From Fidelibacterota bacterium (GTDB lineage: Bacteria; Fidelibacterota; Marinisomatia; SCGC-AAA003-L08; D37C17): a DNA stretch of 64,000 bases. How positions within the stretch are numbered: position 1 is the stretch's first letter; each line of letters opens with the position of its first letter. This document shows, one piece after another, positions 1-64,000 of this stretch. The position numbers were made by a program, and so were the translations under genes. The stretch lies in the NCBI GenBank assembly GCA_002717625.1, contig PBEF01000002.1, positions 3,338 to 67,337 of the forward strand, given 5' to 3'. The notes under the pieces were generated by a model that saw only the letters and a list, made by a program, of their open reading frames with translations, did no database searches and had not been told where the DNA came from.

Positions 1-1
1 A

Positions 2-463
2 GCACCATATGATATAGGAGATCAATTGAGCTGTGAAGATATTCAGACTGAGTTTGACATTTGCTTCCCTTCTGATTGTGGTTCTATTAAATTAGCTGAT
101 TTTGAAGATAAGATTATATTTATTGTTTATGAGGAAGATTGGTGAGGCTTTTGTTATGATGATATTCCTCAGTTAGAGGAAGATATTATTCTGAATTATT
201 TAGATAATCCGAATATTGCAATTATTAATTTTTTATCTGATGGTCCTGGTGGGCGTAGTTGTGATATGTGGGGTAATAATGGAGATGATAGAGTTCCTAT
301 CATTGTAAATGATTATAATGAAAATCATACATTTGGTAATTGGTTTAATATTACTTATTCTTCTCCTTGGTATTTAATATTAGATGAAAACTTTATTTAT
401 CAGTTTAGAACACAAAGTGAACCAGAAGCAAAAGCTTTTTTAGAGGAAATGTTAACAGATTAA
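2..463 (+). CDS. Secreted thioredoxin-fold selenoprotein (5' partial, in-frame TGA = Sec)
   Basis: The reading frame is open from the window edge to TAA at 461-463 except for one TGA at 143-145. That TGA sits in the context D-W-TGA-G-F-C-Y, which is the thioredoxin WCGPC site with its first Cys replaced. Read through, the fragment is 153 residues: Sec48, Cys51, a further Cys87 in an S-C-D-x-W motif, and a cis-Pro-like SSPW site (Pro122) before a beta strand. It parallels the gene at 1817-3352 (PYDIGD against AYNVGE near the mature N-terminus, then WUGxCY, SCxxW, cis-Pro). Only the signal peptide and start therefore seem to be missing. There is no dockerin or sorting domain, so it is a stand-alone redox domain, probably extracytoplasmic. 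The reaction is unknown; a thiol-disulfide or peroxide reaction is inferred from the fold. A conventional annotation would wrongly start at 266. Confidence 0.82.
143..145 (+). other. Selenocysteine codon (recoded TGA) in UxxC motif
   Basis: This in-frame TGA replaces the first active-site Cys of a thioredoxin-like W-x-G-F-C motif. The paralogue at 2045-2047 has TGA at the homologous codon. Normal TGA stops elsewhere in the window argue against a genome-wide reassignment. Confidence 0.8.
162..186 (+). promoter_or_regulatory. Candidate bacterial SECIS hairpin
   Basis: TTCCTC (165-170) pairs perfectly with GAGGAA (176-181) around the loop AGTTA (171-175), which holds the GU expected in a bacterial SECIS apical loop. 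ATA (162-164) can extend the stem to 184-186 past a two-base bulge. The loop starts 25 bases after the TGA, inside the usual bacterial range and almost the same as in the second gene. It would bind SelB to direct Sec-tRNA insertion. Confidence 0.75.
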
Positions 464-493
464 TTTTAGAAGTTATTTAAACTAGGAGATAAA

Positions 494-1537
494 ATGAAAA
501 AAATATTTATGTTATTAGTAACACAGTCATTTGTATTATATGCTACTGAATGGCAAATTAATGCTGGTAATTTTTATTATAGCCCTTCTTTATTAGAAAT
601 AAATGCAGGAGATACTGTGGAGTGGATTAATGATGGAGGGTTCCATGATGTTAATGGAAATTATAGTACTTTTACTAATGAACTTTATGATAATCCTGAA
701 AATTTCTATGTAGGACCTCCAACTAATTCAAGTGTTATAGGTAGCTATACATTTAATGTGCCTGGTACTTATAATTATGATTGTTCTGTTGGTAGTCATG
801 CAGCAAATGGAATGGTTGGAGTGATTATTGTAATAGATTCTTCATCTGATATATCAGGTTGTATGGATCCAAATGCTATTACGTGTGATGATGAGATTGA
901 TCCATTATATTTTCCTGAGTGCAATACCTGTTCTGATGATAATCCATGTGAAAATTATTATAACTCTGATGCTACTATAGATAATGGTTTATGTATGTAT
1001 AATGATGTTCCTGATTCTGATGAAGTTACTATTACTTTAGAAAATGATGGTTTGATGATTGATTGGAGTGATTTTAGTCCTCCCGTTTCTGTTGATCAAT
1101 ATGTTTTGATGAGATGTGCTGATATTGATGGAGACAATGATAACGATGGAGAGTTTGAGTATGAAATGTGTGTAATGATTATTCCTCCTATGCCTTTATA
1201 TGAAGAAATGGATTTTATAGATGATTTTTCAGATACCGATGAATATGGTTTAGATGATATAGCAGCCATTAAGTATACATTGTCAATTGGATATCCAAAT
1301 AATAATTATTGGGGATCAGCTTTTGGTAATTATTATTATGAGCCAACTGAAGATGATGTCTTATTAGGTGATTTGAATTTCGATGGAATTATAAATGTTA
1401 TTGATGTTGTATCGATGGTTAATGGTATTCTTAGTGGTAATTTTGATTCTGAACAATTAGCTGTGGCTGATATGAATTCAGATGGAATTGTTAATGTTAT
1501 TGATATAGTCTCTTTAGTTAATTTTATTCTAGGATAG
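494..1537 (+). CDS. Secreted cupredoxin (type 1 copper) domain protein with C-terminal dockerin
   Basis: This 347-residue protein has a signal peptide (about 1-17) and a plastocyanin/azurin-like cupredoxin domain (about 18-113). The type 1 copper ligands are visible as His51 (FHDVNG), Cys97, His102 and Met107 (YDCSVGSH...GM). A short GCMDPNA Cys-rich repeat follows (about 121-168), then a beta-rich stretch of unknown type, then a dockerin-like pair of calcium loops (about 293-347; GDLNFDG and ADMNSDG, each followed by I-x-N-V-I-D). Cupredoxins transfer single electrons; the partner is unknown. The gene has a good Shine-Dalgarno (AGGAG) and starts 30 bases after the upstream selenoprotein. The context suggests an extracellular redox function together with the two Trx-like selenoproteins. 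Confidence 0.85.
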   Translation: MKKIFMLLVTQSFVLYATEWQINAGNFYYSPSLLEINAGDTVEWINDGGFHDVNGNYSTFTNELYDNPENFYVGPPTNSSVIGSYTFNVPGTYNYDCSVGSHAANGMVGVIIVIDSSSDISGCMDPNAITCDDEIDPLYFPECNTCSDDNPCENYYNSDATIDNGLCMYNDVPDSDEVTITLENDGLMIDWSDFSPPVSVDQYVLMRCADIDGDNDNDGEFEYEMCVMIIPPMPLYEEMDFIDDFSDTDEYGLDDIAAIKYTLSIGYPNNNYWGSAFGNYYYEPTEDDVLLGDLNFDGIINVIDVVSMVNGILSGNFDSEQLAVADMNSDGIVNVIDIVSLVNFILG

Positions 1538-1609
1538 AATTTAATAGTTATTTGTAGAGAGATATATTATTTTATGGTATATAATTTTTTAATAAAGGGG
1601 TAAGTAAAA

Positions 1610-1795
1610 ATGAAATGTGATATGGATATGAGTTGTAAAGATAAGATAGATTTAGTTTTAAAATTAGTTTTTGTAGGTGTTTTTACATGGGGAGTAATGA
1701 GTCTTGTGTGTTGTATGAAGTCTTGTGATACATCATCATCTTGTTGTAAAAATCAAACAACTGAAGCAGTAAAACCTTGCAGTTCAAAAAAATAA
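1610..1795 (+). CDS. Small cysteine-rich single-span membrane protein
   Basis: The product has 61 residues and I do not recognise the family. A hydrophobic segment (about 13-34) is flanked by a short charged N-terminus with Cys3 and Cys9 and by a hydrophilic tail with six more cysteines (34, 35, 39, 45, 46, 57) and a Lys-rich end. The start has a strong Shine-Dalgarno (AAAGGGG). The gene lies between the cupredoxin gene and the second selenoprotein gene, 21 bases upstream of the latter and apparently co-transcribed. Eight cysteines in 61 residues suggest metal binding or disulfide exchange, but that is inference only. Confidence 0.6.
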   Translation: MKCDMDMSCKDKIDLVLKLVFVGVFTWGVMSLVCCMKSCDTSSSCCKNQTTEAVKPCSSKK

Positions 1796-1816
1796 TTAAT
1801 TACAGGGGTAGTTATT

Positions 1817-3352
1817 ATGAAAAAAATATTATTATCATGTGTTGCGCTTAATTTTGTTTTTTGTGCATATAATGTTGGTGAAACAATTAGTTTGAGTGAT
1901 CAGCAATTAACACGAGAAGTTTGTTATAGTTCTGACTTAAATAGTGATTATGAAGTAGGTGATAGTTTTTCATTATACGATTTAAATGGTGCGTACAATG
2001 GAGGAACTTATCATGTTATGTTCTTTGATATGAGTGCTACTTGGTGAGGCCCTTGTTATACAAGCCAAACCGGTCCGGTTGGTTCTATTGACTACTATTT
2101 AGCTACATATCTAGATGATTATGAAACTTATGAAGACAACATAGCAACTTTTGCAGCATTAGCTGATCTTAATCAGCCTTATTCTTGTGAGGCGTGGGCA
2201 AGTCTTGCCCCTAATGGAGCAGGTGATATAGTCTCAGATGTGGGGTATGGAATGTTTAACTTATATAATAGCCAAAATGGCTTTCCTAGTTTTGCATTTG
2301 TTGATCATAATATGACTGTTTATCAAAAGAGTAATAGTGCTGGTACATATTCAACAAAACTTAGAATTCAAGAAATGCTTGATGCTTGTATCGCAGATGG
2401 ATTATGTGGATCTGTAGATATAGATAATGATGGTATTATAGATGGAGATAACTGCCCTAATGATTATAACCCTAATCAAGAAGATGGTGATAATGATGGA
2501 ATTGGTGATGCCTGTGATGATTGTCTTAATAATGTAGGTGATGTTAATGATGATATGACTATAGATATTTTAGATATCGTAACTACTGTTAATATTGTTT
2601 TAACTGGTGGTGTTAATTCTACAGATTTCACGGAGTGTCAAAAGACTGATGCAGATATGACAGGTGATGGAACTATTAATATTCTTGATGTTATTCAAAT
2701 CATTAATGCAGTTCTTGGTAATAATTTGAGTTTATCATTTGATTCATCTGTAAAATCAGAGTATGTTGAAATTGAAGCTACAAAGAAAAATGGAAATTTA
2801 TATTTAACTGTAGATTCAGAATATGCAGCAGGACTTCAAATAAATTTCAATGATTTTGTTTCTGATGTAAACTTAGTAGATAATAAAGGTTATTTAACTT
2901 TAGATAAAATTGATGGAAAGATTGATAGATGTGTTATTTATTCTCTTGAAAATAGAGAATTTGGTAATGATACTTTTACCATAGAAGTTGAAGGTGCAGC
3001 TAAATTAGATTGTAATAAAATTACGGCTGTAGCTGGAGATAGATTTGGAACAAATATGCAAGTTCGATTTACGGCTCCTGAAGTGCGTAATTTTGCAATT
3101 AATAGTTTGTATCCTAATCCATTTAATCCTATTACATCAATTGATTATAGTGTTGAAAAAGCAGGTGAATTACGTTTGTCTGTTTATAATATTTTAGGAC
3201 AAGAAGTTGCTGTTCTTTACAATGGATATCAAACTGAAGGAGAATCTTTTAGTGTACAATGGGATGCAGCATCATTTTCTTCTGGTGTTTATTTTGTGAA
3301 TATGGCAATGAATGGCCAGATTGAAACAATGAAAGCTGTAGTGGTTAAATAA
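1817..3352 (+). CDS. Secreted thioredoxin-like selenoprotein with TSP3 repeats, dockerin and T9SS-type sorting domain
   Basis: One reading frame runs from ATG 1817 (Shine-Dalgarno CAGGGG) to TAA 3350-3352, interrupted only by TGA at 2045-2047. Read as Sec, the product has 511 residues. It has a signal peptide (about 1-16), then a Trx-like domain with W76-U77-G78-P79-C80, Cys124 in S-C-E-A-W, and a cis-Pro-like FPSF (Pro157). Thrombospondin type 3-like D-rich calcium repeats follow (about 200-236; DNDG...DNCP), then a dockerin-like pair (about 240-301), a beta-rich spacer, and a C-terminal sorting domain starting at YPNPFNP (about 432-438). The layout predicts export and surface anchoring or release by a type IX-like route. 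A conventional caller would split it into a 76-residue and a 370-residue ORF; both parts are in the same frame. The substrate is unknown. Confidence 0.87.
2045..2047 (+). other. Selenocysteine codon (recoded TGA) in WUGPC motif
   Basis: TGA replaces the first Cys of the canonical thioredoxin WCGPC motif. The frame stays open for 434 further codons that encode recognisable domains, so this is neither a true stop nor a decayed gene. Confidence 0.86.
2065..2082 (+). promoter_or_regulatory. Candidate bacterial SECIS hairpin
   Basis: CCAA (2065-2068) pairs with TTGG (2079-2082). After a bulged A at 2069, CCG (2070-2072) pairs with CGG (2076-2078), leaving a GTC apical loop (2073-2075). GU in the loop, the bulge in the stem, and a distance of about 25 bases from the TGA fit a bacterial SECIS. 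They match the hairpin of the first selenoprotein gene in position although the sequences differ. Confidence 0.77.
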
Positions 3353-3376
3353 AAGTTTTTATTAATTAATTAGATT

Positions 3377-3412
3377 AAAAAGGGAGTATATATTTTATAT
3401 GCTCCCTTTTTT
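3377..3412 (+). terminator. Rho-independent terminator after the selenoprotein gene
   Basis: AAAAAGGGAG (3377-3386) pairs with CTCCCTTTTT (3402-3411). An inner ATAT/ATAT extension closes a short T-rich loop, and a T run follows. It ends the redox block and lies only six bases before the next start codon. Confidence 0.85.
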
Positions 3413-3417
3413 ATTAT

Positions 3418-4500
3418 ATGAAAAATAATTTCCAATATATAGTTGTAGGTGCAGGAATTGTTGGATTAGCTATATCTGAAATATTGAGTAGAAAGTCTAA
3501 TGGTAATATTTTAGTTATAGATAAAGAAAAAAAATTTGGTTTGCATACATCCAGTAGAAATAGTGAGGTTGTCCATTCAGGATTTTATTATCCCAAAGAT
3601 TCTTTAAAATCAAAACTCTGTGTAAAAGGTAATAAAATGATGTATGAATTTTGTGATAAGTATAATATTCCTTATAAAAAATGTGGTAAGTTGATAGTTG
3701 CAAATACTAAAGAAGAAATTTCTGTTTTAGATGATATTTTGTTATCATCATATAAAAATGGTGTTGAGGCTCAAATTATTTCAAAAAAAGATTCATTGAA
3801 AATTGAGCCAAATGTACGTTGCAAGAAGTCCTTATGGGTTCCATCAACAGGTATAGTTGATTCGCATTTAGTGATGTCTAAATTAGAGAATTTATCCTTA
3901 TCAAGAGATGTTTCCATATTATATAATTTAGAGTTAGATAGTATTCAAAAAATAGATAGTGGCTATAGCATTGATTTTGTTAATGATGATTCTATTATAA
4001 CAACAGATTGTATTATTAATTGTGCTGGTTTATGGGCTCATGAGATAGCAAATCAATTGCTTGAAAATAAATACGAAGTAGAGTATTATAAAGGAGATTA
4101 CTTTAAAACATCAGATATAAAAAACATCAACTCTCTTATTTATCCTGTCCCAAATAATTTATCATTAGGTATTCATGTTGTTATCAACTTAAATGGTGAA
4201 GTTTTATTTGGTCCTAATGTTTATAAGATTGATAGTGTGAGTTATCAGAATGATAGTAGATACAAAGAGACTTTTTTAAAAGAAGCAAATAAGCTTTTAG
4301 TAAATAATATAAAGGATATATATATTGATTATTCTGGAATACGTCCTAAAATAAAATATGATGGTAGACTGAATGATTTTATTATTAAAGAAGAAAAAAC
4401 ATTGAAGAATTTTTATAACCTAATAGGTATAGACTCCCCAGGATTAACATCTTCATTGGCAATTGCCGAATATGTATATGGCTTAATTCAGATTGATTGA
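3418..4500 (+). CDS. lhgO: FAD-dependent oxidoreductase, L-2-hydroxyglutarate oxidase family
   Basis: This 360-residue protein of the DAO superfamily begins with a Rossmann FAD motif (VVGAGIVGLA, about 9-18). The family signature TSSRNSEVVHSGFYY follows (about 45-59). In the family, these enzymes oxidise L-2-hydroxyglutarate to 2-oxoglutarate and pass electrons to the quinone pool; here the substrate is inferred from similarity. The protein is somewhat shorter than the E. coli enzyme. The start lies directly behind a strong terminator and has no Shine-Dalgarno, yet the FAD motif needs this start. The gene is convergent with the hydrolase gene at 4488-5309 and overlaps its end by 13 bases. Confidence 0.8.
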   Translation: MKNNFQYIVVGAGIVGLAISEILSRKSNGNILVIDKEKKFGLHTSSRNSEVVHSGFYYPKDSLKSKLCVKGNKMMYEFCDKYNIPYKKCGKLIVANTKEEISVLDDILLSSYKNGVEAQIISKKDSLKIEPNVRCKKSLWVPSTGIVDSHLVMSKLENLSLSRDVSILYNLELDSIQKIDSGYSIDFVNDDSIITTDCIINCAGLWAHEIANQLLENKYEVEYYKGDYFKTSDIKNINSLIYPVPNNLSLGIHVVINLNGEVLFGPNVYKIDSVSYQNDSRYKETFLKEANKLLVNNIKDIYIDYSGIRPKIKYDGRLNDFIIKEEKTLKNFYNLIGIDSPGLTSSLAIAEYVYGLIQID

Positions 4501-5309
4501 TTATCTATGAAAGATTTTATTATTTTAGATGTCTTTTCAGGATATTCTAAAGGGAATAGATGAGATGAATTTTTAATTGTAGTGAATTTAATATTAGAAT
4601 TATTTTTTTCTATTTTGTTTTGTGAGGAGTTTAAAAATGCATTGGACTCTTCTGCTCTAATAATCAAACAAGGTATTTTAATATTTTTTATATTTTTCCA
4701 TATAAACATATCTGCAAGAAGTCCTGTTTTGTAAATTTGATACTCCCAAGCTTTAGAGTAGTTGATAAATAATTGTTTATTTTTTTCTGAAGTGATTGAT
4801 CTGATATAAATTTTAAGATTTTTATCATTGATTTTAGAAAATACATGCTTTTTTCTATAAGAATTGAAGATTTCAGTGTAATTGTCATATGACATTTTGC
4901 GTTTTAGTGTTGATTTTATCCATGGATGGAATTGATTTTGAAAGCCTGTTAAAAATGCAATTTTCCATAGATAAATAATTCTAGGTACAAATAATGTAGG
5001 ATCTAAAAGGATAATTTTTGAGAAATATTTAGGGTCTGAAATTGCTGTTCTTAATATAATGTTCCCTCCAATTGAATGTCCTATGCCGATATATTTTTTT
5101 TGAGTATCTAAAGTACTTTTAAAATCATTGTGAAATAAATTCCAGTCTTTTAGTTCTAGAGGATTCATATCTTTTTTCCATAGAGGTCTTAGTAGATATT
5201 TTTCTAAATTATTATTGGTTTCTATATCTTGAAACAGAGGTTTATAGCTATCAGGAGGAAACCCATTAGCATGGATAAATATAATATTAGGATTATTAGT
5301 TTTTAACAT
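4488..5309 (-). CDS. Alpha/beta-fold hydrolase
   Basis: This 273-residue cytoplasmic protein begins with the usual beta strand and oxyanion region (FIHANGFPPDSY). The nucleophile elbow is G-H-S79-I-G-G, and a late His (SSHLFPLEYPE, about 250) completes a plausible catalytic triad. The substrate cannot be told. The gene is transcribed alone on the minus strand and meets lhgO tail to tail. Its upstream side faces tRNA-Arg. Confidence 0.75.
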   Translation of the reverse strand: MLKTNNPNIIFIHANGFPPDSYKPLFQDIETNNNLEKYLLRPLWKKDMNPLELKDWNLFHNDFKSTLDTQKKYIGIGHSIGGNIILRTAISDPKYFSKIILLDPTLFVPRIIYLWKIAFLTGFQNQFHPWIKSTLKRKMSYDNYTEIFNSYRKKHVFSKINDKNLKIYIRSITSEKNKQLFINYSKAWEYQIYKTGLLADMFIWKNIKNIKIPCLIIRAEESNAFLNSSQNKIEKNNSNIKFTTIKNSSHLFPLEYPEKTSKIIKSFIDNQSI

Positions 5310-5364
5310 CCTATAATAATTTAATATTTATACTTAAATTTTAGTAATAATTAATTAGTATTTT

Positions 5365-5438
5365 GCACCCGTAGCTCAATTGGATAGAGCGCTTGACTAC
5401 GGATCAAGAGGTTGTGGGTTCAAATCCTACCGGGTGTA
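5365..5438 (+). tRNA. tRNA-Arg (anticodon ACG)
   Basis: A cloverleaf can be drawn. The acceptor arm is GCACCCG/CGGGTGT with A as discriminator, and the D arm is GCTC..GAGC. The anticodon stem CTTGA/TCAAG closes the loop CTACGGA (anticodon ACG). The T arm is TGTGG GTTCAAA TCCTA. CCA is not encoded. Confidence 0.95.
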
Positions 5439-5450
5439 CAAATATCTTGA

Positions 5451-5494
5451 TTGATAACTTATTTTGTTTTAATATAAACGTGCAATTCGTGCAA
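5451..5494 (+). promoter_or_regulatory. Possible sigma-70-type promoter with CGTGCAA direct repeats
   Basis: TTGATA (5451-5456) and TATAAA (5473-5478) are 16 bases apart and precede the five-gene run from 5523. Directly downstream are two CGTGCAA copies (5479-5485 and 5488-5494), nine bases apart start to start. A regulator could bind there. Assigned by eye. Confidence 0.4.
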
Positions 5495-5522
5495 ATTATA
5501 AATGATTTAAATTATTAAAATA

Positions 5523-5984
5523 ATGAAAGTATATAAATTAAGATTTGAACAGAATATCAATAAGCCTATTGAGGAAGTATTTTCTTTTTTTGCTAAGCCT
5601 GAAAATTTAGAATTAATTACACCTAAGAAATTGGATTTTAAAATTTTAACTCCAATTCCTATAAAAATGAAAGAAGGCCAGCTTATTGATTATACTATTA
5701 AGCTTTTTAAAAAAGAAATAAGATGGAGAACTTTAATTACTGAATATGAAAAACCAAAAAAATTTGTAGATCAGCAATTAAAAGGACCATATTCAATGTG
5801 GCATCATACTCATACTTTTAATGATTATGGTAATTATGTCCAGATGGTAGATGAAATTAGTTATTCCGTGCCATTTGGTATTATAGGCCAAATTGTAAAT
5901 TTTATATTTATTAAGCATGATTTATTAGATATTTTTGAATATAGAAAAAAAGTTATTGATAAATATTTTAAGGAGAAAAAATAA
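5523..5984 (+). CDS. SRPBCC (START-like/polyketide cyclase superfamily) protein
   Basis: The 153 residues span one SRPBCC ligand-binding fold. It begins with an F-x-x-x-I-N-K-P-I-E-E-V-F strand-helix motif and has a central G-P-Y-x-x-W-x-H-x-H-x-F stretch. That pattern is seen in the family often labelled 'cell division inhibitor-like'. Such proteins bind hydrophobic ligands and the exact role is unknown. The gene heads a tight run of small genes (four bases to the next) with a plausible promoter upstream. No clear Shine-Dalgarno is present. Confidence 0.75.
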   Translation: MKVYKLRFEQNINKPIEEVFSFFAKPENLELITPKKLDFKILTPIPIKMKEGQLIDYTIKLFKKEIRWRTLITEYEKPKKFVDQQLKGPYSMWHHTHTFNDYGNYVQMVDEISYSVPFGIIGQIVNFIFIKHDLLDIFEYRKKVIDKYFKEKK

Positions 5985-5987
5985 ACG

Positions 5988-6911
5988 ATGAAAGTAGCTG
6001 TTTTTGGAGGAACTGGGTTTGTAGGTAATTATATAATTTCAGAATTATTAAATAATGGTTATGAAATAAATACTTTAGTTCGCTCTGGAAGTGAACATAA
6101 ACTAGAGAGTGCCAGTGAGTGTAACATTGTAAATGGTAACATTGATGATATGGATGCTGTTGAAGAGGTTATCAAAAATTCTGATGTTATTATATATAAT
6201 ATTGGTGTAATCAGAGAATTTAAAAGTAAAGATATTACATTTGAAAAACTTCATTATGAAGGGGCAAAATCAACTATTGATTTAGCAAAAAAATATAATA
6301 TTAATAGATATTTAATGATGTCTGCTAATGGTACATGCCCTAATGGAACAGGATATCAGATTACAAAATATAAAGCAGAAGTTTATTTGAAAAATAATAT
6401 TCAAAATTGGACAATTATTAGCCCTTCGCTTATTTTTGGAGATTCTAATGGTAAAAAGGAGTTTTGTATTGAATTGAAAAAAAATATGCTTTCACTTCCA
6501 TTTCCTGCGCCAGCTTTCTTTCCAGGGATAAATTTTTTATCAGCAGGAAAATTTAAGATGAGTCCAATCCATGTTACAGATGTTGCTAAAATATTTGTTA
6601 AATCTATTGAAGATAGCTATGCATTTAAAAAATGCTTTAAACTAGGAGGTGATGATTATAATTGGAAGGAAATTATTAATATTATATCTTCTGCTTATGG
6701 TAAAAATAAGTTGATTGTGCCTGCACCTGCATTTGGAGTTAAAATGGTGGCACTGTTTCTAGACCGTTTTGAATGGTTTCCTATTTCTGTAGATCAAATT
6801 TCGATGCTTCTTGAGGGGAATGTATGTGATAGTAAATATCTATTTAATAAATATAATATTTCTCCCATTGAATTTAATAGTAAGCAGTTAACTTATTTAA
6901 ATAATGAATAA
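5988..6911 (+). CDS. NAD(P)-binding extended SDR, NDUFA9-like
   Basis: The 307-residue protein begins with a Rossmann GGTGFVG motif (about 8-14). Further atypical/extended SDR features follow, including a YQITKYKAE segment (Y-x-x-x-K) around 125-130 and a PSLIFGD strand. It resembles the complex I assembly NDUFA9-like and sugar epimerase families. The substrate is unknown. It sits between the SRPBCC gene and the DUF2878 gene and overlaps the latter by eight bases. The context suggests lipid, quinone or carotenoid-related chemistry, which is inference. Confidence 0.75.
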   Translation: MKVAVFGGTGFVGNYIISELLNNGYEINTLVRSGSEHKLESASECNIVNGNIDDMDAVEEVIKNSDVIIYNIGVIREFKSKDITFEKLHYEGAKSTIDLAKKYNINRYLMMSANGTCPNGTGYQITKYKAEVYLKNNIQNWTIISPSLIFGDSNGKKEFCIELKKNMLSLPFPAPAFFPGINFLSAGKFKMSPIHVTDVAKIFVKSIEDSYAFKKCFKLGGDDYNWKEIINIISSAYGKNKLIVPAPAFGVKMVALFLDRFEWFPISVDQISMLLEGNVCDSKYLFNKYNISPIEFNSKQLTYLNNE

Positions 6912-7431
6912 AATTATGTTTAGCATAGTAAATATGGTGATGTTCTATGTTTACTGGTATTTGTGCTTGCTGGGTCCATCTAAAGAAAATTATTATTTTG
7001 GTCCAATAATAGGTTTATTATATTTTTGTTTCCATTTCATTGTTGTAGATAAGAAGATAAATGATTTTAAAATATTTGTTCTATGTGGATTTTTAGGATT
7101 GTTTTTTGAATCTACTTTACATTATAGTGGCTTTATAATTTATAAAGGTATTTTAATAAATAATTTTAATATAATTCCTTTTTGGGTTCTTATTCTTTGG
7201 TTTGGTTTTGGATTAACTTTATTACATAGCTTTAAATGGCTATTGAAAAGAAATATATTATCATCAATTGTAGTAGCATTAATTACACCTTTAATTTATA
7301 TTTCAGCTCATAAAATTGGTTCTATTACCTTAGTTTATAGTTTGGCTTATAGCTATATTATTTTAGCTGTTTCATGGATTTTTATATTCTTTTTTATTAA
7401 TATAATAGTGAATAGATATGTACTTGATTAG
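6904..7431 (+). CDS. DUF2878-like polytopic membrane protein
   Basis: The 175 residues contain five to six hydrophobic segments with short loops. It resembles the DUF2878 family, from the W-Y and G-x-x-x-E-S-x-x-x-x-x-G pattern around residues 55-75 and the W-x-x-x-L-W-x-x-F-x-x-T-L-x-H-S segment near 100. Members of the family are often encoded beside SDR, cyclopropane synthase or photolyase-type genes, but none has a settled biochemical role. It is translationally coupled to both neighbours by overlaps of 8 and 14 bases. Confidence 0.6.
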   Translation: MNKIMFSIVNMVMFYVYWYLCLLGPSKENYYFGPIIGLLYFCFHFIVVDKKINDFKIFVLCGFLGLFFESTLHYSGFIIYKGILINNFNIIPFWVLILWFGFGLTLLHSFKWLLKRNILSSIVVALITPLIYISAHKIGSITLVYSLAYSYIILAVSWIFIFFFINIIVNRYVLD

Positions 7432-8059
7432 TATTATTTTTTATTTTTTTAGTTTTTTATTTTGTATCCCAAATAATGAAGTCTTAACTCATATGTATAA
7501 AGACATGCCATGGGTTTTTTATGATAGACATGATGATGTTAGTGTTTATATGTATGATAACCCTAACCTTCGTATTGTAAAAGTAGAAAAAGTTTTAGCT
7601 CCTAACTTATCTAAAGATGAAATATTCAGTACAATACTTAATGTCAAGAATTATAACAATGTGCTTACAGATAGAAATTTATATTCTGAATTTGTTACAG
7701 TTGAATCTGATACTGTTTATGGATATCAAAAAACAAAAAATTATATCCCTTTTGTAAGGAATAGACATTTAATTTTTAAGCTTTATAGGATAGGTGATAA
7801 TAAAATGGAATGGGTTATAATAGATAAGGATAGCAAATTGTATGATCAATTTAAGCATAGAAGAATTAAAGAGCTTAGAACAGGTGCTGGTAGATGGGAA
7901 TTTTTAGAGGGAGATGATACTAATTTATTGATTCATTATTTATATATTAATCCTGATATGAATATCCCTGGTTTTGTTTTGAATAGCGTAATGAGGAATA
8001 GTGCAGAATCTGTTATGGAAGATGTCTTAAATTATATCATTAAAAATAATAAGAAATAG
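7418..8059 (+). CDS. Exported START/SRPBCC-domain protein
   Basis: The 213-residue protein has an N-terminal hydrophobic signal (about 1-16; ...SFLFCIPN) and then a START-like lipid-binding domain. An IFSTILNVKNYNN segment and a repeated strand/turn pattern end in a long C-terminal helix (SVMEDVLNYI). It is the second SRPBCC-type protein in this operon, but this one looks exported. The lipid ligand is unknown. Confidence 0.65.
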   Translation: MYLISIIFYFFSFLFCIPNNEVLTHMYKDMPWVFYDRHDDVSVYMYDNPNLRIVKVEKVLAPNLSKDEIFSTILNVKNYNNVLTDRNLYSEFVTVESDTVYGYQKTKNYIPFVRNRHLIFKLYRIGDNKMEWVIIDKDSKLYDQFKHRRIKELRTGAGRWEFLEGDDTNLLIHYLYINPDMNIPGFVLNSVMRNSAESVMEDVLNYIIKNNKK

Positions 8060-8068
8060 GAGTTTTTT

Positions 8069-8656
8069 ATGTCAAATTATCTTGTGCCTTTTTTTATATT
8101 AATATTTTTTACATCTTTATATGCATTTTTTTGGGGTGATAATGAAAAAATAGATGTAAAAGATTTTTCTAAATCTATTTATGATTATTCAGCTCAAAGT
8201 ATAGATGGAGACCCTATTTCTATTTCGAAATATAAAGGAAAAAAACTTCTAATTGTAAATGTAGCTTCACGTTGTGGCTATACTCCTCAGTATGAGGAAT
8301 TACAGTTGCTCTCAGAACAATATAAAGATGAAATTATAGTACTTGGTTTTCCTGCAAATGATTTTTTATGGCAAGAGCCTGCAAGTAATGATAAAATTAA
8401 GCAATTCTGTTCAACAAAATATAATGTTTCTTTTCCTATGTTTGAAAAAACATCAGTTAAAAAAAGTAAAGAACAGCATCCTATTTATACATGGCTGTCA
8501 ACTAAATCTTTAAATGGCTGGAATGATCAAGCTCCATCTTGGAATTTTTATAAATATCTAGTAGATGAGAATGGGAAACTTATTCAATATTATTCAGCGA
8601 CAATAAATCCTTTAAATGAAGAAATTTTAAAACATTTAAATGGTAAGGTTAAATAA
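8069..8656 (+). CDS. Exported or membrane-anchored glutathione peroxidase (Cys type)
   Basis: The protein has 195 residues. A hydrophobic N-terminus (about 4-22) precedes the GPx domain, with peroxidatic Cys69 in NVASRCGYTPQY. The GFPANDFLWQEP motif supplies the Gln and SWNFYKYLV the Trp, and a conserved Cys follows in KQFCSTKYNVSFP. GPx enzymes reduce lipid or hydrogen peroxide, usually with thioredoxin in bacteria. Cys and not Sec is used here, although the genome appears to use Sec in the Trx-like proteins at 1-3352. The gene has a clear Shine-Dalgarno (AGGAG) and overlaps the next start by one base. Confidence 0.9.
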   Translation: MSNYLVPFFILIFFTSLYAFFWGDNEKIDVKDFSKSIYDYSAQSIDGDPISISKYKGKKLLIVNVASRCGYTPQYEELQLLSEQYKDEIIVLGFPANDFLWQEPASNDKIKQFCSTKYNVSFPMFEKTSVKKSKEQHPIYTWLSTKSLNGWNDQAPSWNFYKYLVDENGKLIQYYSATINPLNEEILKHLNGKVK

Positions 8657-10959
8657 TGAAATTATTTTTTTATTTATTAATGATTTCATTTGTTTACCCA
8701 GTTATTATAATTACTGGTAAGGTGACAGATGAAAACAATGAGCCTATTATATATGCAAATGTATATTTGAAAGATACATTTGATGGGACTTCTTCTGATG
8801 AAAATGGAGAATTTCAATTTGAAACGTATGAAAGTGGATTGCAAACATTAGTAGTTAGCTATGTTGGTTATGAAACTTATGAACAGGAACACAATGTAGA
8901 TATAGCTCGTGTTTTTGAAATTGTTTTAGAGGAATTGATTACACAGGCAAATGAAGTTGTTATAACAGCAGGTTCATTCGGTGCAAGTGATGATGAAAAG
9001 GTCATAGTTCTAGATCCTGTAGATATTGTATCTGTTGCAAGTTCTAGAGGGGAAATTTCTGGTGCACTTGAAGCTTTGCCTGGCACTCAACCTCAAGCTG
9101 ATAAAGAAGGTATTTATGTAAGAGGTGGTGATGCTTCTGAAGCAAAGCAAATTATAGATGGAATGCTTGTCCAAAACCCATATTTTAGCGATGTGCCTGA
9201 TATTCCTCAAAGAGGACGTTTTGAGCCTTTTGATTTTCAGGGGACAGCATTTAGCCAAGGGGGATATTCTGCCCAATATGGCCAAGCTTTATCATCTATA
9301 GTTGATTTACAAACATGGACTCGGTTTACAGATTTCAATGCCCATATATTGGGTGTTACACCTATAGGATTTAGATATGGACGTGGATATGCGAATGATA
9401 GCACTTATTGCAATCTTGATTTTAATTATGGTAATCAAGAACTATTGCAAGATTTTAATAACAATGGTATTCTTGCAGATTTTATAAAAAATAGGACAAG
9501 TTTCTCTGAGCCTCCTGAAGGAACAGGTATTAGAACAAGTTATTCTAAGAAATTTACAAATGGGATATATAAATTTTTAGGAAGATATACTGATTATTCG
9601 CTTGGAACTAATGATTCAGATGTAGGCGCAAATTTCAGTTTAAGTAATGATGTATTATATTTATTAACAACATATAAAGGCTCTGTGAATGATAAGCTAG
9701 ATGTTCAATTAGGTCTATCATACTCTGATAATCATAGCGATGCGACAATAGGTATAGAATTAGAAGAAGATGCTCAATTAGTATATGGTATCTCTAATGT
9801 TGATCTTTTAGCCTATTCTAATGATGATTTATTACAATTTAGGTCAGTTTTATCAAGAAAAATATTTTCAAAATCTCGTTTTAAATATGGATTTCATATA
9901 TTTGATCAATCAAGTGCATTCTATAATTATGTTTTTAAAGAAGAGACAAATCCTGAAACACAGGGCGTTTTTCAGTCAATTGATTTTATAAAAACAAGCC
10001 CTGTTGTATTTGAAGAGTTTTTAGTTACAGGCTTTTTAGAATTAGATTTACGTTTATCAAAAAAGTTTGCAATAAATACAGGTGTTAGATATGAAGATTC
10101 AAAATTAATTAATAGAGAAAATATATCACCTCGCTTTTCAATGGCTTATAAAATTACTAAAAATACACAAACTTCATATGCTTATGGAAAGTATTATCAG
10201 ACTCCAGAATTAGGATTTGATCAGTGGTATAGAAGGAATAATATTGATTTTAATTATATTGATATTGAAAATTTGAAATTTGAGAATTCAGAGCATCATA
10301 TTTTAAACTATGAATGGAATAAAAAAGGTAAGATGCTTAGGTTGGAGGTGTTTGAAAAAACTTATAATAATTTAATTACTTTACACCCTATTGAATGTGA
10401 TAATAATGTTTGTCCAAATACTATCTCTAATAATGGTAAAGGTTATTCGAAAGGGTTTGAAATGTTTTGGCGGTATGATCAAAAAGATAATCAGGGTGTT
10501 GGCCAAGATATATTTATGACCTATTCTTATTTAGATAGTAAAAGATCGTTTAAAGAATACCTTGATACAATAAGGCCGAGCTTTGCATCTGAGCATAAAG
10601 TTACCTTTTCTTATAATAATACATTTAATATAAATGAAACCGAGAATAGGCTAAGTGCAAGTTTAGCTTTAACAGGAACATCTGGTTTTCCATATTATGA
10701 TCCCTTTGATAAAGTGCAATATACTTCAACTCCATATTTTTCTCTAGATATAGGAGGTAGCTATCTCCCTGATATGAAAGATAAAGGCTTTTTAGTTTTA
10801 TTTTTCAATATTTCAAATCCTCTAGGATATAGAAATAGTTTTGGGTATAATTATATAGCTGAGGATTATTCTAAACTTGATGAGCCTAAAGAAAATTTGC
10901 CTGCAAGTATGAGAACAATTTTTATTGGTTGCTTTATGATCCTTAATATTAAAAAATAA
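8656..10959 (+). CDS. TonB-dependent outer-membrane receptor with carboxypeptidase-regulatory-like domain
   Basis: The 767-residue protein has a signal peptide (about 1-16) and a carboxypeptidase-regulatory-like beta-sandwich (GKVTDENNEPIIYANVYL, SYVGYETYE; about 20-95). A plug domain (about 105-230; YVRGGDASEAKQIIDGM, YSAQYGQALSSIVDL) and a long beta-barrel follow. Such receptors import ligands with TonB energy; the substrate here is unknown. The C-terminus ends in NIKK with no terminal aromatic residue, which is slightly unusual for a barrel. It is coupled to glutathione peroxidase upstream and to a TPR-like protein two bases downstream. Confidence 0.9.
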   Translation: MKLFFYLLMISFVYPVIIITGKVTDENNEPIIYANVYLKDTFDGTSSDENGEFQFETYESGLQTLVVSYVGYETYEQEHNVDIARVFEIVLEELITQANEVVITAGSFGASDDEKVIVLDPVDIVSVASSRGEISGALEALPGTQPQADKEGIYVRGGDASEAKQIIDGMLVQNPYFSDVPDIPQRGRFEPFDFQGTAFSQGGYSAQYGQALSSIVDLQTWTRFTDFNAHILGVTPIGFRYGRGYANDSTYCNLDFNYGNQELLQDFNNNGILADFIKNRTSFSEPPEGTGIRTSYSKKFTNGIYKFLGRYTDYSLGTNDSDVGANFSLSNDVLYLLTTYKGSVNDKLDVQLGLSYSDNHSDATIGIELEEDAQLVYGISNVDLLAYSNDDLLQFRSVLSRKIFSKSRFKYGFHIFDQSSAFYNYVFKEETNPETQGVFQSIDFIKTSPVVFEEFLVTGFLELDLRLSKKFAINTGVRYEDSKLINRENISPRFSMAYKITKNTQTSYAYGKYYQTPELGFDQWYRRNNIDFNYIDIENLKFENSEHHILNYEWNKKGKMLRLEVFEKTYNNLITLHPIECDNNVCPNTISNNGKGYSKGFEMFWRYDQKDNQGVGQDIFMTYSYLDSKRSFKEYLDTIRPSFASEHKVTFSYNNTFNINETENRLSASLALTGTSGFPYYDPFDKVQYTSTPYFSLDIGGSYLPDMKDKGFLVLFFNISNPLGYRNSFGYNYIAEDYSKLDEPKENLPASMRTIFIGCFMILNIKK

Positions 10960-10961
10960 AA

Positions 10962-11615
10962 ATGATATATATATTTTATATATTATTGATTTCTTCTGTT
11001 TTTTGTGATAAATATCCTGAAAAATATTATACTTCAATGGATAAAGCTTTAGAAAATTTAAATTCAGCTGAAACAGAAGATGATTATTTAAAAGTTTCTA
11101 ATTATTTTTATCGTATTTCGAATGCTGTTAAAACAGATTGGTTATCTAGTTATTATTATGCATTATGTAATGCCAGAATTAGCAGATTTCAAGATGATAA
11201 TGATATTAAAGAAATTTATTTAGATAAAGCTTTGGATATAATTAATCCTTATGATTTAATTGATACTGTTAAATTAGATTCTATAGCATACTCTGAGATT
11301 AATGCTTTGAAAGCTCTAATTTATGCAGCAAAAATATCTTCTATGTCAAGTGCTATGAAGTATGGTCCATTATCAGGAAATAGTTTGAAAGTTGCATTAA
11401 AATTTTATTCAAGAAATCCACGCGCTTATTTTCTTGATGGACAAGGAAAATATTATATGCCTTCTTTTGTAGGCGGAGGTGTTGATATAGCTTTGCCTTT
11501 ACTTGAAAAATCATTGAAATATTATGATGAATTTGAAGCAAAACCATATTGGCCAAATTGGGGAAGAGAAGATTGTCAGTCTTTATATAATAAGGCATTA
11601 AATGAAAAAGAATAA
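10962..11615 (+). CDS. Exported helical (TPR-like) protein of unknown function
   Basis: The 217-residue protein has a signal peptide (about 1-15) and is then mostly helical with TPR-like helix pairs (for example YYYALCNARIS and LKVALKFYSRNPRAYFLDG). A conserved-looking end reads PYWPNWGREDCQSLYNKA. Similar proteins are encoded next to TonB-dependent receptors in Bacteroidetes-related bacteria. I cannot name a function. It overlaps the next gene by 14 bases. Confidence 0.55.
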   Translation: MIYIFYILLISSVFCDKYPEKYYTSMDKALENLNSAETEDDYLKVSNYFYRISNAVKTDWLSSYYYALCNARISRFQDDNDIKEIYLDKALDIINPYDLIDTVKLDSIAYSEINALKALIYAAKISSMSSAMKYGPLSGNSLKVALKFYSRNPRAYFLDGQGKYYMPSFVGGGVDIALPLLEKSLKYYDEFEAKPYWPNWGREDCQSLYNKALNEKE

Positions 11616-12774
11616 ATCACTTTATTTATTTTTATTATTTTTTTCTATACTGTTTTCTAAAGTAGATGATTCATATGTTATCTTAGTTTCATTTGATGGC
11701 TTCCGTTATGATTATATAGAACGTGTTGATACTCCTAATTTTGATTATATAGAAAAAAATGGTATTAGAGCCGAATCTTTAAAGCCCGTTTTCCCATCTC
11801 TTACATTCCCTAATCATTATGCAATTGCAACGGGCTGTTATGCAAATAAACATAAAATATTAGGAAATCAGTTCAAAACATTCTCTGGTGAATATTCTTA
11901 TAAAAATAAAGATACAGTGCAAGATGCTAAATGGTATGGGGCAGAACCTATATGGGTTACTGCTGAGAAAAGTGGTATTATAACGGCGACTTATTTTTGG
12001 GTTGGCTCAGAAGCAAAAATAGGAGGCTATTATCCTACATATTATAAAAATTATCAATCAGGAATAGACCCTAAAGTTAAAATTAAACAAGTTGTAGATT
12101 GGCTTGAATTACCAATTAAAGAAAGGCCTCGATTAATTTGTCTTTATTTTAATGAACCTGATCATGCAGGTCATGTTTATGGTGCTGATTCTAAAGAAGT
12201 TAATAAGCAAATTGAAAACTCAGATTATATTTTAGGATATCTTATGGATACTTTGAGTGAATTAGACATTTATGATAATATTAATTTTGTTGTTGTAAGT
12301 GATCATGGTATGGTAGACGTATCTGAAAAAAGAATAATCAATATAGATAATTTTAATATACCTGGAGTTATAGATGGAAAAGGCCCATTAATGAGTGTTA
12401 AAGGTGAAAGCTTCTACGATATTAGTATCCCTCATGCTTCAGTTGTTTCTGCTGTTAACAATAATGCACTCCAATATCATAATCCTTATTATGATTTTTT
12501 ACTTGTTGCAGATGAAGGGTGGATGCTTTATAAAAATAGTCATCTTGAAGAATATGATGGTTCTTTACCGGTTAAGGGAATGCATGGATATATAACTGAT
12601 AATCCTAATATGCACGCTATTTTTTATGCATATGGCCCGCTTTTTAAAGAGAATATGCAAATCAATACATTCGAGTTAATCCATATATATCCAATGTTAT
12701 GTAAATTACTTAATATCAAACCTTATTGGGATGTTGATGGCAAATTAGATGTATTGCAATCAATTTTAAAATAA
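11602..12774 (+). CDS. Secreted type I phosphodiesterase / nucleotide pyrophosphatase (alkaline phosphatase superfamily)
   Basis: The 390-residue protein has a signal peptide (about 1-19). The two-metal site of the NPP/ENPP family is visible: Asp32 (SFDGFR), nucleophile Thr68 and Asn71 (FPSLTFPNHY). Further metal ligands lie in EPDHAGHVYG, VVSDHGM and KGMHGY. Family members cleave phosphodiester or pyrophosphate bonds of nucleotides or lipids outside the cytoplasm. Together with the TonB receptor this may serve phosphate or nucleotide scavenging, which is inference. The stop directly precedes the rsmE start. Confidence 0.87.
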   Translation: MKKNKSLYLFLLFFSILFSKVDDSYVILVSFDGFRYDYIERVDTPNFDYIEKNGIRAESLKPVFPSLTFPNHYAIATGCYANKHKILGNQFKTFSGEYSYKNKDTVQDAKWYGAEPIWVTAEKSGIITATYFWVGSEAKIGGYYPTYYKNYQSGIDPKVKIKQVVDWLELPIKERPRLICLYFNEPDHAGHVYGADSKEVNKQIENSDYILGYLMDTLSELDIYDNINFVVVSDHGMVDVSEKRIINIDNFNIPGVIDGKGPLMSVKGESFYDISIPHASVVSAVNNNALQYHNPYYDFLLVADEGWMLYKNSHLEEYDGSLPVKGMHGYITDNPNMHAIFYAYGPLFKENMQINTFELIHIYPMLCKLLNIKPYWDVDGKLDVLQSILK

Positions 12775-13488
12775 ATGGAATTTTTCTTTTCAGAAAATAT
12801 AAATAACTCTACTATTATTTTAGATTCTATGGAATTCAGACATTGTATTAAAGTCATGAGAAATAATGTAGGAGATAGGGTTAGCGTTATTGATGGGAAA
12901 GGTAATGTTTATAAAGGTAAAATCAAAATAATTAATAGGGGTAATTGTGAAATTTTAGTTGATGATGTAATAGAAAATTATTGTAAAAAAGAATATTATA
13001 CGCATATCGGAATATCTCCAATTAAAAATCATGATAGGCTAGAATGGTTTATTGAAAAAGCGATTGAAATAGGTGTAGATGAGATTTCTTTTATTAATTG
13101 TTCTAGGACTTTAAGAAAAAAAATTAAAATAGATAGATTGCATAGAACTGCTATATCAGCACTTAAACAGACACTTAAAGCCAAATTACCTGCTATTAAT
13201 AATCCTATTAGTATCGATGATTTTATAAAAGAATGTAATAATGTAAATAAGTTTATTTGTCATCTTGAAAATCAAGATAGAAAAAGTTTGTTTGCATTTA
13301 AAGAAAATATAAAAAAATATTCTAATACTTGTATTCTTATTGGCCCTGAAGGTGATTTCAGTTTAGATGAAATTTCTATGCTTGTTGGCTCTGGTTTTAA
13401 TTCAATAACGCTTGGAGATAGTCGTCTTAGAACTGAAACAGCAGGTGTTGTAGCTTGTAATCTTATTAATAGTATACAAAATTTATGA
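12775..13488 (+). CDS. rsmE: 16S rRNA (uracil-1498-N3)-methyltransferase RsmE
   Basis: The 237-residue protein has an N-terminal PUA-like domain (RHCIKVMRNNVGDRVSVIDGKG). It is followed by a SPOUT methyltransferase domain with the knot motifs LIGPEGDFSLDE and LGDSRLRTETA, the standard RsmE signature. It uses S-adenosylmethionine to methylate U1498 of 16S rRNA. There is no gap from the phosphodiesterase gene, and it overlaps tadA by four bases (ATGA). Confidence 0.93.
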   Translation: MEFFFSENINNSTIILDSMEFRHCIKVMRNNVGDRVSVIDGKGNVYKGKIKIINRGNCEILVDDVIENYCKKEYYTHIGISPIKNHDRLEWFIEKAIEIGVDEISFINCSRTLRKKIKIDRLHRTAISALKQTLKAKLPAINNPISIDDFIKECNNVNKFICHLENQDRKSLFAFKENIKKYSNTCILIGPEGDFSLDEISMLVGSGFNSITLGDSRLRTETAGVVACNLINSIQNL

Positions 13489-13937
13489 TTGCATTAAATG
13501 AACATCAAAGATGGATGCTTTATGCACTTAAAGAAGCTAAAAAAGCATATAATATTGATGAAGTTCCTGTAGGATCTATTATTGTTAAAGATGGTATGAT
13601 TATGGGAACAGGATATAATCAAATGGAAACTTTAAATGATTCTACAGCTCATGCAGAGATTATAGCAATTACAGCAGCATCTAATAAGTTAGGAGATTGG
13701 AGACTGAATTCTTCATCTATATATATAACAAAAGAACCTTGTATTATGTGTATTGGAGCAATTATAAATTCAAGAATTGAAAATGTTTTTTATGGTTTGC
13801 CAGATGTAGAAAGTAAATTTTCAATCATAAAAAATAAGCTAGATGTAAGGATGAGTCATTTAAAATATGTAGAAGGTGAAATATTAAAAGACGAGTGTCA
13901 AAAAATAATTCAAGATTTTTTTTTAAAAAAGAGATAA
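13485..13937 (+). CDS. tadA: tRNA-specific adenosine deaminase TadA
   Basis: The 150-residue protein has the cytidine/deoxycytidylate deaminase zinc site H56-A-E58 and P-C86-x-x-C89. It makes inosine at the wobble position of tRNA-Arg(ACG). That tRNA is itself encoded at 5365-5438 in this window, which fits the assignment. The start overlaps the rsmE stop. Confidence 0.93.
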   Translation: MIALNEHQRWMLYALKEAKKAYNIDEVPVGSIIVKDGMIMGTGYNQMETLNDSTAHAEIIAITAASNKLGDWRLNSSSIYITKEPCIMCIGAIINSRIENVFYGLPDVESKFSIIKNKLDVRMSHLKYVEGEILKDECQKIIQDFFLKKR

Positions 13938-13981
13938 TATCCTAAATTATAACCTAATTAATTATTAATTTTTATAAATTA

Positions 13982-14068
13982 GGAGAGGTGTCCGAGCGGT
14001 TTAAGGTGCACGCCTGGAACGCGTGTATGGATGAAAATCCATCGGGAGTTCGAATCTCCCCCTCTCCG
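13982..14068 (+). tRNA. tRNA-Ser (anticodon GGA)
   Basis: A long-variable-arm cloverleaf can be drawn. The acceptor is GGAGAGG/CCTCTCC with G as discriminator, and the anticodon stem CACGC/GCGTG closes the loop CTGGAAC (anticodon GGA). The variable arm is ATGGATGAAAATCCAT and the T arm GGGAG TTCGAAT CTCCC. CA follows the discriminator. Confidence 0.95.
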
Positions 14069-14078
14069 CATGATAGTT

Positions 14079-16202
14079 ATGAAAACTAAAAATATCATAT
14101 TCATATATATACTACTACTAAGTTTTTCATTTGCACAAAGTGCTTTAAAAATAGCTACAGTCTCTTATATTAAGGGCTCTTGTTATATTGAAAATTCTAT
14201 TCAAGATAAATCTATTACTCCTCTTGCTGGAAATTCTATAATGAATAATGATATTATTCATTCAAAGGAGGATTCTTTTTGTGATATTATTTTTGATGAC
14301 GATGCTACTAAAATTCATATTGATGAAAATACAAGAGTAAAAATTTTATCAGATAATTATTCACGAGTTTTTGAAGTGTATTATGGTAGTGTATTTGTAA
14401 GTAATGCAAAAACTCATATTAAAACGTATATACAAACACTCAATAATAATATTTATGTTAATAATAATAATATTTGGGTTAACTCTTATAGAGATTTTGA
14501 TAAGGTGGTTTCAATTAACTATAATGCTAATATTTATAATTATATATCAAATTCTCAAATTATACTTAAACCTTTAACTGCCTATAATATTTTTTCTAAT
14601 GGTTCAGTAAAAATAGATAACAATTTAGATTTAGTTCCTGATTATATTGAGGATGAAAGTTATCTTCAGGTTAGAAAAGAAAATAGAAACAAGTATGATG
14701 TTTATTTGAATGATTATGACTTGATTCCAGTTTATGGTAGAGAAACTGAAAAACGTAGTTTTGATGATAATGGGTTTAAGCTTGGATTGACAGCTGGAAC
14801 TCGATATATGAATAATAATGAATATTTGACATTTGGCTTATTCCCTCAATATAAACATAATAATTTTATTGTATATAGTAAGCTAAATGTTTATTATGAT
14901 TATTTTTTAAAATGTAGTTCATTTGATGATTGTGAATTTACAGAATCAGGTATTTATTCTAATTGGGAATCTAAAAATGATATTTTAGAAAAATTTCATT
15001 TACGGTATCATCGTTCTGATTATAATAATAGTTTCAGTATTTATGCAGGAGAAATTCCACAAGTAACTTTTGGGCATGGGTATCTTGTGAATAAATTTTC
15101 TAATTATTATGAATACCCACTTAGAAGTGATTTTGGTGTGAATATTGATTGGAAAATAGATAATGATTTTTTGAATTTTAAATTTCTTGTTCCTAGTATT
15201 AGAGAATATTTTCGCGATGGTGGCATTTTTGGTATGCATGCTTCTCTTTTTCTATCTCATCGTTTTCCTTTAACTCTTGGACTTGGCTTTGTGATGGATT
15301 TTAATCAATTCAGTCAATCCCCTAGAGTATATGATGTAGATTCAAGTATTGATTCAAGGCAAATCAAAGCATTTGAATTAGATTTTGAATTAGATATTAT
15401 ACGAAGTATGAATTTAGATGTATCTATTTATGGAGAATTAGTTGGAATATGGTATCCTGAAAATATATTTTATTTCAGGTCTGATGGTTTGATGCCATTT
15501 TCAGATGATCTTAGATGGAGGAGAGGGACTTGGGGAGTTATGGCTCCAGGTGTATCGTTGCTTATAGATAATAAACATGAAATTAATTTTGCTTTTAACT
15601 TTAATTCAGCGGCTTTTTATCCCTCTTATTTTAATACTAACTATTTATATAATAGATCACTGTATTATTTGACAGCTCAGCCATTTGATTTTAATACATT
15701 AGGTTTTAATTTAGTAGGTAATCAAATAGGGATGCTAAATGATTTTGCAATTAATTCAACTAATATGGAATTTTTTGTACCTAAAGAATTATATCCAATA
15801 TTGACAAATAAAATTAACGTGTTCCCATTAAGAGGATTTTCTATTGATTATAAATATAATTTTAGAAATAAGATTGAATATTACAATGCTATTTCTGTAT
15901 ATACTCAGAATGTTGGACAAGAAAAAATAAAGTCTCAAACTTATTATACCTTTGATGCTAAGCTATCTATTAAAGAAAATATTTTAAGAAATTTATCAAG
16001 CCTTAATTTTTATGTTTCAAATGTATTCTTTCTTGAAAGAGATGATAGGGAAGAATATACGTTTGGATTTAATATGATGTTTGATTTACCTTCTGATGTA
16101 TATATACTTTTTGATATTGGCCAAGTCTTTTATGATGTTAGTTTAAATGGAAAGAGAAATAATGTACTTAATTCAGGGCTGCAACTTAGATTAAATTTTT
16201 GA
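14079..16202 (+). CDS. FecR-like domain plus outer-membrane beta-barrel protein
   Basis: The start at 14079 gives a clean signal peptide (about 1-20; ...LLSFSFAQS); starts further upstream would lie inside or touch tRNA-Ser. The mature protein of about 690 residues begins with a FecR-like beta domain (about 22-120; GSCYIENS..PLAGNSIMNNDIIHS, FDDDATKIHIDENTRV). A long region of alternating aromatic/polar strands typical of an outer-membrane barrel follows. A GHGYLVNKFSNYYEYP motif recurs as GHGILVSNYANDIDYP in the barrel protein at 46639-48168, so the two are distant paralogues. The function is unknown; surface assembly or regulation is possible. Confidence 0.7.
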   Translation: MKTKNIIFIYILLLSFSFAQSALKIATVSYIKGSCYIENSIQDKSITPLAGNSIMNNDIIHSKEDSFCDIIFDDDATKIHIDENTRVKILSDNYSRVFEVYYGSVFVSNAKTHIKTYIQTLNNNIYVNNNNIWVNSYRDFDKVVSINYNANIYNYISNSQIILKPLTAYNIFSNGSVKIDNNLDLVPDYIEDESYLQVRKENRNKYDVYLNDYDLIPVYGRETEKRSFDDNGFKLGLTAGTRYMNNNEYLTFGLFPQYKHNNFIVYSKLNVYYDYFLKCSSFDDCEFTESGIYSNWESKNDILEKFHLRYHRSDYNNSFSIYAGEIPQVTFGHGYLVNKFSNYYEYPLRSDFGVNIDWKIDNDFLNFKFLVPSIREYFRDGGIFGMHASLFLSHRFPLTLGLGFVMDFNQFSQSPRVYDVDSSIDSRQIKAFELDFELDIIRSMNLDVSIYGELVGIWYPENIFYFRSDGLMPFSDDLRWRRGTWGVMAPGVSLLIDNKHEINFAFNFNSAAFYPSYFNTNYLYNRSLYYLTAQPFDFNTLGFNLVGNQIGMLNDFAINSTNMEFFVPKELYPILTNKINVFPLRGFSIDYKYNFRNKIEYYNAISVYTQNVGQEKIKSQTYYTFDAKLSIKENILRNLSSLNFYVSNVFFLERDDREEYTFGFNMMFDLPSDVYILFDIGQVFYDVSLNGKRNNVLNSGLQLRLNF

Positions 16203-16393
16203 TGAATTTTAAATCTTTTTTTTATATTTTTATAGGCATGACAATACTAGGTATATCTATTGGATATGTTGTAGGTTTTTATATAGGGATTCATGCAATG
16301 AATAATTATTGGTTTTATTGTTCGGTTCCTATTTTTATTATAGCATCATTTCTTATTGTATATGGTGCCTTATTTATAAAGGATATTAAATGA
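16199..16393 (+). CDS. Small two-span membrane protein
   Basis: The 64 residues hold two hydrophobic segments (about 7-29 and 38-58) with glycines in the first. No family is recognised with confidence. Size and topology are reminiscent of AtpZ/AtpI-type proteins, but no ATP synthase genes are near. It overlaps the upstream barrel gene and the downstream small gene by four bases each. Confidence 0.5.
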   Translation: MMNFKSFFYIFIGMTILGISIGYVVGFYIGIHAMNNYWFYCSVPIFIIASFLIVYGALFIKDIK

Positions 16394-16713
16394 AATTAAA
16401 AAAAAATATAAAATTTTCCAGTAAAGTAGAAAATTTATCAAAATCTTCTGAAAAGAAGGGTGATTTGCTTATACAGGTAAATGAACTTATGGAAAAAATG
16501 GAAAATGATTATGGTCCATTGATGCTTGAAGAGCTACAAAAAAGATTAAAGAAAACTATTGAAGACTTTCATGATGATGTTAATATTGTATTGAAAGATG
16601 CATTTAGTAGTGATAAATCTAAGATTTTAAATAAAAAAAATGAGAGTATAGATTCTGAAGATGGAGTTCCATCTTTTATTGCAGAATATCAAAATAAAAA
16701 GAATAAAAAATAA
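16390..16713 (+). CDS. Small charged helical protein of unknown function
   Basis: The 107 residues are rich in Lys, Glu and Asp, with a long predicted helix or coiled coil (about 20-70; VNELMEKMENDYGPLMLEELQ region). The C-terminus is lysine-rich. No family is recognised. It is coupled to the upstream two-span protein, and its stop directly precedes the SRP RNA. Confidence 0.5.
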   Translation: MKLKKNIKFSSKVENLSKSSEKKGDLLIQVNELMEKMENDYGPLMLEELQKRLKKTIEDFHDDVNIVLKDAFSSDKSKILNKKNESIDSEDGVPSFIAEYQNKKNKK

Positions 16714-16714
16714 T

Positions 16715-16982
16715 TCTGTGCTAGATGGGGAGTTAGCGGTTTCCTGTAACCTGAAATCCGCTATATGCAGGGTTGAATTCCAATAGATGGGTTTTGCTGG
16801 ATATAATAAAAATATATAAGCGATGTTGAAGTATGAGCTTTGCGCAATGAATGTTTTCTGAACTCCGCCAGATCTGGAAAGAAGCAACGGTAGGAATTAT
16901 ATTTAGGTGCCGCAGAATCCTTATGCTGAGTTGGCTGTCTATTTTTTTATATTTACAGAAGATTCTACTATTGGTGCACAGA
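16715..16982 (+). ncRNA. ffs: Signal recognition particle RNA, large type with Alu domain
   Basis: The 5' part (GTGCTAGATGGGGAGTTAGCGG...CCTGTAA...) matches the Alu domain of large bacterial SRP RNAs such as B. subtilis scRNA. The region 16867-16900 carries the conserved S-domain apical hairpin that binds Ffh (CAGATCTGGAAAGAAGCAAC). The ends pair as TCTGTGC (16715-16721) with GCACAGA (16976-16982). The length of about 268 is close to the 271 of B. subtilis. It lies directly upstream of dnaX, a common position. Confidence 0.9.
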
Positions 16983-16993
16983 TAAATTAAATT

Positions 16994-18712
16994 ATGACAT
17001 ATAAAGTATTAGCATTAAAATGGCGTCCTAATAATTTTGATCAAATTATAGGTCAACAGCATATAACTAAAGCTCTTAAAAATGCTATTAAGTTTAACAG
17101 AATATCCCATGCTTTTACATTTAGTGGACCGAGAGGTGTTGGAAAAACTACGACAGCTAGAATATTAGCTAAAGAACTTAATTCTGTAGATGATATTAAT
17201 TCATCATTTGATATAATAGAAATGGATGCTGCTTCAAATAGAGGGATTGATGAAATAAGGAGCTTGCGAGAGAATGTTTCAATTGCACCTGCACATGGAC
17301 AATATAAAATATATATTATTGATGAAGTCCATATGCTTACTAAAGAAGCATTTAACGCATTGCTTAAAACTTTAGAAGAGCCTCCTGAGCATGTTGTTTT
17401 TATATTAGCAACAACAGATGCCTATAAAATGCCAGCAACTATTTTATCGCGAACTCAAAGATATGATTTTAGAAGACTTAGTATAGATGATATTAAAAAA
17501 CAATTAATGATTATATTACAATCTGAAAATAAAAATTTTAATAATGATAGTTTGGGGCTGATTGCAAGGAAAGCTGATGGAAGCATGAGAGATGCTTTAG
17601 GTTATTTAGATCAGGTAATCAATTATTGTGAAGATAGTATTGATTTGAATGAAATTCAAAATGTTTTAGGTGTAATTAGTGATTCATCGTATTTGGAATT
17701 ATTTGATGCTATATGTAATAAAGATATCAATAATGTTATTAAAATAATGAATAATTCAATTAATGTTGGTGGCGTATCGGTAATTAATTTTATTTCTGAT
17801 TTTAATATTTTTTTAAGACAAATTCTATATTGTATGATTGGAAAGAAAAATAGTGATAATATGATAGATGTATGGATTAAGAATAATAAAAATATTGGCG
17901 AGTTAGATGTTATTAGAATTATGGAATTGTTAATGAAATTAGAAAATAAGATTAAATTTATAGATCATCCTGATTTAGCTTTAGAGTTATTAATGATTAA
18001 ATTATGTAAGTTAGATAATGTTATAGAAATATCAGAAATTATAAAACAGTTAAATCATAATGATGAAAATATTAATAGATTGATAGATGACTCTAGTAAT
18101 GCTATTGATAAGGGTGCTGCAAATGATAATGTAGTTTCTGAACAAAATAATATTAATAAATCTATAGATGGGTCCAATGATGCTATTAATTCATCAATTG
18201 AGGATATTTTAGATGATAATATAAAAAATACTTCTGATGATAATGCTAGCGATATAGTAGTTTCTGAAAATAATAATCTTAAGAATCTAAATGATAAAAA
18301 TATTGATAATATATTAGATGCTACCCACACTGACCAACAGAATGATGATAAAGTTAAGATTGATGCAATAAAAATTAATGAAAAATTAAATGATATTATT
18401 GATTTTATAGATGATAAAAATAGTAAAACAGCTGGATTTATGGGTGATATTGAAATTTTAGATGTAAATGATACTGATATAAAAATTAAAATAAATAATA
18501 TTAGTAAATTTTTATATGATACTTTATTGAAGGATATTCCTTTAATTAAGGATGCCTTTAATAGATGCTTAAATACTGATCATAATATTATTATTATAAA
18601 AGGTACAGAAATCCCTCAAAACATCGATAAGGAAAAAAAAATTAAAGTAGATAAAGAGCATCCTCTTTTTATGGATGCATTAGAAAAGTTTGAAGGTAAA
18701 ATTATAAAATAA
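16994..18712 (+). CDS. dnaX: DNA polymerase III subunit gamma/tau
   Basis: The 572-residue clamp-loader ATPase has Walker A GPRGVGKTT (45-53), Walker B IYIIDEVH (107-113), sensor 1 (FILATTD) and the SRTQRYDFRRL segment. The cysteine zinc module normally found between Walker A and the DAAS motif is missing: residues about 62-73 hold only a short Asn/Asp/Ser linker. Beyond about residue 350 comes a long Asn/Asp/Ser-rich linker with imperfect internal repeats (VVSEQNN, VVSENNN), then a compact C-terminal domain. No programmed frameshift site was seen at the gamma/tau boundary. Followed by ybaB and recR, the usual order. Confidence 0.93.
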   Translation: MTYKVLALKWRPNNFDQIIGQQHITKALKNAIKFNRISHAFTFSGPRGVGKTTTARILAKELNSVDDINSSFDIIEMDAASNRGIDEIRSLRENVSIAPAHGQYKIYIIDEVHMLTKEAFNALLKTLEEPPEHVVFILATTDAYKMPATILSRTQRYDFRRLSIDDIKKQLMIILQSENKNFNNDSLGLIARKADGSMRDALGYLDQVINYCEDSIDLNEIQNVLGVISDSSYLELFDAICNKDINNVIKIMNNSINVGGVSVINFISDFNIFLRQILYCMIGKKNSDNMIDVWIKNNKNIGELDVIRIMELLMKLENKIKFIDHPDLALELLMIKLCKLDNVIEISEIIKQLNHNDENINRLIDDSSNAIDKGAANDNVVSEQNNINKSIDGSNDAINSSIEDILDDNIKNTSDDNASDIVVSENNNLKNLNDKNIDNILDATHTDQQNDDKVKIDAIKINEKLNDIIDFIDDKNSKTAGFMGDIEILDVNDTDIKIKINNISKFLYDTLLKDIPLIKDAFNRCLNTDHNIIIIKGTEIPQNIDKEKKIKVDKEHPLFMDALEKFEGKIIK

Positions 18713-18723
18713 GGAGTAAGCCT

Positions 18724-19041
18724 ATGTTTCCTAAAGGTGGAATGAGTGGTATGTATAAAAAAGCACAAGAAATGCAGAAAAAGATGGCAGATATTCAATC
18801 TGAGATTAGTTCTATGGAAGTTGAAGGCTCTTCTGGAGGTGATATGGTTAAAGTTGTTGTTAGTGGAGAGAAAAAAATATTATCTTTAAATTTAGACCCA
18901 AATCTTTTAAATGAAGATAAAGAAATGATAGAAGATTTGATTTTGGTAGCAATCAATCAGGCAATTGAAAAAGTGGACTCTATATCAAAAGAAAAAATGG
19001 GTTCTCTAACAGGAGGTATGAATATACCTGGGTTATTTTAA
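18724..19041 (+). CDS. YbaB/EbfC family nucleoid-associated protein
   Basis: The 105-residue protein has the family pattern (KAQEMQKKMADIQ, VEGSSGGDMVKVVVSG, LNLDP, DLILVAINQAIEKV). The family forms DNA-binding dimers. It has a strong Shine-Dalgarno (AAGGAG) and lies between dnaX and recR. Confidence 0.93.
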   Translation: MFPKGGMSGMYKKAQEMQKKMADIQSEISSMEVEGSSGGDMVKVVVSGEKKILSLNLDPNLLNEDKEMIEDLILVAINQAIEKVDSISKEKMGSLTGGMNIPGLF

Positions 19042-19043
19042 TA

Positions 19044-19637
19044 ATGAGAGGAATACCAGAAAGCTTAAATGAATTAATCCAGCAGTTCTCAACACTTCCT
19101 GGAATAGGTAAAAAAACTGCAGAGCGTTTAGCAATTTTTATTTTAAAAAAAGATAAAGAAGTAGTGCTTCCATTTTCTCAGGCATTAATAGATGTTAAGA
19201 ATAAAATCAAACTTCATAATATATGCCATTGTTTTATGGAACAAAATGAATGTGTCATATGTGATGATTCTTCAAGAAATTCATCCGTCCTTTGTATAAT
19301 TAAAGATCCCACAGATATTTTTATGATTGAAAAAACTGGATTTAATGGCTACTATCATTCTATTGGGGGATTGATTTCTCCTTTAGATGGTATTGAACCA
19401 GATATGCTTAATTTTAAAACTCTTATAACTAGATTGGATGGTTTTGAAGAGCTGATAATTGCCCTTGAACCATCATCTGAAGGAGATGTGACCTCTACTT
19501 ATCTTTTAGAAATATTGAAAGATTATGATGTTAAAATTTCAAGATTAGCTAGAGGTGTTCCTGTAGGCTCTAGTTTTGATTATATAGATGAAGTCACCTT
19601 AACTCATTCATTAGAGGATAGGATTGAATATAAATAA
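19044..19637 (+). CDS. recR: Recombination mediator RecR
   Basis: The 197-residue protein has the helix-hairpin-helix LPGIGKKTAERLA, a Cys cluster and a Toprim domain (SVLCIIKDPTD...YHSIGGLISPLDGI, EGDVTSTYL). The C-terminal segment is ARGVPVGSSFDYIDEVTL. The first zinc pair reads C-H-C where most RecR have C-x-x-C, so the zinc site may be modified. It acts with RecO/RecF to load RecA at gaps. Confidence 0.93.
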   Translation: MRGIPESLNELIQQFSTLPGIGKKTAERLAIFILKKDKEVVLPFSQALIDVKNKIKLHNICHCFMEQNECVICDDSSRNSSVLCIIKDPTDIFMIEKTGFNGYYHSIGGLISPLDGIEPDMLNFKTLITRLDGFEELIIALEPSSEGDVTSTYLLEILKDYDVKISRLARGVPVGSSFDYIDEVTLTHSLEDRIEYK

Positions 19638-20211
19638 TATTTTACATAAGAATTTTCCCAATATTCTTTCTTTTTTTAGAATTTTCATGACTCCTATTAT
19701 CGTATTATTGATGTTGGAACAGGATATTTATTATAGAATCATTTCTTTTTTTATAATATTGTTTGTTTCTTTAACTGATGCATTAGATGGTTACTATGCA
19801 CGAAAATATAATCTTATATCAGATTTTGGAAAATATTTAGATCCTGCAGCTGATAAAATTTTTGTTTTATCTATTTTATTTGCGCTGCATTATATTTTAG
19901 TAGATTATATTTCTTTATGGATTGTATTGATGATTTTTTTAAGAGATATATTTGTTACTGTTTTAAGAACTGTTTCTAGTAAAAGAGGATTTAAGTTTAA
20001 AACTTCTAGGTTGGCTAAAAATAAAACTTTAGTTCAAATTATAGCAATATACATTATATTTTTATTTATGATTTTAAATGAGAGTAATATTTATATTATT
20101 AATTACTCAATATTTTACTATATAATGTTAATTTGTTTATTATTAAGCCTCTTATCTGCTTGTGATTATTTGAAACAATACTATTTTTTAAATAAAAATG
20201 AACTGGATTAG
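19624..20211 (+). CDS. pgsA: CDP-diacylglycerol-glycerol-3-phosphate 3-phosphatidyltransferase
   Basis: This 195-residue polytopic protein has the CDP-alcohol phosphotransferase motif D-G-x2-A-R-x8-G-x3-D-x3-D (DGYYARKYNLISDFGKYLDPAADK region). It makes phosphatidylglycerol phosphate. The start is TTG at 19624, overlapping the end of recR by 14 bases; the next ATG would remove the first membrane segment. The next gene encodes the phosphatase of the same pathway. Confidence 0.92.
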   Translation: MNINNILHKNFPNILSFFRIFMTPIIVLLMLEQDIYYRIISFFIILFVSLTDALDGYYARKYNLISDFGKYLDPAADKIFVLSILFALHYILVDYISLWIVLMIFLRDIFVTVLRTVSSKRGFKFKTSRLAKNKTLVQIIAIYIIFLFMILNESNIYIINYSIFYYIMLICLLLSLLSACDYLKQYYFLNKNELD

Positions 20212-20638
20212 TAATTTAGTCCTTAAGTATTTTTATATTGGGAATTTCCAATATGCTCCAGGATCACTCTCTAGTTTATTTGCTGCCTTAGTTTGGTTTT
20301 TTATACCTGATAGTATGCTCTTTAAATTATTATTTTTATTAATTCATTTATTAATGGGTTTTTATTTTTGCTATTTATTTTACAGTACAAGGCCCATTGA
20401 TAAAGACCCTAGTTTTATAGTGATTGATGAGGTTGTTGGTATGATGATTAGTTTGTATTTAGCTCCTAAAATTTTTAGTGCTTATTTAATGGCTTTTATT
20501 TTGTTTAGATTTTTTGATATTTTAAAACCTTCAATTATTGATAGAGCGCAGTATGTTAATTATGGTATTGGTATTATGTTAGATGATATTATTTCTGGTT
20601 TTTTGTCTTTGTTAATAGTATATGGTATTTTTTATTAA
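20198..20638 (+). CDS. pgpA: Phosphatidylglycerophosphatase A
   Basis: The 146-residue membrane protein has the PgpA motifs F-x-Y-A-P-G-S-x-x-S near residue 20 and DEVVGMMISL in the middle, plus several hydrophobic segments. It dephosphorylates the product of pgsA, whose gene it overlaps by 14 bases, to give phosphatidylglycerol. Confidence 0.92.
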   Translation: MNWISNLVLKYFYIGNFQYAPGSLSSLFAALVWFFIPDSMLFKLLFLLIHLLMGFYFCYLFYSTRPIDKDPSFIVIDEVVGMMISLYLAPKIFSAYLMAFILFRFFDILKPSIIDRAQYVNYGIGIMLDDIISGFLSLLIVYGIFY

Positions 20639-20639
20639 T

Positions 20640-21866
20640 ATGAATGTTGCTATAATGAGTATAGGAGATGAATTGATGAATGGGTTTACCATTGATACTA
20701 ATTCATCATGGATTGCAAAGAGAATACTTGAATATCAATCATTAGATGTTGTTTCAAAAATCACTGTAAAAGATGATCCTGTAGATATAAAAAATAATTT
20801 AGATGGTTTGATTAAAAATAAAGTTGATTATATTTTTATTACAGGTGGATTAGGTCCCACTCATGATGATATAACAAAAAAAGTTTTATCTGACTATTTT
20901 AATGTAGATTTAGTTTTAAATTCATCATATTACTCTCGTCTTAAGCTATTTTTTAAGGATAAAAATATTAAAAAGAGTTCAAATTTAAAATCTCAAGCAC
21001 AGATACTTGAAAATAGCGTTCCTATTCCTAATAGATATGGAACGGCTCTTGGTATGAAAATCAAACATAAGGAATCAATAATATTTGTTTTACCTGGGGT
21101 ACCAAAAGAAGTTAAAGGTATGTTTGAAGAGGGAATATCCTCATTATATCTATCTCCTAATTTTAAAAAAGAAAAGAAATATATAACATTATTAACAACT
21201 GGTATATATGAAAGTAAGCTTTTTGATATGCTTAAGGATATCATTAAGCAGAATATTGATGATTTTTCAGTTTCATTTCTACCTAAATATACTGGTGTTA
21301 ATATAAGACTGTCTAAAAAAGAAAGCAGTGCTTGTTTAGAAGACTTTAAAAATAATATTATAGGTAAAGTTGGTAAGTATGTTTATGGCTTTGATAATCA
21401 AAATATGGAAAATATTATAGCTGATAAATTATTTTCAAATCAATTAACTATTGCTGTAGCAGAATCATGCACTGGAGGTTATATATCTAAAAAATTAACG
21501 GATATTTCGGGAAGTTCTTTATATTTTAAAGGTAGTATTATTGCTTATGGTAATTCTATTAAAGAATATTTTTTAGATGTACCTAATGAATTGTTGAGTA
21601 GTTATGGTGCTGTAAGTAGTGAAGTCGCAGTTAAAATGGCAGAAAGTATTAGGAGAAAATTTAAATCAGATATTGGTGTTTCTACTACTGGTATATCGGG
21701 TCCAGATGGGGGCTCTGAAGATAAGCCTGTAGGTTTAATTTATATTGCTGTTTCTATGAAAAATGAAACAATTGTTAAAAAATATAATTTAATTCCTTAT
21801 AGAAAAGAGCATCGGAATGTTGCCTCTCATACAGCTCTTAATATGGTTAGACTCCTTATAAAATAA
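20640..21866 (+). CDS. cinA: CinA family protein (competence/damage-inducible; nicotinamide-nucleotide amidase)
   Basis: About 408 residues from ATG 20640 (MNVAIMSIGDELMNG). An earlier in-frame start at 20622 would add six residues inside pgpA. The N-terminal MoaB/MoeA-like domain has TGGLGPTHDDIT. The C-terminal CinA amidase domain has AESCTGGYIS, GSIIAYGN and TTGISGPDGG. The family deamidates NMN or recycles pyridine nucleotides, and its gene commonly precedes recA, as here with lexA between. Confidence 0.92.
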   Translation: MNVAIMSIGDELMNGFTIDTNSSWIAKRILEYQSLDVVSKITVKDDPVDIKNNLDGLIKNKVDYIFITGGLGPTHDDITKKVLSDYFNVDLVLNSSYYSRLKLFFKDKNIKKSSNLKSQAQILENSVPIPNRYGTALGMKIKHKESIIFVLPGVPKEVKGMFEEGISSLYLSPNFKKEKKYITLLTTGIYESKLFDMLKDIIKQNIDDFSVSFLPKYTGVNIRLSKKESSACLEDFKNNIIGKVGKYVYGFDNQNMENIIADKLFSNQLTIAVAESCTGGYISKKLTDISGSSLYFKGSIIAYGNSIKEYFLDVPNELLSSYGAVSSEVAVKMAESIRRKFKSDIGVSTTGISGPDGGSEDKPVGLIYIAVSMKNETIVKKYNLIPYRKEHRNVASHTALNMVRLLIK

Positions 21867-21915
21867 GTTGTTTTAATCTTTTTTTAAAAAAAACTTTGTT
21901 TATATGTTATATCCA

Positions 21916-21947
21916 TCGTAATATACTTACGAGTAACTTACGAGTAA
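21916..21947 (+). promoter_or_regulatory. Putative LexA operator upstream of lexA
   Basis: TCGTAA (21916-21921) and TTACGA (21927-21932) form a perfect inverted repeat with a five-base spacer. The near-palindrome TTACGAGTAA occurs twice (21927-21936 and 21938-21947), ending three bases before the lexA ATG. The position fits autoregulation of the lexA-recA operon. The sequence is not the E. coli CTG-N10-CAG box. Confidence 0.5.
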
Positions 21948-21950
21948 ATT

Positions 21951-22544
21951 ATGTTGTCACCTAAAAAGCAAAAATTTGTTGATTATATTAAAGATTTTAC
22001 AAATCAAAATCATAGACCTCCAACATTCATTGAAATTATGAAAGGTTTAAATTTCAAATCACTTGGAACTGTTAATTGGTATATTGTAGAGCTTGAAAAA
22101 GATGGCATCATTGAAAGAGTGAAAGGCTTCAATGGTAAACGAGCTTTATCAATACTTGAATCTCATATAGCTAATCAATTACCTCTTTTAGGAGTCGTTT
22201 CTGCTGGTTCTCCTATTGATGTATTTGATACAATAGAATATGTTGATGCTCCAGAAGTATATTGTAAACCTAATAATTTTATGTTAAAAGTAGCAGGGGA
22301 CTCAATGATTGATGATGGGATATTAGATGGAGATTATATTGTAGCAAAAAAAATTCAGGTAGCAGAACCAGGAGATACAGTAATTGCTAGTATTGATGGT
22401 GAAGCGACATTAAAAAGATTTTATGTTGGATCAAATGGGATTGAACTTCATCCTAGAAATGATAACTATAGTATTATACATATTGATGAACAGGATGAAT
22501 TAATCATTCAAGGCAAACTTGTTGCTGTAATTAGAGAATATTAA
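21951..22544 (+). CDS. lexA: SOS repressor LexA
   Basis: The 197-residue protein has an N-terminal winged-helix domain (RPPTFIEIMKGLNFKSLGTVNWYIVELEKDG region). The C-terminal S24 self-cleavage domain has scissile Ala85-Gly86, Ser118 (GDSM) and Lys155 (ATLKRF). It represses SOS genes until RecA filaments trigger cleavage. The start codon sits almost on the operator-like repeats, leaving very little leader. It is in one operon with recA, 12 bases downstream. Confidence 0.93.
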   Translation: MLSPKKQKFVDYIKDFTNQNHRPPTFIEIMKGLNFKSLGTVNWYIVELEKDGIIERVKGFNGKRALSILESHIANQLPLLGVVSAGSPIDVFDTIEYVDAPEVYCKPNNFMLKVAGDSMIDDGILDGDYIVAKKIQVAEPGDTVIASIDGEATLKRFYVGSNGIELHPRNDNYSIIHIDEQDELIIQGKLVAVIREY

Positions 22545-22556
22545 ATAGGGAGTAAT

Positions 22557-23552
22557 ATGACAAAAGTTAAAAATAAAGAGCTTGATCAAGTTATAGAAAA
22601 AATAAAAAAGCAAACGAAAGATCCTGATGCTATAATGCGTTTAGGTGATGGTAAGAAAAAAATGAAAGATATAGAGGTAATATCAACAGGGTCATTAGCT
22701 TTAAATACAGCGATAGGTATTGGTGGAGTTCCTAAAGGAAGAATAGTTGAAATATATGGCCCAGAATCATCTGGTAAAACTACATTAACATTACATATTA
22801 TTGCTGAAGCTCAAAAATCAGGTGGAAATGCTGCTTTTATAGATGTAGAACATGCTCTTGATCCCGTTTATGCAGAAAAAATTGGAGTAGATGTACAAAA
22901 TTTATTGATTTCACAGCCTGATACAGGTGAACAGGCTTTAGAAATAACAGAATCTTTAGTTAAGAGTTGTAAGTTAGATGTACTTGTAATTGATTCTGTT
23001 GCAGCATTAGTTCCAAAAGCTGAAATTGATGGAACTATGGGAGATTCTCATATGGGTTTGCAGGCTAGATTAATGTCTCAAGCAATGAGAAAATTAACAG
23101 GTATAGTTAGTAAATCTAAAACTTGTGTTATTTTCATTAATCAAATAAGGCATAAGATAGGGATTATGTTTGGTAATCCAGAGACAACAACAGGTGGTAA
23201 TGCTTTAAAATTTTATTCTTCTTTAAGACTAGAAATTAGAAGAAAAAGTCAAATTAAAGATGGTGATAGTATAGTTGGTAACAGAACTGTAGTAAAAGTT
23301 GCAAAGAATAAATTAGCACCTCCTTTTCAAAAAGTTGAATTTGATATACTTTATGGACAAGGAATATCATATGAAGGAGATCTAATTGAAAAAGCTATTG
23401 AGGCAAATGCATTAGTTCAATCAGGTTCTTGGTTTTCTTATAAAGAAAACAAAGTAGCACAAGGTAAAGAAAACTTAAGACAAAAACTTAAAGAGGATAA
23501 AAAACTTAGATCTGAATTAGAAAATGATATTAAAGGGTATCTTGGATTATAA
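22557..23552 (+). CDS. recA: Recombinase RecA
   Basis: The 331-residue RecA has Walker [17 protein letters not shown]-type Walker B ([16 protein letters not shown]), the L2 loop region [28 protein letters not shown], and a short C-terminal domain. It drives strand exchange and stimulates LexA self-cleavage. Its start has a Shine-Dalgarno (AGGGAG). A hairpin downstream probably ends the operon. Confidence 0.97.
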
Positions 23553-23681
23553 AAATAATTTTATAAATGTGATATGGCTCAAAAATCATTTTAATTCTTT
23601 ATTATAAATTAGTGTAGTAAGAATTTAGAGTTTATTCTCAATCCACTCTTACTCCTTAAAACCTCTTTTTTAAATGGACAC

Positions 23682-23705
23682 AGTAATCCCCCAAGGGGGA
23701 TTACT
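23682..23705. terminator. Bidirectional terminator hairpin between convergent genes
   Basis: AGTAATCCCCC (23682-23692) and GGGGGATTACT (23695-23705) are perfect inverse complements around AA. It lies between recA (plus) and the C10 protease gene (minus). No long T run follows on either strand, so termination efficiency is uncertain. The rest of 23553-23737 holds nothing else I can identify. Confidence 0.65.
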
Positions 23706-23737
23706 CATTTATAGGATGAATATTTTAAGGTATTATA

Positions 23738-26635
23738 TTAACCTTCTAAGATGGTATTAAGTAGTTGAACAAGATCAAGAACATCTATCAGGTTGTCGTT
23801 ATTTAAATCTCCTGATATTAATTGAGAGTTTGATGCATTTGAGTTCCCAATAATAATATTAACTATAGTAACTAAATCTAATACATCAATTATTCCATCT
23901 GAATTTAAATCTCCAAACAGTATATTTGAATCTTCACCTACTATGTAAACTCCAGTACGACGTTCATCTCCTTGATATGTATTCCAATATTCTTGAGATG
24001 TAGCACTTTGTTTTAAATCGATCACACTAAGATTTTGAGCAGAACCTATAATTATTTCTAAATCATTATCTGAATCAATATCTGCTATTGTAGGAGAGCT
24101 TATAAAGCCATAATTATAGCTTATAGGAAAATTTTGAAATGGAGTACCATCTATATTGTAAATAATAATTAATCCTTCTTCTGAAGCTGTGACTATTTCA
24201 GGTATTTGATCATCATTTAAATCAGCAAATACAGGACTTGAGTTTATTTTATTTTCAGTTGAATCTCCAGAAATATTTTGAGGCCATCCAGGAAGTGCAT
24301 TTCCATTTATATCAATTCCATATAAATAACCGTCTTCAGATCCAAAAAATATACCTAATTGATTATTAAACTCTACAAATCCAGAGGATGAATGAATACT
24401 ACCTCCTGTTATTACAGTAAATTCAAGATTTCCATTTAAATTTACTCCGTAATAAAAGCCATCTTCATTTCCAGCTACAATAATAATTTCTCCATTATTA
24501 TCTATGATTGAAGGAACAGTTTTAAATTTATCTGAACCTGTAAATAAATTAGAAATTGTACCATCATCATAAATGATAGCAATTAAATCATCATTTTCCG
24601 TTGCAACAACGATATCATCTTTACCATTATTATTTAGGTCATATATGGCTCCACCTTTTAGTATTTTTTCATTGATATCTACAGGAAAGTTTGGAACACT
24701 TGTACCATTATGATTTATGGCATAGATATCTCCAGAAGAAGAATAACTATACATTATAATTTCTAAATCATCATCGGAATCTAAATTTGCTAAAGAAGGT
24801 GTTGCCATTAGAAAGTGTTCAGCTTCAAAATCTAGCTCTATATTTCCATATTGGTCAATGATATAACAGTGTTTATTTTTAGAACTAACAACAAATTCTA
24901 TTTCACCATCATTATCTATATCATCTGCTACAGCTGAACCCCAAATATCTGCATTGTTTCCTTCTAATAAAATTGGAAATCCATTTAAGCTATTACCTTG
25001 ATTATCAATGCCATGAAAATAACCAGAATCGTCACCAAAAAATATTTCTGTCTCTCCATCACTATTTATATCGTATAATAAAGGAGAAGATTGTACTGTG
25101 GTTACAGCATTATATTCTTGATTATTATCATCTAATAATGTAACCTGATAAGGGAAGCCTGATTGATCAAGAGATACATTTATATCAATATAATATTGAT
25201 TTTCATTGTATTCTCCATTATTTCCAAAGGATAAAATATTTAGACTTAATTGATGAACATCAAAGGATATATCATCTGAAAATGCAATTGTAAAAGGACT
25301 GCTATTATTAGTATATGAATTTCCAGCTGATAAATTACTAAATGTAACATAGTCATTGATTATAGTTAAATCAGCATCATCAGATGATAAAATCATATCA
25401 ATATTTGCAGCATTATTCCAAGGCACTAAATTTTCAACAGATATATACAGATTAATTGTCTCTCCTGGATTGACAACTAAGTCTCCATCTCCAATATATT
25501 CGTTATATTGATAATCTTGAAGTATTACATTTGGATTATCAAGACTTTGTGGTTCAATTTCAATTAAAGCTCCCTGTCCTGAGTCAAATCCATTTAGTGA
25601 GCTTAATAGGTAATAGCCATTTTGAGATCCTCCCCAGCCCCAATTATTATGGAAATAGTCATCATCATAACCATCTATATTCCAAGCATGACCTCCATCA
25701 TTACTATAACCTACATAGATGATTGGCCTATTATTATTAAGTTCATTTTGTAACAATTCTCTATATGCGGTAGTCCCATATTGCCAAGGTTCTACTTGGT
25801 CCATACTATTTTTAAATAAAAAATAATTTCTCATTGCATAGTATGTAGATGGGTTGCCTCCAAATACATTGGCTCCAGAGCCATCAACACCATATCCCAT
25901 ATTAACAGCTACTCCGCAATGATAGAGTAATTCTTGTGTCTCAGTGGTTGCGTAGCTGTTTGGCATATCTGAATAATCATAATAGGCATTGCCAAAATCA
26001 GCATATTGGTAACCGTACTCCCAATGGTTATAGCCATGAGTCCCGTATCCTATCTCAGGATAAGACCAGTAGTGCATAACTTGTGCCATAGAAACAGCTA
26101 CACAGCCTACTAGTGCATTCCCTCCTGGACCATCAGGATCCTCAGGACACATATCATTCCAGGCACTTCCTTGATCAAATCGTGATTGAAGTAGTGGGTT
26201 TACATTTCTTGTTTGTGGTTCATATTCAACATATCTTGAAAACCTTTCCCATTCTAAAACAATTTCTTGATCTGGAATTTCATTTCTCAATTCTTTTTCT
26301 TCATTTATTTGTTTTTTGTATAGATTAAAAATATAATTAATATTTGTAGGAATATTGTCAAATCTAAAATTATTATTAAAGCTATAACCTAGTATTGGAC
26401 GAATTAAATTATCATAACTAATTAAAATAAAACCTTCAGGATTAAGTGTTATAACATAGAAAATATTTTCATTATCTATAGAATAAAGTTCAGTAGAGTT
26501 AATACTAAAAGTATTAGTTCTAGGATCATTCTTATAGTTGTAAAAATTTTGAGCAATATTTTCTGCATCATTTTGCGATATTGGTGCACAAAATATAAAA
26601 GTTATCATTAAAAAAAATATAGTAATTACTCTCAT
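23738..26635 (-). CDS. Secreted C10 (streptopain-like) cysteine protease with VCBS repeats and dockerin
   Basis: The 965-residue protein has a signal peptide (about 1-17) and a Spi-type propeptide (about 18-130). The C10 peptidase domain has Cys178 (GCVAVSMAQVMHYW), His316 (GGHAWNIDGY) and the HNNWGWGG segment (329-336) that carries the Asn/Trp of the family. A CARDB-like domain (about 370-490) and a run of FG-GAP/VCBS repeats (about 510-890; DINSDG, DIDNDG, DLNNNG motifs) follow. A dockerin-like pair ends the protein (about 905-965). There is no YPNPFNP sorting motif. A Shine-Dalgarno (AGAGGGA) precedes the start, and the gene is divergent from the DUF4442 gene. Confidence 0.88.
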   Translation of the reverse strand: MRVITIFFLMITFIFCAPISQNDAENIAQNFYNYKNDPRTNTFSINSTELYSIDNENIFYVITLNPEGFILISYDNLIRPILGYSFNNNFRFDNIPTNINYIFNLYKKQINEEKELRNEIPDQEIVLEWERFSRYVEYEPQTRNVNPLLQSRFDQGSAWNDMCPEDPDGPGGNALVGCVAVSMAQVMHYWSYPEIGYGTHGYNHWEYGYQYADFGNAYYDYSDMPNSYATTETQELLYHCGVAVNMGYGVDGSGANVFGGNPSTYYAMRNYFLFKNSMDQVEPWQYGTTAYRELLQNELNNNRPIIYVGYSNDGGHAWNIDGYDDDYFHNNWGWGGSQNGYYLLSSLNGFDSGQGALIEIEPQSLDNPNVILQDYQYNEYIGDGDLVVNPGETINLYISVENLVPWNNAANIDMILSSDDADLTIINDYVTFSNLSAGNSYTNNSSPFTIAFSDDISFDVHQLSLNILSFGNNGEYNENQYYIDINVSLDQSGFPYQVTLLDDNNQEYNAVTTVQSSPLLYDINSDGETEIFFGDDSGYFHGIDNQGNSLNGFPILLEGNNADIWGSAVADDIDNDGEIEFVVSSKNKHCYIIDQYGNIELDFEAEHFLMATPSLANLDSDDDLEIIMYSYSSSGDIYAINHNGTSVPNFPVDINEKILKGGAIYDLNNNGKDDIVVATENDDLIAIIYDDGTISNLFTGSDKFKTVPSIIDNNGEIIIVAGNEDGFYYGVNLNGNLEFTVITGGSIHSSSGFVEFNNQLGIFFGSEDGYLYGIDINGNALPGWPQNISGDSTENKINSSPVFADLNDDQIPEIVTASEEGLIIIYNIDGTPFQNFPISYNYGFISSPTIADIDSDNDLEIIIGSAQNLSVIDLKQSATSQEYWNTYQGDERRTGVYIVGEDSNILFGDLNSDGIIDVLDLVTIVNIIIGNSNASNSQLISGDLNNDNLIDVLDLVQLLNTILEG

Positions 26636-26758
26636 AGTCCCTCTTTCTTTATTTTAACCTAATTAGTTTTAAAAAGGCGATATATTAAACCTACTAAATA
26701 TAGCAATAATTTGATTATATTATTTGTAACTAATTATAACAATAAAAGGAATTAAATT

Positions 26759-27232
26759 TTGAGATTTTTATCACAAGCTAGAAAAGCAACTTTTTTTATA
26801 AGGGCATTTGGTTTTTTAAAGGTTCCATTAATTTTTTATTGTAAACCTAAAGTTTTATTTATATCAGAAGAAAAAGTGGAAGTGAAAATCTCATTAAATA
26901 GAAAAACCAAAAATCATGTTAATAGTATGTACTTTGGTGTATTAGCTGTTGGTGCTGATATTACAGGGGCAATGATTGCTATGGATATAATTAAAAAATC
27001 AAACTATAAAATTAATTTACTATTTAAGGATTTTCATGCTGATTTTTTAAAAAGAGCAGAAGGGGATGTGCATTTTATTTGTAAAGATGGAAAAAAAATA
27101 AAAGATTTGGTAAATGAAGTTGCTACTAAACAAAAAAGATGTAATACAACTGTTGATGTAAATGCTTTCGTTCCAACTAAATTTCAAAATGAACCTATTG
27201 CAAAGTTTAAGCTTACACTTTCTCTAAAATAA
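26759..27232 (+). CDS. DUF4442 hotdog-fold (thioesterase-like) protein
   Basis: The 157-residue protein resembles the DUF4442 hotdog family (N-H-V-N-S-M-Y-F-G-V-L-A-V-G-A-D near 50-65, then a long central helix and FKDFHADFLKRAEGDVHF). Such proteins are related to PaaI-type acyl-CoA thioesterases; the substrate is unknown. TTG at 26759 is used as start, supported by AAAAGGA a few bases upstream and by no suitable ATG before the conserved part. Confidence 0.75.
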   Translation: MRFLSQARKATFFIRAFGFLKVPLIFYCKPKVLFISEEKVEVKISLNRKTKNHVNSMYFGVLAVGADITGAMIAMDIIKKSNYKINLLFKDFHADFLKRAEGDVHFICKDGKKIKDLVNEVATKQKRCNTTVDVNAFVPTKFQNEPIAKFKLTLSLK

Positions 27233-27320
27233 ATATTGATGTGTCATATTGTATCAACTGTATATATAATCAATCAAATATTATTAAATTGGTTTTGATT
27301 TAATTTATTTTAATTATGAT

Positions 27321-29099
27321 ATGAAATTTTTATTTATAATAATATTTTCTAATATTTTATTGGCACAGTGTGATTATTCTATTGGTGATATTAATGAGGA
27401 TCAGAATCTTGATATTATAGATGTTTTGGAAATGGTTAATTTTATTTTATTTGAAGATGCATATAATGAGCTTTATGATTTAAATTCTAATAATATTGTA
27501 GATATAGTAGATATTATAGTCCTTGTTAATAGAATTTTATCTGATGCTCCATTTTATAGTAATATTTTATCTGTCGATTATAATTTTGAAAATTTACATA
27601 TAATGTGGGAATCTTCTCAAGATCAAAATGGTTTTATTAATTATAATTTGTATTATTCTAATATTTTATCAGATGAAGATGATTTGATTTATACTACTTA
27701 TGATATTGCTGATACTTCTATTATTATAGGAAATTTTGATTTAAAAGAACAAAATTTTTTTAAAATTGGTACTGTTGACTTTATGGGATGTGAAGTTTTT
27801 GGAGATCAGTTTTTATATGATCTCCCTTATTTCCATTATGATGTTGATAGTTTAGGTAATGTTATTAGTAATTCATTTAATTTAGATGATTTTGATTCTG
27901 CTGAAAATTGTCAAGGTTGTCATAGTTCGCATTATGAAGAATGGTCTTCATCTATGCATGCTTATACTGCTCATAGCCCCTTATTCTTTTCTTATAAAGA
28001 AGAAACTGTAAATAATCATCCTGATGTAGGAGATAAATTCTGTACTCAATGCCATAATCCTATTGCATATTTAGCAAATGTTAGCTTATCAGATTATCCA
28101 ACAGTAGAAGAATTCCAAAATTCAAATTTACCTGCTGTTATTAAAGAAGGAATTTCGTGTGATGTATGCCATACAGTAACAGGTATAAGTCAAACAGTAT
28201 ATACTTCAGATTCAGGTGCAGCTTCAGCCTTATATAAATTATATCCTGGAGAAAATATTAAATTTGGACCAATTGATAATCCTGAACCTAATAATTATCA
28301 TGAATCCTTTTATCTCCCAACTTATCAAGTATCAGAGCAATGTTTACCTTGCCATGATTTAGTAGTAAGAGATGTTGAAGCAGAAATAACTTTTACAGAA
28401 TGGAATAGAATTCCAGGTTTTTCAATGTTTGGTGGAGTATCATGTCAGTCATGCCATATGCCTGAAAAAGAAGATGGAACACATGACCATAATTTTATTG
28501 GTGTTGATTTAGACCTTAGTATTCCACATTTAGAGAATCCATTATTTAGTAAAGTTTCAGATATGTTAGAATCTTCTGTATCTATGAATTTTGAAGTTTG
28601 GGGACAATATTTACCCAATGTAATTTCACCGTTAGATACATTATATATACCTATTGCTATTGAAAGTTTAACAGCTCACAGTATTCCTTCAGGTACATCG
28701 TTTAATAGAGAAGCATGGATAGAATTAACAATATCTGACAATGATGGTGGTATTTTGTATTCATCAGGTCTATTAGATAATAATACTACTAATTTGAATT
28801 ACAATGATCCTAATTTATTATTATTTAAATCATATTTATTAGATGAAAACTCTGATACTACAAATTCAGTAATTGATTCACATGGAATCATTAATAATAG
28901 TTTGCCTGCATATAGTCAAAGATTCAAAATTTATGATTTTATTGTTCCTGATATTGCAAATGGTCCTTTGATTATTACAGCAAGAATGCTATTTAGACCC
29001 TTTACACCTGAATTTATTATTAATCATAATGAAGAGTTTCTAGATAATTTACCCGTATTTGAAATGTTTAGCATAGAGTCAGAAGTTGGAATTGAGTAA
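27321..29099 (+). CDS. Secreted pentahaem c-type cytochrome with N-terminal dockerin
   Basis: The 592-residue protein has a signal peptide (about 1-16) directly followed by a dockerin-like pair (about 21-74; GDINEDQNLDIIDVL and DLNSNNIVDIVDI), then a fibronectin-like region (about 80-170). A cytochrome c554-like domain has five CxxCH sites starting at Cys197, Cys241, Cys280, Cys341 and Cys375, plus extra His residues (H213, H218, H233) that may be distal ligands. A beta-rich tail ends the protein. Multihaem proteins of this type move electrons outside the cytoplasm. The N-terminal dockerin is unusual; in the other dockerin proteins here it is near the C-terminus. One base separates it from the next gene's frame (TAA then ATG). 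Confidence 0.88.
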   Translation: MKFLFIIIFSNILLAQCDYSIGDINEDQNLDIIDVLEMVNFILFEDAYNELYDLNSNNIVDIVDIIVLVNRILSDAPFYSNILSVDYNFENLHIMWESSQDQNGFINYNLYYSNILSDEDDLIYTTYDIADTSIIIGNFDLKEQNFFKIGTVDFMGCEVFGDQFLYDLPYFHYDVDSLGNVISNSFNLDDFDSAENCQGCHSSHYEEWSSSMHAYTAHSPLFFSYKEETVNNHPDVGDKFCTQCHNPIAYLANVSLSDYPTVEEFQNSNLPAVIKEGISCDVCHTVTGISQTVYTSDSGAASALYKLYPGENIKFGPIDNPEPNNYHESFYLPTYQVSEQCLPCHDLVVRDVEAEITFTEWNRIPGFSMFGGVSCQSCHMPEKEDGTHDHNFIGVDLDLSIPHLENPLFSKVSDMLESSVSMNFEVWGQYLPNVISPLDTLYIPIAIESLTAHSIPSGTSFNREAWIELTISDNDGGILYSSGLLDNNTTNLNYNDPNLLLFKSYLLDENSDTTNSVIDSHGIINNSLPAYSQRFKIYDFIVPDIANGPLIITARMLFRPFTPEFIINHNEEFLDNLPVFEMFSIESEVGIE

Positions 29100-31061
29100 A
29101 TGAATAAAATAATCTATATAATAATATATTTTTCATTCTTATTTTGTAATTCTTTTTTAATTGATCAAAATTTTGCTCAAATCAATATAGATGATATGTC
29201 TTATCATAAACCCTTTTTAGGTGGTTTTAATAAGCCTAAAGTACAGTGGTTAGATTGGGACTATGATGGCGATGATGACTTATTTTTATTAGATGAAGAT
29301 GGCTCTATTAAATACTATAATAATCAACTTTTTGATGAAAATTCTGAGTTTGTATTAATTAGTACACATTATTTTGATTTTGAGCCTATATCATGGTTTT
29401 ATATAGCAGATTTTGATCAAGATTTAGAATATGAAATTATTATTCAAGATTATAATAATATTAATCAAATGATTTATTATGATATAATTGATTCAAATCT
29501 TATTTTTTTAGGAACTGTTTATGATAATTTATCAGAACCTGTTATTAGTGATCCTGTTATGACCCCTACATTTGTAGATATTGATAATGATGGAGACCTG
29601 GATTTCTTTACAGGCAATATGATAGGAACTATAACTTATTATGAAAATATAGGCTTTAATAATTTTTCTTTTACCCCTGATTTTGAACTTATTACAATAT
29701 TCTGGGAAGAGATATATATAGTTGGTCCTTCTAATAGGCATGGGGCAAGTGCTATTAAATTTATAGATATAGATAATGATAATGATTATGATTTATCATG
29801 GGGCGATTATTTCCAGCAAAGTCTATATATTATTAAAAATGAAGGTACCGCTGATATTCCTGATATGGATAATATTAATGTTATGACGTATTATCCCCAA
29901 AATTTTCCAGTTATAACAGCTGGCTTAAATATGCCTTCTTTTACAGATATTGATGGAGATTTAGATATGGATTTATTTGTAACAGTTTTATCCGGGGCTT
30001 ATGGTTATCAATTAATTGATAATTTTATATATTTCCAAAATAATGAAGGAGAATATGATTTAATTACAAATGAGTTTATTGAAACTCTTGATTTATTCTC
30101 TGATATTTATCCTGAGTTAGTTGATATTGATAATGATGGAGACCTTGATTTATTTATTGGAACAGATGTAGATTTTTCATCTTTACCATGGTTTGGAAAA
30201 ATTAAGTTTTTTGAAAATATTTCTACAGTTGATAATGAGCCAGTATGGTCCTTATCTAGTTCGGAATATTTAGGTGGAGAAGTAGGCAATAATTTATCAT
30301 TAGATTTTGGTGATATTGATAATGATAGTGATTTTGATCTCGTTGTTGGAGACTTTAATGGAAGAGTTAAATTGTATATTAATATTGGGAGTCAAAATAG
30401 TCCGAATTTTATTTTTGATAATTTTATTTTTGATAACAACAATCAGAATATTGATTTATCAGGATATTCAGTTCCAAAATTAGTTGATATAGACAATGAT
30501 AACGATCTTGATTTATTTATAGGAGAAATGTCAGGGTCAATATTTTTTTATGAAAATATAGGTACCTCCTTATTACATGACTTTGTTCTAGTGTCAAATG
30601 ATTTTGATGATATTAATGTAGGTAGTAGGTCAGCTATAGATTTCATTGATATTGATTTCGATAATGATTTAGATTTATTTGTAGGTTCTCAAAATAATGG
30701 AATAGTTATTTTTGAAAATATTGGGAGCATGCAGTCTCCTCAATTTATTATTAATGAGAATATAAATATTCCTTTTTTAGGTTTAAATACTATCCCTGCT
30801 TTATATTATGATAATGGAAAAATTAATCTCATTTCAGGCTTATCAACAGGCGGAGCTTATTATCTAAGTTATGAATCTTGTAGTTTAGCAGGTGATTTTA
30901 ACCAAAATTTAGTTGTAGATATTGTTGATATAATTTTTCTTATTAATATTATTTTAGATGATTTATTGTATGAGTCTGTTTGTCCTTATGATATTAATAA
31001 TGATTTTAGTATAGATGTTATTGATATTATGTTACTTGTAGATATAATATTAAGTTCATAA
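29100..31061 (+). CDS. Secreted FG-GAP/VCBS-repeat protein with C-terminal dockerin
   Basis: The 653-residue protein has a signal peptide (about 1-16). At least six Asp-rich calcium-binding VCBS repeats (DxDxDGDxDLF type, for example DWDYDGDDDLF, DIDNDGDLDFF, DIDNDNDLDLF) probably form a beta-propeller. A dockerin-like pair ends the protein (about 595-653). No catalytic domain is seen. It starts directly after the pentahaem cytochrome stop, so the two are probably made together; a surface binding or scaffold role is inferred. Confidence 0.85.
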   Translation: MNKIIYIIIYFSFLFCNSFLIDQNFAQINIDDMSYHKPFLGGFNKPKVQWLDWDYDGDDDLFLLDEDGSIKYYNNQLFDENSEFVLISTHYFDFEPISWFYIADFDQDLEYEIIIQDYNNINQMIYYDIIDSNLIFLGTVYDNLSEPVISDPVMTPTFVDIDNDGDLDFFTGNMIGTITYYENIGFNNFSFTPDFELITIFWEEIYIVGPSNRHGASAIKFIDIDNDNDYDLSWGDYFQQSLYIIKNEGTADIPDMDNINVMTYYPQNFPVITAGLNMPSFTDIDGDLDMDLFVTVLSGAYGYQLIDNFIYFQNNEGEYDLITNEFIETLDLFSDIYPELVDIDNDGDLDLFIGTDVDFSSLPWFGKIKFFENISTVDNEPVWSLSSSEYLGGEVGNNLSLDFGDIDNDSDFDLVVGDFNGRVKLYINIGSQNSPNFIFDNFIFDNNNQNIDLSGYSVPKLVDIDNDNDLDLFIGEMSGSIFFYENIGTSLLHDFVLVSNDFDDINVGSRSAIDFIDIDFDNDLDLFVGSQNNGIVIFENIGSMQSPQFIINENINIPFLGLNTIPALYYDNGKINLISGLSTGGAYYLSYESCSLAGDFNQNLVVDIVDIIFLINIILDDLLYESVCPYDINNDFSIDVIDIMLLVDIILSS

Positions 31062-31077
31062 TGTAATAGTTTGTAAA

Positions 31078-31093
31078 TGTGATATATATCTCA
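31078..31093 (+). promoter_or_regulatory. Possible CRP-family-like site upstream of a C25 protease gene
   Basis: TGTGATATATATCTCA resembles the CRP dyad TGTGA-N6-TCACA with one mismatch and lies 50 bases before the start at 31143. A Crp/Fnr-type regulator is encoded at 62238, but a link is speculation. Confidence 0.2.
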
Positions 31094-31142
31094 ATATTTT
31101 ATTATTAAGTTTGTGTAATTTATGTAAAGTTTAGGGAGCGAT

Positions 31143-34100
31143 ATGAAAAGTAGAAAAATATATTATATTTTGATATCTTTATTTATGATTTCAAATATTT
31201 ATTTATCTGAAGCAAATTATGATATACATAATATTTCAGGTACAGCAGAAATTGAGTTGATATATTCTGATATAAGTAAAACATCTTTAAAAGTTAAAGT
31301 AGATGATTATTTGCTTATTCCTACAGAAAATAAAAAATTTAAAGTTTACATAGATAAGGGTACATCTTTAATAAGTCAAGGTAGTCCAGATGTACCAAAA
31401 TTATCAACTTCTATTATTATCCCAGATCAGGGGAATATGAAAATTAAAATTATTGATTCTGAATATATTGAGTATTCGGATGTAGATTTGTCATCATCTA
31501 AGGGTAATATTACTAGAGATATTGAACCTAGTTCTATTCCTTATATGTATAATAAAAGTTATACTAAAAATGCATTTTATCCAGGAGAATTAGCTAAATT
31601 AGAATCTCCATATATTATAAGAGATTTAAGAGGACAAACAGTTCTTTTTTATCCTGTCCAATATAACCCCGTAACAAAAAAACTAAGAATATATAGCAAT
31701 ATAACTATTGATGTTGAATTTATTGATAGCAGTATGACTAAAAATGCATTATCGAGGAATTCTAATATGGTTTCTTCTAACAATGAGTTTGTACATATGT
31801 ATAATAATCTTTTTATTAATTCTCCAAATGATACGCGTTTTGAATATATTGCAGATGATGGCGTTATGTTGATTATTTGTTATGATGATTTTATAGATGA
31901 GATGCAGCCTTTTGTCAATTGGAAGAATAAAAAGGGAATTCATACAGATATTGTTGGCTTATCTGATATTGGTGGGACTCTTTCATCAATGCAAGATTAT
32001 ATTAATAATTATTATTATAATCATAATTTAACTTATTTATTATTGGTAGGTGATATTAATCAAATGCCTACGCATATTGTAAATGGAGCGGCTTCGGATC
32101 CATCCTTTGGTTTTATAAATGGGGATGATTCATTTGCTGAGGTTATTGTCGGAAGATTCTCTGCAAATAATCCATCAGAACTTCAAACGCAAATTGAACG
32201 TACTATTAACTATGAAATGAATCCTGGTACATATACGGATCATTTAGATAATGCTCTTGGTATAGCATCTACTCAAGGTCCTGGATATGGGGGATTAGCT
32301 GATAATGCATTTAATGATTTATTGTGGAATGATTTTTTATCTCCATTTACATATGATAATTACCAAGGAATATATGATGGAGGGGGTTCTGTAGCCCAAG
32401 GTGTTGCAGCTATTAATGAAGGAGTTGGTGTTATAAATTACACTGGTCATGCAGGTCCTACTGGATGGGGTAATGGAGCTCCTTTATCAGTTAATGATGT
32501 ACATGGCTTGACAAATACTGGTAAACTTCCATTTATTTTTACAGTAGGTTGTAATCCTGGTGAATTTAATAATTATGGAGAATGCTTTTGTGAAGCATGG
32601 TTAAGAGCTACTGATGATGATGGTAATCCAACTGGAGCTGTAGGCCATTTAGGATCTACTATTAGTCAGTCATGGGAACCTCCAATGCATGGACAGTGGG
32701 CTATGAATGCTATCTTAACAGAATCTTATGAAGGGAATCTTTCAAGATCTTTTGGTGGAATAATTGTTAATGGATGTATGCACATGAATGAAGCACAAGG
32801 CCCTTATGGAATAAATGAAACTAATCATTGGACAATTTTTGGAGATCCTTCATTGTTGATTAGGACAGATGAACCTGAAACTTTAAATGCTACATATAAT
32901 CAAACAATCTCAGTTGGACAAGATGAATTCGTAGTAGACGTTGGTATTGATGGAGCTCTTGTTGCTCTTTCATCAGAGGGAGAACTTTTATCATCATCAT
33001 ATTCAGTTGGAGGAGTAGCAATACTTGATTTAACAAATGCAAGTAGTGTCCCAGGAGAGCTTGATTTATTGATTAGTTCTTTTAATACTATCCCTGTAGA
33101 AGATCAAATTGCTGTTATAACACCAGATGGAGCTTTTCTTGTTTATAATGGATATGAATTTGAAGGAACAAATAATTTTGAAGGTTACGTGCAATATGGT
33201 GATCAGGCTGAAATTAATCTTATTGTAGAAAATGTAGGTTTATTAAATACGAATGCTATTAATGTTACTGTTACATCAAATGATGAATATGTTACAATGA
33301 TTAATGGAGAGTCTATGATCGCTTACGCCATTGTAAATGAAACTGCAACAACAGAAAGCCCTATTAGCTTTTCTGTTTTAAATAGCGTTCCTGATGGACA
33401 TTTAGCGCAATTCAGTGCATTTTTAGATGATGGTAATAATCAATGGGAAATGTCTTTTAATATTGAAATTCATGCTCCTGTGTTTGAAATTTTAAATCCA
33501 CAAATAACAGATGAAAATCAAGATAATATTTGGGATGCAGGTGAAACAGCAATTATAGATGTTGAATTAGCTAATTCTGGATCAGCTGGTTTTGGTTATT
33601 ATCCAGGTGCTGTTATAACAACGTCTAGTCCATATGTTACGATTCTATCAGAAGAAAATATAAATACTTTTTATGGGATTGATGCTAATGCTAGCTATCA
33701 AGGACAATTTTTAGTTCAGGCTGATGCTTCTGTACCATTAGGCACATCTGTTGATTTTAATATTAGTTGGGGATATAGTTCTATTAGTGAATGCTTTGGT
33801 GATTGTGTTGAACAAGCTAATTTAGTTTATTCCGTAGTCATAGGTCATCCTAGTATCCTAATATGGGATCCATCAGACAACCATATTTCAGGAAATAGAT
33901 TAGTTGAATATTTTGATGAAATAGGATTTAATGGTTATGATTATATTACATCAACTAATGTTCCTGATGTTGAAAATTATTTAACAGCATTTATTTTATT
34001 AGGTGTTTATCCAGAAAATTATATGCTTCAAGAGGCTAATGCTGCAGTCTTTGTTGATATGCTGCAAACTGGTAAGAATATTTATCTTGAAGGAGCTGAT

Positions 34101-35279
34101 ACGTGGGCTTTTGATATGCAAACATCTTTACAGCCTATGTTTGGATTAGTTGGTATATCAGATGGCTCAAGTGATTTATCTTTCATTACAGGTTCATTAG
34201 GTTCTTTTGCTGAAGGTTTATCATTTTCATATAATGGAGGGAATTCTTATGTTGATCAATTATCTCCATCTGGAGGTTTTTCACTGCTTGAAAATTCTCC
34301 TACTGAATATATTACAGCGGTTGCTTATCAAAATGTGCTTGTAGGATATAGAACAATAGGAGCATCTCATGAATTAGGAGGCCTTCAAGGGGATGATTTT
34401 AATAGCTATATTAATGGAATCTTAAATTTCTTTGAACAAGGAGGAAATAATCCCAACCCAGAATGTATTTTAGGTGATATTAACTCTGATGCTGTTATTG
34501 ATGTTATGGATATAGTACGAGTTGTAAACATTATTATTGGTTCAGGTGAGCTTCCAACAGATATGGAGAATTGTGCAGCAGATCTTAATCTTGATAATTC
34601 AATAGATGTTTTAGATATTCTTATTATTATTAATTTAGTTTTAGATGATAATAATAGAGGATTTCGATCTCATAGTATCGTTGATAAGGTTGATTTGTTA
34701 GTATCTGATTATAAGCTGGAATTGCAGTCAGAAGGACCCATTAAAGGTTTAGAAATTATCATTAAGTCATCTGAAAAAAATATAAGTATTAAGGATGATT
34801 TAAGTATGGATATAGCTTACAACCAAATAGGTGATATGCATCATTATTTAATCTATGATATTGATGGAAAATCAATTTTAAATGGTAGTTTTACTCTATT
34901 TGAGACGAAAGATCCTTTTAAGCTTGTTAAATTTATGGCAAGTAATACAAACCATAAGTCAGTTGATGTTAAATATGATTATACTGATTATGTTTTACCT
35001 GAAACATTTGTTTTAAAGAAAAATTACCCAAATCCGTTTAATCCAACAACAAATATTGAAATTGAAAATAATACTTTAGATCATATACGTTTAGTCATTT
35101 ATGATGTTAATGGTAGATATATTACTACATTGGTAGATCAGACTTTAGATATTGGTAATTATATTTATCAATGGAATGGTAAAGATAGCTTTGGTCAATC
35201 AGTTGCATCAGGAATGTATTTGTATACTTTAAGTAATAGCAATTTTACTCGTACTCAAAAAATGCTTCTTTTGAAATAA
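31143..35279 (+). CDS. Secreted gingipain-like C25 cysteine protease with dockerin and T9SS sorting domain
   Basis: The 1378-residue protein has a signal peptide (about 1-24) and a C25-type propeptide (about 30-235). The caspase-like C25 catalytic domain (about 240-575) has His436 (NYTGHAG) and Cys470 (FTVGCNPGEF) as the predicted dyad. Ig-like and CARDB-like domains (about 575-910) and a flavodoxin-like segment of unknown role (about 910-1085) follow. Next are a dockerin-like pair (about 1110-1175) and a C-terminal sorting domain with YPNPFNP (about 1295-1301). It is probably exported by a type IX-like system to degrade protein outside the cell. It is a tandem paralogue of the next gene. Confidence 0.9.
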   Translation: MKSRKIYYILISLFMISNIYLSEANYDIHNISGTAEIELIYSDISKTSLKVKVDDYLLIPTENKKFKVYIDKGTSLISQGSPDVPKLSTSIIIPDQGNMKIKIIDSEYIEYSDVDLSSSKGNITRDIEPSSIPYMYNKSYTKNAFYPGELAKLESPYIIRDLRGQTVLFYPVQYNPVTKKLRIYSNITIDVEFIDSSMTKNALSRNSNMVSSNNEFVHMYNNLFINSPNDTRFEYIADDGVMLIICYDDFIDEMQPFVNWKNKKGIHTDIVGLSDIGGTLSSMQDYINNYYYNHNLTYLLLVGDINQMPTHIVNGAASDPSFGFINGDDSFAEVIVGRFSANNPSELQTQIERTINYEMNPGTYTDHLDNALGIASTQGPGYGGLADNAFNDLLWNDFLSPFTYDNYQGIYDGGGSVAQGVAAINEGVGVINYTGHAGPTGWGNGAPLSVNDVHGLTNTGKLPFIFTVGCNPGEFNNYGECFCEAWLRATDDDGNPTGAVGHLGSTISQSWEPPMHGQWAMNAILTESYEGNLSRSFGGIIVNGCMHMNEAQGPYGINETNHWTIFGDPSLLIRTDEPETLNATYNQTISVGQDEFVVDVGIDGALVALSSEGELLSSSYSVGGVAILDLTNASSVPGELDLLISSFNTIPVEDQIAVITPDGAFLVYNGYEFEGTNNFEGYVQYGDQAEINLIVENVGLLNTNAINVTVTSNDEYVTMINGESMIAYAIVNETATTESPISFSVLNSVPDGHLAQFSAFLDDGNNQWEMSFNIEIHAPVFEILNPQITDENQDNIWDAGETAIIDVELANSGSAGFGYYPGAVITTSSPYVTILSEENINTFYGIDANASYQGQFLVQADASVPLGTSVDFNISWGYSSISECFGDCVEQANLVYSVVIGHPSILIWDPSDNHISGNRLVEYFDEIGFNGYDYITSTNVPDVENYLTAFILLGVYPENYMLQEANAAVFVDMLQTGKNIYLEGADTWAFDMQTSLQPMFGLVGISDGSSDLSFITGSLGSFAEGLSFSYNGGNSYVDQLSPSGGFSLLENSPTEYITAVAYQNVLVGYRTIGASHELGGLQGDDFNSYINGILNFFEQGGNNPNPECILGDINSDAVIDVMDIVRVVNIIIGSGELPTDMENCAADLNLDNSIDVLDILIIINLVLDDNNRGFRSHSIVDKVDLLVSDYKLELQSEGPIKGLEIIIKSSEKNISIKDDLSMDIAYNQIGDMHHYLIYDIDGKSILNGSFTLFETKDPFKLVKFMASNTNHKSVDVKYDYTDYVLPETFVLKKNYPNPFNPTTNIEIENNTLDHIRLVIYDVNGRYITTLVDQTLDIGNYIYQWNGKDSFGQSVASGMYLYTLSNSNFTRTQKMLLLK

Positions 35280-35374
35280 ATCATAGTGTAACAGCATGTA
35301 AACTTGGTTGTTAAATTTAATTTAATAATATAATTTTTGTATGTTCTATTAATTCAGCTAATGGTGAGGTCTAT

Positions 35375-38300
35375 ATGCAAAAAAGCATTTATTTGTTATT
35401 ATTATTAACTTTTGGTTTTTCTAGTCAATGGATTGATACAGGTTCTAATATTCCTGTAAAGCCAGAAATTTCAGTTTTATCCTCTGATATTGAAAGGTCT
35501 GTTTTATCTTTTGATTTAAAAGGTTTTTCATTAGGGAATATATCTATTAATAATATGGATTATTCAACTGTAAAATTTCCATTAAGTGCATCTATAATGG
35601 ATAAGGGGTCTCCAGATTTACCTAAAACATCAGCTTCTATTATTATTCCTGATGATAAAAATATGGTTATAGAAATAGTTTCTAGTGAATTTATTGAATT
35701 TAGAGATATGAACATTGCTCCATCAAAAGGAAACTTTTCAAGAATGATTATGCCTGAAGATATTCCATATGAATTTAATAAAAATTATCAGATTGATGCT
35801 TTATATCCATCAAATATTGCAGTATTAAATGAACCTTACATTATACGAGATTTTAGAGGACAAACTGTTCAGTTTAATCCTATGCAGTACAATTCAATTA
35901 CAAAAGTATTACGTGTTTATACGAACATAACAGTAGAAGTTGTCAGTGATAATCAGAATTCTATTAATGTTTTTAATAGAAATAGATCTTTAGAAAAGAT
36001 CGATAATGAGTTTAAGAATATTTATAAAAATCATTTTATTAATTTTGATAATGATACTCGTTTTGATTACTTAGTAGATCATGGGAATATGCTTATAATA
36101 TCATATGGTGATTTTATAGATGAGATGCAACCTTTAGTTGACTGGAAAAATCGTAAAGGAATTCCAACTGAAATAGTTGATGTAAATTCAATAGGATCTA
36201 ATTCTACATCGATTACAAATTATGTTGCAGACTATTATAATGATAATGGGCTAACATTCCTTTTACTTGTTGGTGATATTGCTCAAATTCCTTCCCCTAG
36301 CGTAAGTGGAAGTGCTTCTGATATTTCTTATGGTTGTATAACAGGAAATGATTTTTATCAAGAAGTTATTGTTGGTAGAATATCAGCAAGTAACCCTTCT
36401 CAAGTGAGTACTCAGGTAGAGCGTTCAATTGAATATGAAAGATCTCCACAAATAGCTGGTGATTGGCATGATAATGCGTTAGGTGTTGCATCAAATCAAG
36501 GACCTGGTTTTGGTGGAATGACAGATGATGATTTTAATGATTATCTTTGGGATACAGTTTTATCAGATTTTACGTATGATAGTTATCAGGGTGTTTATGA
36601 TGGTAGTGGTGGAAGTGACACTCAAGGAATTACAGCAATTAACAATGGTGTTAGTTTAATTAATTATACAGGACATGGCTCAATATCAAGTTGGGGTAAT
36701 GGAGCTTCTTTGAATACTACCCAAATCAATCAATTAACAAATAATGATAAGTTGCCTTTTGTTATTACTGTAGGATGTAATGTTGGTGAATTTAATAGCA
36801 CCAATGAATGTTACGCAGAAGCATGGCAAAGAGCTACAAATCAGGGTGAACCTACAGGAGGTATTGCTCATTTTGGTTCAACAATCAGTCAATCTTGGGA
36901 GCCTCCAATGCATGGCCAATATGCTATGAATTTAATTTTAACAGAAAGCTATGATAATAATTTAACTCGTTCATTAGGAGGTATTACGACTAATGGGTGT
37001 ATGTATATGAATGATGTTCAGGGCTCATCAGGTATTAATGAAACAAAATATTGGACATTCTTTGGAGATCCATCTATTAATATTAGAACAGCATCTCCAA
37101 CAACGATGAACGCTATACATGATGATGTTGTTTTAGTTGGCCAAGATCAGTTTATCATTGATGTAGGTGAGAATGGGGCATTAGCTGCAATATCTCAAAA
37201 TGGAGCTCTCTTATCAAGTACGTATTCTGATGGTGGTGTTGCTATTTTAGAATTGGGTGATGCTTCTACTGTTCCGGGAACTTTAGATTTAGTTGTTTCT
37301 GGATTTAATTCTTATGTATATGAAGCTGAGGTTTCAGTAATCGCTCCAGAAGGTTCATATTTAGTGATAGATGGAGTTGAAGTTGAATATGGTCTTGTTG
37401 ATAGTGGTTATTTGTTATATGGAAGAGATAATAATCTAAGTCTTAATATTGCTAATGTTGGTAGTGATGCTGCTAATAATATTACTGTAGCTATAAGTTC
37501 AAATAATCAATACGTGAATATTACTCAAGATGTGGTTACTTACAATAGTATAGCTCCAAATCAGAATGCCAATATTGATGGCTTGAGTGTTGAACTTGAT
37601 TGGAATGTTCCTGATCAAGAACTAATTAATATAACATTTCAAATTATAAGTAATGATGGTACAATAGAAATTGACATGCCATTCACAGCACAATCTCCAA
37701 TGATTACTTTTAACAGTATCTCAGGTTCCCTTGATCCAGGACAAACTACAGATTTAAATATATCTTTATCTAATATTGGATCAGCAGCTATTAATTATCC
37801 AATGGTATCTTTAGAAGGAGATATGTATGTTTCTGTAAACAATTCAGGTATTGGTAATGCTTATTATTGGGATTATATTCAAAATAATAATCAAGAAGTT
37901 CTTCTTGCAAATGTTACTGTAAGCTCTTCTGCTCCAATAGGACATGTCGCTGAATTGATGGTGCATGTTAATAATTTGAATGCGGGTCTTGATATTTCTT
38001 TCCCTGTTTATTTAGCTGTTGGCCAAATCACAGAAAATTTTGAATCAGGATTTTCCAATAATCTTAATTGGGAGTTTTTAGGCAATCAGGATTGGCAGAT
38101 AACAGAAAATGATCAATATGAAGGTTATTATTCTGCACAATCAGGAAATATTAATGATAATCAAAATTCACAGATGTCTGTTACTATGGACGTTGTAATG
38201 GATGGTAATATTGAATTTTATTATAGAGTCGCTTCAGAGTATAGTCCTTCAGGTGAGTATTTTTATGATGGCTTAGAGTTTTATATTGACAGTACATTAG

Positions 38301-38668
38301 TTGGTCAGTATCAACCGGGTTCAAATGGAGAGACTCCATGGACTCAGGCTAGTTTTTCTGTTCAGCCAGGAGAACATACCTTTACATGGTCTTATATTAA
38401 AGATGGTGGAGGTGGTTCTACTGACATGCCTGAGGATTGTGCTTGGGTTGATTATATTACTTTTCCTCCATCTATGATTGAAGATGATGGTGATGGCGCA
38501 ATGCAAGGAGATGTAAATCAAGATAATCTTATTAGTGTATTAGATGTTGTTTTAATTATCAATATGGTTTTAGAATCTGATTTCAATTCTTTAGGCGATC
38601 TTAATGAAGATGGTATGGTAGATGTTTTAGATATTATTCTTGTAGTTAATCTTATTCTAGAAAGTTAA
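35375..38668 (+). CDS. Secreted gingipain-like C25 cysteine protease with C-terminal dockerin
   Basis: The 1097-residue protein has a signal peptide (about 1-17), a propeptide and a C25 domain with His434 (NYTGHGS) and Cys468 (ITVGCNVGEF). Ig/CARDB-like domains are followed by a carbohydrate-binding/MAM-like beta-sandwich (about 885-1030; ENFESGF...WEFLGNQDWQI). A dockerin-like pair closes the protein (about 1045-1097). Over its first 600 residues it is clearly homologous to the gene upstream, indicating tandem duplication. It lacks the C-terminal YPNPFNP domain, so its export or anchoring may differ. It meets hemW tail to tail with nine bases between. Confidence 0.9.
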   Translation: MQKSIYLLLLLTFGFSSQWIDTGSNIPVKPEISVLSSDIERSVLSFDLKGFSLGNISINNMDYSTVKFPLSASIMDKGSPDLPKTSASIIIPDDKNMVIEIVSSEFIEFRDMNIAPSKGNFSRMIMPEDIPYEFNKNYQIDALYPSNIAVLNEPYIIRDFRGQTVQFNPMQYNSITKVLRVYTNITVEVVSDNQNSINVFNRNRSLEKIDNEFKNIYKNHFINFDNDTRFDYLVDHGNMLIISYGDFIDEMQPLVDWKNRKGIPTEIVDVNSIGSNSTSITNYVADYYNDNGLTFLLLVGDIAQIPSPSVSGSASDISYGCITGNDFYQEVIVGRISASNPSQVSTQVERSIEYERSPQIAGDWHDNALGVASNQGPGFGGMTDDDFNDYLWDTVLSDFTYDSYQGVYDGSGGSDTQGITAINNGVSLINYTGHGSISSWGNGASLNTTQINQLTNNDKLPFVITVGCNVGEFNSTNECYAEAWQRATNQGEPTGGIAHFGSTISQSWEPPMHGQYAMNLILTESYDNNLTRSLGGITTNGCMYMNDVQGSSGINETKYWTFFGDPSINIRTASPTTMNAIHDDVVLVGQDQFIIDVGENGALAAISQNGALLSSTYSDGGVAILELGDASTVPGTLDLVVSGFNSYVYEAEVSVIAPEGSYLVIDGVEVEYGLVDSGYLLYGRDNNLSLNIANVGSDAANNITVAISSNNQYVNITQDVVTYNSIAPNQNANIDGLSVELDWNVPDQELINITFQIISNDGTIEIDMPFTAQSPMITFNSISGSLDPGQTTDLNISLSNIGSAAINYPMVSLEGDMYVSVNNSGIGNAYYWDYIQNNNQEVLLANVTVSSSAPIGHVAELMVHVNNLNAGLDISFPVYLAVGQITENFESGFSNNLNWEFLGNQDWQITENDQYEGYYSAQSGNINDNQNSQMSVTMDVVMDGNIEFYYRVASEYSPSGEYFYDGLEFYIDSTLVGQYQPGSNGETPWTQASFSVQPGEHTFTWSYIKDGGGGSTDMPEDCAWVDYITFPPSMIEDDGDGAMQGDVNQDNLISVLDVVLIINMVLESDFNSLGDLNEDGMVDVLDIILVVNLILES

Positions 38669-38677
38669 TCTATATAA

Positions 38678-39805
38678 TTAGATAAATAAATCTTTAGTAA
38701 TTTCATCTACAAATAGAAAACCGTTATCTATAAGTTTTATATTTTTGTTTGATATAGATAGGCAGTCCCATTTGTTGTTTATTTTATTTAGACTATCTTT
38801 GCTGATTAAGTCATTATAATTATTTAAATCAGAAAGTTTAATTCCTCTTTTTAATCGAAGCCCATTTAATATAATTTCATTGAAATTGTCATGCCTAGAA
38901 AGTAGTTCTTTATTATCTACAGGAGACTTGTTTTTAGATAGTAGATTAATGTATTTTTCTAAGGATTTTACGTTCCACCATCTTTTCTTTAAATCATACG
39001 AATGAGCAGATGGACCAAATGATAAATAGGGTGATAGATTCCAGTAGTGAAGATTATGTTTAGACTCCATACCTTTTTTTGCATAATTAGAGATTTCATA
39101 GTGATAAAATCCATGTTTTAATAGAATATCTTCTGTTAATAAAAACTGTTCTATATCTGTACTCTCAAGAGGCATCAAAACCTCTTTTCTTTTTACTAAA
39201 TGAAAAAGTTTTGTGCTAGGTTCAACAGTTAAGGAGTACGCAGATATATGATTAGGACCTAAGTCTAAAAGTTTATTTAAATCTTTTTTCCAATTATCTG
39301 TTGATAATTTTGGGATATTAAATATCATATCTGTACTTATATTGTCAAAGCCAGCTTTACGTGCATTTTTAAAGGTTTTAAAACAATCATCAGATTTGTG
39401 TAGCCTTCCAAGTATTTTGAGTATTTTATCATCAAAACTTTGGAATCCCATAGAAAGACGATTTACACCAAGATTTTTTATATCTTTAAGATGTTCTAGA
39501 GGCGCTTCTCCTGGATTTGCTTCAAGTGTAATCTCTTTTACTTTTGAGGTATCAAATGTATTATGGAGTTTTTGTAGAATTTTTTCTAAATATTTTGCAG
39601 GTAGAAGGGAAGGGGTTCCCCCTCCAAAAAAGATAGTGTTAAATTCCCATTTTCCAGCATAATGTTTATAGTTATCAATCTCTTTTAAAAGACATTCTGT
39701 AAATAAAGGAATTTGGTCTTCTTTTTTTGTAATAGAATAAAAATCACAGTAGACGCATTTAACCTTACAAAAGGGGATATGGATATAAAGTCCTGCTTTT
39801 TTCAT
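38678..39805 (-). CDS. hemW: Radical SAM haem chaperone HemW (coproporphyrinogen oxidase-like)
   Basis: The 375-residue radical SAM protein has Cx3Cx2C in IPFCKVKCVYCDFYS (about 11-25), followed by FFGGGTPSLL and LEANPGEAP. CDF in place of the C-x-C of true HemN indicates HemW, which inserts or guards haem and is not a coproporphyrinogen oxidase. The start overlaps the cstA stop by four bases. A haem chaperone would suit a cell that makes multihaem cytochromes. Confidence 0.88.
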   Translation of the reverse strand: MKKAGLYIHIPFCKVKCVYCDFYSITKKEDQIPLFTECLLKEIDNYKHYAGKWEFNTIFFGGGTPSLLPAKYLEKILQKLHNTFDTSKVKEITLEANPGEAPLEHLKDIKNLGVNRLSMGFQSFDDKILKILGRLHKSDDCFKTFKNARKAGFDNISTDMIFNIPKLSTDNWKKDLNKLLDLGPNHISAYSLTVEPSTKLFHLVKRKEVLMPLESTDIEQFLLTEDILLKHGFYHYEISNYAKKGMESKHNLHYWNLSPYLSFGPSAHSYDLKKRWWNVKSLEKYINLLSKNKSPVDNKELLSRHDNFNEIILNGLRLKRGIKLSDLNNYNDLISKDSLNKINNKWDCLSISNKNIKLIDNGFLFVDEITKDLFI

Positions 39806-41466
39806 TTAAAGACTTTATTTTTAATTTGTATAAAGCCTTCTATAATCATCCATAAGATAAGGACAATTAGAATCATATTTATAGACAATAATAAATAATT
39901 TTGTGCAATAAAAAACTCTTTAGTTTTAAGGAATAAAGAAATAATGGTAATTACCATAATAAAGAGCATCGGTATTATCAGTGGTAATATATTTCTTCCT
40001 TTTTTACAGAAGTAAAGAGAAAGTACCATAAGTGTTAGAGCTGCGAGCATTTGATTGGATGCTCCAAATACAGGCCAGAGTTTCCATCCTGTACCATTTA
40101 AAGTTAGTAAATAGGCTGGTATAACTCCTAGCATGGTAGCTCCAATTTTATTTTTTAATGGAGTTATATTTGTTGCGCTACCAAGCTCTGTTATAATCAT
40201 TCGTTGTATTCGTGTTGCTGTATCTAAGGTTGTTGCAGCAAAAGAAATAATAAGAACAGATATTAATGTTCTTGCAATCTCTACAGACAATCCAAGTTTT
40301 TCAAGAAGAGCCGCACCTCCAAGAACAAAAGCCATAAATTTATTTTTAGCTGCATGCTCCCATGTATCATAATAATCACTCCATGCTAAATGTTCATGAA
40401 AAACTCCATTGATTTCACAATTTGTCACAAGAGCAATACCTGCAACTGATGCAATTATTGTTGCAAGGGCAAGCGTTCCTTCTCCAAGCATACTCCCATA
40501 TCCGATTATACGAGCATCAGAGGCTTTATCGATTTGTTTTGATGTTGTTCCAGATGATACAAGTCCATGAAAACCGCTGATTGCTCCACATGCAATTGTT
40601 ACAAATAAAAAAGGAATAATTGGTGGAGCATTTGTAGATAAATTCAGAGCAGGAGCGGTTACCTCAGGCCTAAAAATAAATATAGATATATAAATAAGTC
40701 CAAGTCCAACAAGAAGTTGGTGTGAGTTAATATAATCTCTTGGTTGTAATAGTAACCATACAGGTAGCATACTAGCAATACCTGAATATGTAAATAATAG
40801 AACAATCCATATGTTTTGTGGATTATCTGCATTAATACTAATTGGATAGAGGGTTCCAAGATAAACAAAAAGATAGAGTAGACACAGGGCTATAACTGAT
40901 GGAATAAATGAATCTATTTTTTTCTTGTAGATTAAGTATCCCATGATAATAGCAATTATAATTTCAATATTAACAGGAATTACAGATGCGGGATAAAGCG
41001 TAAATAGTTTAGCTATAGCCATTGCAAAAACTGCAAGCACAAGCCATGTTAAACACATAACGAAACATAAGAACATAATTCTGGTTCGCTTGTTAATTAC
41101 TTTAGATGTAATATCTGCTATAGAGCGCCCTTTTTCTTTAAGGCTTACAACTAATGCTCCAAAATCATGTATAGCACCCATAAATATTGTTCCGATAACA
41201 ACCCAAAGTAATGCAGGAGCCCATCCCCAAAAGACTGCAATGCACGGCCCTATAATTGGAGCTGCTCCTGCAATTGATGTGAAATGATGTCCAAATAAAA
41301 TATGTTTTTTAGTTGGAACATAATCAAGGCCGTCCTTGTTCTCATGGGCAGGTGTAATATTATCATTATTTAGGTTAAAAATTTTGGTTGCGATATATTT
41401 ACTGTAGAACTTATATCCTAGAAAGAAACATATAAATGCAAATAGTACTAAATAAATTGAGTTCAT
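39802..41466 (-). CDS. cstA: Carbon starvation protein A (peptide/pyruvate transporter family)
   Basis: This 554-residue polytopic membrane protein (about 14-16 segments) has the CstA signature near residues 50-115 (FGHHFTSIAGAAPIIGP, GAIHDFGALVVSLKEKGRSIADIT). It is shorter than the E. coli protein (about 700), as in many other phyla. CstA proteins import peptides or pyruvate. In a genome region rich in secreted proteases, peptide uptake is a sensible inference. One base separates it from the upstream dockerin gene. Confidence 0.92.
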   Translation of the reverse strand: MNSIYLVLFAFICFFLGYKFYSKYIATKIFNLNNDNITPAHENKDGLDYVPTKKHILFGHHFTSIAGAAPIIGPCIAVFWGWAPALLWVVIGTIFMGAIHDFGALVVSLKEKGRSIADITSKVINKRTRIMFLCFVMCLTWLVLAVFAMAIAKLFTLYPASVIPVNIEIIIAIIMGYLIYKKKIDSFIPSVIALCLLYLFVYLGTLYPISINADNPQNIWIVLLFTYSGIASMLPVWLLLQPRDYINSHQLLVGLGLIYISIFIFRPEVTAPALNLSTNAPPIIPFLFVTIACGAISGFHGLVSSGTTSKQIDKASDARIIGYGSMLGEGTLALATIIASVAGIALVTNCEINGVFHEHLAWSDYYDTWEHAAKNKFMAFVLGGAALLEKLGLSVEIARTLISVLIISFAATTLDTATRIQRMIITELGSATNITPLKNKIGATMLGVIPAYLLTLNGTGWKLWPVFGASNQMLAALTLMVLSLYFCKKGRNILPLIIPMLFIMVITIISLFLKTKEFFIAQNYLLLSINMILIVLILWMIIEGFIQIKNKVFK

Positions 41467-41467
41467 A

Positions 41468-44400
41468 TTAATTATCTAAAATTATGTTAATAACGGATAC
41501 TACATCAATGATATCAATCACGTCATCCTGATTGGTATCTGCTGCTTCAAAGCTATATGTATTTGATGTATTTTGGTTAAGAATAATATTGATCATTAAA
41601 ATCAAATCTACAATATCAATAAGAAGATTTTGATTTACATCTCCATACAGAATCTGGGAATATTCAAAATAGCCCATATCAGGCATTATTCCGCTGTATT
41701 CTGATAAGTCTATATCTATTAAAGTATTATTGTTGATTGTAAGAAAATCTATCCCTGAGTCAATGCAAGGAGAAGTTTCTGTTAAATTGAAATTGTAGTT
41801 ATTTATATCTATGAAGAGTGGATCAAGAGATATCGATGAGGTTGATTCAAAATCATTTAAAATTCTTATATCTGAATAATAAGACTCTACATTGATAATA
41901 GAATTGTTAGGTAATGGTGAAAATTCATATTCTGATTGTTCATTCCAAAGTATAGAATTTGCAATAATAACATTTGAATTATCAATCAATCCAAATGAGA
42001 TAACCCCTTGATTATCTGTGATTGTTGAATTTATGATAGACATATTAATATTGTCAACAACAAGTCCTAAAGGCTCTCCTAAGCTAATAGCAGAACCATA
42101 GTCTCCATGATTTGCATACATAAGAACATGATTAAGTTGAATATTACCTGATAGGGCGCCAATGCCAGCCCCAATATTAGCAGAGTTATTATATATTTGA
42201 GAATTAGTTATTATTAATTCTAAAGGATTTCCTGCAAAGTTAAAGCCGCATAAAATACCACCACCGCCATTTAATTGATATGCATTTAATCCCACTGAGT
42301 TATCTCTTATAGTACAATTATTGATTGAAGTTGCGCCCCCATTAATTGCAATTCCGCTTCCACCTAGGGCATCGGTATCTGGGATATTGTTTTCTTCTAA
42401 AATAATGTTATTCAATTCAGTGTATGAATCCACAATTCCAATGCCTGCCCCAAAATTTCTAGCTGAGTTATTTTTTATGATTAAATTACTTAAAGTAACA
42501 CTTGAATTGATAATTGAAACTCCACCTGAACTAATATAGTTATACATCATATCATTAAACATTTCAGGGTCGGATGCTACGCTGATAAAGTATTCAAAAT
42601 CTACACCTTTTCCATATCCTCCTTGCAATGTAAAACCATCTAAATAAGCAAAACTTTGATTAGCATCTCTAATTGTTATAACTGAATTTTGTTCTTCAAT
42701 ATAACCATCTTCTGAATTAGCAATAATTGATGTAACGCTTGGTCCATCTGTACTTAAGAGAAAAATAGATTTGCTCATAAAATCAATTTCTTCATAATAG
42801 GTTCCAGGTTCAACCAGTACAGTATCTCCATTGGATGCAAAAAGTATAGCTTGTCCTATTTTTTCATATTCTTCAGGTACATTAAAGATTCTATCTGAAT
42901 ATATACAACTCCCATTATCAATAGTAGCATTAGCATCATAATTTTCAGCATTTATATCAAGGCACCCTGCATCACATGTTTGGTTGTCATTATCAGGGTT
43001 ATCATCACATACATAGCAATCATCAATATAAGCATTACCAAAGCATTCTCCAGCACAATCTATATCTGAATTATTCCCAAAGCATACCCCACAATCGTCC
43101 ATATCTTGATTAGGTCCTAATCCTGTATTTCCGCCATAACATATGCTGCATTCATCACAAATAGCGGTTCCATATAAATCCCCATTACAATCATATATTA
43201 ATGTTTCTTCATTGATGAGTAGGCTAATAGTTGGATTGCTATTATCTAGAATAATTGGTTCATTAATATTTTGAATATCTAAATGCATAATATCATAATC
43301 ATTAGATAAATAAAATAGATTGATAATTTGGTTTAATGTAATATTGTAATCATTATCTCCATTTGTCGTAAGTGTTAGATACTGTAAGTCGCTAGGAGAA
43401 AAATTTTCTGGTAGCTCAATTGCCGTTCTATTTATTCCATTGCCATAATTAAATATGATCTCAGTATTATTATGATTATTAGAATATTGATAGCAGTCAT
43501 TATATAGATTTGTCGATATTTTTGTCAAAATATTAGCTTCTGATTGATAGCCTTCATATTCCATGTAAAGATAATTTCTAACATCACTCATTTCCCAGTG
43601 AGTTGGATCTTGTTCGTTCTCATATTTATTTTCATTAATAAGCTCTTGCCCCATAATTTTATATGACCATGGATTTTGATCCATAAGGTATTCCCTGGTA
43701 TGTCCTGAAGTTAATGTGTGATGGGCAGATAGAAAAAATATATAGTCAGATGTTCCTGTATCTGAAAAATTACAATTTGCTGTAGCATTTATAAGATATG
43801 GGTGTGTTCCAAGTTTTTCTCCATTAAATGGAGTTGTAATATGGCTTGCTCCTTGAAATATTTCATTAACAATTTCGCCCTCTTGATTTAATGAAACTTG
43901 GTAAATCCATTCAATATCTGTTGTTCGTCCCCAGCTTAACATCATATCTGAAAGTCCAATTCCAACTCTACTATCTTCATTGCTAAAGATAATACCATAT
44001 GTAATTATTTTAATTCCATTTTCATATGCTATATCATGATATAATAGTAAAGGAATATCCGTATAGTTGCTTTCATTCCATGCAAAAATATTTCTTCCAT
44101 ATAGTATGGGTGAATATTTAAATACATCAGTATCTGTATCAAGCAACAATGTATTAGTAAAGTTTATAGTTTCAATATGTATATTTGATGCTCCTATACT
44201 TGATTTTGTGTAATCAAAGTAAAAGTCGATTTGATATTCTCCTGATTCTAAATAGCCAATAGCTTGTTGGTAAGAATGATTGATCTGCCCATTATAAATA
44301 ACAATATCTTGATTGTAAATATCATTTATAAATACAGAAAGAATAGCAGATTCATTATCTTGATCCTCCCATGAAGTATCTGATGATAACGTTATATCCA

Positions 44401-44536
44401 TTAAATACTCACTGCTAGAATCTGCAAGAAATGTGTGTGTATATGTTTGATTTTGTCCAAGATCCACAGGTATTTGGGATAGTATTAGGCTGACAAAAAA
44501 TATTAGAAAATATGTAAAAGAATAAGCTTTCATCAT
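41468..44536 (-). CDS. Secreted right-handed beta-helix protein with Cys-rich repeats and dockerin
   Basis: The 1022-residue protein has a signal peptide (about 1-20) and a large N-terminal region of unknown fold (about 21-450). A Cys-rich segment (about 455-540) has DCNGxxxGxAxCDxCxxCxGG and GCLDxNAxNYDxxAxxDNGSC repeats common in FCB exoproteins. A pectate-lyase-like parallel beta-helix (about 550-930; repeated N-N-x-I and I-x-N-S/C motifs) and a C-terminal dockerin-like pair (about 955-1022) follow. The substrate is unknown; polysaccharide binding or adhesion is typical of the fold. It is first in a minus-strand operon with cstA and hemW and is divergent from transketolase. Confidence 0.8.
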   Translation of the reverse strand: MMKAYSFTYFLIFFVSLILSQIPVDLGQNQTYTHTFLADSSSEYLMDITLSSDTSWEDQDNESAILSVFINDIYNQDIVIYNGQINHSYQQAIGYLESGEYQIDFYFDYTKSSIGASNIHIETINFTNTLLLDTDTDVFKYSPILYGRNIFAWNESNYTDIPLLLYHDIAYENGIKIITYGIIFSNEDSRVGIGLSDMMLSWGRTTDIEWIYQVSLNQEGEIVNEIFQGASHITTPFNGEKLGTHPYLINATANCNFSDTGTSDYIFFLSAHHTLTSGHTREYLMDQNPWSYKIMGQELINENKYENEQDPTHWEMSDVRNYLYMEYEGYQSEANILTKISTNLYNDCYQYSNNHNNTEIIFNYGNGINRTAIELPENFSPSDLQYLTLTTNGDNDYNITLNQIINLFYLSNDYDIMHLDIQNINEPIILDNSNPTISLLINEETLIYDCNGDLYGTAICDECSICYGGNTGLGPNQDMDDCGVCFGNNSDIDCAGECFGNAYIDDCYVCDDNPDNDNQTCDAGCLDINAENYDANATIDNGSCIYSDRIFNVPEEYEKIGQAILFASNGDTVLVEPGTYYEEIDFMSKSIFLLSTDGPSVTSIIANSEDGYIEEQNSVITIRDANQSFAYLDGFTLQGGYGKGVDFEYFISVASDPEMFNDMMYNYISSGGVSIINSSVTLSNLIIKNNSARNFGAGIGIVDSYTELNNIILEENNIPDTDALGGSGIAINGGATSINNCTIRDNSVGLNAYQLNGGGGILCGFNFAGNPLELIITNSQIYNNSANIGAGIGALSGNIQLNHVLMYANHGDYGSAISLGEPLGLVVDNINMSIINSTITDNQGVISFGLIDNSNVIIANSILWNEQSEYEFSPLPNNSIINVESYYSDIRILNDFESTSSISLDPLFIDINNYNFNLTETSPCIDSGIDFLTINNNTLIDIDLSEYSGIMPDMGYFEYSQILYGDVNQNLLIDIVDLILMINIILNQNTSNTYSFEAADTNQDDVIDIIDVVSVINIILDN

Positions 44537-44649
44537 TTAAAATACAATTATTTTTAATTATTATAATTTAAAGCATTGAAATAATATAATTCATTTATAA
44601 ATTCGGGTAAGGAATTTACTCACCAAAATACAAATTTAAAGGGGCATTG

Positions 44650-46638
44650 ATGGAAGATGTCAAATTAAGTATAGAACAGTATTCAATTAATATTACTAAG
44701 GGTATTATTATGGATACTGTACGTAATGCAAATTCAGGTCATACAGGTGGGCCGTTATCTTCTTTAGACTTTACATATATTTTATTTAAAGAGTTTTTAA
44801 AATTTGACCCCGATAATCCTAATTGGGAAAATAGAGATAGATTTGTGTTATCAATAGGTCATGAATCAGCCCTTTTATATGCAATGCTTACTCTTGTAGG
44901 TTGGCTTGATATAGAAGAATTGAAGAATTTTCGACAATTAGGCTCTAGAACTCCAGGGCATCCAGAGAGAGGTTTGACTCCGGGTGTAGAAGCAACAACA
45001 GGACCTTTAGGTCAAGGAGTTGGAAATGCTGTTGGAATGGCAATAGCTGAAAGAATATTAGCTTCGAAGTTTGGTGATGATATTGTGAATCACTTTACTT
45101 ATGTATTGCATGGAGATGGTGATATACAAGAGCCCGTAGCACAAGGTTCTATTGCATTAGCAGGCCATTTTGGATTAGGCAAGTTGATTGCATTTTATGA
45201 TGCTAATGATGCTCAAATTTCTGGCAAAGTTTCTCGTTCAGATTCTACTGATTATGCCATGATGTATAAATCTCATGGTTGGCATGTCCAGGAAATTGAT
45301 GGTCATAATCATGATGCTATTAGATCTGCGATACGTATTGCTCAAATGGAGGTTGAAAAGCCATCTATTATTATAGGGCATACAACAATGGCTAAAGGTT
45401 GTGCAAATGTTGAAGGTGATCATAATACTCATGGTGCACCATTATCTCCAGATGAAATAGCGCAAACAAAAGAAAAATTAGGTTTAGATTCAGAAAAGTT
45501 TTTTGTTTTACCAGATGAAGTTTTAGAGGATTTTCAACAATCTTATGGATATGCACGTGAGGAAGTTGCTGCTTGGAAAAAGATGCTAGCTGATAAATTA
45601 GAAGATAAATTGTTCGCTAAAATGTGGAACCAAGCAATTAAGCTAGAACTCCCTGATGCAATTGAATGGCCTGTTTTTGATTCTGGGGAAACAATTGCAA
45701 CCCGTAAAGTTTGGGGAAAAGTAATTGAGGAATTAGCTGAAAAACAAACTCTTCTGGTTGGTGGTTCAGCTGATCTTGAACCTTCAAATGTAACGACTGG
45801 ATTTGCTGAAATGGTAGGGGATTTTTCAAAAGATAATCATTCTGGTATGAATTTCCCATATGGAGTTAGAGAATTCCCGATGGGTGCTATTAATAATGGT
45901 ATTAGTCTGCATGGAGGGTTGTTTGTTTTTGGTGCAACTTTTTTTGTTTTTGCAGATTATGAAAGACCTGCTATAAGGATGAGAGCTTTGCAAGAGCTTC
46001 CTGTTATTTCAGAATTTACACATGATTCTATTTATGTTGGTGAAGATGGTCCTACGCATCAACCTGTTGAACATTTGATGTCTTATAGAGCAATCCCTAA
46101 TTTGTTAGTTATAAGGCCTGCAGATGCAAATGAGGCAGTTTTTGCTGCTAAAATTGCTTTTGAAAGTACAAAGCAACCATCCTTAGTTTTACTAACAAGA
46201 CAAGGATTGCCGGTTTTTGATAGATCTGTTTACCCTTCATCTTCTAGCATAGAAAAAGGTGGATATGTTATGTGTAATCATAGTAATCCTGATGTTATGA
46301 TTCTTGCAACTGGATCTGAGGTTTGGATTGCTTTGGAAGTTCAAAAAATGTTAATGGATTTAAATATTAAAGTAGTTAATCTAGCATGTTGGGAATTATT
46401 TGAAAAACAAAGTCTATCATATAAGAATGATGTTTTACAATGTAGTAAAGATACATTGATTGTATCAATAGAAGCAGGTATTACAGATGGCTGGCAAAAA
46501 TATACAGGTAGAAACGGTTTAAATATTGGAATTAATACATTTGGAGAATCTGCTCCAGGAAAAGTGGTTGCAGATCATTTTGGATTAAATCCAGAGTCAG
46601 TTGCTAATAAAATTAAAGATAGGATTAATAATACATAA
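44650..46638 (+). CDS. tkt: Transketolase
   Basis: This full-length transketolase (662 residues from ATG 44650; a TTG three bases earlier is also in frame) has an AAAGGGG Shine-Dalgarno five bases upstream. Motifs seen are NSGHTGGPLSS, the thiamine diphosphate site GHGDGDIQE-type (LHGDGDIQEP), FYDANDAQISG, and the second-half SEFTHDSIYVGEDGPTHQPVEHL. It acts in the pentose phosphate pathway. It heads the long plus-strand gene run to 58768. Confidence 0.95.
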   Translation: MEDVKLSIEQYSINITKGIIMDTVRNANSGHTGGPLSSLDFTYILFKEFLKFDPDNPNWENRDRFVLSIGHESALLYAMLTLVGWLDIEELKNFRQLGSRTPGHPERGLTPGVEATTGPLGQGVGNAVGMAIAERILASKFGDDIVNHFTYVLHGDGDIQEPVAQGSIALAGHFGLGKLIAFYDANDAQISGKVSRSDSTDYAMMYKSHGWHVQEIDGHNHDAIRSAIRIAQMEVEKPSIIIGHTTMAKGCANVEGDHNTHGAPLSPDEIAQTKEKLGLDSEKFFVLPDEVLEDFQQSYGYAREEVAAWKKMLADKLEDKLFAKMWNQAIKLELPDAIEWPVFDSGETIATRKVWGKVIEELAEKQTLLVGGSADLEPSNVTTGFAEMVGDFSKDNHSGMNFPYGVREFPMGAINNGISLHGGLFVFGATFFVFADYERPAIRMRALQELPVISEFTHDSIYVGEDGPTHQPVEHLMSYRAIPNLLVIRPADANEAVFAAKIAFESTKQPSLVLLTRQGLPVFDRSVYPSSSSIEKGGYVMCNHSNPDVMILATGSEVWIALEVQKMLMDLNIKVVNLACWELFEKQSLSYKNDVLQCSKDTLIVSIEAGITDGWQKYTGRNGLNIGINTFGESAPGKVVADHFGLNPESVANKIKDRINNT

Positions 46639-48168
46639 ATGAAGCTGAAATATTTTATAATTTCGATTATTTTATTTTCATTATCATTATCACAAGAAAA
46701 AATTCCTCCAACTTATATGGCCTCTTTTGGCTCTGTAACAATTAATGATAAATTATATAATCAAATTTCTTTTAAACCTGAGTTTACAATGGGTAAGGTT
46801 GGTTTGGGTTTAGATTTTTATTTTTATTTTGATGAAGATGGAAATATATATGATGAAAATTGGGATTTTTCAACTCCTGAAGCTTCATTGAAGACGATAC
46901 TTGATAAAATTTATTATATAAGATATGGGATGCCAACAGATACATTTTATTTTAAAATAGGCGCGCTTCCAAAACAAACTATAGGTCATGGTATATTGGT
47001 TAGTAATTATGCAAATGATATTGATTATCCGCAAACAAGAAGAGTAGGATTTGATTTTAGATATACTTTTTCAGGTTTTAGATTAGAGGTGTTGCATAGT
47101 AATGTTAAGGAGCCCTCTAGTGCAGGTTTATTTGGGTTAAGAACCGTTTTCCCATTAGTTCCGAATATTGATATGGGTTTTGCGGTTGTTACAGATTTAG
47201 ACCAAAATAGTGGTTTGCCAGATAGTGATAATGATTCCTTTCCTGATGATTGGGATGATTTTCCAAACGATGGAACATTATCAAATTATTATCAAAGTAT
47301 GATTCAAAATCTTCAAGAAGATTTTAACTGCACTTATTATGATGAAAATGATTCTGATTGTCCTCAAGGCATAAATTCAACAATTTTTGAATACAATGAG
47401 ATGTGGAACCAGGATATAGCTATTAGTAATCTTTCTAAAGATAATGTTTCTGGTATTTCTCTTGATTTAACATATAAAATTAGTGATAAAGTGAGACTTT
47501 TTAGTGAGTTTGCACAGTTGACTGGTGATACTAAAAATCCATATCCTGATAATACTATTTTTAATACTAATTTAGGTTATGGTTTTATTCCAATAGGTTT
47601 AGAGGCAACCTTTAATGCAATTAAATTGACAATTGATTATAGGCAGTCTTCAGAAAATTTTATTTTTCATTATTGGGATAAAAATTATGAACATAATAGA
47701 GCAATGGTTTCTATTGTTAATGAAGATCAAAAGGAAGTTGTTACAAAAGAGTCTCTATTGTATCAGTTTGGGAAGCAAAAAGGAGGTTCTTTTGGCTTTA
47801 TAGCTAATATTTCTAAATATTTGAGATTCTCAGTTAATTATCTTTATTTAAGAGGAGATAAATGGGATTCTTCGGTATCTCGTTATGTGTCTGATAAAAA
47901 TAATTCATTTTATTCAAAATTTGAAATAGATACTTCTATGATTCCAAAAGTAGAAATTGCAGAGATATTTTATCAGCAAACAAATACAGCTAATCCATTA
48001 AAATTCAAGAATAATGAAAATACGCTGTTTGGGTACAATATAGGTATTACTTTAGCAAATAACTTAGCTCTTATGCTTAAAGGCCGAAAAACATATGTTC
48101 TCGATCATGAAACTGGAGAGTATAATCCAGTTAAAAATACACAAATTGAAACATCTTTATATTTTTAA
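46639..48168 (+). CDS. Outer-membrane beta-barrel protein of unknown function
   Basis: The 509-residue protein has a signal peptide (about 1-18; ...LFSLSLSQ) followed by alternating strands typical of an outer-membrane barrel. An Asp-rich calcium-loop-like insertion lies near 193-210 (DSDNDSFPDDWDDFPNDG), and the final residue is Phe. A GHGILVSNYANDIDYP motif links it to the FecR-barrel protein at 14079-16202. Its start abuts the transketolase stop and its stop overlaps the alaS start by one base. The function is unknown. Confidence 0.65.
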   Translation: MKLKYFIISIILFSLSLSQEKIPPTYMASFGSVTINDKLYNQISFKPEFTMGKVGLGLDFYFYFDEDGNIYDENWDFSTPEASLKTILDKIYYIRYGMPTDTFYFKIGALPKQTIGHGILVSNYANDIDYPQTRRVGFDFRYTFSGFRLEVLHSNVKEPSSAGLFGLRTVFPLVPNIDMGFAVVTDLDQNSGLPDSDNDSFPDDWDDFPNDGTLSNYYQSMIQNLQEDFNCTYYDENDSDCPQGINSTIFEYNEMWNQDIAISNLSKDNVSGISLDLTYKISDKVRLFSEFAQLTGDTKNPYPDNTIFNTNLGYGFIPIGLEATFNAIKLTIDYRQSSENFIFHYWDKNYEHNRAMVSIVNEDQKEVVTKESLLYQFGKQKGGSFGFIANISKYLRFSVNYLYLRGDKWDSSVSRYVSDKNNSFYSKFEIDTSMIPKVEIAEIFYQQTNTANPLKFKNNENTLFGYNIGITLANNLALMLKGRKTYVLDHETGEYNPVKNTQIETSLYF

Positions 48169-50759
48169 TGAAATTTTCATCTAATAAGATTAGAGAAGAT
48201 TTTATTAATTTTTTTTTAGATAAAGAACATAAAATTGTACGTAGTTCTCCAGTTTTTAGTTTAAACGATCCAACCCTTCTCTTTATTAATGCAGGAATGA
48301 ATCAATTTAAAGATATTTTTTTAGGTAAGGAAAAAATAAAGTATCCTAGAGTTGTAAATTCACAAAAATGTATTAGAGTTAGTGGAAAGCATAATGATTT
48401 AGAAGAAGTTGGATTAGATAAATTTCACCATACTTTTTTTGAGATGTTAGGAAATTGGTCGTTTGCTGATTTTTCTAAAAAAGAAATTATTATGTGGTCA
48501 TGGGAATTATTAACGGATGTGTGGAAATTAGATAAAGATAGATTATGGGTCACAGTTTATAAGGATGATGATGTTGCATTTGATTTATGGAAACAGTATA
48601 CAGATATTAGTCATGATAGAGTTCTTAAATTTGGCGATAAAGATAATTTTTGGGAAATGGGTAGTGTTGGTCCTTGTGGTCCTTGTTCAGAAATACATTA
48701 TTATACAGGAGATGATTTATCTAATCAAAATGCAGGTGGAGTTAATAAACTAGATGAATATAGAGAATTGTGGAATTTAGTTTTTATTGAGAACAATAGA
48801 TTGAAAGATGGGTCCTTAGAAAAACTACCAACAACTCATGTAGATACAGGTATGGGGCTTGAAAGAATTTTAGCAACATTGAACGGGCTAGATGATCATT
48901 ATAAAACAGATTTATTCTTACCTATTATTAATAAAATTGAAGAAATATCAGATGTCTCGTATTGTGAAAAATCAGGTATGGCTCATAGAGTTATTGCTGA
49001 CCACCTTAGGATGGTTTCTTTTTCTTTAGCAGATGGAATTATGCCTTCAAATGAAGGTCGTGGCTATGTTGTTAGAAGAGTGCTTAGAAGGGCAGCTAGA
49101 TTTGGAAGGGTATTAGATATAAAAGGAGCATTTTTGTATAATTTAGTAGACTCTTTATGCAATGTTATAGGTGATGCCTATCCTGAATTAATTGATAAAA
49201 AAGAACACATAAAAAAAGTTATTAAAATTGAGGAAGTCTCTTTTGGTAAAACTTTAGATAGAGGACTTAATCTTATTAATGATATTATAAATTCGCAAGA
49301 AGATAAAATGATATCTGGGGAAGATATTTTTAAATTGTATGACACTTATGGTTTTCCGGTTGATTTAACTCAGCTAATTGCTAAAGAAAATAACTGTGAT
49401 ATTGATATTGATTCATTTAATACTTTTATGGATAAACAAAAAAACAAAGCCAGGGAAGGTAATAAATTCCATTCAGCTAATGATGGGGGCTCTTGGAATG
49501 TTTTATTAGATGGTCAATCTGAATTTATTGGTTATGATGAATTTAAAAGTATATCTAAAATACTTAAATATCGATTTGTTGATGATTCAATTGTTGAAAT
49601 CATATTAGATAAAACACCTTTTTATGCTGAATCTGGAGGACAAATTGGTGATACAGGCCAAATCACCTCTAATGATATATCCCTATCTGTAAAAGATACA
49701 TATAAGATAGGTGATGAAATATGCCATCTTTGTAATCTTTTGGAGGGTTCTATATCTGATACAATTATTAATTCTTTTAATGTAGAAATAGATATGGATA
49801 GAAGACAAAAAATAAAATTAAATCATACAGCAACACATTTATTGCATAAAGCTCTAAAAATAGTTTTAGGCTCCCATGTCCAGCAGGCAGGTTCGCTTGT
49901 ATCAGATAATAAACTTAGATTTGATTTAACACATTATGAAAAATTATCTCATTCTCAATTAGAAAAAGTTGAAAGTCATGTTAATGATAGTATTATCAAG
50001 AATACAAAATTAGGTATAGAACATAAGAAATATGATGAAGCTAAAAAAATAGGTGCAGAAGCATTATTTGGGGAAAAATATGATGATATTGTTCGTGTTG
50101 TAAGTGTAGGAGACTTTTCTGTTGAGCTTTGTGGAGGAACTCATGTTAATAGAACTGGAGACATTGGTTTTTTTAAAATTATTTCAGAGTCAGCCTTATC
50201 TTCTGGTATTAGACGTATTGAGGCTATTACAGGTTCTCAGGCATATGACTATTCTAATATGAACATTAATATGATTAATGCTATTAAAGCTAAATTGCAG
50301 TGTAATAAGGAAGATGTTATGTTTAAGATAGATGAGTTGTTAGAAAAAGCTAAGGTAGGTACAGGTGCAATTAAGCAATTAGAAGTTAATAAAATTAAAA
50401 GTATTATAAAATCTCCGGAACTGGCAATTGAAAACAATGGCATTTCAATTTTTAAAAATGAAATATCATTTTCTGTAGATATTAAAAATTGTGTTGATGA
50501 ATTTCTTAATATCTATAATACAAAGACAATGCTTTTACTTGGTATTAAATCTAACAAGCCAATGATAGTTTTATGTATTACTAAAGATCTGTTGAATCAA
50601 TTCAATGCAGGCTTGATTGTAAAAAATATATCTAAAGAGCTTGGCTCTGGAGGAGGCGGTCCTCCACATTTTGGATCATGTGGTTTTGATACTGAAAATA
50701 TATATAATAAGTCTTATGATTTATTTATTAAACGTTTAAAGGAGATGACTATTGGATAA
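48168..50759 (+). CDS. alaS: Alanyl-tRNA synthetase
   Basis: The 863-residue protein has the class II catalytic core with RVVNSQKCIRVSGKHNDLEEVG and HHTFFEMLGNWSFADF. The editing domain has the zinc motifs HTATHLLHKAL and CGGTHV. The C-terminal C-Ala domain ends in GGGGPPHFGSCG. It charges tRNA-Ala and edits Ser/Gly mischarging. The start overlaps the previous stop by one base (TAATG). Confidence 0.97.
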   Translation: MKFSSNKIREDFINFFLDKEHKIVRSSPVFSLNDPTLLFINAGMNQFKDIFLGKEKIKYPRVVNSQKCIRVSGKHNDLEEVGLDKFHHTFFEMLGNWSFADFSKKEIIMWSWELLTDVWKLDKDRLWVTVYKDDDVAFDLWKQYTDISHDRVLKFGDKDNFWEMGSVGPCGPCSEIHYYTGDDLSNQNAGGVNKLDEYRELWNLVFIENNRLKDGSLEKLPTTHVDTGMGLERILATLNGLDDHYKTDLFLPIINKIEEISDVSYCEKSGMAHRVIADHLRMVSFSLADGIMPSNEGRGYVVRRVLRRAARFGRVLDIKGAFLYNLVDSLCNVIGDAYPELIDKKEHIKKVIKIEEVSFGKTLDRGLNLINDIINSQEDKMISGEDIFKLYDTYGFPVDLTQLIAKENNCDIDIDSFNTFMDKQKNKAREGNKFHSANDGGSWNVLLDGQSEFIGYDEFKSISKILKYRFVDDSIVEIILDKTPFYAESGGQIGDTGQITSNDISLSVKDTYKIGDEICHLCNLLEGSISDTIINSFNVEIDMDRRQKIKLNHTATHLLHKALKIVLGSHVQQAGSLVSDNKLRFDLTHYEKLSHSQLEKVESHVNDSIIKNTKLGIEHKKYDEAKKIGAEALFGEKYDDIVRVVSVGDFSVELCGGTHVNRTGDIGFFKIISESALSSGIRRIEAITGSQAYDYSNMNINMINAIKAKLQCNKEDVMFKIDELLEKAKVGTGAIKQLEVNKIKSIIKSPELAIENNGISIFKNEISFSVDIKNCVDEFLNIYNTKTMLLLGIKSNKPMIVLCITKDLLNQFNAGLIVKNISKELGSGGGGPPHFGSCGFDTENIYNKSYDLFIKRLKEMTIG

Positions 50760-52215
50760 TTCTACCCCTATTTTATTCACCTTATCAAAAGATTCTAGAG
50801 CTCCTTTTAAAGCTCCAGAAAATAAAATTAATTCTTATGTTTTAGAAAACATTATAGATAATAAATATTTGAGATATAAAGATGCAGAACTTCCACAGGT
50901 TTCAGAATCACAAGTTGTTAGACATTTTACAAATCTTTCAGTTAAGAATCATCATGTGGATAAAAATTTTTATCCATTGGGTTCATGCACTATGAAATAT
51001 AATCCTAAAATTAATGATAAAATTGCTATGTTAAGTAATTTTGCTCAAATTCATCCAAATCAAATAGATGAAAAAAGTATACAAGGTATTTTAGAAGTGT
51101 ATTATAATCTAGGTAAATACCTTTGTGAGATAACAGGTATGCATAAGGTTACTTTGCAACCTTCAGCTGGTTCTCAAGGAGAATTAGTAGGTTTATTATT
51201 AATGAAGAAATATCATGAAATGAATAATAATAAAGATAAAAAATATATTATTATACCTAAAACAGCTCATGGTACTAATCCTGCTAGTGTAATAATGTCG
51301 GGCTATCTTGTTAAACAGGTTCAATCTGATGAAAGAGGTCGAGTTTGTATTAAACATCTTAAAGAATTAGTTGATAATGAAACAGCTGGTATGATGTTAA
51401 CTCAGCCTAATACTTTAGGATTATTTGAAGACAATATTGATGAAATTTGCAGTATGATTCATTCTGTAGATGGACTTATGTATATGGATGGTGCAAATTT
51501 AAACGCACTTGTAGGAATGGTTAACCCATCTAAAATGGGATTTGATATTACGCATATTAATTTACACAAAACTTTTTCAACTCCGCATGGTGGAGGAGGT
51601 CCCGGGGCAGGACCTGTTGCAGTTAACCAAAAATTATCCAATTATCTACCAACTCCAATTGTAGAATGTGATGAGTCTGTATTTTATTTTAAAGATCTTG
51701 AACATTCAATTGGTAAGGTTCACACATTTTTTGGTAATTATGGAGTTTTATTAAGAGCCTATGTTTATATTTTATCATTAGGAAAAGAAGGATTAAAAGA
51801 AGTCTCTCAAAAGGCATTATTGAATGCTAATTATTTAAAAACTCTTTTAATGGAATTTTATGATGTTCCTTATAGTGAAGGAACAATGCATGAATTTGTG
51901 ATTTCTGCAGAAAAACAAAAAAAGAAAGGAATGAAAGCATTTGATATAGCAAAAAATTTATTAGATTTTGGCTTTCATTCTCCAACTGTTTATTTTCCTA
52001 TTAATATTCCTGAATCAATTATGATTGAGCCTACAGAAACTGAGACTAAAGAAACTTTAGATTTATTTTGTGAAAAAATGAAGTATTTAAATGATAATAT
52101 TGCTCAAAAGTTAGAATATTTTAAAGATGCTCCTCATCATACCCCTATAAGAAAACTTGATGAAGCAAAAGCTAATAGGGAATTAGATGTAAAATGGAAT
52201 GGTAATAATAAATGA
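50752..52215 (+). CDS. gcvPB: Glycine dehydrogenase (decarboxylating) subunit 2 (P-protein, beta)
   Basis: The 487-residue PLP enzyme has a LGSCTMKYNPK segment near 80. The PLP lysine is in INLHKTFSTPHGGGGPG, a conserved P-protein motif, and VHTFFGNYG follows. It is the C-terminal half of a split P-protein; no gcvPA, gcvT or gcvH is in the window. TTG 50752 is the likely start, overlapping alaS by eight bases, with AAGGAGA seven bases before it. Confidence 0.93.
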   Translation: MDNSTPILFTLSKDSRAPFKAPENKINSYVLENIIDNKYLRYKDAELPQVSESQVVRHFTNLSVKNHHVDKNFYPLGSCTMKYNPKINDKIAMLSNFAQIHPNQIDEKSIQGILEVYYNLGKYLCEITGMHKVTLQPSAGSQGELVGLLLMKKYHEMNNNKDKKYIIIPKTAHGTNPASVIMSGYLVKQVQSDERGRVCIKHLKELVDNETAGMMLTQPNTLGLFEDNIDEICSMIHSVDGLMYMDGANLNALVGMVNPSKMGFDITHINLHKTFSTPHGGGGPGAGPVAVNQKLSNYLPTPIVECDESVFYFKDLEHSIGKVHTFFGNYGVLLRAYVYILSLGKEGLKEVSQKALLNANYLKTLLMEFYDVPYSEGTMHEFVISAEKQKKKGMKAFDIAKNLLDFGFHSPTVYFPINIPESIMIEPTETETKETLDLFCEKMKYLNDNIAQKLEYFKDAPHHTPIRKLDEAKANRELDVKWNGNNK

Positions 52216-52643
52216 ACTATAGAGTTGAAAAAAATAAAGTTTTAGTTAGTCTAGCAAAAGGAGATGAAATCCTTGATTGTCTTTATACTGTTATTAAAGA
52301 AGCTAATATTAAATTTGGTTGGATTAATGGAATTGGTGCTGCAGAAAATATTGTATTAGGAGCCTACCCATCCAAAATAAAAAAGTATATAAAAAAAACA
52401 TTTAAAGGGGAATTTGAGTTAACTAATGTAATGGGTAATATTACAACTAAAAACAAAGAATCTTTTGTTCATATTCATGCAAATATTTCTGATGAGGAAT
52501 GCAATGCATTTGGAGGACATTTATTTTCTGCTACAATTGCTGTAACAGGTGAATTTATTATATTTTTATCTGATTGTATTGTAAATAGAACAGAATCTTC
52601 TGATATTGGATTATATTTATGGGATTTAAATGAAAATAATTAA
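52212..52643 (+). CDS. PPC/DUF296 domain protein
   Basis: The 143 residues span one PPC (DUF296) domain. It has GWINGIGAAENIVLGAYP, GNITTKNKESFVHIHANISDE and GGHLFSATIAVTGEFII, with the His pair (H-x-H) and GGH that line a metal site in the family. Its bacterial function is unsettled. It is coupled to both neighbours by overlaps of 4 and 14 bases. Confidence 0.85.
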   Translation: MNYRVEKNKVLVSLAKGDEILDCLYTVIKEANIKFGWINGIGAAENIVLGAYPSKIKKYIKKTFKGEFELTNVMGNITTKNKESFVHIHANISDEECNAFGGHLFSATIAVTGEFIIFLSDCIVNRTESSDIGLYLWDLNENN

Positions 52644-53010
52644 TACAGATAAATCTCCTAAAGCAATTGGTCCTTATTCACAGGCAGTAAAGTTTAATCA
52701 GCTTTTATTTACATCAGGACAAATTCCAATTGAACCTAGTACAGGCTTAATGGTATCTCAAAATTTTAAAGATCAAGTTTATCAATGTTTGATTAATATT
52801 AAAGGAATTTTAGAAGAAGAGAATTTATCTTTAAATCATATTATTAAATTAACAGTATATGTTGTTGATTTAAATAATTTTTCTCAATTAAATGAAGTTT
52901 TTAAAGATTTTTTTAAGGGTAATTATCCTGCACGGTCAGCAGTAGAAGTATCTAGATTACCTAAAGATTCTCAAGTTGAAATTGAAGCTGTCTGCAGTTA
53001 TGAAAATTAA
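52630..53010 (+). CDS. ridA: RidA family enamine/imine deaminase
   Basis: The 126-residue protein has the YjgF/RidA motifs: AIGPYSQAV near the N-terminus, LLFTSGQIP, and the active-site Arg in PARSAVEVSRLPKDSQVEIEA. RidA hydrolyses reactive 2-aminoacrylate and related imines produced by PLP enzymes. Placement right after gcvPB and DUF296 fits amino acid metabolism. Confidence 0.93.
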   Translation: MKIINTDKSPKAIGPYSQAVKFNQLLFTSGQIPIEPSTGLMVSQNFKDQVYQCLINIKGILEEENLSLNHIIKLTVYVVDLNNFSQLNEVFKDFFKGNYPARSAVEVSRLPKDSQVEIEAVCSYEN

Positions 53011-53542
53011 ATATATCCTTTTTATTTTGATTGCTTTTGGGGTTGCCTTTTTACAGGATCCTTTAGATAGTTTGAAGGTTAAGAGTGATTCAAAAGCTCC
53101 ATTACTTATATCTACATTGCCTTTTCTGAATAATAATCCAGAAGTTATGTTTGCATTATCATCATTACTTTTAGCTATTCATAGCAGGGATACGATGAAC
53201 AATGAATATCCAGATCCAAACAGAGCCTTGTTCCTTAGCTCAATTCCAATGTTGAATTTGATTAGTGATAATGAAGTGTTATATATACCTGCATTTGGTC
53301 AGCTTTATAATAAAAAGCCATTTAAAGCATTTAGTATGATGGCAATGAAATCTTATTGGCTTTCAGAGTATCACAAATCATCAAAATATAATGATATTAA
53401 AGATCGAAATAGAAGTTTATGGTGGTTACTTATTCTTGTTCTTTATGGTATGGCAGATGCTTATGTTGATGCACATTTAGATCAAAATATAAATAAAATT
53501 AATGCTACAACAATTAATGGTAATAATGGAGAAAGTAAATAA
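53000..53542 (+). CDS. DUF5683-like membrane/envelope protein
   Basis: About 180 residues from ATG 53000; an earlier ATG at 52976 lies inside ridA and spoils the signal. A hydrophobic N-terminal signal (about 3-18) is followed by LYIPAFGQLYNKKPFKA and a C-terminal WWLLILVLYGMADAYVDAHLD. These resemble the G-Q-x-Y and DAYVDAHL signatures of DUF5683 in FCB bacteria. The function is unknown. Confidence 0.7.
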   Translation: MKIKYILFILIAFGVAFLQDPLDSLKVKSDSKAPLLISTLPFLNNNPEVMFALSSLLLAIHSRDTMNNEYPDPNRALFLSSIPMLNLISDNEVLYIPAFGQLYNKKPFKAFSMMAMKSYWLSEYHKSSKYNDIKDRNRSLWWLLILVLYGMADAYVDAHLDQNINKINATTINGNNGESK

Positions 53543-55002
53543 TGTGTGCAATTTTAGGATTAGTTACAGATAAAGATAATGCTTCACTGACTATGTATAA
53601 TGCTCTGACAGTTTTGCAACATAGAGGTCAAGATGCTGCTGGTATGGCAACTTTGCAAAATGGAAATAATCTTAATATTCATAAAGATAATGGTTTAGTT
53701 AGAGATGTCTTTAATGAAAACTCTATGATTTCATTGAAAGGTAATATTGGTGTAGGGCATACACGGTATCCTACTGCAGGTTCATATAATTATGAAGAAG
53801 CTCAGCCTTTTTATGTTAATTCTCCTTACGGGATTGTATTAGTCCATAATGGTAATATTGTAAATGTAAAGCAGCTTAGAGAAGAGATAGAAAAAGAAGA
53901 TTATAGGCATCTGAAAACTTCATCTGATTCTGAGGTTATACTTAATATATTTGCTCATGCATTACAAGAAAATAAAAGTCTTGAGTTATCTAAAGAACAA
54001 ATATTTAAAGCTGTTGATGAAGTTCATAGAAGAGTACAAGGAGCATATTCTGTTATTATTATGTTATTAGGTCATGGTTTGATAGCTTTTAGAGATCCTC
54101 ATGGTATACGCCCTCTAATATATGGTTCTAAGAGTAATAATAAGTATATGGTTGCATCTGAAAGTGTTGCACTTGATTGTTTGGGCTATAAAGTAGAAAG
54201 AGATATTAAGCCAGGTGAAACAATCTTCATTGATATGAAAAATGATATACACTTTCATCATTATAATCAGTCACATAGCTATAGCCCTTGTATTTTTGAA
54301 TATGTTTATTTAGCACGCCCAGATAGCGTGATAGATGGAATTAATGTTTATCAAAGTCGTCTAGAAATGGGAAAAAAATTAGCAAATAAAATAAAACAAG
54401 ATTTAACAACTGATGAGTTAGATGAAATAGATGTTGTTATACCAATTCCTGATACAAGTAAAACAAGTGCATTACCCCTTAGTATTGAATTAAATAAAAA
54501 ATTAAGAGAAGGTTTTATTAAAAATAGATATATTGGTAGAACATTTATAATGCCAGGGCAGAAAGTGCGTAAAAAATCAGTTAAACAAAAACTGAATACT
54601 ATTAATCTTGAATTTGAAAATAGAGTAGTTCTATTAATAGATGATTCAATTGTAAGAGGTAATACTAGTAAACAAATTATACAAATGGCAAGAGATGCAG
54701 GTGCAAAAAAGGTTTATTTTGCTAGTGCTTCTCCTCCAATTAGGTATCCAAATGTTTATGGTATTGATATGCCTTATGTTAATGAATTAGTTGCTCACGA
54801 TAGAACCGTAGATCAAATTAAACAAGAGATTGGTGCTGACAAGTTAATATATCAATCACTAGATGATTTAAAAGCATCTGTGAAAAAATATAATCCTGAA
54901 ATTGATACATTTGATTGTTCTTGTTTTAATGGTGAATATATAACAGAAGGTGTTTCAGTTGAATATTTAAAAAAATTAAAAGATATTAGAAAGTCAAATT
55001 AA
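53542..55002 (+). CDS. purF: Amidophosphoribosyltransferase
   Basis: The 486-residue protein begins Met-Cys2, the N-terminal nucleophile exposed after Met removal. It has the glutaminase motifs LQHRGQDAAG and VGHTRYPTAG. The PRPP-binding motif VVLLIDDSIVRGNTS lies in the C-terminal half. VYGIDMPYVNELVAH and the CSCFNGEY ending resemble the E. coli type without an iron-sulfur cluster. It catalyses the first step of purine synthesis. One base overlaps the upstream stop. Confidence 0.96.
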   Translation: MCAILGLVTDKDNASLTMYNALTVLQHRGQDAAGMATLQNGNNLNIHKDNGLVRDVFNENSMISLKGNIGVGHTRYPTAGSYNYEEAQPFYVNSPYGIVLVHNGNIVNVKQLREEIEKEDYRHLKTSSDSEVILNIFAHALQENKSLELSKEQIFKAVDEVHRRVQGAYSVIIMLLGHGLIAFRDPHGIRPLIYGSKSNNKYMVASESVALDCLGYKVERDIKPGETIFIDMKNDIHFHHYNQSHSYSPCIFEYVYLARPDSVIDGINVYQSRLEMGKKLANKIKQDLTTDELDEIDVVIPIPDTSKTSALPLSIELNKKLREGFIKNRYIGRTFIMPGQKVRKKSVKQKLNTINLEFENRVVLLIDDSIVRGNTSKQIIQMARDAGAKKVYFASASPPIRYPNVYGIDMPYVNELVAHDRTVDQIKQEIGADKLIYQSLDDLKASVKKYNPEIDTFDCSCFNGEYITEGVSVEYLKKLKDIRKSN

Positions 55003-55968
55003 ATGTTAAAAAAATTTTTAAAGAATCATCCCATACATAAAAAAATAGTTCCGTATTTAGATACTTTTTTTATCTATAATCCAACCCTTTTCTTTGCAGT
55101 ATGGGTAATGATTTGTATAGGTATGTATATCTTTCATAGTGACACTTTACTTTATCCTCAGTGGCTTACTTCTGTCATTAATTTTAAAACTATTTGTTTA
55201 TTTATTTCATTAACATTTTTAACTGGTGCATTATTTATAAAACAGCAGATAATTATTTATGAATTAGATAAGATAAGAAATGAAAGAAGCCCATTGCATA
55301 TTTTTATAAGTAAAGATAAGGCTGTAAATATAATAAATGTATCATTAGCAATAAGCTTTTTTACTGTATTACTTACAAATATTTATAATTTGTTTTTAAG
55401 TATATTGCTTTTCTTTATTCTTAATTTTTATATTAATAAAAAATACACTTTGTTGAAAATTTATCAACAGTATTTTTTATTATTTTTTATATCAGTTTTA
55501 TTAATTTTTAATGGATATGTAATTGCATTTTCAGATAAAAGCTATTTTTTCTCATTATTTAATATTTTTAATATTGATTTTTTTTTAAAAATATTTTTTT
55601 ATGCATTAGCAGTTTTGCCTATTTTCATAATGATGCAAATATTAGAATTTACTAATAGATTTATCCTTAGATTTTTTTCTTGCTTAATTATGTTGATAGT
55701 TTTTATTTGCTCTTTTATTTTTAATAATCCTTTCTTATCTATATCTTCTATATGCTCTCTTCCTTTTTTATTATACGCTTTATTTAGAAATCTTAATAAA
55801 GATTTAAGTCGTTCAGTTAAGTATCCATTGTTTGTATTTAATTTTTTTATTTCTACTATTTATCCATATATGTTTATACCATTAATTTTAATTTTTTATA
55901 TCAGTAAGTATTATTATTGGCATAGATTTGATATTCATTTCCCTACGTTCTTAGTTGAAAACGATTAA
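55003..55968 (+). CDS. Polytopic membrane protein, possibly UbiA-like
   Basis: The 321-residue protein is hydrophobic, with about eight to nine membrane segments. IIIYELDKIRNERSPLH (about 83-99) resembles a degenerate form of the first Asp-rich motif of UbiA prenyltransferases (NDxxDxxxDxxNxRP). Too few aspartates remain to assume catalysis. The C-terminal YYYWHRFDIHFPTF is also reminiscent of UbiA-like proteins in FCB genomes. It follows purF with no gap. Confidence 0.4.
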   Translation: MLKKFLKNHPIHKKIVPYLDTFFIYNPTLFFAVWVMICIGMYIFHSDTLLYPQWLTSVINFKTICLFISLTFLTGALFIKQQIIIYELDKIRNERSPLHIFISKDKAVNIINVSLAISFFTVLLTNIYNLFLSILLFFILNFYINKKYTLLKIYQQYFLLFFISVLLIFNGYVIAFSDKSYFFSLFNIFNIDFFLKIFFYALAVLPIFIMMQILEFTNRFILRFFSCLIMLIVFICSFIFNNPFLSISSICSLPFLLYALFRNLNKDLSRSVKYPLFVFNFFISTIYPYMFIPLILIFYISKYYYWHRFDIHFPTFLVEND

Positions 55969-55996
55969 GTCTGAAAAAGCTTTTTAAATTGTAAAT

Positions 55997-58768
55997 ATGA
56001 AAAACTTTATTAAATATATAGGCTTATCTGATTTTATAGCAATTGATTTAGAGACTACAGGTTTAAATCCTAAAGAAGATAAAATCATTGAAATATCTGC
56101 ATGTAAGTTTAAGGAAGGTATACTAGTAGATAGTTTTACATCATTAATAAATCCAGAACAAAAGATTGCTAATACGACAATTCAAATTACAGGTATTAGC
56201 AATCAAATGGTAAAAGATAAACCTTTATTTCAAGATATTGAATTAGACTTTTTATCTTTTGTTCAAGATTTACCAATTGTAGGACATAATATAATTTTTG
56301 ATATGAATTTTTTAAAATCATATCTAGCTAATTATAATTCTATTTTTTCTGATAGAATGATATGTGACACTTATTATTTATCTAAAATATATTGTTATAA
56401 TTATAATTCATTTAGCTTAGTATCTTTATGCCAAAAATTTAATATTGAAATTTTAGATTCACATAGAGCTGAAGAAGATGCAAAAAATTCAGGTTTATTA
56501 TTTATTAAGTTGTTAGAAAAAATAAAAAATAGCAATCTTGATTTAGTACAAAATTTAAAGCAATGTATTGAAGGATTTAATGTCCCTAATAATAAATTGT
56601 TTGATAAAGTTATAGACTATATTATACAAAGTAATCAATCTAGTAATAATAAAATCAATATGTTTAATCATTTAGAACCGTCATTGGCTTATGAAAATAA
56701 TTCAGATCGCAGGTATTTTATTGATGATATTTTTAAAAAAGATGGATTAGTGGATAAGCATTTAAGCAATTATGAACTTCGTTCTCAGCAAATACAATTT
56801 TCAAAAGATATTTTACGTGCTTGTAATGAAGAATATTTTTTAGTTGCAGAAGCTGGTGCTGGTTTGGGAAAGTCTTATGCTTATTTATTTTCTGCCCTTT
56901 TATATGGATATGAAAGTGGTAAACAAATAATAATTTCAACAAATACTCATAGTTTGCAGAGTCAACTATTTTATAAGGATATTCCTTTTGTTATGGATAT
57001 TTTAGAAAAAGAATCTAGAGCTACAATTATAAAAGGAATTAATAATTATATTTGTTTAACAAGGTTAAAAGATATTTTGAGTGATATAGAAAATAAAGTC
57101 AATAAGTATGAAGCTATGGAATTGCTTTCAATATTTTTATGGATTCAAAATACTAAAAGTGGTGACATTTCTGAGTGTAATAGTTTTAATTATAAATATT
57201 ATAGTCATTTATGGTTACTTATTAATGCTCGTTCAGAGTTTTGTTTAACTTATAAGTGTAATGCTTATAAAGGATGCTATTATAGTAAAATTAGAAATAA
57301 TGCTAAACAATCTGATATTTTAGTGGTTAACCATTCAATGTTAGTGAGCTATCAAGATAAGCAAGACAGTTTGATTTCTGATAATGCTATTTGTATTGTT
57401 GATGAGTGTCATAATTTTCCATCTATTTGTCAGCAACAATCATCTAAAACAATATCAATAAAAAAGATTAAAGAGTATAAGGATTCTTATTTAAGGATAA
57501 CTAAAATTATAGCAAAAAATAAAAAAATTAATTTAAGAGTTCAAACTCAAGATTTGCTAGAAATTATAGACTGTGTTTTAGATTCATTTAAAAGTTTTTC
57601 TGAAAATTTTTATTCTTTGAATATTACAAATCAAATTCAGTCTGAATATATTCAAAATATTTCAATTAATAGTGATAATGTATTCCTTTCAAATGATTCC
57701 TATGCATTGAATTATTTAGAAGTATTAAATAAATTGTTAATTGAATTAGAAGATTATAAGATCATATTAAATGAGAATAAAAATTATATAAATAAAAATA
57801 TTTTACAAGAATTTGATTATTTATTATTGAATTTGGATGAATTTTATAATATCTCAGATATTATTATTAATAATAAAGATAATTCAATTAATTGGTTTTC
57901 TTATCGTTATTTTAATAGAAATCTTGATAGTTTTTCATTTAATCTATGTCCTGAAAATTTACAAGATATAAACCATAACATTTTTGGTGGTTTTGATACT
58001 GCCGTTTTTTGTTCTGCTACTTTATCTACTAATTCTAACTTTGATTTTTTTGTAAGGCAAATGGGATTGAATGATCTTGTCTATAAGGATGAAGTAAAAT
58101 TTCAAAAATATATTTCACCCTATTATTATTCAGACCAAACAAGACTTTTCATTCTCAATTCAGATATTCAAATTGATTCAGAAAGTCACATTAAAAATGT
58201 TGCATCCCATATTGTAGATATACATTTAAATATTAATAAGCGTATATTAGTGTTATGTACATCTTTTAAGCAAATTTATGCTTTTGAGCAAGCCATAATT
58301 TCTTTATGCAATATCGAAGATAATTGTTTTTTATTTCAGAAAAAGGGTTCATCTAGAGAATTGCTTTTATCTAATTATTTAGAAAATACAAATTCAGTTT
58401 TATTTGGAACAAATACATTTTGGGAAGGAATTGATTTACCTCAGGATCAGTTAGAAATATTGATTATATTTAAGTTGCCCTTTAGCAATCCCAAAGACCC
58501 TTTTGTTAAGGCAAATATTGATTATTATAACTCTAATAATTTAGATGCTTTTTCTTATTATCAATTACAAGATACAATCATAAAATTAAAACAAGGCTTT
58601 GGTAGATTAATTAGAGGATATAATGATATGGGAGTATGTATTATCTCTGATCCAAGATTAGCTAAAAGAAGGTATGGCAAATATGTTCTTGATTCTCTAC
58701 CTGTAGAGCCTGTATACTATTCTTCGTCTCCAGTTTTGACTTATGAAATTGATAGGTTTTTGAATTGA
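55997..58768 (+). CDS. DnaQ-type exonuclease fused to DinG-type iron-sulfur helicase
   Basis: The 923-residue protein begins with a DEDDh exonuclease domain: Asp17/Glu19 (IDLETTG), Asp102 (FDMNF), His156 and Asp161 (HRAEEDA). A superfamily 2 DinG/XPD helicase follows, with Walker A AEAGAGLGKS (284-293) and DECH box (469-472). Cys353, Cys416, Cys421 and Cys427 match the spacing of the last three E. coli DinG cluster ligands, so an Fe-S cluster is likely. Later motifs are FCSATL and FGTNTFWEGIDLP, then QGFGRLIRG. It probably unwinds damaged or structured DNA and trims 3' ends. No LexA-like repeat was seen upstream. Confidence 0.9.
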   Translation: MKNFIKYIGLSDFIAIDLETTGLNPKEDKIIEISACKFKEGILVDSFTSLINPEQKIANTTIQITGISNQMVKDKPLFQDIELDFLSFVQDLPIVGHNIIFDMNFLKSYLANYNSIFSDRMICDTYYLSKIYCYNYNSFSLVSLCQKFNIEILDSHRAEEDAKNSGLLFIKLLEKIKNSNLDLVQNLKQCIEGFNVPNNKLFDKVIDYIIQSNQSSNNKINMFNHLEPSLAYENNSDRRYFIDDIFKKDGLVDKHLSNYELRSQQIQFSKDILRACNEEYFLVAEAGAGLGKSYAYLFSALLYGYESGKQIIISTNTHSLQSQLFYKDIPFVMDILEKESRATIIKGINNYICLTRLKDILSDIENKVNKYEAMELLSIFLWIQNTKSGDISECNSFNYKYYSHLWLLINARSEFCLTYKCNAYKGCYYSKIRNNAKQSDILVVNHSMLVSYQDKQDSLISDNAICIVDECHNFPSICQQQSSKTISIKKIKEYKDSYLRITKIIAKNKKINLRVQTQDLLEIIDCVLDSFKSFSENFYSLNITNQIQSEYIQNISINSDNVFLSNDSYALNYLEVLNKLLIELEDYKIILNENKNYINKNILQEFDYLLLNLDEFYNISDIIINNKDNSINWFSYRYFNRNLDSFSFNLCPENLQDINHNIFGGFDTAVFCSATLSTNSNFDFFVRQMGLNDLVYKDEVKFQKYISPYYYSDQTRLFILNSDIQIDSESHIKNVASHIVDIHLNINKRILVLCTSFKQIYAFEQAIISLCNIEDNCFLFQKKGSSRELLLSNYLENTNSVLFGTNTFWEGIDLPQDQLEILIIFKLPFSNPKDPFVKANIDYYNSNNLDAFSYYQLQDTIIKLKQGFGRLIRGYNDMGVCIISDPRLAKRRYGKYVLDSLPVEPVYYSSSPVLTYEIDRFLN

Positions 58769-58839
58769 TTGAATTTTAAAAGATTATCTGAATAATAGCA
58801 AAAATTATAATAAATTAGCTATAGGTAAAACTATATATA

Positions 58840-60363
58840 ATGAAAAAAATAATTTTAAGAAATAAAAAATATACATTAGATGATATTTATTTATTTTCTA
58901 AGAAACATAAATATCACTTTTCTATATCAAAAGAAGCAGAACAAAAAGTTTTAGAATCTAGAGCTTTAGTTGATAGTAAAATAATGCAAGATAACCCTGT
59001 GTATGGTATTAATACAGGTTTTGGAAAGTTAAGTACTATTAAAATCCAAAATATGGATATTGCAAAATTGCAGAAGAATTTAATTTTATCACATTCTGTT
59101 GGCGTTGGAAATTATATTCCTGATAGAATTGTTAGAATTATTCTTCTTCTTAAGATAATATCTTTTATAAAAGGTAATAGTGGGGTCAGTTTAGCTCTCA
59201 TTAAGCAAATGTTGATATTTTTAAATAATGATTGTTTACCTTTAATTCCATCAAAAGGCTCTGTTGGAGCTAGTGGAGATTTAGCTCCATTATCACATAT
59301 GACTTTATCTTTTATAGGTATTGGACAAGTTAAATATAAGAATAAAATTATATCTTCAAAGTTAGCTTTAAAAAAACTTGATATTAAACCTATTGAACTT
59401 AAATCAAAGGAAGGTCTAGCTTTGATTAATGGCACCCAATTTTCAACAGCATATGGTGTTTATTCATTAAAGAAAGCGCATGATTTGTTTAAGATGTCTG
59501 ATTTAGTTAGTGCAATGACAATTGAAGCTTTAAAAGGCTCTAAAAAGCCATTCTTAAATTATGTTAATGCTGTTAAACCTTATGAAGGACAATTAGATGT
59601 ATGTAAAAATATTAGTTTAATTTTAAATGATAGTGAAATTATGGAATCTCATAAAAATTGTGATAGGGTTCAAGATATGTATAGTTTACGTTGTATTCCA
59701 CAGGTTCATGGTTCATCTAGAGATTTATTATATTTTGCAAAAAAACAAATTAATGTTGAAATAAATTCTGTTAGTGATAATCCATTGGTATTTATTAATG
59801 AGAAAGAGATTGTATCTGCAGGTCAATTTCATGCAGAAGCTATGGCGCATAGTCTAGATATTTGTGCTATGGGAGTTTGTTCAATATCTAATATTTCTGA
59901 AAGAAGAATATTTGCTTTATTAAAGGGAGATTATGGGCTACCTGAATTTTTAATTAATAATCCTGGGCTAAATTCTGGCTTTATGATGCTGCAAGTTACT
60001 GCTGCAGCTTTAGCATCTGAAAATAAAGTTTTATCTAATCCATCATCTACAGATTCTATCCCTACTTGTTCAGACCAGGAGGATTATGTTAGTATGGCTC
60101 CTTATTCAGGAAGGAAATTGTTAAATTCTGTAAATAATTTACGAGCTATATTGAGCATAGAATTACTAGCTGCTTGCCAGGGGGTTGATTTTAGAGATGG
60201 ATTAAAACCCTCTAAAATATTAAATATCTTGCATAAATTAGTTAGAAATAATATCAAATTTTTAAATCAAGATAGGTTGTTAAAAAATGATTTAGATAAA
60301 ATGATAGAACTGATGGATGGTGAATTATTAGCTGGAATAGAAAGTGAAATAAATATTATATGA
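58840..60363 (+). CDS. hutH: Histidine ammonia-lyase
   Basis: The 507-residue member of the MIO lyase family has [10 protein letters not shown] (55-64). The MIO-forming Ala-Ser-Gly is at 144-146 ([14 protein letters not shown]). Ser-His85 ([11 protein letters not shown]) is the selectivity position typical of histidine and not tyrosine or phenylalanine lyases. It converts L-histidine to urocanate. No hutU, hutI or hutG is nearby. It is coupled to guaB by an ATGA overlap. Confidence 0.9.
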
Positions 60364-61829
60364 TTAAAGAATTTCCATTGGCCCTTACATTTGACGATGT
60401 TTTATTAAAACCTCGATATTCAAATGTATTGCCTAAAGATGTTGATTTATCAACGAATTTATCTGATAGCATAAAGCTTAATATACCTTTTATTAGTGCA
60501 GCTATGGATACAGTTACAGAAAGTGATATGGCTATTGCTCTTGCTAGAGAAGGTGGTATGGGAGTAATACATAAAAATTTATCAATAGAAGAACAGGCTG
60601 TTGAAGTTGATAGAGTTAAACGTTCTGAAAGTGGTATGATTATAGACCCTATTACTATATCATCAAATAGGAGTATTAGAGATGCTCTGAAAATGATGAA
60701 AAAATACAAAATTTCAGGAGTTCCTGTTATAGATGAAGATAGACTAGTTGGAATCTTAACAAATAGAGATATTAGGTTTGAAGAAAATTTAGATCTTAAG
60801 GTAAAAGATAGGATGACTTCTTCAAATTTAATAACGGTTCCTGTAGGAACAACATTAAATGATGCAAAAACAGTTCTTCAAGAACATAGAATAGAAAAAT
60901 TATTGGTTGTAAGTGATGAGGGATCATTAAGAGGTCTTATTACAGTTAAAGATATACAGAAAAAAGAAAGATATCCTAATGCTTCTAAAGATAAGCATGG
61001 AAGGTTAATTGTAGCAGCTGCTATTGGAACAGATGCAAATGTTTTAGATAGAGTTGCAGCTTTAGTTGAAAATAATGTAGATGCTCTTGTGATTGATACT
61101 GCTCATGGACATTCTCAGGGAGTACTAGATCTTATTAATAAAGTTAAGTCAAGTTATCCTACAATGGACTTAATTGTAGGTAATATTGCTACTGTTGAGG
61201 CAGCAGAAGCATTAATTGACAATGGTGCTGATATTATCAAGATAGGTATTGGAGCTGGATCTAGCTGTACAACAAGAATTGTAGCAGGTGTAGGTGTCCC
61301 TCAATTAACCTCAGTTATGGAATGCTCTGAATTTGTTAAGAAACATAATAAAAAAATAATTTCAGATGGAGGAATGAGATTTTCAGGAGACATTGCAAAG
61401 TCTTTTGCTGCTGGAGCTGATGCTGTTATGTTAGGAGGTATGTTTGCAGGTACAGATGAAAGTCCTGGTGAAATTATTCTTTGGGAAGGTAGATCATATA
61501 AAGCATATAGAGGCATGGGCTCTATTGCTGCAATGAAAGCAGGAAGCTCAGATAGATATTTTCAAGAGGCATCTACATCTAAGAAGCTAGTTCCAGAGGG
61601 AGTTGAAGGATTGGTCCCTTATAAAGGACTTTTAGGTGAAACAGTACATCAGTTAGTTGGAGGTGTTAAGTCTTGTTTCGGATACTGTGGCTCAAAAAAC
61701 ATACAAGAATTTTACAAGAAATCAGAATTTGTTCAAATCACTTCATCTGGAATTGTAGAGAGCCATCCTCATGATATGAATATTACGAAGGATTCTCCTA
61801 ATTATAGAAAATTAAAAAATTTAAAGTAG
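60360..61829 (+). CDS. guaB: Inosine-5'-monophosphate dehydrogenase
   Basis: The 489-residue protein is a TIM barrel with two CBS domains inserted (about 95-205). Catalytic Cys303 is in [11 protein letters not shown], with the flap region around AYRGMGS. It makes XMP from IMP with NAD, the committed step to GMP. It overlaps the hutH stop by four bases, an unusual operon pairing. It is convergent with rpsT three bases away. Confidence 0.96.
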
Positions 61830-61832
61830 TTT

Positions 61833-62081
61833 TTATTGATTATTTAGATGCTGAGCTAATCTAGATTTTTTATTATTAGCTTTATTCTTATGGATAATTC
61901 CCTTAGAACATATTTGGTCAATCATTTTAATTACACTTGGAAAAGCTTCTTTAGCTTCTTTTTTATCTAGTGCTAGAAACTTTTTTATAGCAGTTCCCAT
62001 CTTAGATTTATAGTGTCTGTTCCTAGAATTAGCTTTTCTAGATTGCCTTACTCTTTTTAATTCTGAACCTTTAGCACTCAT
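61833..62081 (-). CDS. rpsT: 30S ribosomal protein S20
   Basis: The 82-residue, Lys/Arg/Ala-rich helical protein has the S20 pattern: SAKGSELKRVRQSRKANSRNR near the N-terminus and KGIIHKNKANNKKSRLAQHLN at the end. It is transcribed alone on the minus strand and divergent from the Crp/Fnr gene. Confidence 0.94.
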   Translation of the reverse strand: MSAKGSELKRVRQSRKANSRNRHYKSKMGTAIKKFLALDKKEAKEAFPSVIKMIDQICSKGIIHKNKANNKKSRLAQHLNNQ

Positions 62082-62192
62082 TTAGATATATAATATTTAT
62101 TTAATAAAGACCGTGAAATATAAACAATTATATATTATTCAATGCAAATAATTAATTATTTATTTTTAGGAAAAAAAACACTTAGGTTTTAA

Positions 62193-62210
62193 ACTATATT
62201 ATTGTATAGT
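62193..62210 (+). promoter_or_regulatory. Inverted repeat upstream of the Crp/Fnr-type regulator
   Basis: ACTATA (62193-62198) and TATAGT (62205-62210) form a perfect inverted repeat with six bases between, 28 bases before the ATG of the regulator. The position would suit autoregulation. The AT-rich context lowers confidence. Confidence 0.3.
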
Positions 62211-62237
62211 CAATTAATAGCTTAAATAGGAGACTTT

Positions 62238-62915
62238 ATGATTAGTGATTTCTTGAAAAATATTAATATTTTTTCCGATTTATCTGATGATGGATTAAAA
62301 GATATTGAAGATTTGTTTGTATTAAGAGAATATCCCAAAGGAAGTATGATAATATTAGAAGAAGAGTATGGGGATATTGTTTTTATTGTTAAAAAGGGAA
62401 CTGTGAAAATAACAAGAGTGAATGATGAAGGTAAGGAAGTTATTTTATCATTGATGGGTTCTTACGATATAGTTGGTGAATTATCAATTATAGATGGAGA
62501 AGCTAGATCTGCTAATGTATTAGCTCAAGAAAATTGTGAATTATATGCTATATCAAGTGAAGATTTTTTGAAAATATTAAAAAATAATTTTGAAGTATCT
62601 TTAGCCCTTATGGGAGAGCTTGCGAGTAGAATAAGGAAATCTGATCAGCATATAGAAGCTTTATCATTATCTGATGCAGAACATAGAATAGGGGTGTCCA
62701 TTTTAAATTTAGCAGAAGAGATGGGCATTATTAGGCAAGGGATGGTTACTATAGAAAATTTACCTTTTCAACAAGATATTGCTAATATGTCTGGAACATC
62801 AAGAGAGACAGTTTCTAGAATATTAAAATTATTTGAAGATAAAAATATGTTATCAAAAAGTGGCCATAAATTAATCATTCCTAATTACAATAGTTTTAGA
62901 CGTTATTTTAGTTAA
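62238..62915 (+). CDS. Crp/Fnr family transcriptional regulator
   Basis: The 225-residue protein has an N-terminal cyclic-nucleotide-binding-type beta-barrel (about 10-125; YGDIVFIVKKGTVKI, GSYDIVGELSIIDGEARSANV). The dimer helix (about 115-145) and a C-terminal winged helix-turn-helix (FQQDIANMSGTSRETVSRILKLFEDK) follow. The E-L-S...E-A-R-S-A phosphate-binding-cassette-like stretch is close to Crp, so a cyclic nucleotide effector is possible. No Fnr-type N-terminal Cys cluster is present. A Shine-Dalgarno (AGGAG) precedes the start. Confidence 0.9.
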   Translation: MISDFLKNINIFSDLSDDGLKDIEDLFVLREYPKGSMIILEEEYGDIVFIVKKGTVKITRVNDEGKEVILSLMGSYDIVGELSIIDGEARSANVLAQENCELYAISSEDFLKILKNNFEVSLALMGELASRIRKSDQHIEALSLSDAEHRIGVSILNLAEEMGIIRQGMVTIENLPFQQDIANMSGTSRETVSRILKLFEDKNMLSKSGHKLIIPNYNSFRRYFS

Positions 62916-62934
62916 CTAAATTTGTTTTTATATT

Positions 62935-63864
62935 GTGATAAATGACATTCTTAAAGGATTAAAGAACCAAGAACATAAATATATAGCTCAAGCAATATCC
63001 ATTGTTGAAAATAATAGTTCTTTAAATAAAAACCTTTTACTGAATTTAAAAACTTCTTCAATGGAATCCATTAAAATTGGTATTACCGGTCCTCCTGGAG
63101 CAGGCAAAAGTTCTATTACTAATCAGTTAATTAAAAAATATAGATTTGAAGATAAGAGCGTCTGTGCTTTATTGGTAGACCCTAGCAGCCCTTTTACAAA
63201 AGGGGCTGTGTTAGGAGATAGAATACGTATGAGAGATTTTTATAATGATAGTAAAGTTTTTATTCGTAGTATAGCTTCTAGAGGAAGTAAAGGAGGTTTA
63301 GCTGAAAATATTGATTATATTTCAGATATAGTAGAATTTTCAGGTTTTGATGTTATTATTTATGAAACTGTTGGGGTTGGTCAGGTTGAATTAGATGTTG
63401 TAGATTCTGTTGATACAACCATCGTTGTATTGGTTCCTGAATCTGGAGATGATATTCAAGTGATGAAAGCTGGGCTTATTGAGATTGCTGATATATATGT
63501 AATTAATAAATATGATAGAAAAGACTCAGATAAATTATTTTTAACACTTACAAATATGTTGCAATTAGCTGATAAAGATAAATGGATACCAAAAATAGTA
63601 AAAACAGTAGCAATAAATGATATAGGCATAGACTCTTTAAAAGATGAATTAGCTATACATAGGAAACATTTAATCAAATCAAATAAAGGTTTAGATAAAT
63701 ATAATGATAGATTTATTAAAAAAATTAAGCATAGATTAATTTCTGATTTTGAAAATTCATTTTGGAATAAAAAACGATATGAATTTCTTAATAGCGAAAT
63801 TGAAAAAGATATTAATGATAGGTTGGATATAGATTCTATTATAAATAAAATTAAATCTATTTAG
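62935..63864 (+). CDS. meaB: MeaB/ArgK family GTPase (methylmalonyl-CoA mutase-associated)
   Basis: The 309-residue G3E-type GTPase has Walker A GPPGAGKSS (about 53-61), LLVDPSSPFTKGAVLGDRIRM, YETVGVGQVE and the NKYD guanine-specificity motif. It protects or loads cobalamin-dependent methylmalonyl-CoA mutase. The mutase genes are not in the window. GTG at 62935 is the start, with no upstream ATG in frame. Confidence 0.92.
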   Translation: MINDILKGLKNQEHKYIAQAISIVENNSSLNKNLLLNLKTSSMESIKIGITGPPGAGKSSITNQLIKKYRFEDKSVCALLVDPSSPFTKGAVLGDRIRMRDFYNDSKVFIRSIASRGSKGGLAENIDYISDIVEFSGFDVIIYETVGVGQVELDVVDSVDTTIVVLVPESGDDIQVMKAGLIEIADIYVINKYDRKDSDKLFLTLTNMLQLADKDKWIPKIVKTVAINDIGIDSLKDELAIHRKHLIKSNKGLDKYNDRFIKKIKHRLISDFENSFWNKKRYEFLNSEIEKDINDRLDIDSIINKIKSI

Positions 63865-63866
63865 AT

Positions 63867-64000
63867 ATGATTAAAGAAATGACATTTTTAGAACATTTAT
63901 TAGAATTAAGAGGAAGACTCCTTAAATTTTTCTTATCAATTGTTGTATTTTCTATTATTGGTTACTATTATGCTGATATAATTATTCAATTTTTAATAAG
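63867..64000 (+). CDS. tatC: Sec-independent (Tat) protein translocase TatC, 3' partial
   Basis: The first 44 residues are present before the window ends. They read M-T-F-L-E-H-L-L-E-L-R-G-R-L from residue 5, which is the highly conserved TatC N-terminus, followed by the first membrane segment. ATG 63867 or ATG 63879 could be the start. It follows meaB by two bases. Confidence 0.88.
   Translation, partial: MIKEMTFLEHLLELRGRLLKFFLSIVVFSIIGYYYADIIIQFLI

Follow-up and report, generated by a model that had tools for sequence, protein, structure and literature searches.

Two very probable secreted thioredoxin-fold selenoproteins encoded in one gene group of a SAR406 bacterium

A 2026 review counts 119 prokaryotic selenoprotein families and subfamilies (PMC13188914). 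Its entry closest to the proteins described here is GOS_C (NF045500), which was discovered in 2008 by Zhang and Gladyshev and was assigned a thioredoxin-like fold in the original report (PMC2398784). The review also contains broader categories of UxxC proteins, termed thiol-disulfide isomerase-like and redoxin (cd02966, PF08534, PF00578; PMC13188914, Table 1). For the SAR406 group, a 2016 survey recorded three single-cell genomes with an orphan selD and no other selenium traits (PMC5029168, Table 1).

The window analysed here is a 64-kb stretch of DNA (G000:C2:3338-67337) from an assembly of 1.49 Mb in 23 contigs, whose named relatives are metagenome assemblies of Candidatus Neomarinimicrobiota (SAR406). 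At its beginning lie two genes with an in-frame TGA, here called seleno1 and seleno2, in a group with the following features (window coordinates):

2..463, + strand: 3' part of seleno1, gene of a putative Sec-containing thioredoxin-fold lipoprotein; 5' end outside the window
143..145, + strand: UGA of seleno1, proposed to be read as selenocysteine, W-U-G-F-C; aligns with Cys or Sec in all homologues
158..190, + strand: SECIS-like hairpin (bacterial) of seleno1, apical loop AGUUA
494..1537, + strand: cupredoxin (plastocyanin/azurin fold) with a dockerin-like C-terminus, PF00127 34.2 bits and PF00404 38.8 bits; conserved in the module
1610..1795, + strand: Cys-rich protein of 61 amino acids, a conserved module member in which a single hydrophobic stretch is predicted to lie in the membrane
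1817..3352, + strand: seleno2, gene of a putative Sec-containing thioredoxin-fold protein of 511 amino acids with a signal peptide, a thrombospondin-3/dockerin region and a type A sorting tail of the type IX secretion system (T9SS)
2045..2047, + strand: UGA of seleno2, proposed to be read as selenocysteine, W-U-G-P-C; aligns with Cys or Sec in all homologues
2055..2092, + strand: SECIS-like hairpin (bacterial) of seleno2, apical loop GUC
3377..3411, + strand: intrinsic terminator-like hairpin at the end of the gene group

As the original prediction held, the TGA is in frame in both genes, and the frame stays open for 105 further codons in seleno1, up to the stop at 463, and for 434 further codons in seleno2. 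In both, the TGA is at the first position of an active site of thioredoxin type, W-U-G-x-C, which reads WUGFCY in seleno1 and WUGPCY in seleno2. The cysteine of the S-C-x-x-W motif follows 39 residues past the U in seleno1 and 47 in seleno2, the tryptophan of this motif being invariant across the family, and the cis-proline position is nearly invariant too (P122 in an alignment anchored on seleno1). In seleno2 the invariant or near-invariant residues are W76, U77, C80, C36, C124, and W127; a structural disulfide may link C36 to C124. One detail had to be corrected: seleno1 is truncated by the edge of the window. It starts upstream, and the full gene (G000:C2:2901-3800) encodes 299 amino acids when TGA is read as Sec. 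Its product is a predicted lipoprotein with the lipoprotein-type signal MRIYIFLVCFLIISC.

The genes selA, selB, selC and selD, for which a search of the genome had been proposed, are all present. The tRNA-Sec scores 65.8 bits, which is over the cut-off, and is classified by ARAGORN as tRNA-SeC with the anticodon tca; selA reaches 506.6 bits, selB, which directly adjoins it, 330.2 bits, and selD 376.3 bits, the last being itself of the Sec type with an in-frame TGA of its own at PGAGUACK. Elsewhere TGA is an ordinary stop, ending 8 of the 44 long open reading frames of the window, so it has not been globally reassigned. A gene caller using translation table 11 ends both open reading frames at the TGA, as had been foreseen. 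Among the TGA-interrupted frames of the window only seleno1 and seleno2 combine a coding-like composition on both sides with UxxC, the other interrupted frames with coding-like composition having no such motif.

Homologues of the redox domain were collected by searching a profile made from four domains of the same genome against 171 genomes of the class; a scan of the contigs used a cysteine-containing pattern and so has seeds on cysteine-type sites only. In 93 distinct homologous domains from the loci read, nearly all from the same class, the codon at the first position of WxxxC is TGA in 80, TGT in 9, and TGC in 4, with no other codon found, and a single further in-frame TGA within these domains gives UxxU. 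The anticipated cysteine homologues thus do align at the TGA (13 cysteine codons). One of them, a paralogue with ATWCGPC and 42% identity, is encoded in the same genome, which also holds further TGA genes. Among the matches listed, TGA-bearing domains occur in at least 55 of the 171 genomes, many matches having exactly one TGA, and the genes often form arrays with two to four members. The Sec and Cys forms are interspersed in a tree built from 75 domains: the best tree has 5 changes between them, and well supported branches require no fewer than 3; Sec/Cys paralogue pairs are numerous, some of them within single genomes. As estimated by dN/dS against the sister genome G143, selection after the TGA is still purifying in both genes, the values before and after it being 0.31 and 0.39 for seleno1 and 0.24 and 0.28 for seleno2. 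Together with the codon pattern of the homologues this answers the suspicion of a sequencing error, a pseudogene or chance, and since the same TGA recurs in independently assembled relatives, an error in these bases is excluded in practice. In 24 streamlined genomes lacking a tRNA-Sec over the cut-off, none of 48 matches has an in-frame TGA, a control that counts little because these matches are weak generic thioredoxins. The redox domain had no match in phage or plasmid collections.

The hairpins had been proposed as selected structures agreeing in place, and their apical loops AGUUA and GUC do each begin 25 nt past the UGA; a terminator-oriented scan also recovers both stems (165-181 and 2068-2080). 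Selection on them has comparative support, but taken singly the two hairpins of the window are unremarkable against dinucleotide shuffles of a 48-nt stretch (z = -1.46 and +0.14, not significant), so the case is a comparative one. With synonymous-codon shuffles of a 48-nt stretch, which keep both protein and codons, 64 TGA genes gave a mean folding z of about -1.0 at 0 to +6 nt past the TGA against a flanking background of about -0.1, while 11 Cys genes gave about 0 in the same test, that is no excess folding. In 87% of TGA genes, but in 27% of Cys genes, the loop of the best hairpin has a G as its first or second base. The arrangement expected of a bacterial SECIS element, with this G at the start of an apical loop 16-37 nt away, is found in 87% of the 63 hairpin-bearing TGA genes and in both seleno1 and seleno2. 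A G at +22 is present in 48% of TGA genes and in 0% of Cys genes. In 28 genes chosen only by GT at +22, complementarity across the five flanking pairs is 96%, compared with 81% when columns are shuffled (none of 2000 shuffles reached the observed value), and stems such as CATCG-GTT-CGATG, CATTG-GTT-CAATG, and GATAA-GTT-TTATC illustrate compensatory changes around the GU loop. As related sequences can inflate column-shuffle tests, the contrast between TGA and Cys genes is the stronger point. Many genes have no textbook hairpin or have one at another offset, from 17 to 29 nt.

If the UGA were a true stop, the two genes would be pseudogenes or would encode truncated proteins, with a decayed frame downstream, in agreement with the verdict of the gene caller and with normal termination at TGA in other genes. 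The downstream frames, however, contain conserved domains and show purifying selection, and independent genomes keep the TGA and never replace it by TAA, TAG or a codon for anything except cysteine, which makes this explanation hardly credible. Only marginally better placed, and still very improbable, is a decoding of UGA as cysteine or tryptophan by a suppressor or reassigned tRNA: the site is indeed cysteine in 13 homologues, but the machinery for Sec is complete, ordinary genes still end at UGA, and selection on hairpins is confined to the TGA genes. That seleno1 and seleno2 are selenoproteins is regarded as very probable, and none of the three contrary observations that the original prediction had named was encountered. 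We infer both the insertion of Sec and the location of the proteins: SelB and Sec-tRNA-Sec would decode the UGA, aided by the hairpin that closely follows it, so that Sec becomes the attacking residue in the UxxC active site; seleno1 would then leave the cytoplasm as a lipoprotein and seleno2 would reach the surface through the T9SS. The sorting tail of seleno2 scores over the cut-off (PF18962 41.4 bits, TIGR04183 39.6 bits) and a gene for the SprA translocon is found in the genome (515.1 bits, summed over the frame), so the protein has the C-terminal domain of a type IX cargo in a genome encoding the translocon, and its export to the cell surface by this route is plausible.

AlphaFold2 models of the two domains (pLDDT 92.7 and 91.2) are thioredoxin folds. 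Their best fold matches in the PDB are DsbF, ResA, DsbE, Etrx, and TlpA, with TM-scores by target of about 0.7-0.8, and a profile search against PDB sequences agrees. The structural hallmarks of ResA/TlpA/DsbE-like proteins are present, namely the thioredoxin fold, a cis-Pro-like site, and a W-C/U-x-x-C motif where the first active-site helix begins. Scores against the curated ResA model (PRK03147, cut-off 170 bits) are weak, reaching at most 57.9 bits in a relative, with no match for seleno2 (P0002). Seleno1 and seleno2 would act as thiol-disulfide oxidoreductases of the ResA/TlpA/DsbE type: a disulfide (or a peroxide) would be attacked by the selenolate, and the second cysteine would resolve the intermediate through a selenenylsulfide. 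Going by what is established for the thioredoxin superfamily, their chemistry is probably disulfide exchange with Sec as the nucleophile.

The order seleno1, cupredoxin/dockerin protein, small Cys-rich protein, and seleno2 recurs in the sister genome G143, and three genomes of another genus (G137, G138, and G140) have the same order with an extra selenoprotein in front. A near-identical upstream copy is also present in the assembly, for which an artefact was considered; the sister genome shows a similar duplication beginning. The cupredoxin, whose copper-ligand pattern C-x4-H-x4-M can be read from its sequence, belongs to the module, a point beyond the original prediction; the 61-amino-acid protein had no matches in Pfam or NCBIfam. 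In G139 the cupredoxin is replaced, on the same C-terminal part, by a domain of cytochrome c type (PSCyt1, 29.3 bits), and this exchange suggests that the selenoproteins serve the middle protein, which would carry electrons or hold a cofactor. Apocytochrome c is reduced by ResA and CcmG so that heme can be attached, and TlpA supports assembly of the copper site CuA, which makes two forms of such a partnership reasonable: the selenoproteins might keep the thiols of the cupredoxin or cytochrome c in the reduced state needed to load the cofactor, or exchange electrons with it. This service is put forward tentatively, from the gene neighbourhood seen in six genomes belonging to two genera. More speculative still, and on balance unlikely, is that the operon as a whole forms an extracytoplasmic selenium-based redox relay of Sec-thioredoxins in the envelope and at the surface with an interchangeable one-electron carrier, either cupredoxin or cytochrome c. 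To our knowledge such a partnership is not known among described selenoproteins.

Seleno1 and seleno2 are members of a large set of putative surface redox proteins of SAR406 whose annotation is poor, a family through which these bacteria would carry out a large share of their selenium chemistry beyond the cytoplasm. The NCBIfam release searched holds no model specific to the redox domain, which gives weak Trx, ResA, and AhpC matches only; this fits the earlier idea that the family may be hidden in databases. Automatic annotation would consequently tend to split the genes and to undercount the use of selenium in SAR406. The pairs of Sec and Cys paralogues offer material for asking when Sec repays its cost.

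Two further readings accept the selenoproteins and concern what kind they are. They could be peroxidases or peroxiredoxin-like scavengers and not disulfide oxidoreductases: weak AhpC/TSA matches occur in 24 of 64 members and Redoxin matches in 18 of 64, and the fold matches of seleno1 include peroxiredoxins and GPx. Set against this are the WUxxC site with a resolving cysteine as in Trx, ResA, and TlpA and the fact that ResA, DsbE, and Trx are the best fold and profile matches, so that a role as scavengers appears rather unlikely. That both proteins belong to the known family GOS_C, the Omp28-related selenoproteins, is less probable again. GOS_C is present in the class (NF045500 over the cut-off in 23 of 171 genomes), both are UxxC proteins of thioredoxin fold, and a similarity of the tails is shared, seleno2 scoring 57.6 bits over model positions 273-376, that is in its tail only. 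This score lies under the curated cut-off of 200 bits, seleno1 has no match to the model, none of 64 redox domains matches at E 0.01, and at 1e-20 the matches listed contain none of the window's family, its own genome included. Membership in GOS_C was rejected on the cut-off and the unmatched redox domain, and by these sequence comparisons seleno1 and seleno2 are a new subfamily of secreted thioredoxin-fold selenoproteins. That this family is large, partly arranged in arrays, and related to GOS_C in tail and fold goes beyond what had been predicted.

Compared with the described systems, the new subfamily shares with GOS_C the UxxC site and the thrombospondin-3/dockerin tail, GOS_C being likewise of marine origin, whereas the window proteins differ in having a lipoprotein anchor or a T9SS tail and in their association with the cupredoxin module. 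A TUGYCR motif thioredoxin-fold (seleno)protein model, NF053656, matches another TGA gene of the genome, on contig C4 and not in the window, with 67 bits at a cut-off of 100 bits. The thiol-disulfide isomerase-like and redoxin selenoproteins also have UxxC in a thioredoxin-like fold and cysteine homologues, but these categories are broad, while the subfamily described here is set apart by conserved cysteines of its own, the S-C-x-x-W motif, and a secreted multi-domain architecture. With ResA, TlpA, CcmG/DsbE, and Etrx the proteins share the fold, the position of the WCxxC site, and a predicted extracytoplasmic location; unlike these they would carry Sec at the attacking position, and they have the additional conserved cysteines C36 and C124 (seleno2 numbering) and a fusion to dockerin and T9SS domains.

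A second set of cupredoxin, small protein and seleno2 genes, near-identical to the set in the window, lies directly upstream of seleno1 in the source genome, with 99.8% identity between contig positions C2:1-2893 (locus L009:1-2893) and window 463-3352. As the sister genome contig opens with a stretch (L093:1-157) which is 98% identical to the end of that genome's own seleno2, the sequences suggest tandem duplication with homogenisation as the likely origin of the upstream copy, with some doubt due to an N at C2:3336.

Homologous genes occur in arrays of two to four, mostly with TGA (L050, L051, L084-L086, L093, L095-L102, and L107), and in some of these a Cys member lies inside the same array as TGA genes. 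In genome G139 a CGGCH cytochrome c domain replaces the cupredoxin domain of the middle protein (L097:3204-4220), the dockerin-bearing C-terminal part being the same, and there too the gene group is followed by the FAD-dependent oxidoreductase seen in the window (L097 from 5670).

Window 3418-4500: FAD-dependent oxidoreductase (DAO, PF01266, 183 bits), after the gene group
Source genome contig C4, about 24000-25700 (L031): two neighbouring TGA genes

Further TGA sites in the source genome are contained in an AhpC/TlpA-like domain with FAPNUPVC, found together with a dockerin region in a long exported protein (C11:41773-41979, L042), and in a thioredoxin-like lipoprotein with ATWUGPCKM (C18:16489, L166:1290), where a convincing hairpin was not found in the stretch after the TGA. 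On C4, one gene (NATWUPAC) is homologous to the window selenoprotein genes; the other (SQGUAGUT) has two in-frame TGA and scores 67 bits to NF053656, the TUGYCR motif thioredoxin-fold (seleno)protein model (cut-off 100 bits).

Follow-up and report, generated by a model that had tools for sequence, protein, structure and literature searches.

A candidate extracytoplasmic selenol/thiol redox locus with an exchangeable copper or heme carrier domain in Neomarinimicrobiota

Neomarinimicrobiota (SAR406) are abundant and uncultured, and several described systems resemble the locus analysed here, a set of four genes that we name D, A, B and C in their order along the DNA. Etrx1 and Etrx2 of Streptococcus pneumoniae are, similar to C, extracytoplasmic surface proteins of the thioredoxin fold, and the fold search with C ranks Etrx2 (4hqz), a protein with a role in surface repair, near the top; unlike the D-A-B-C locus, they come without selenocysteine (Sec), without a copper or heme carrier and without an outer membrane. 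The Omp28-related selenoprotein NF045500 (GOS_C), a UxxC selenoprotein of marine metagenomes, shares with C both this motif and a thrombospondin-3/dockerin-like tail. The match of C is to that tail, at 57.6 bits against a cut-off of 200 and with the first two thirds of the model unmatched, so that the identification of C as Omp28_seleno was rejected; likewise, none of 10 related proteins scanned against the model reached 200 (best, 126.1). A Bacteroidota cluster (loci L144, L145 and L146, read by eye) combines TlpA, a DUF6029-like barrel and a T9SS thioredoxin, as does the family core described below, and differs in carrying Cys for Sec and in lacking, in the loci read, both a cupredoxin and a mini-protein. 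Finally, plastocyanin and cytochrome c6 are copper and heme carriers that substitute for one another at the same task, whereas the exchange reported here concerns one domain within a secreted dockerin protein, was seen once at the locus and involves no known partner.

Some of these elements appear in open papers: a 2026 review tabulates GOS_C as NF045500, with the motif UxxC, and gave no match to "Marinimicrob" (PMC13188914); thioredoxin-like selenoproteins are contained in marine metagenomes (PMC9402790); three SAR406 genomes are named in a table (PMC5029168); and DUF6029 resembles polysaccharide-export barrels (PMC9603273). Our searches of openly accessible papers found neither an account of the D-A-B-C gene set nor a description of what the TlpA–DUF6029–T9SS thioredoxin cluster does.

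The window, by which we mean the whole stretch of DNA analysed (64,000 nucleotides), corresponds to positions 3338-67337 of contig C2 of the genome G000, a member of Candidatus Neomarinimicrobiota that comprises 1.49 Mb in 23 contigs. Its first 3.4 kb hold the following features.

2-463, + strand: gene D, 3' half only; predicted Sec lipoprotein, AhpC/TSA-like, with an in-frame TGA at 143-145 (motif WUGFC)
165-181, + strand: SECIS-like hairpin of D, TTCCTC-AGTTA-GAGGAA, 19 nt 3' of the UGA (terminator-like in the scan output)
484-488, + strand: ribosome site AGGAG of A (read from the sequence)
494-1537, + strand: gene A, predicted secreted cupredoxin-dockerin, 347 aa (ORF and Pfam)
1610-1795, + strand: gene B, single-pass membrane protein, 61 aa, 8 Cys (ORF; membrane span judged by eye)
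1817-3352, + strand: gene C, predicted Sec thioredoxin-like protein, 511 aa, motif WUGPC, TGA at 2045-2047 (ORF, profiles and model)
2068-2080, + strand: SECIS-like hairpin of C, AACCG-GTC-CGGTT (hairpin search)
3377-3411, + strand: intrinsic terminator 3' of C (terminator search)

The layout agrees with the first-pass annotation, which had placed the A and B genes (494-1795) between those of the two Sec proteins and had suggested one transcript that ends at a terminator at 3377-3412. The genes are separated by 30 nt (D-A), 72 nt (A-B) and 21 nt (B-C), with a single terminator, 3' of C (the search found 4 terminator-like sites versus 1.3 expected), and the four are probably carried on one transcript. 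An Rfam scan of window positions 1-4600 returned nothing at E<=1.

The window begins inside gene D, whose full length (C2:2901-3800) encodes a 299-aa lipoprotein with a lipobox signal. An ambiguous base, N, stands at C2:3337, immediately 5' of the window; a scaffold gap was considered for this position, but the N sits within a codon of D and leaves the frame uninterrupted, which makes an ambiguous base more likely. Further upstream lies another A-B-C set (C2:32-2893), followed after 7 nt by the full-length D. Aligned over 2893 columns, this set and the one in the window show 6 differences, one in A and the others in the signal peptide of C, and the upstream copy reaches the contig end. A contig of G002, a genome of the same genus, likewise begins within a C-like tail that is identical to its own downstream C at 154 of 157 nt, which argues for a real duplication; near-identical repeats at contig ends are nonetheless a classic spot for misassembly, which argues against certainty. 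A genuine, young tandem duplication of A-B-C is thus likely, but not certain, as opposed to an assembly effect.

The reading of the UGA codons of C and D as Sec is sound at the level of sequence. Across the thioredoxin family to which C belongs, the column in question contains U or C within the motif W[U/C]xxC, with Cys paralogues aligned in the same column, and at least one TGA is present in 89 of 112 family matches and in none of the other 23 (counted by eye). The hairpins 3' of the UGA at 41 Sec sites are more stable than those of synonymous recodings (mean z -1.46); the mean z is -0.13 at 27 Cys sites, a control set that is not pure, as it includes TlpA-like and Bacteroidota proteins beside true paralogues. 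A GT in the loop occurs at 17/41 Sec sites versus 1/27 Cys sites. The SECIS-type signal belongs to the sites as a group, the C site alone being not significant (p 0.11 against its synonymous recodings). The same genome encodes SelB, at 330 bits over a cut-off of 242, and tRNA-Sec, at 65.8 bits over one of 47; because these two models score below their cut-offs in many genomes and controls, only matches above the cut-offs were used.

Both selenoprotein candidates are thioredoxin-like. D resembles AhpC-TSA at E 3.4e-4, below the cut-off of that model, and its orthologue in G020 scores 25.6 bits against a cut-off of 26. C itself has no match to Pfam thioredoxin, and a profile of 16 family sequences searched against the PDB relates its residues 1-216 to thiol-disulfide oxidoreductases (4k9z, E 1.8e-8). 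An AF2 model of C built from 14 sequences (pLDDT 72.6, pTM 0.72) retrieved peroxiredoxins, a ResA-type protein and Etrx2 with Foldseek (E 2e-5 to 4e-4, query TM about 0.4-0.5), with the active-site residues 77-81 poorly predicted and modelled with some of the lowest confidence in the chain. Taken with its [UC]xxC motif, this fold places C among the thioredoxin-fold oxidoreductases. C further carries a thrombospondin-3-like stretch, a dockerin (32.6 bits, cut-off 22.9) and a type IX sorting tail (41.4 bits versus 27), which, together with a type IX translocon SprA in the same genome (297 bits, cut-off 200), assigns it to T9SS cargo. With products that are lipoproteins, type IX-secreted or dockerin-bearing, the locus would act at the cell surface or otherwise outside the cytoplasm.

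The product of gene A begins with a signal peptide, as judged by eye, and continues with a cupredoxin domain (aa 19-113, nt 548-832), a Cys-rich middle region (aa ~122-290) and a dockerin (aa 291-346, nt 1364-1531). The matches to Copper-bind (PF00127; 34.2 bits, cut-off 21.2) and Dockerin_1 (PF00404; 38.8 bits, cut-off 22.9) exceed the Pfam cut-offs, and a profile of 6 A orthologues matches plastocyanin 1bxu at E 9.9e-10, while the score against the plastocyanin equivalog TIGR02656 (32.6) stays below the curated 87.85. An AF2 model of A made without an alignment has a pLDDT of 30.7. The complete type 1 copper site that had been claimed for A is borne out, with H51, C97, H102 and M107 all in place. 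In an alignment of related cupredoxin domains (23 rows, reduced to 21 distinct ones by removing the own copy of A and one domain seen via two overlapping loci), C97 and H102 are conserved in 21/21, H51 in 20/21 (the exception is a truncated row) and M107 in 20/21 (the exception has Q). A is predicted to bind type 1 copper, with a ligand spacing, C-x4-H-x4-M, that is found in rusticyanin and phytocyanins. The A of G002 (L071:1004-2479) carries a tandem pair of copper domains, and the fourth ligand of the leading one is Gln instead of Met, as in stellacyanin. Another cupredoxin-like stretch of the G000 genome (C4:38654-38854, L007) lies in a 152-aa frame that lacks the part with the first His.

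The gene order D-A-B-C recurs in relatives, so that the refuting condition named by the first-pass annotation, an order conserved in no relative, does not hold. It was found in 6 of 23 family genomes, our own included, from two genera: G000 and G002 of the own genus (g1, which consists of G000, G001 and G002) and all four genomes of a second genus (g7: G008, G013, G017 and G020). The set was not found in G001, which is 74% complete, and a cupredoxin match and a B match on the same contig occur in 0/16 of the remaining family genomes, several of which have short contigs, so that some absence may reflect missing sequence. One explanation of this pattern is that A and B form no functional unit with their neighbours: as common genes for surface proteins, they would have arrived by drift in a secreted dockerin/T9SS-rich locus and been retained by descent. 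The G000 genome holds 86 matches to A in all, most at the dockerin end (80-odd dockerin matches), A-like copper and PSCyt1 domains recur in many multi-domain proteins, and A-B adjacency is missing from 17/23 family genomes, all as expected under such drift. We consider it unlikely all the same, given that the order is kept in two genera despite an identity of A of only ~54% between them, that neighbouring g7 genes lie only a few bases apart (mostly 2-22 nt), and that the domain of A has been swapped for another redox domain and not for a non-redox one.

This swap is the strongest hint that A performs one-electron transfer and is not about copper as such. In G013, the gene at the position of A encodes a c-type cytochrome domain, PSCyt1 (29.3 bits, cut-off 22; CGGCH), ahead of the same middle region and dockerin; a search with A in this genome matched only aa 114-177, from the middle region, and no copper domain like that of A, and the G013 cytochrome domain in turn had no match in G000, G001, G002, G008, G017 or G020. 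As a rule, both type 1 copper and heme c carry single electrons at high potential. Among the 12 genomes that contain the middle region, it is accompanied by a cupredoxin in 6, by PSCyt1 in 5 and by neither in 1, and at other loci it is joined to PSCyt1 in four g5 genomes and to a cupredoxin in G009. The genome with neither domain, G003, led us to reject the middle region as an exceptionless marker of electron carriers. As the heme/copper exchange is a single event at the D-A-B-C locus, and many unrelated T9SS/dockerin proteins of these genomes have acquired cupredoxin and PSCyt1 domains by shuffling, the exchange could also be meaningless domain traffic.

Gene B is real, and its description as a 61-residue membrane protein with eight cysteines holds, with 8 Cys and one hydrophobic stretch. 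Among 5 orthologues, all 10 pairwise comparisons show a third-position excess and a dN/dS below 1 (range 0.08-0.69), which identifies B as coding. Homologues were detected in 22/150 relatives at E<=0.01, the row of the own genome included, and an NCBIfam search with B gave no match; B and its homologues form a widespread family of small membrane proteins without a name. In many genomes B lies away from any cupredoxin match, and elsewhere its homologues adjoin CspA-like cold-shock, TatA-like or sorbosone-dehydrogenase-like genes (by eye). Homologues without the extra N-terminal Cys occur in other genera (L081:3431-3598, L084:7430-7645 and L093:2150-2350). In G008 and G020, B and C are separated by the gene of a further short protein that is rich in Cys and carries a lipobox (L074:13391-13606 and L075:8356-8571).

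The properties of A and B together raise the alternative that the locus handles copper: A would bind or buffer copper at the surface, B would be a metallothionein-like thiol cluster in the membrane, and the Sec thioredoxins would keep the Cys ligands reduced. Type 1 ligands that are intact in nearly all relatives, the two copper domains in the A of G002 and the second Cys-rich lipoprotein after B in G008 and G020 all fit this scheme. Against it, G013 keeps the remaining locus with a cytochrome instead of the copper domain, and a copper pump, chaperone or sensor was not seen among the cluster genes read. A role of B in such handling is weakened by its homologues, which mostly have the other neighbours described above and in many genomes lie away from any cupredoxin match. 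Copper handling becomes less likely because heme can replace copper, and we regard it as rather improbable.

The g7 loci place the four genes in a wider setting. There, five genes stand 5' of the set, for a large T9SS protein, a protein of 632 aa that matches no Pfam model, a TlpA-like redoxin, a DUF6029 barrel and a further Sec thioredoxin. It is this left half, which does not include A and B, that forms the broadly conserved core. DUF6029 was detected in 97/150 relatives (a profile built from the family itself added two genomes) and thioredoxin matches in 48/150, and the two lie within 6 kb of each other in 29 of the 38 genomes that have both, a proximity that, set against the frequent absence of A-B adjacency, led us to discard the idea that a conserved system is centred on A-B. 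The conserved core consists of TlpA, the outer-membrane barrel DUF6029 and surface Sec/Cys thioredoxins, with A and B as accessory additions. The proposal that copper, thiol and selenium chemistry are grouped in one system therefore survives in part: the tight conserved set, Sec and an extracytoplasmic redox role fit it, while the core does without copper, A and B are mostly not adjacent across the family, B often occurs without a cupredoxin and the copper domain is replaceable.

A phylogeny built from 46 thioredoxin domains unites the C proteins of the window and of g7 with the last thioredoxin of G004 and a single g5 thioredoxin (100/98), and within this group C of G000 and G002 is closer to G004 than to g7. 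This grouping makes C part of an old array, beside which A-B was added, or from which it was lost in G004, or between whose lineages it was passed. At L076:6814-12290, L077:346-3766, L078:3970-8928 and L101:3649-7710, thioredoxin-like genes, most of which contain UGA, form tandem arrays of three to four; TlpA and DUF6029 adjoin those in L076, L078 and L101, and L077 begins inside its cluster. DUF6029 was found in 0/3 genomes of the window's own genus, though g7, which shares D-A-B-C, has it at the same locus. The DUF6029 proteins of the family have an invariant C-x4-C just before the last strand (9/9 aligned), which would face outward by general barrel topology. On a bolder reading, the periplasmic TlpA, the barrel with this Cys pair in its last outward loop, the secreted Sec thioredoxins and the grafted copper/heme carrier would constitute a trans-envelope selenol/thiol conduit that links surface thiols to respiratory or extracellular one-electron flow, an idea we put forward as a distinctly long shot.

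Our preferred reading is more limited. D-A-B-C would be a lineage-specific form of a redox locus of Neomarinimicrobiota and Bacteroidota that acts outside the cytoplasm, namely a thiol/selenol module with an added, interchangeable one-electron carrier (copper or heme), and we hold it at about even confidence. D and C would be thioredoxin-fold enzymes with Sec as the attacking residue of UxxC, and would most likely act on the outer side of the cell, either by exchanging thiols and disulfides or by reducing peroxides. A would be the dockerin-bearing one-electron carrier of the module, with type 1 copper or c-type heme as its carrier domain, and B, a small Cys-rich protein anchored in the membrane, may be a thiol or metal partner. 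The genes, their order, the four type 1 ligands, the thioredoxin fold, the Sec signals and the domain exchange are apparent at the sequence level; electron transfer via A, and coupling of A to the Sec proteins, we infer. It counts against such a module that the cluster has no known cofactor joining one-electron transfer to a selenol/thiol pair; the lack of a DUF6029 match in the own genus and the poorly predicted active site of the C model weigh on the same side. A glutathione-peroxidase-family gene at 8069-8656 (PF00255, E 1.8e-35; Cys form, with an N-terminal hydrophobic stretch) has counterparts, identified by eye, 3' of the G002 and g7 clusters as well as close to that of G009, and this conserved neighbour mildly favours peroxide defence.

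The same surface thioredoxins could instead serve oxidative folding, forming or reshuffling disulfides in Cys-rich secreted proteins while A passes electrons to respiration. Large Cys-rich secreted proteins are indeed present in the clusters, high-potential carriers are suited to electron removal, and in mitochondria the disulfide relay hands electrons to cytochrome c via a flavoprotein. Among the cluster genes read, however, no flavoprotein or quinone-linked oxidase of the DsbB/Erv type was seen, and the FAD protein at 3418-4500, which scores nearest L-2-hydroxyglutarate oxidase (below the cut-off of that model), has no signal peptide (by eye) and lies 3' of the terminator. We consider oxidative folding very unlikely. 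If the thiol/selenol module with its exchangeable carrier is real, Neomarinimicrobiota display selenium thioredoxin arrays extracellularly and one lineage ties them to a copper-or-heme carrier, which would provide a clear test case for the joining of one-electron carriers and thiol/selenol enzymes outside the cytoplasm, and would suggest which function to seek in DUF6029 barrels, which are uncharacterised.

The dockerins of A and C have a possible counterpart in the same genome, where one cohesin scores above the cut-off (C5:15549-15887, 30.5 bits versus 24.1, in a 2707-aa frame); cohesins were detected in 20/22 relatives searched. With 80-odd dockerin-type matches and a cohesin in one genome, a cellulosome-like surface scaffold outside the known cellulosome makers would be worth attention.
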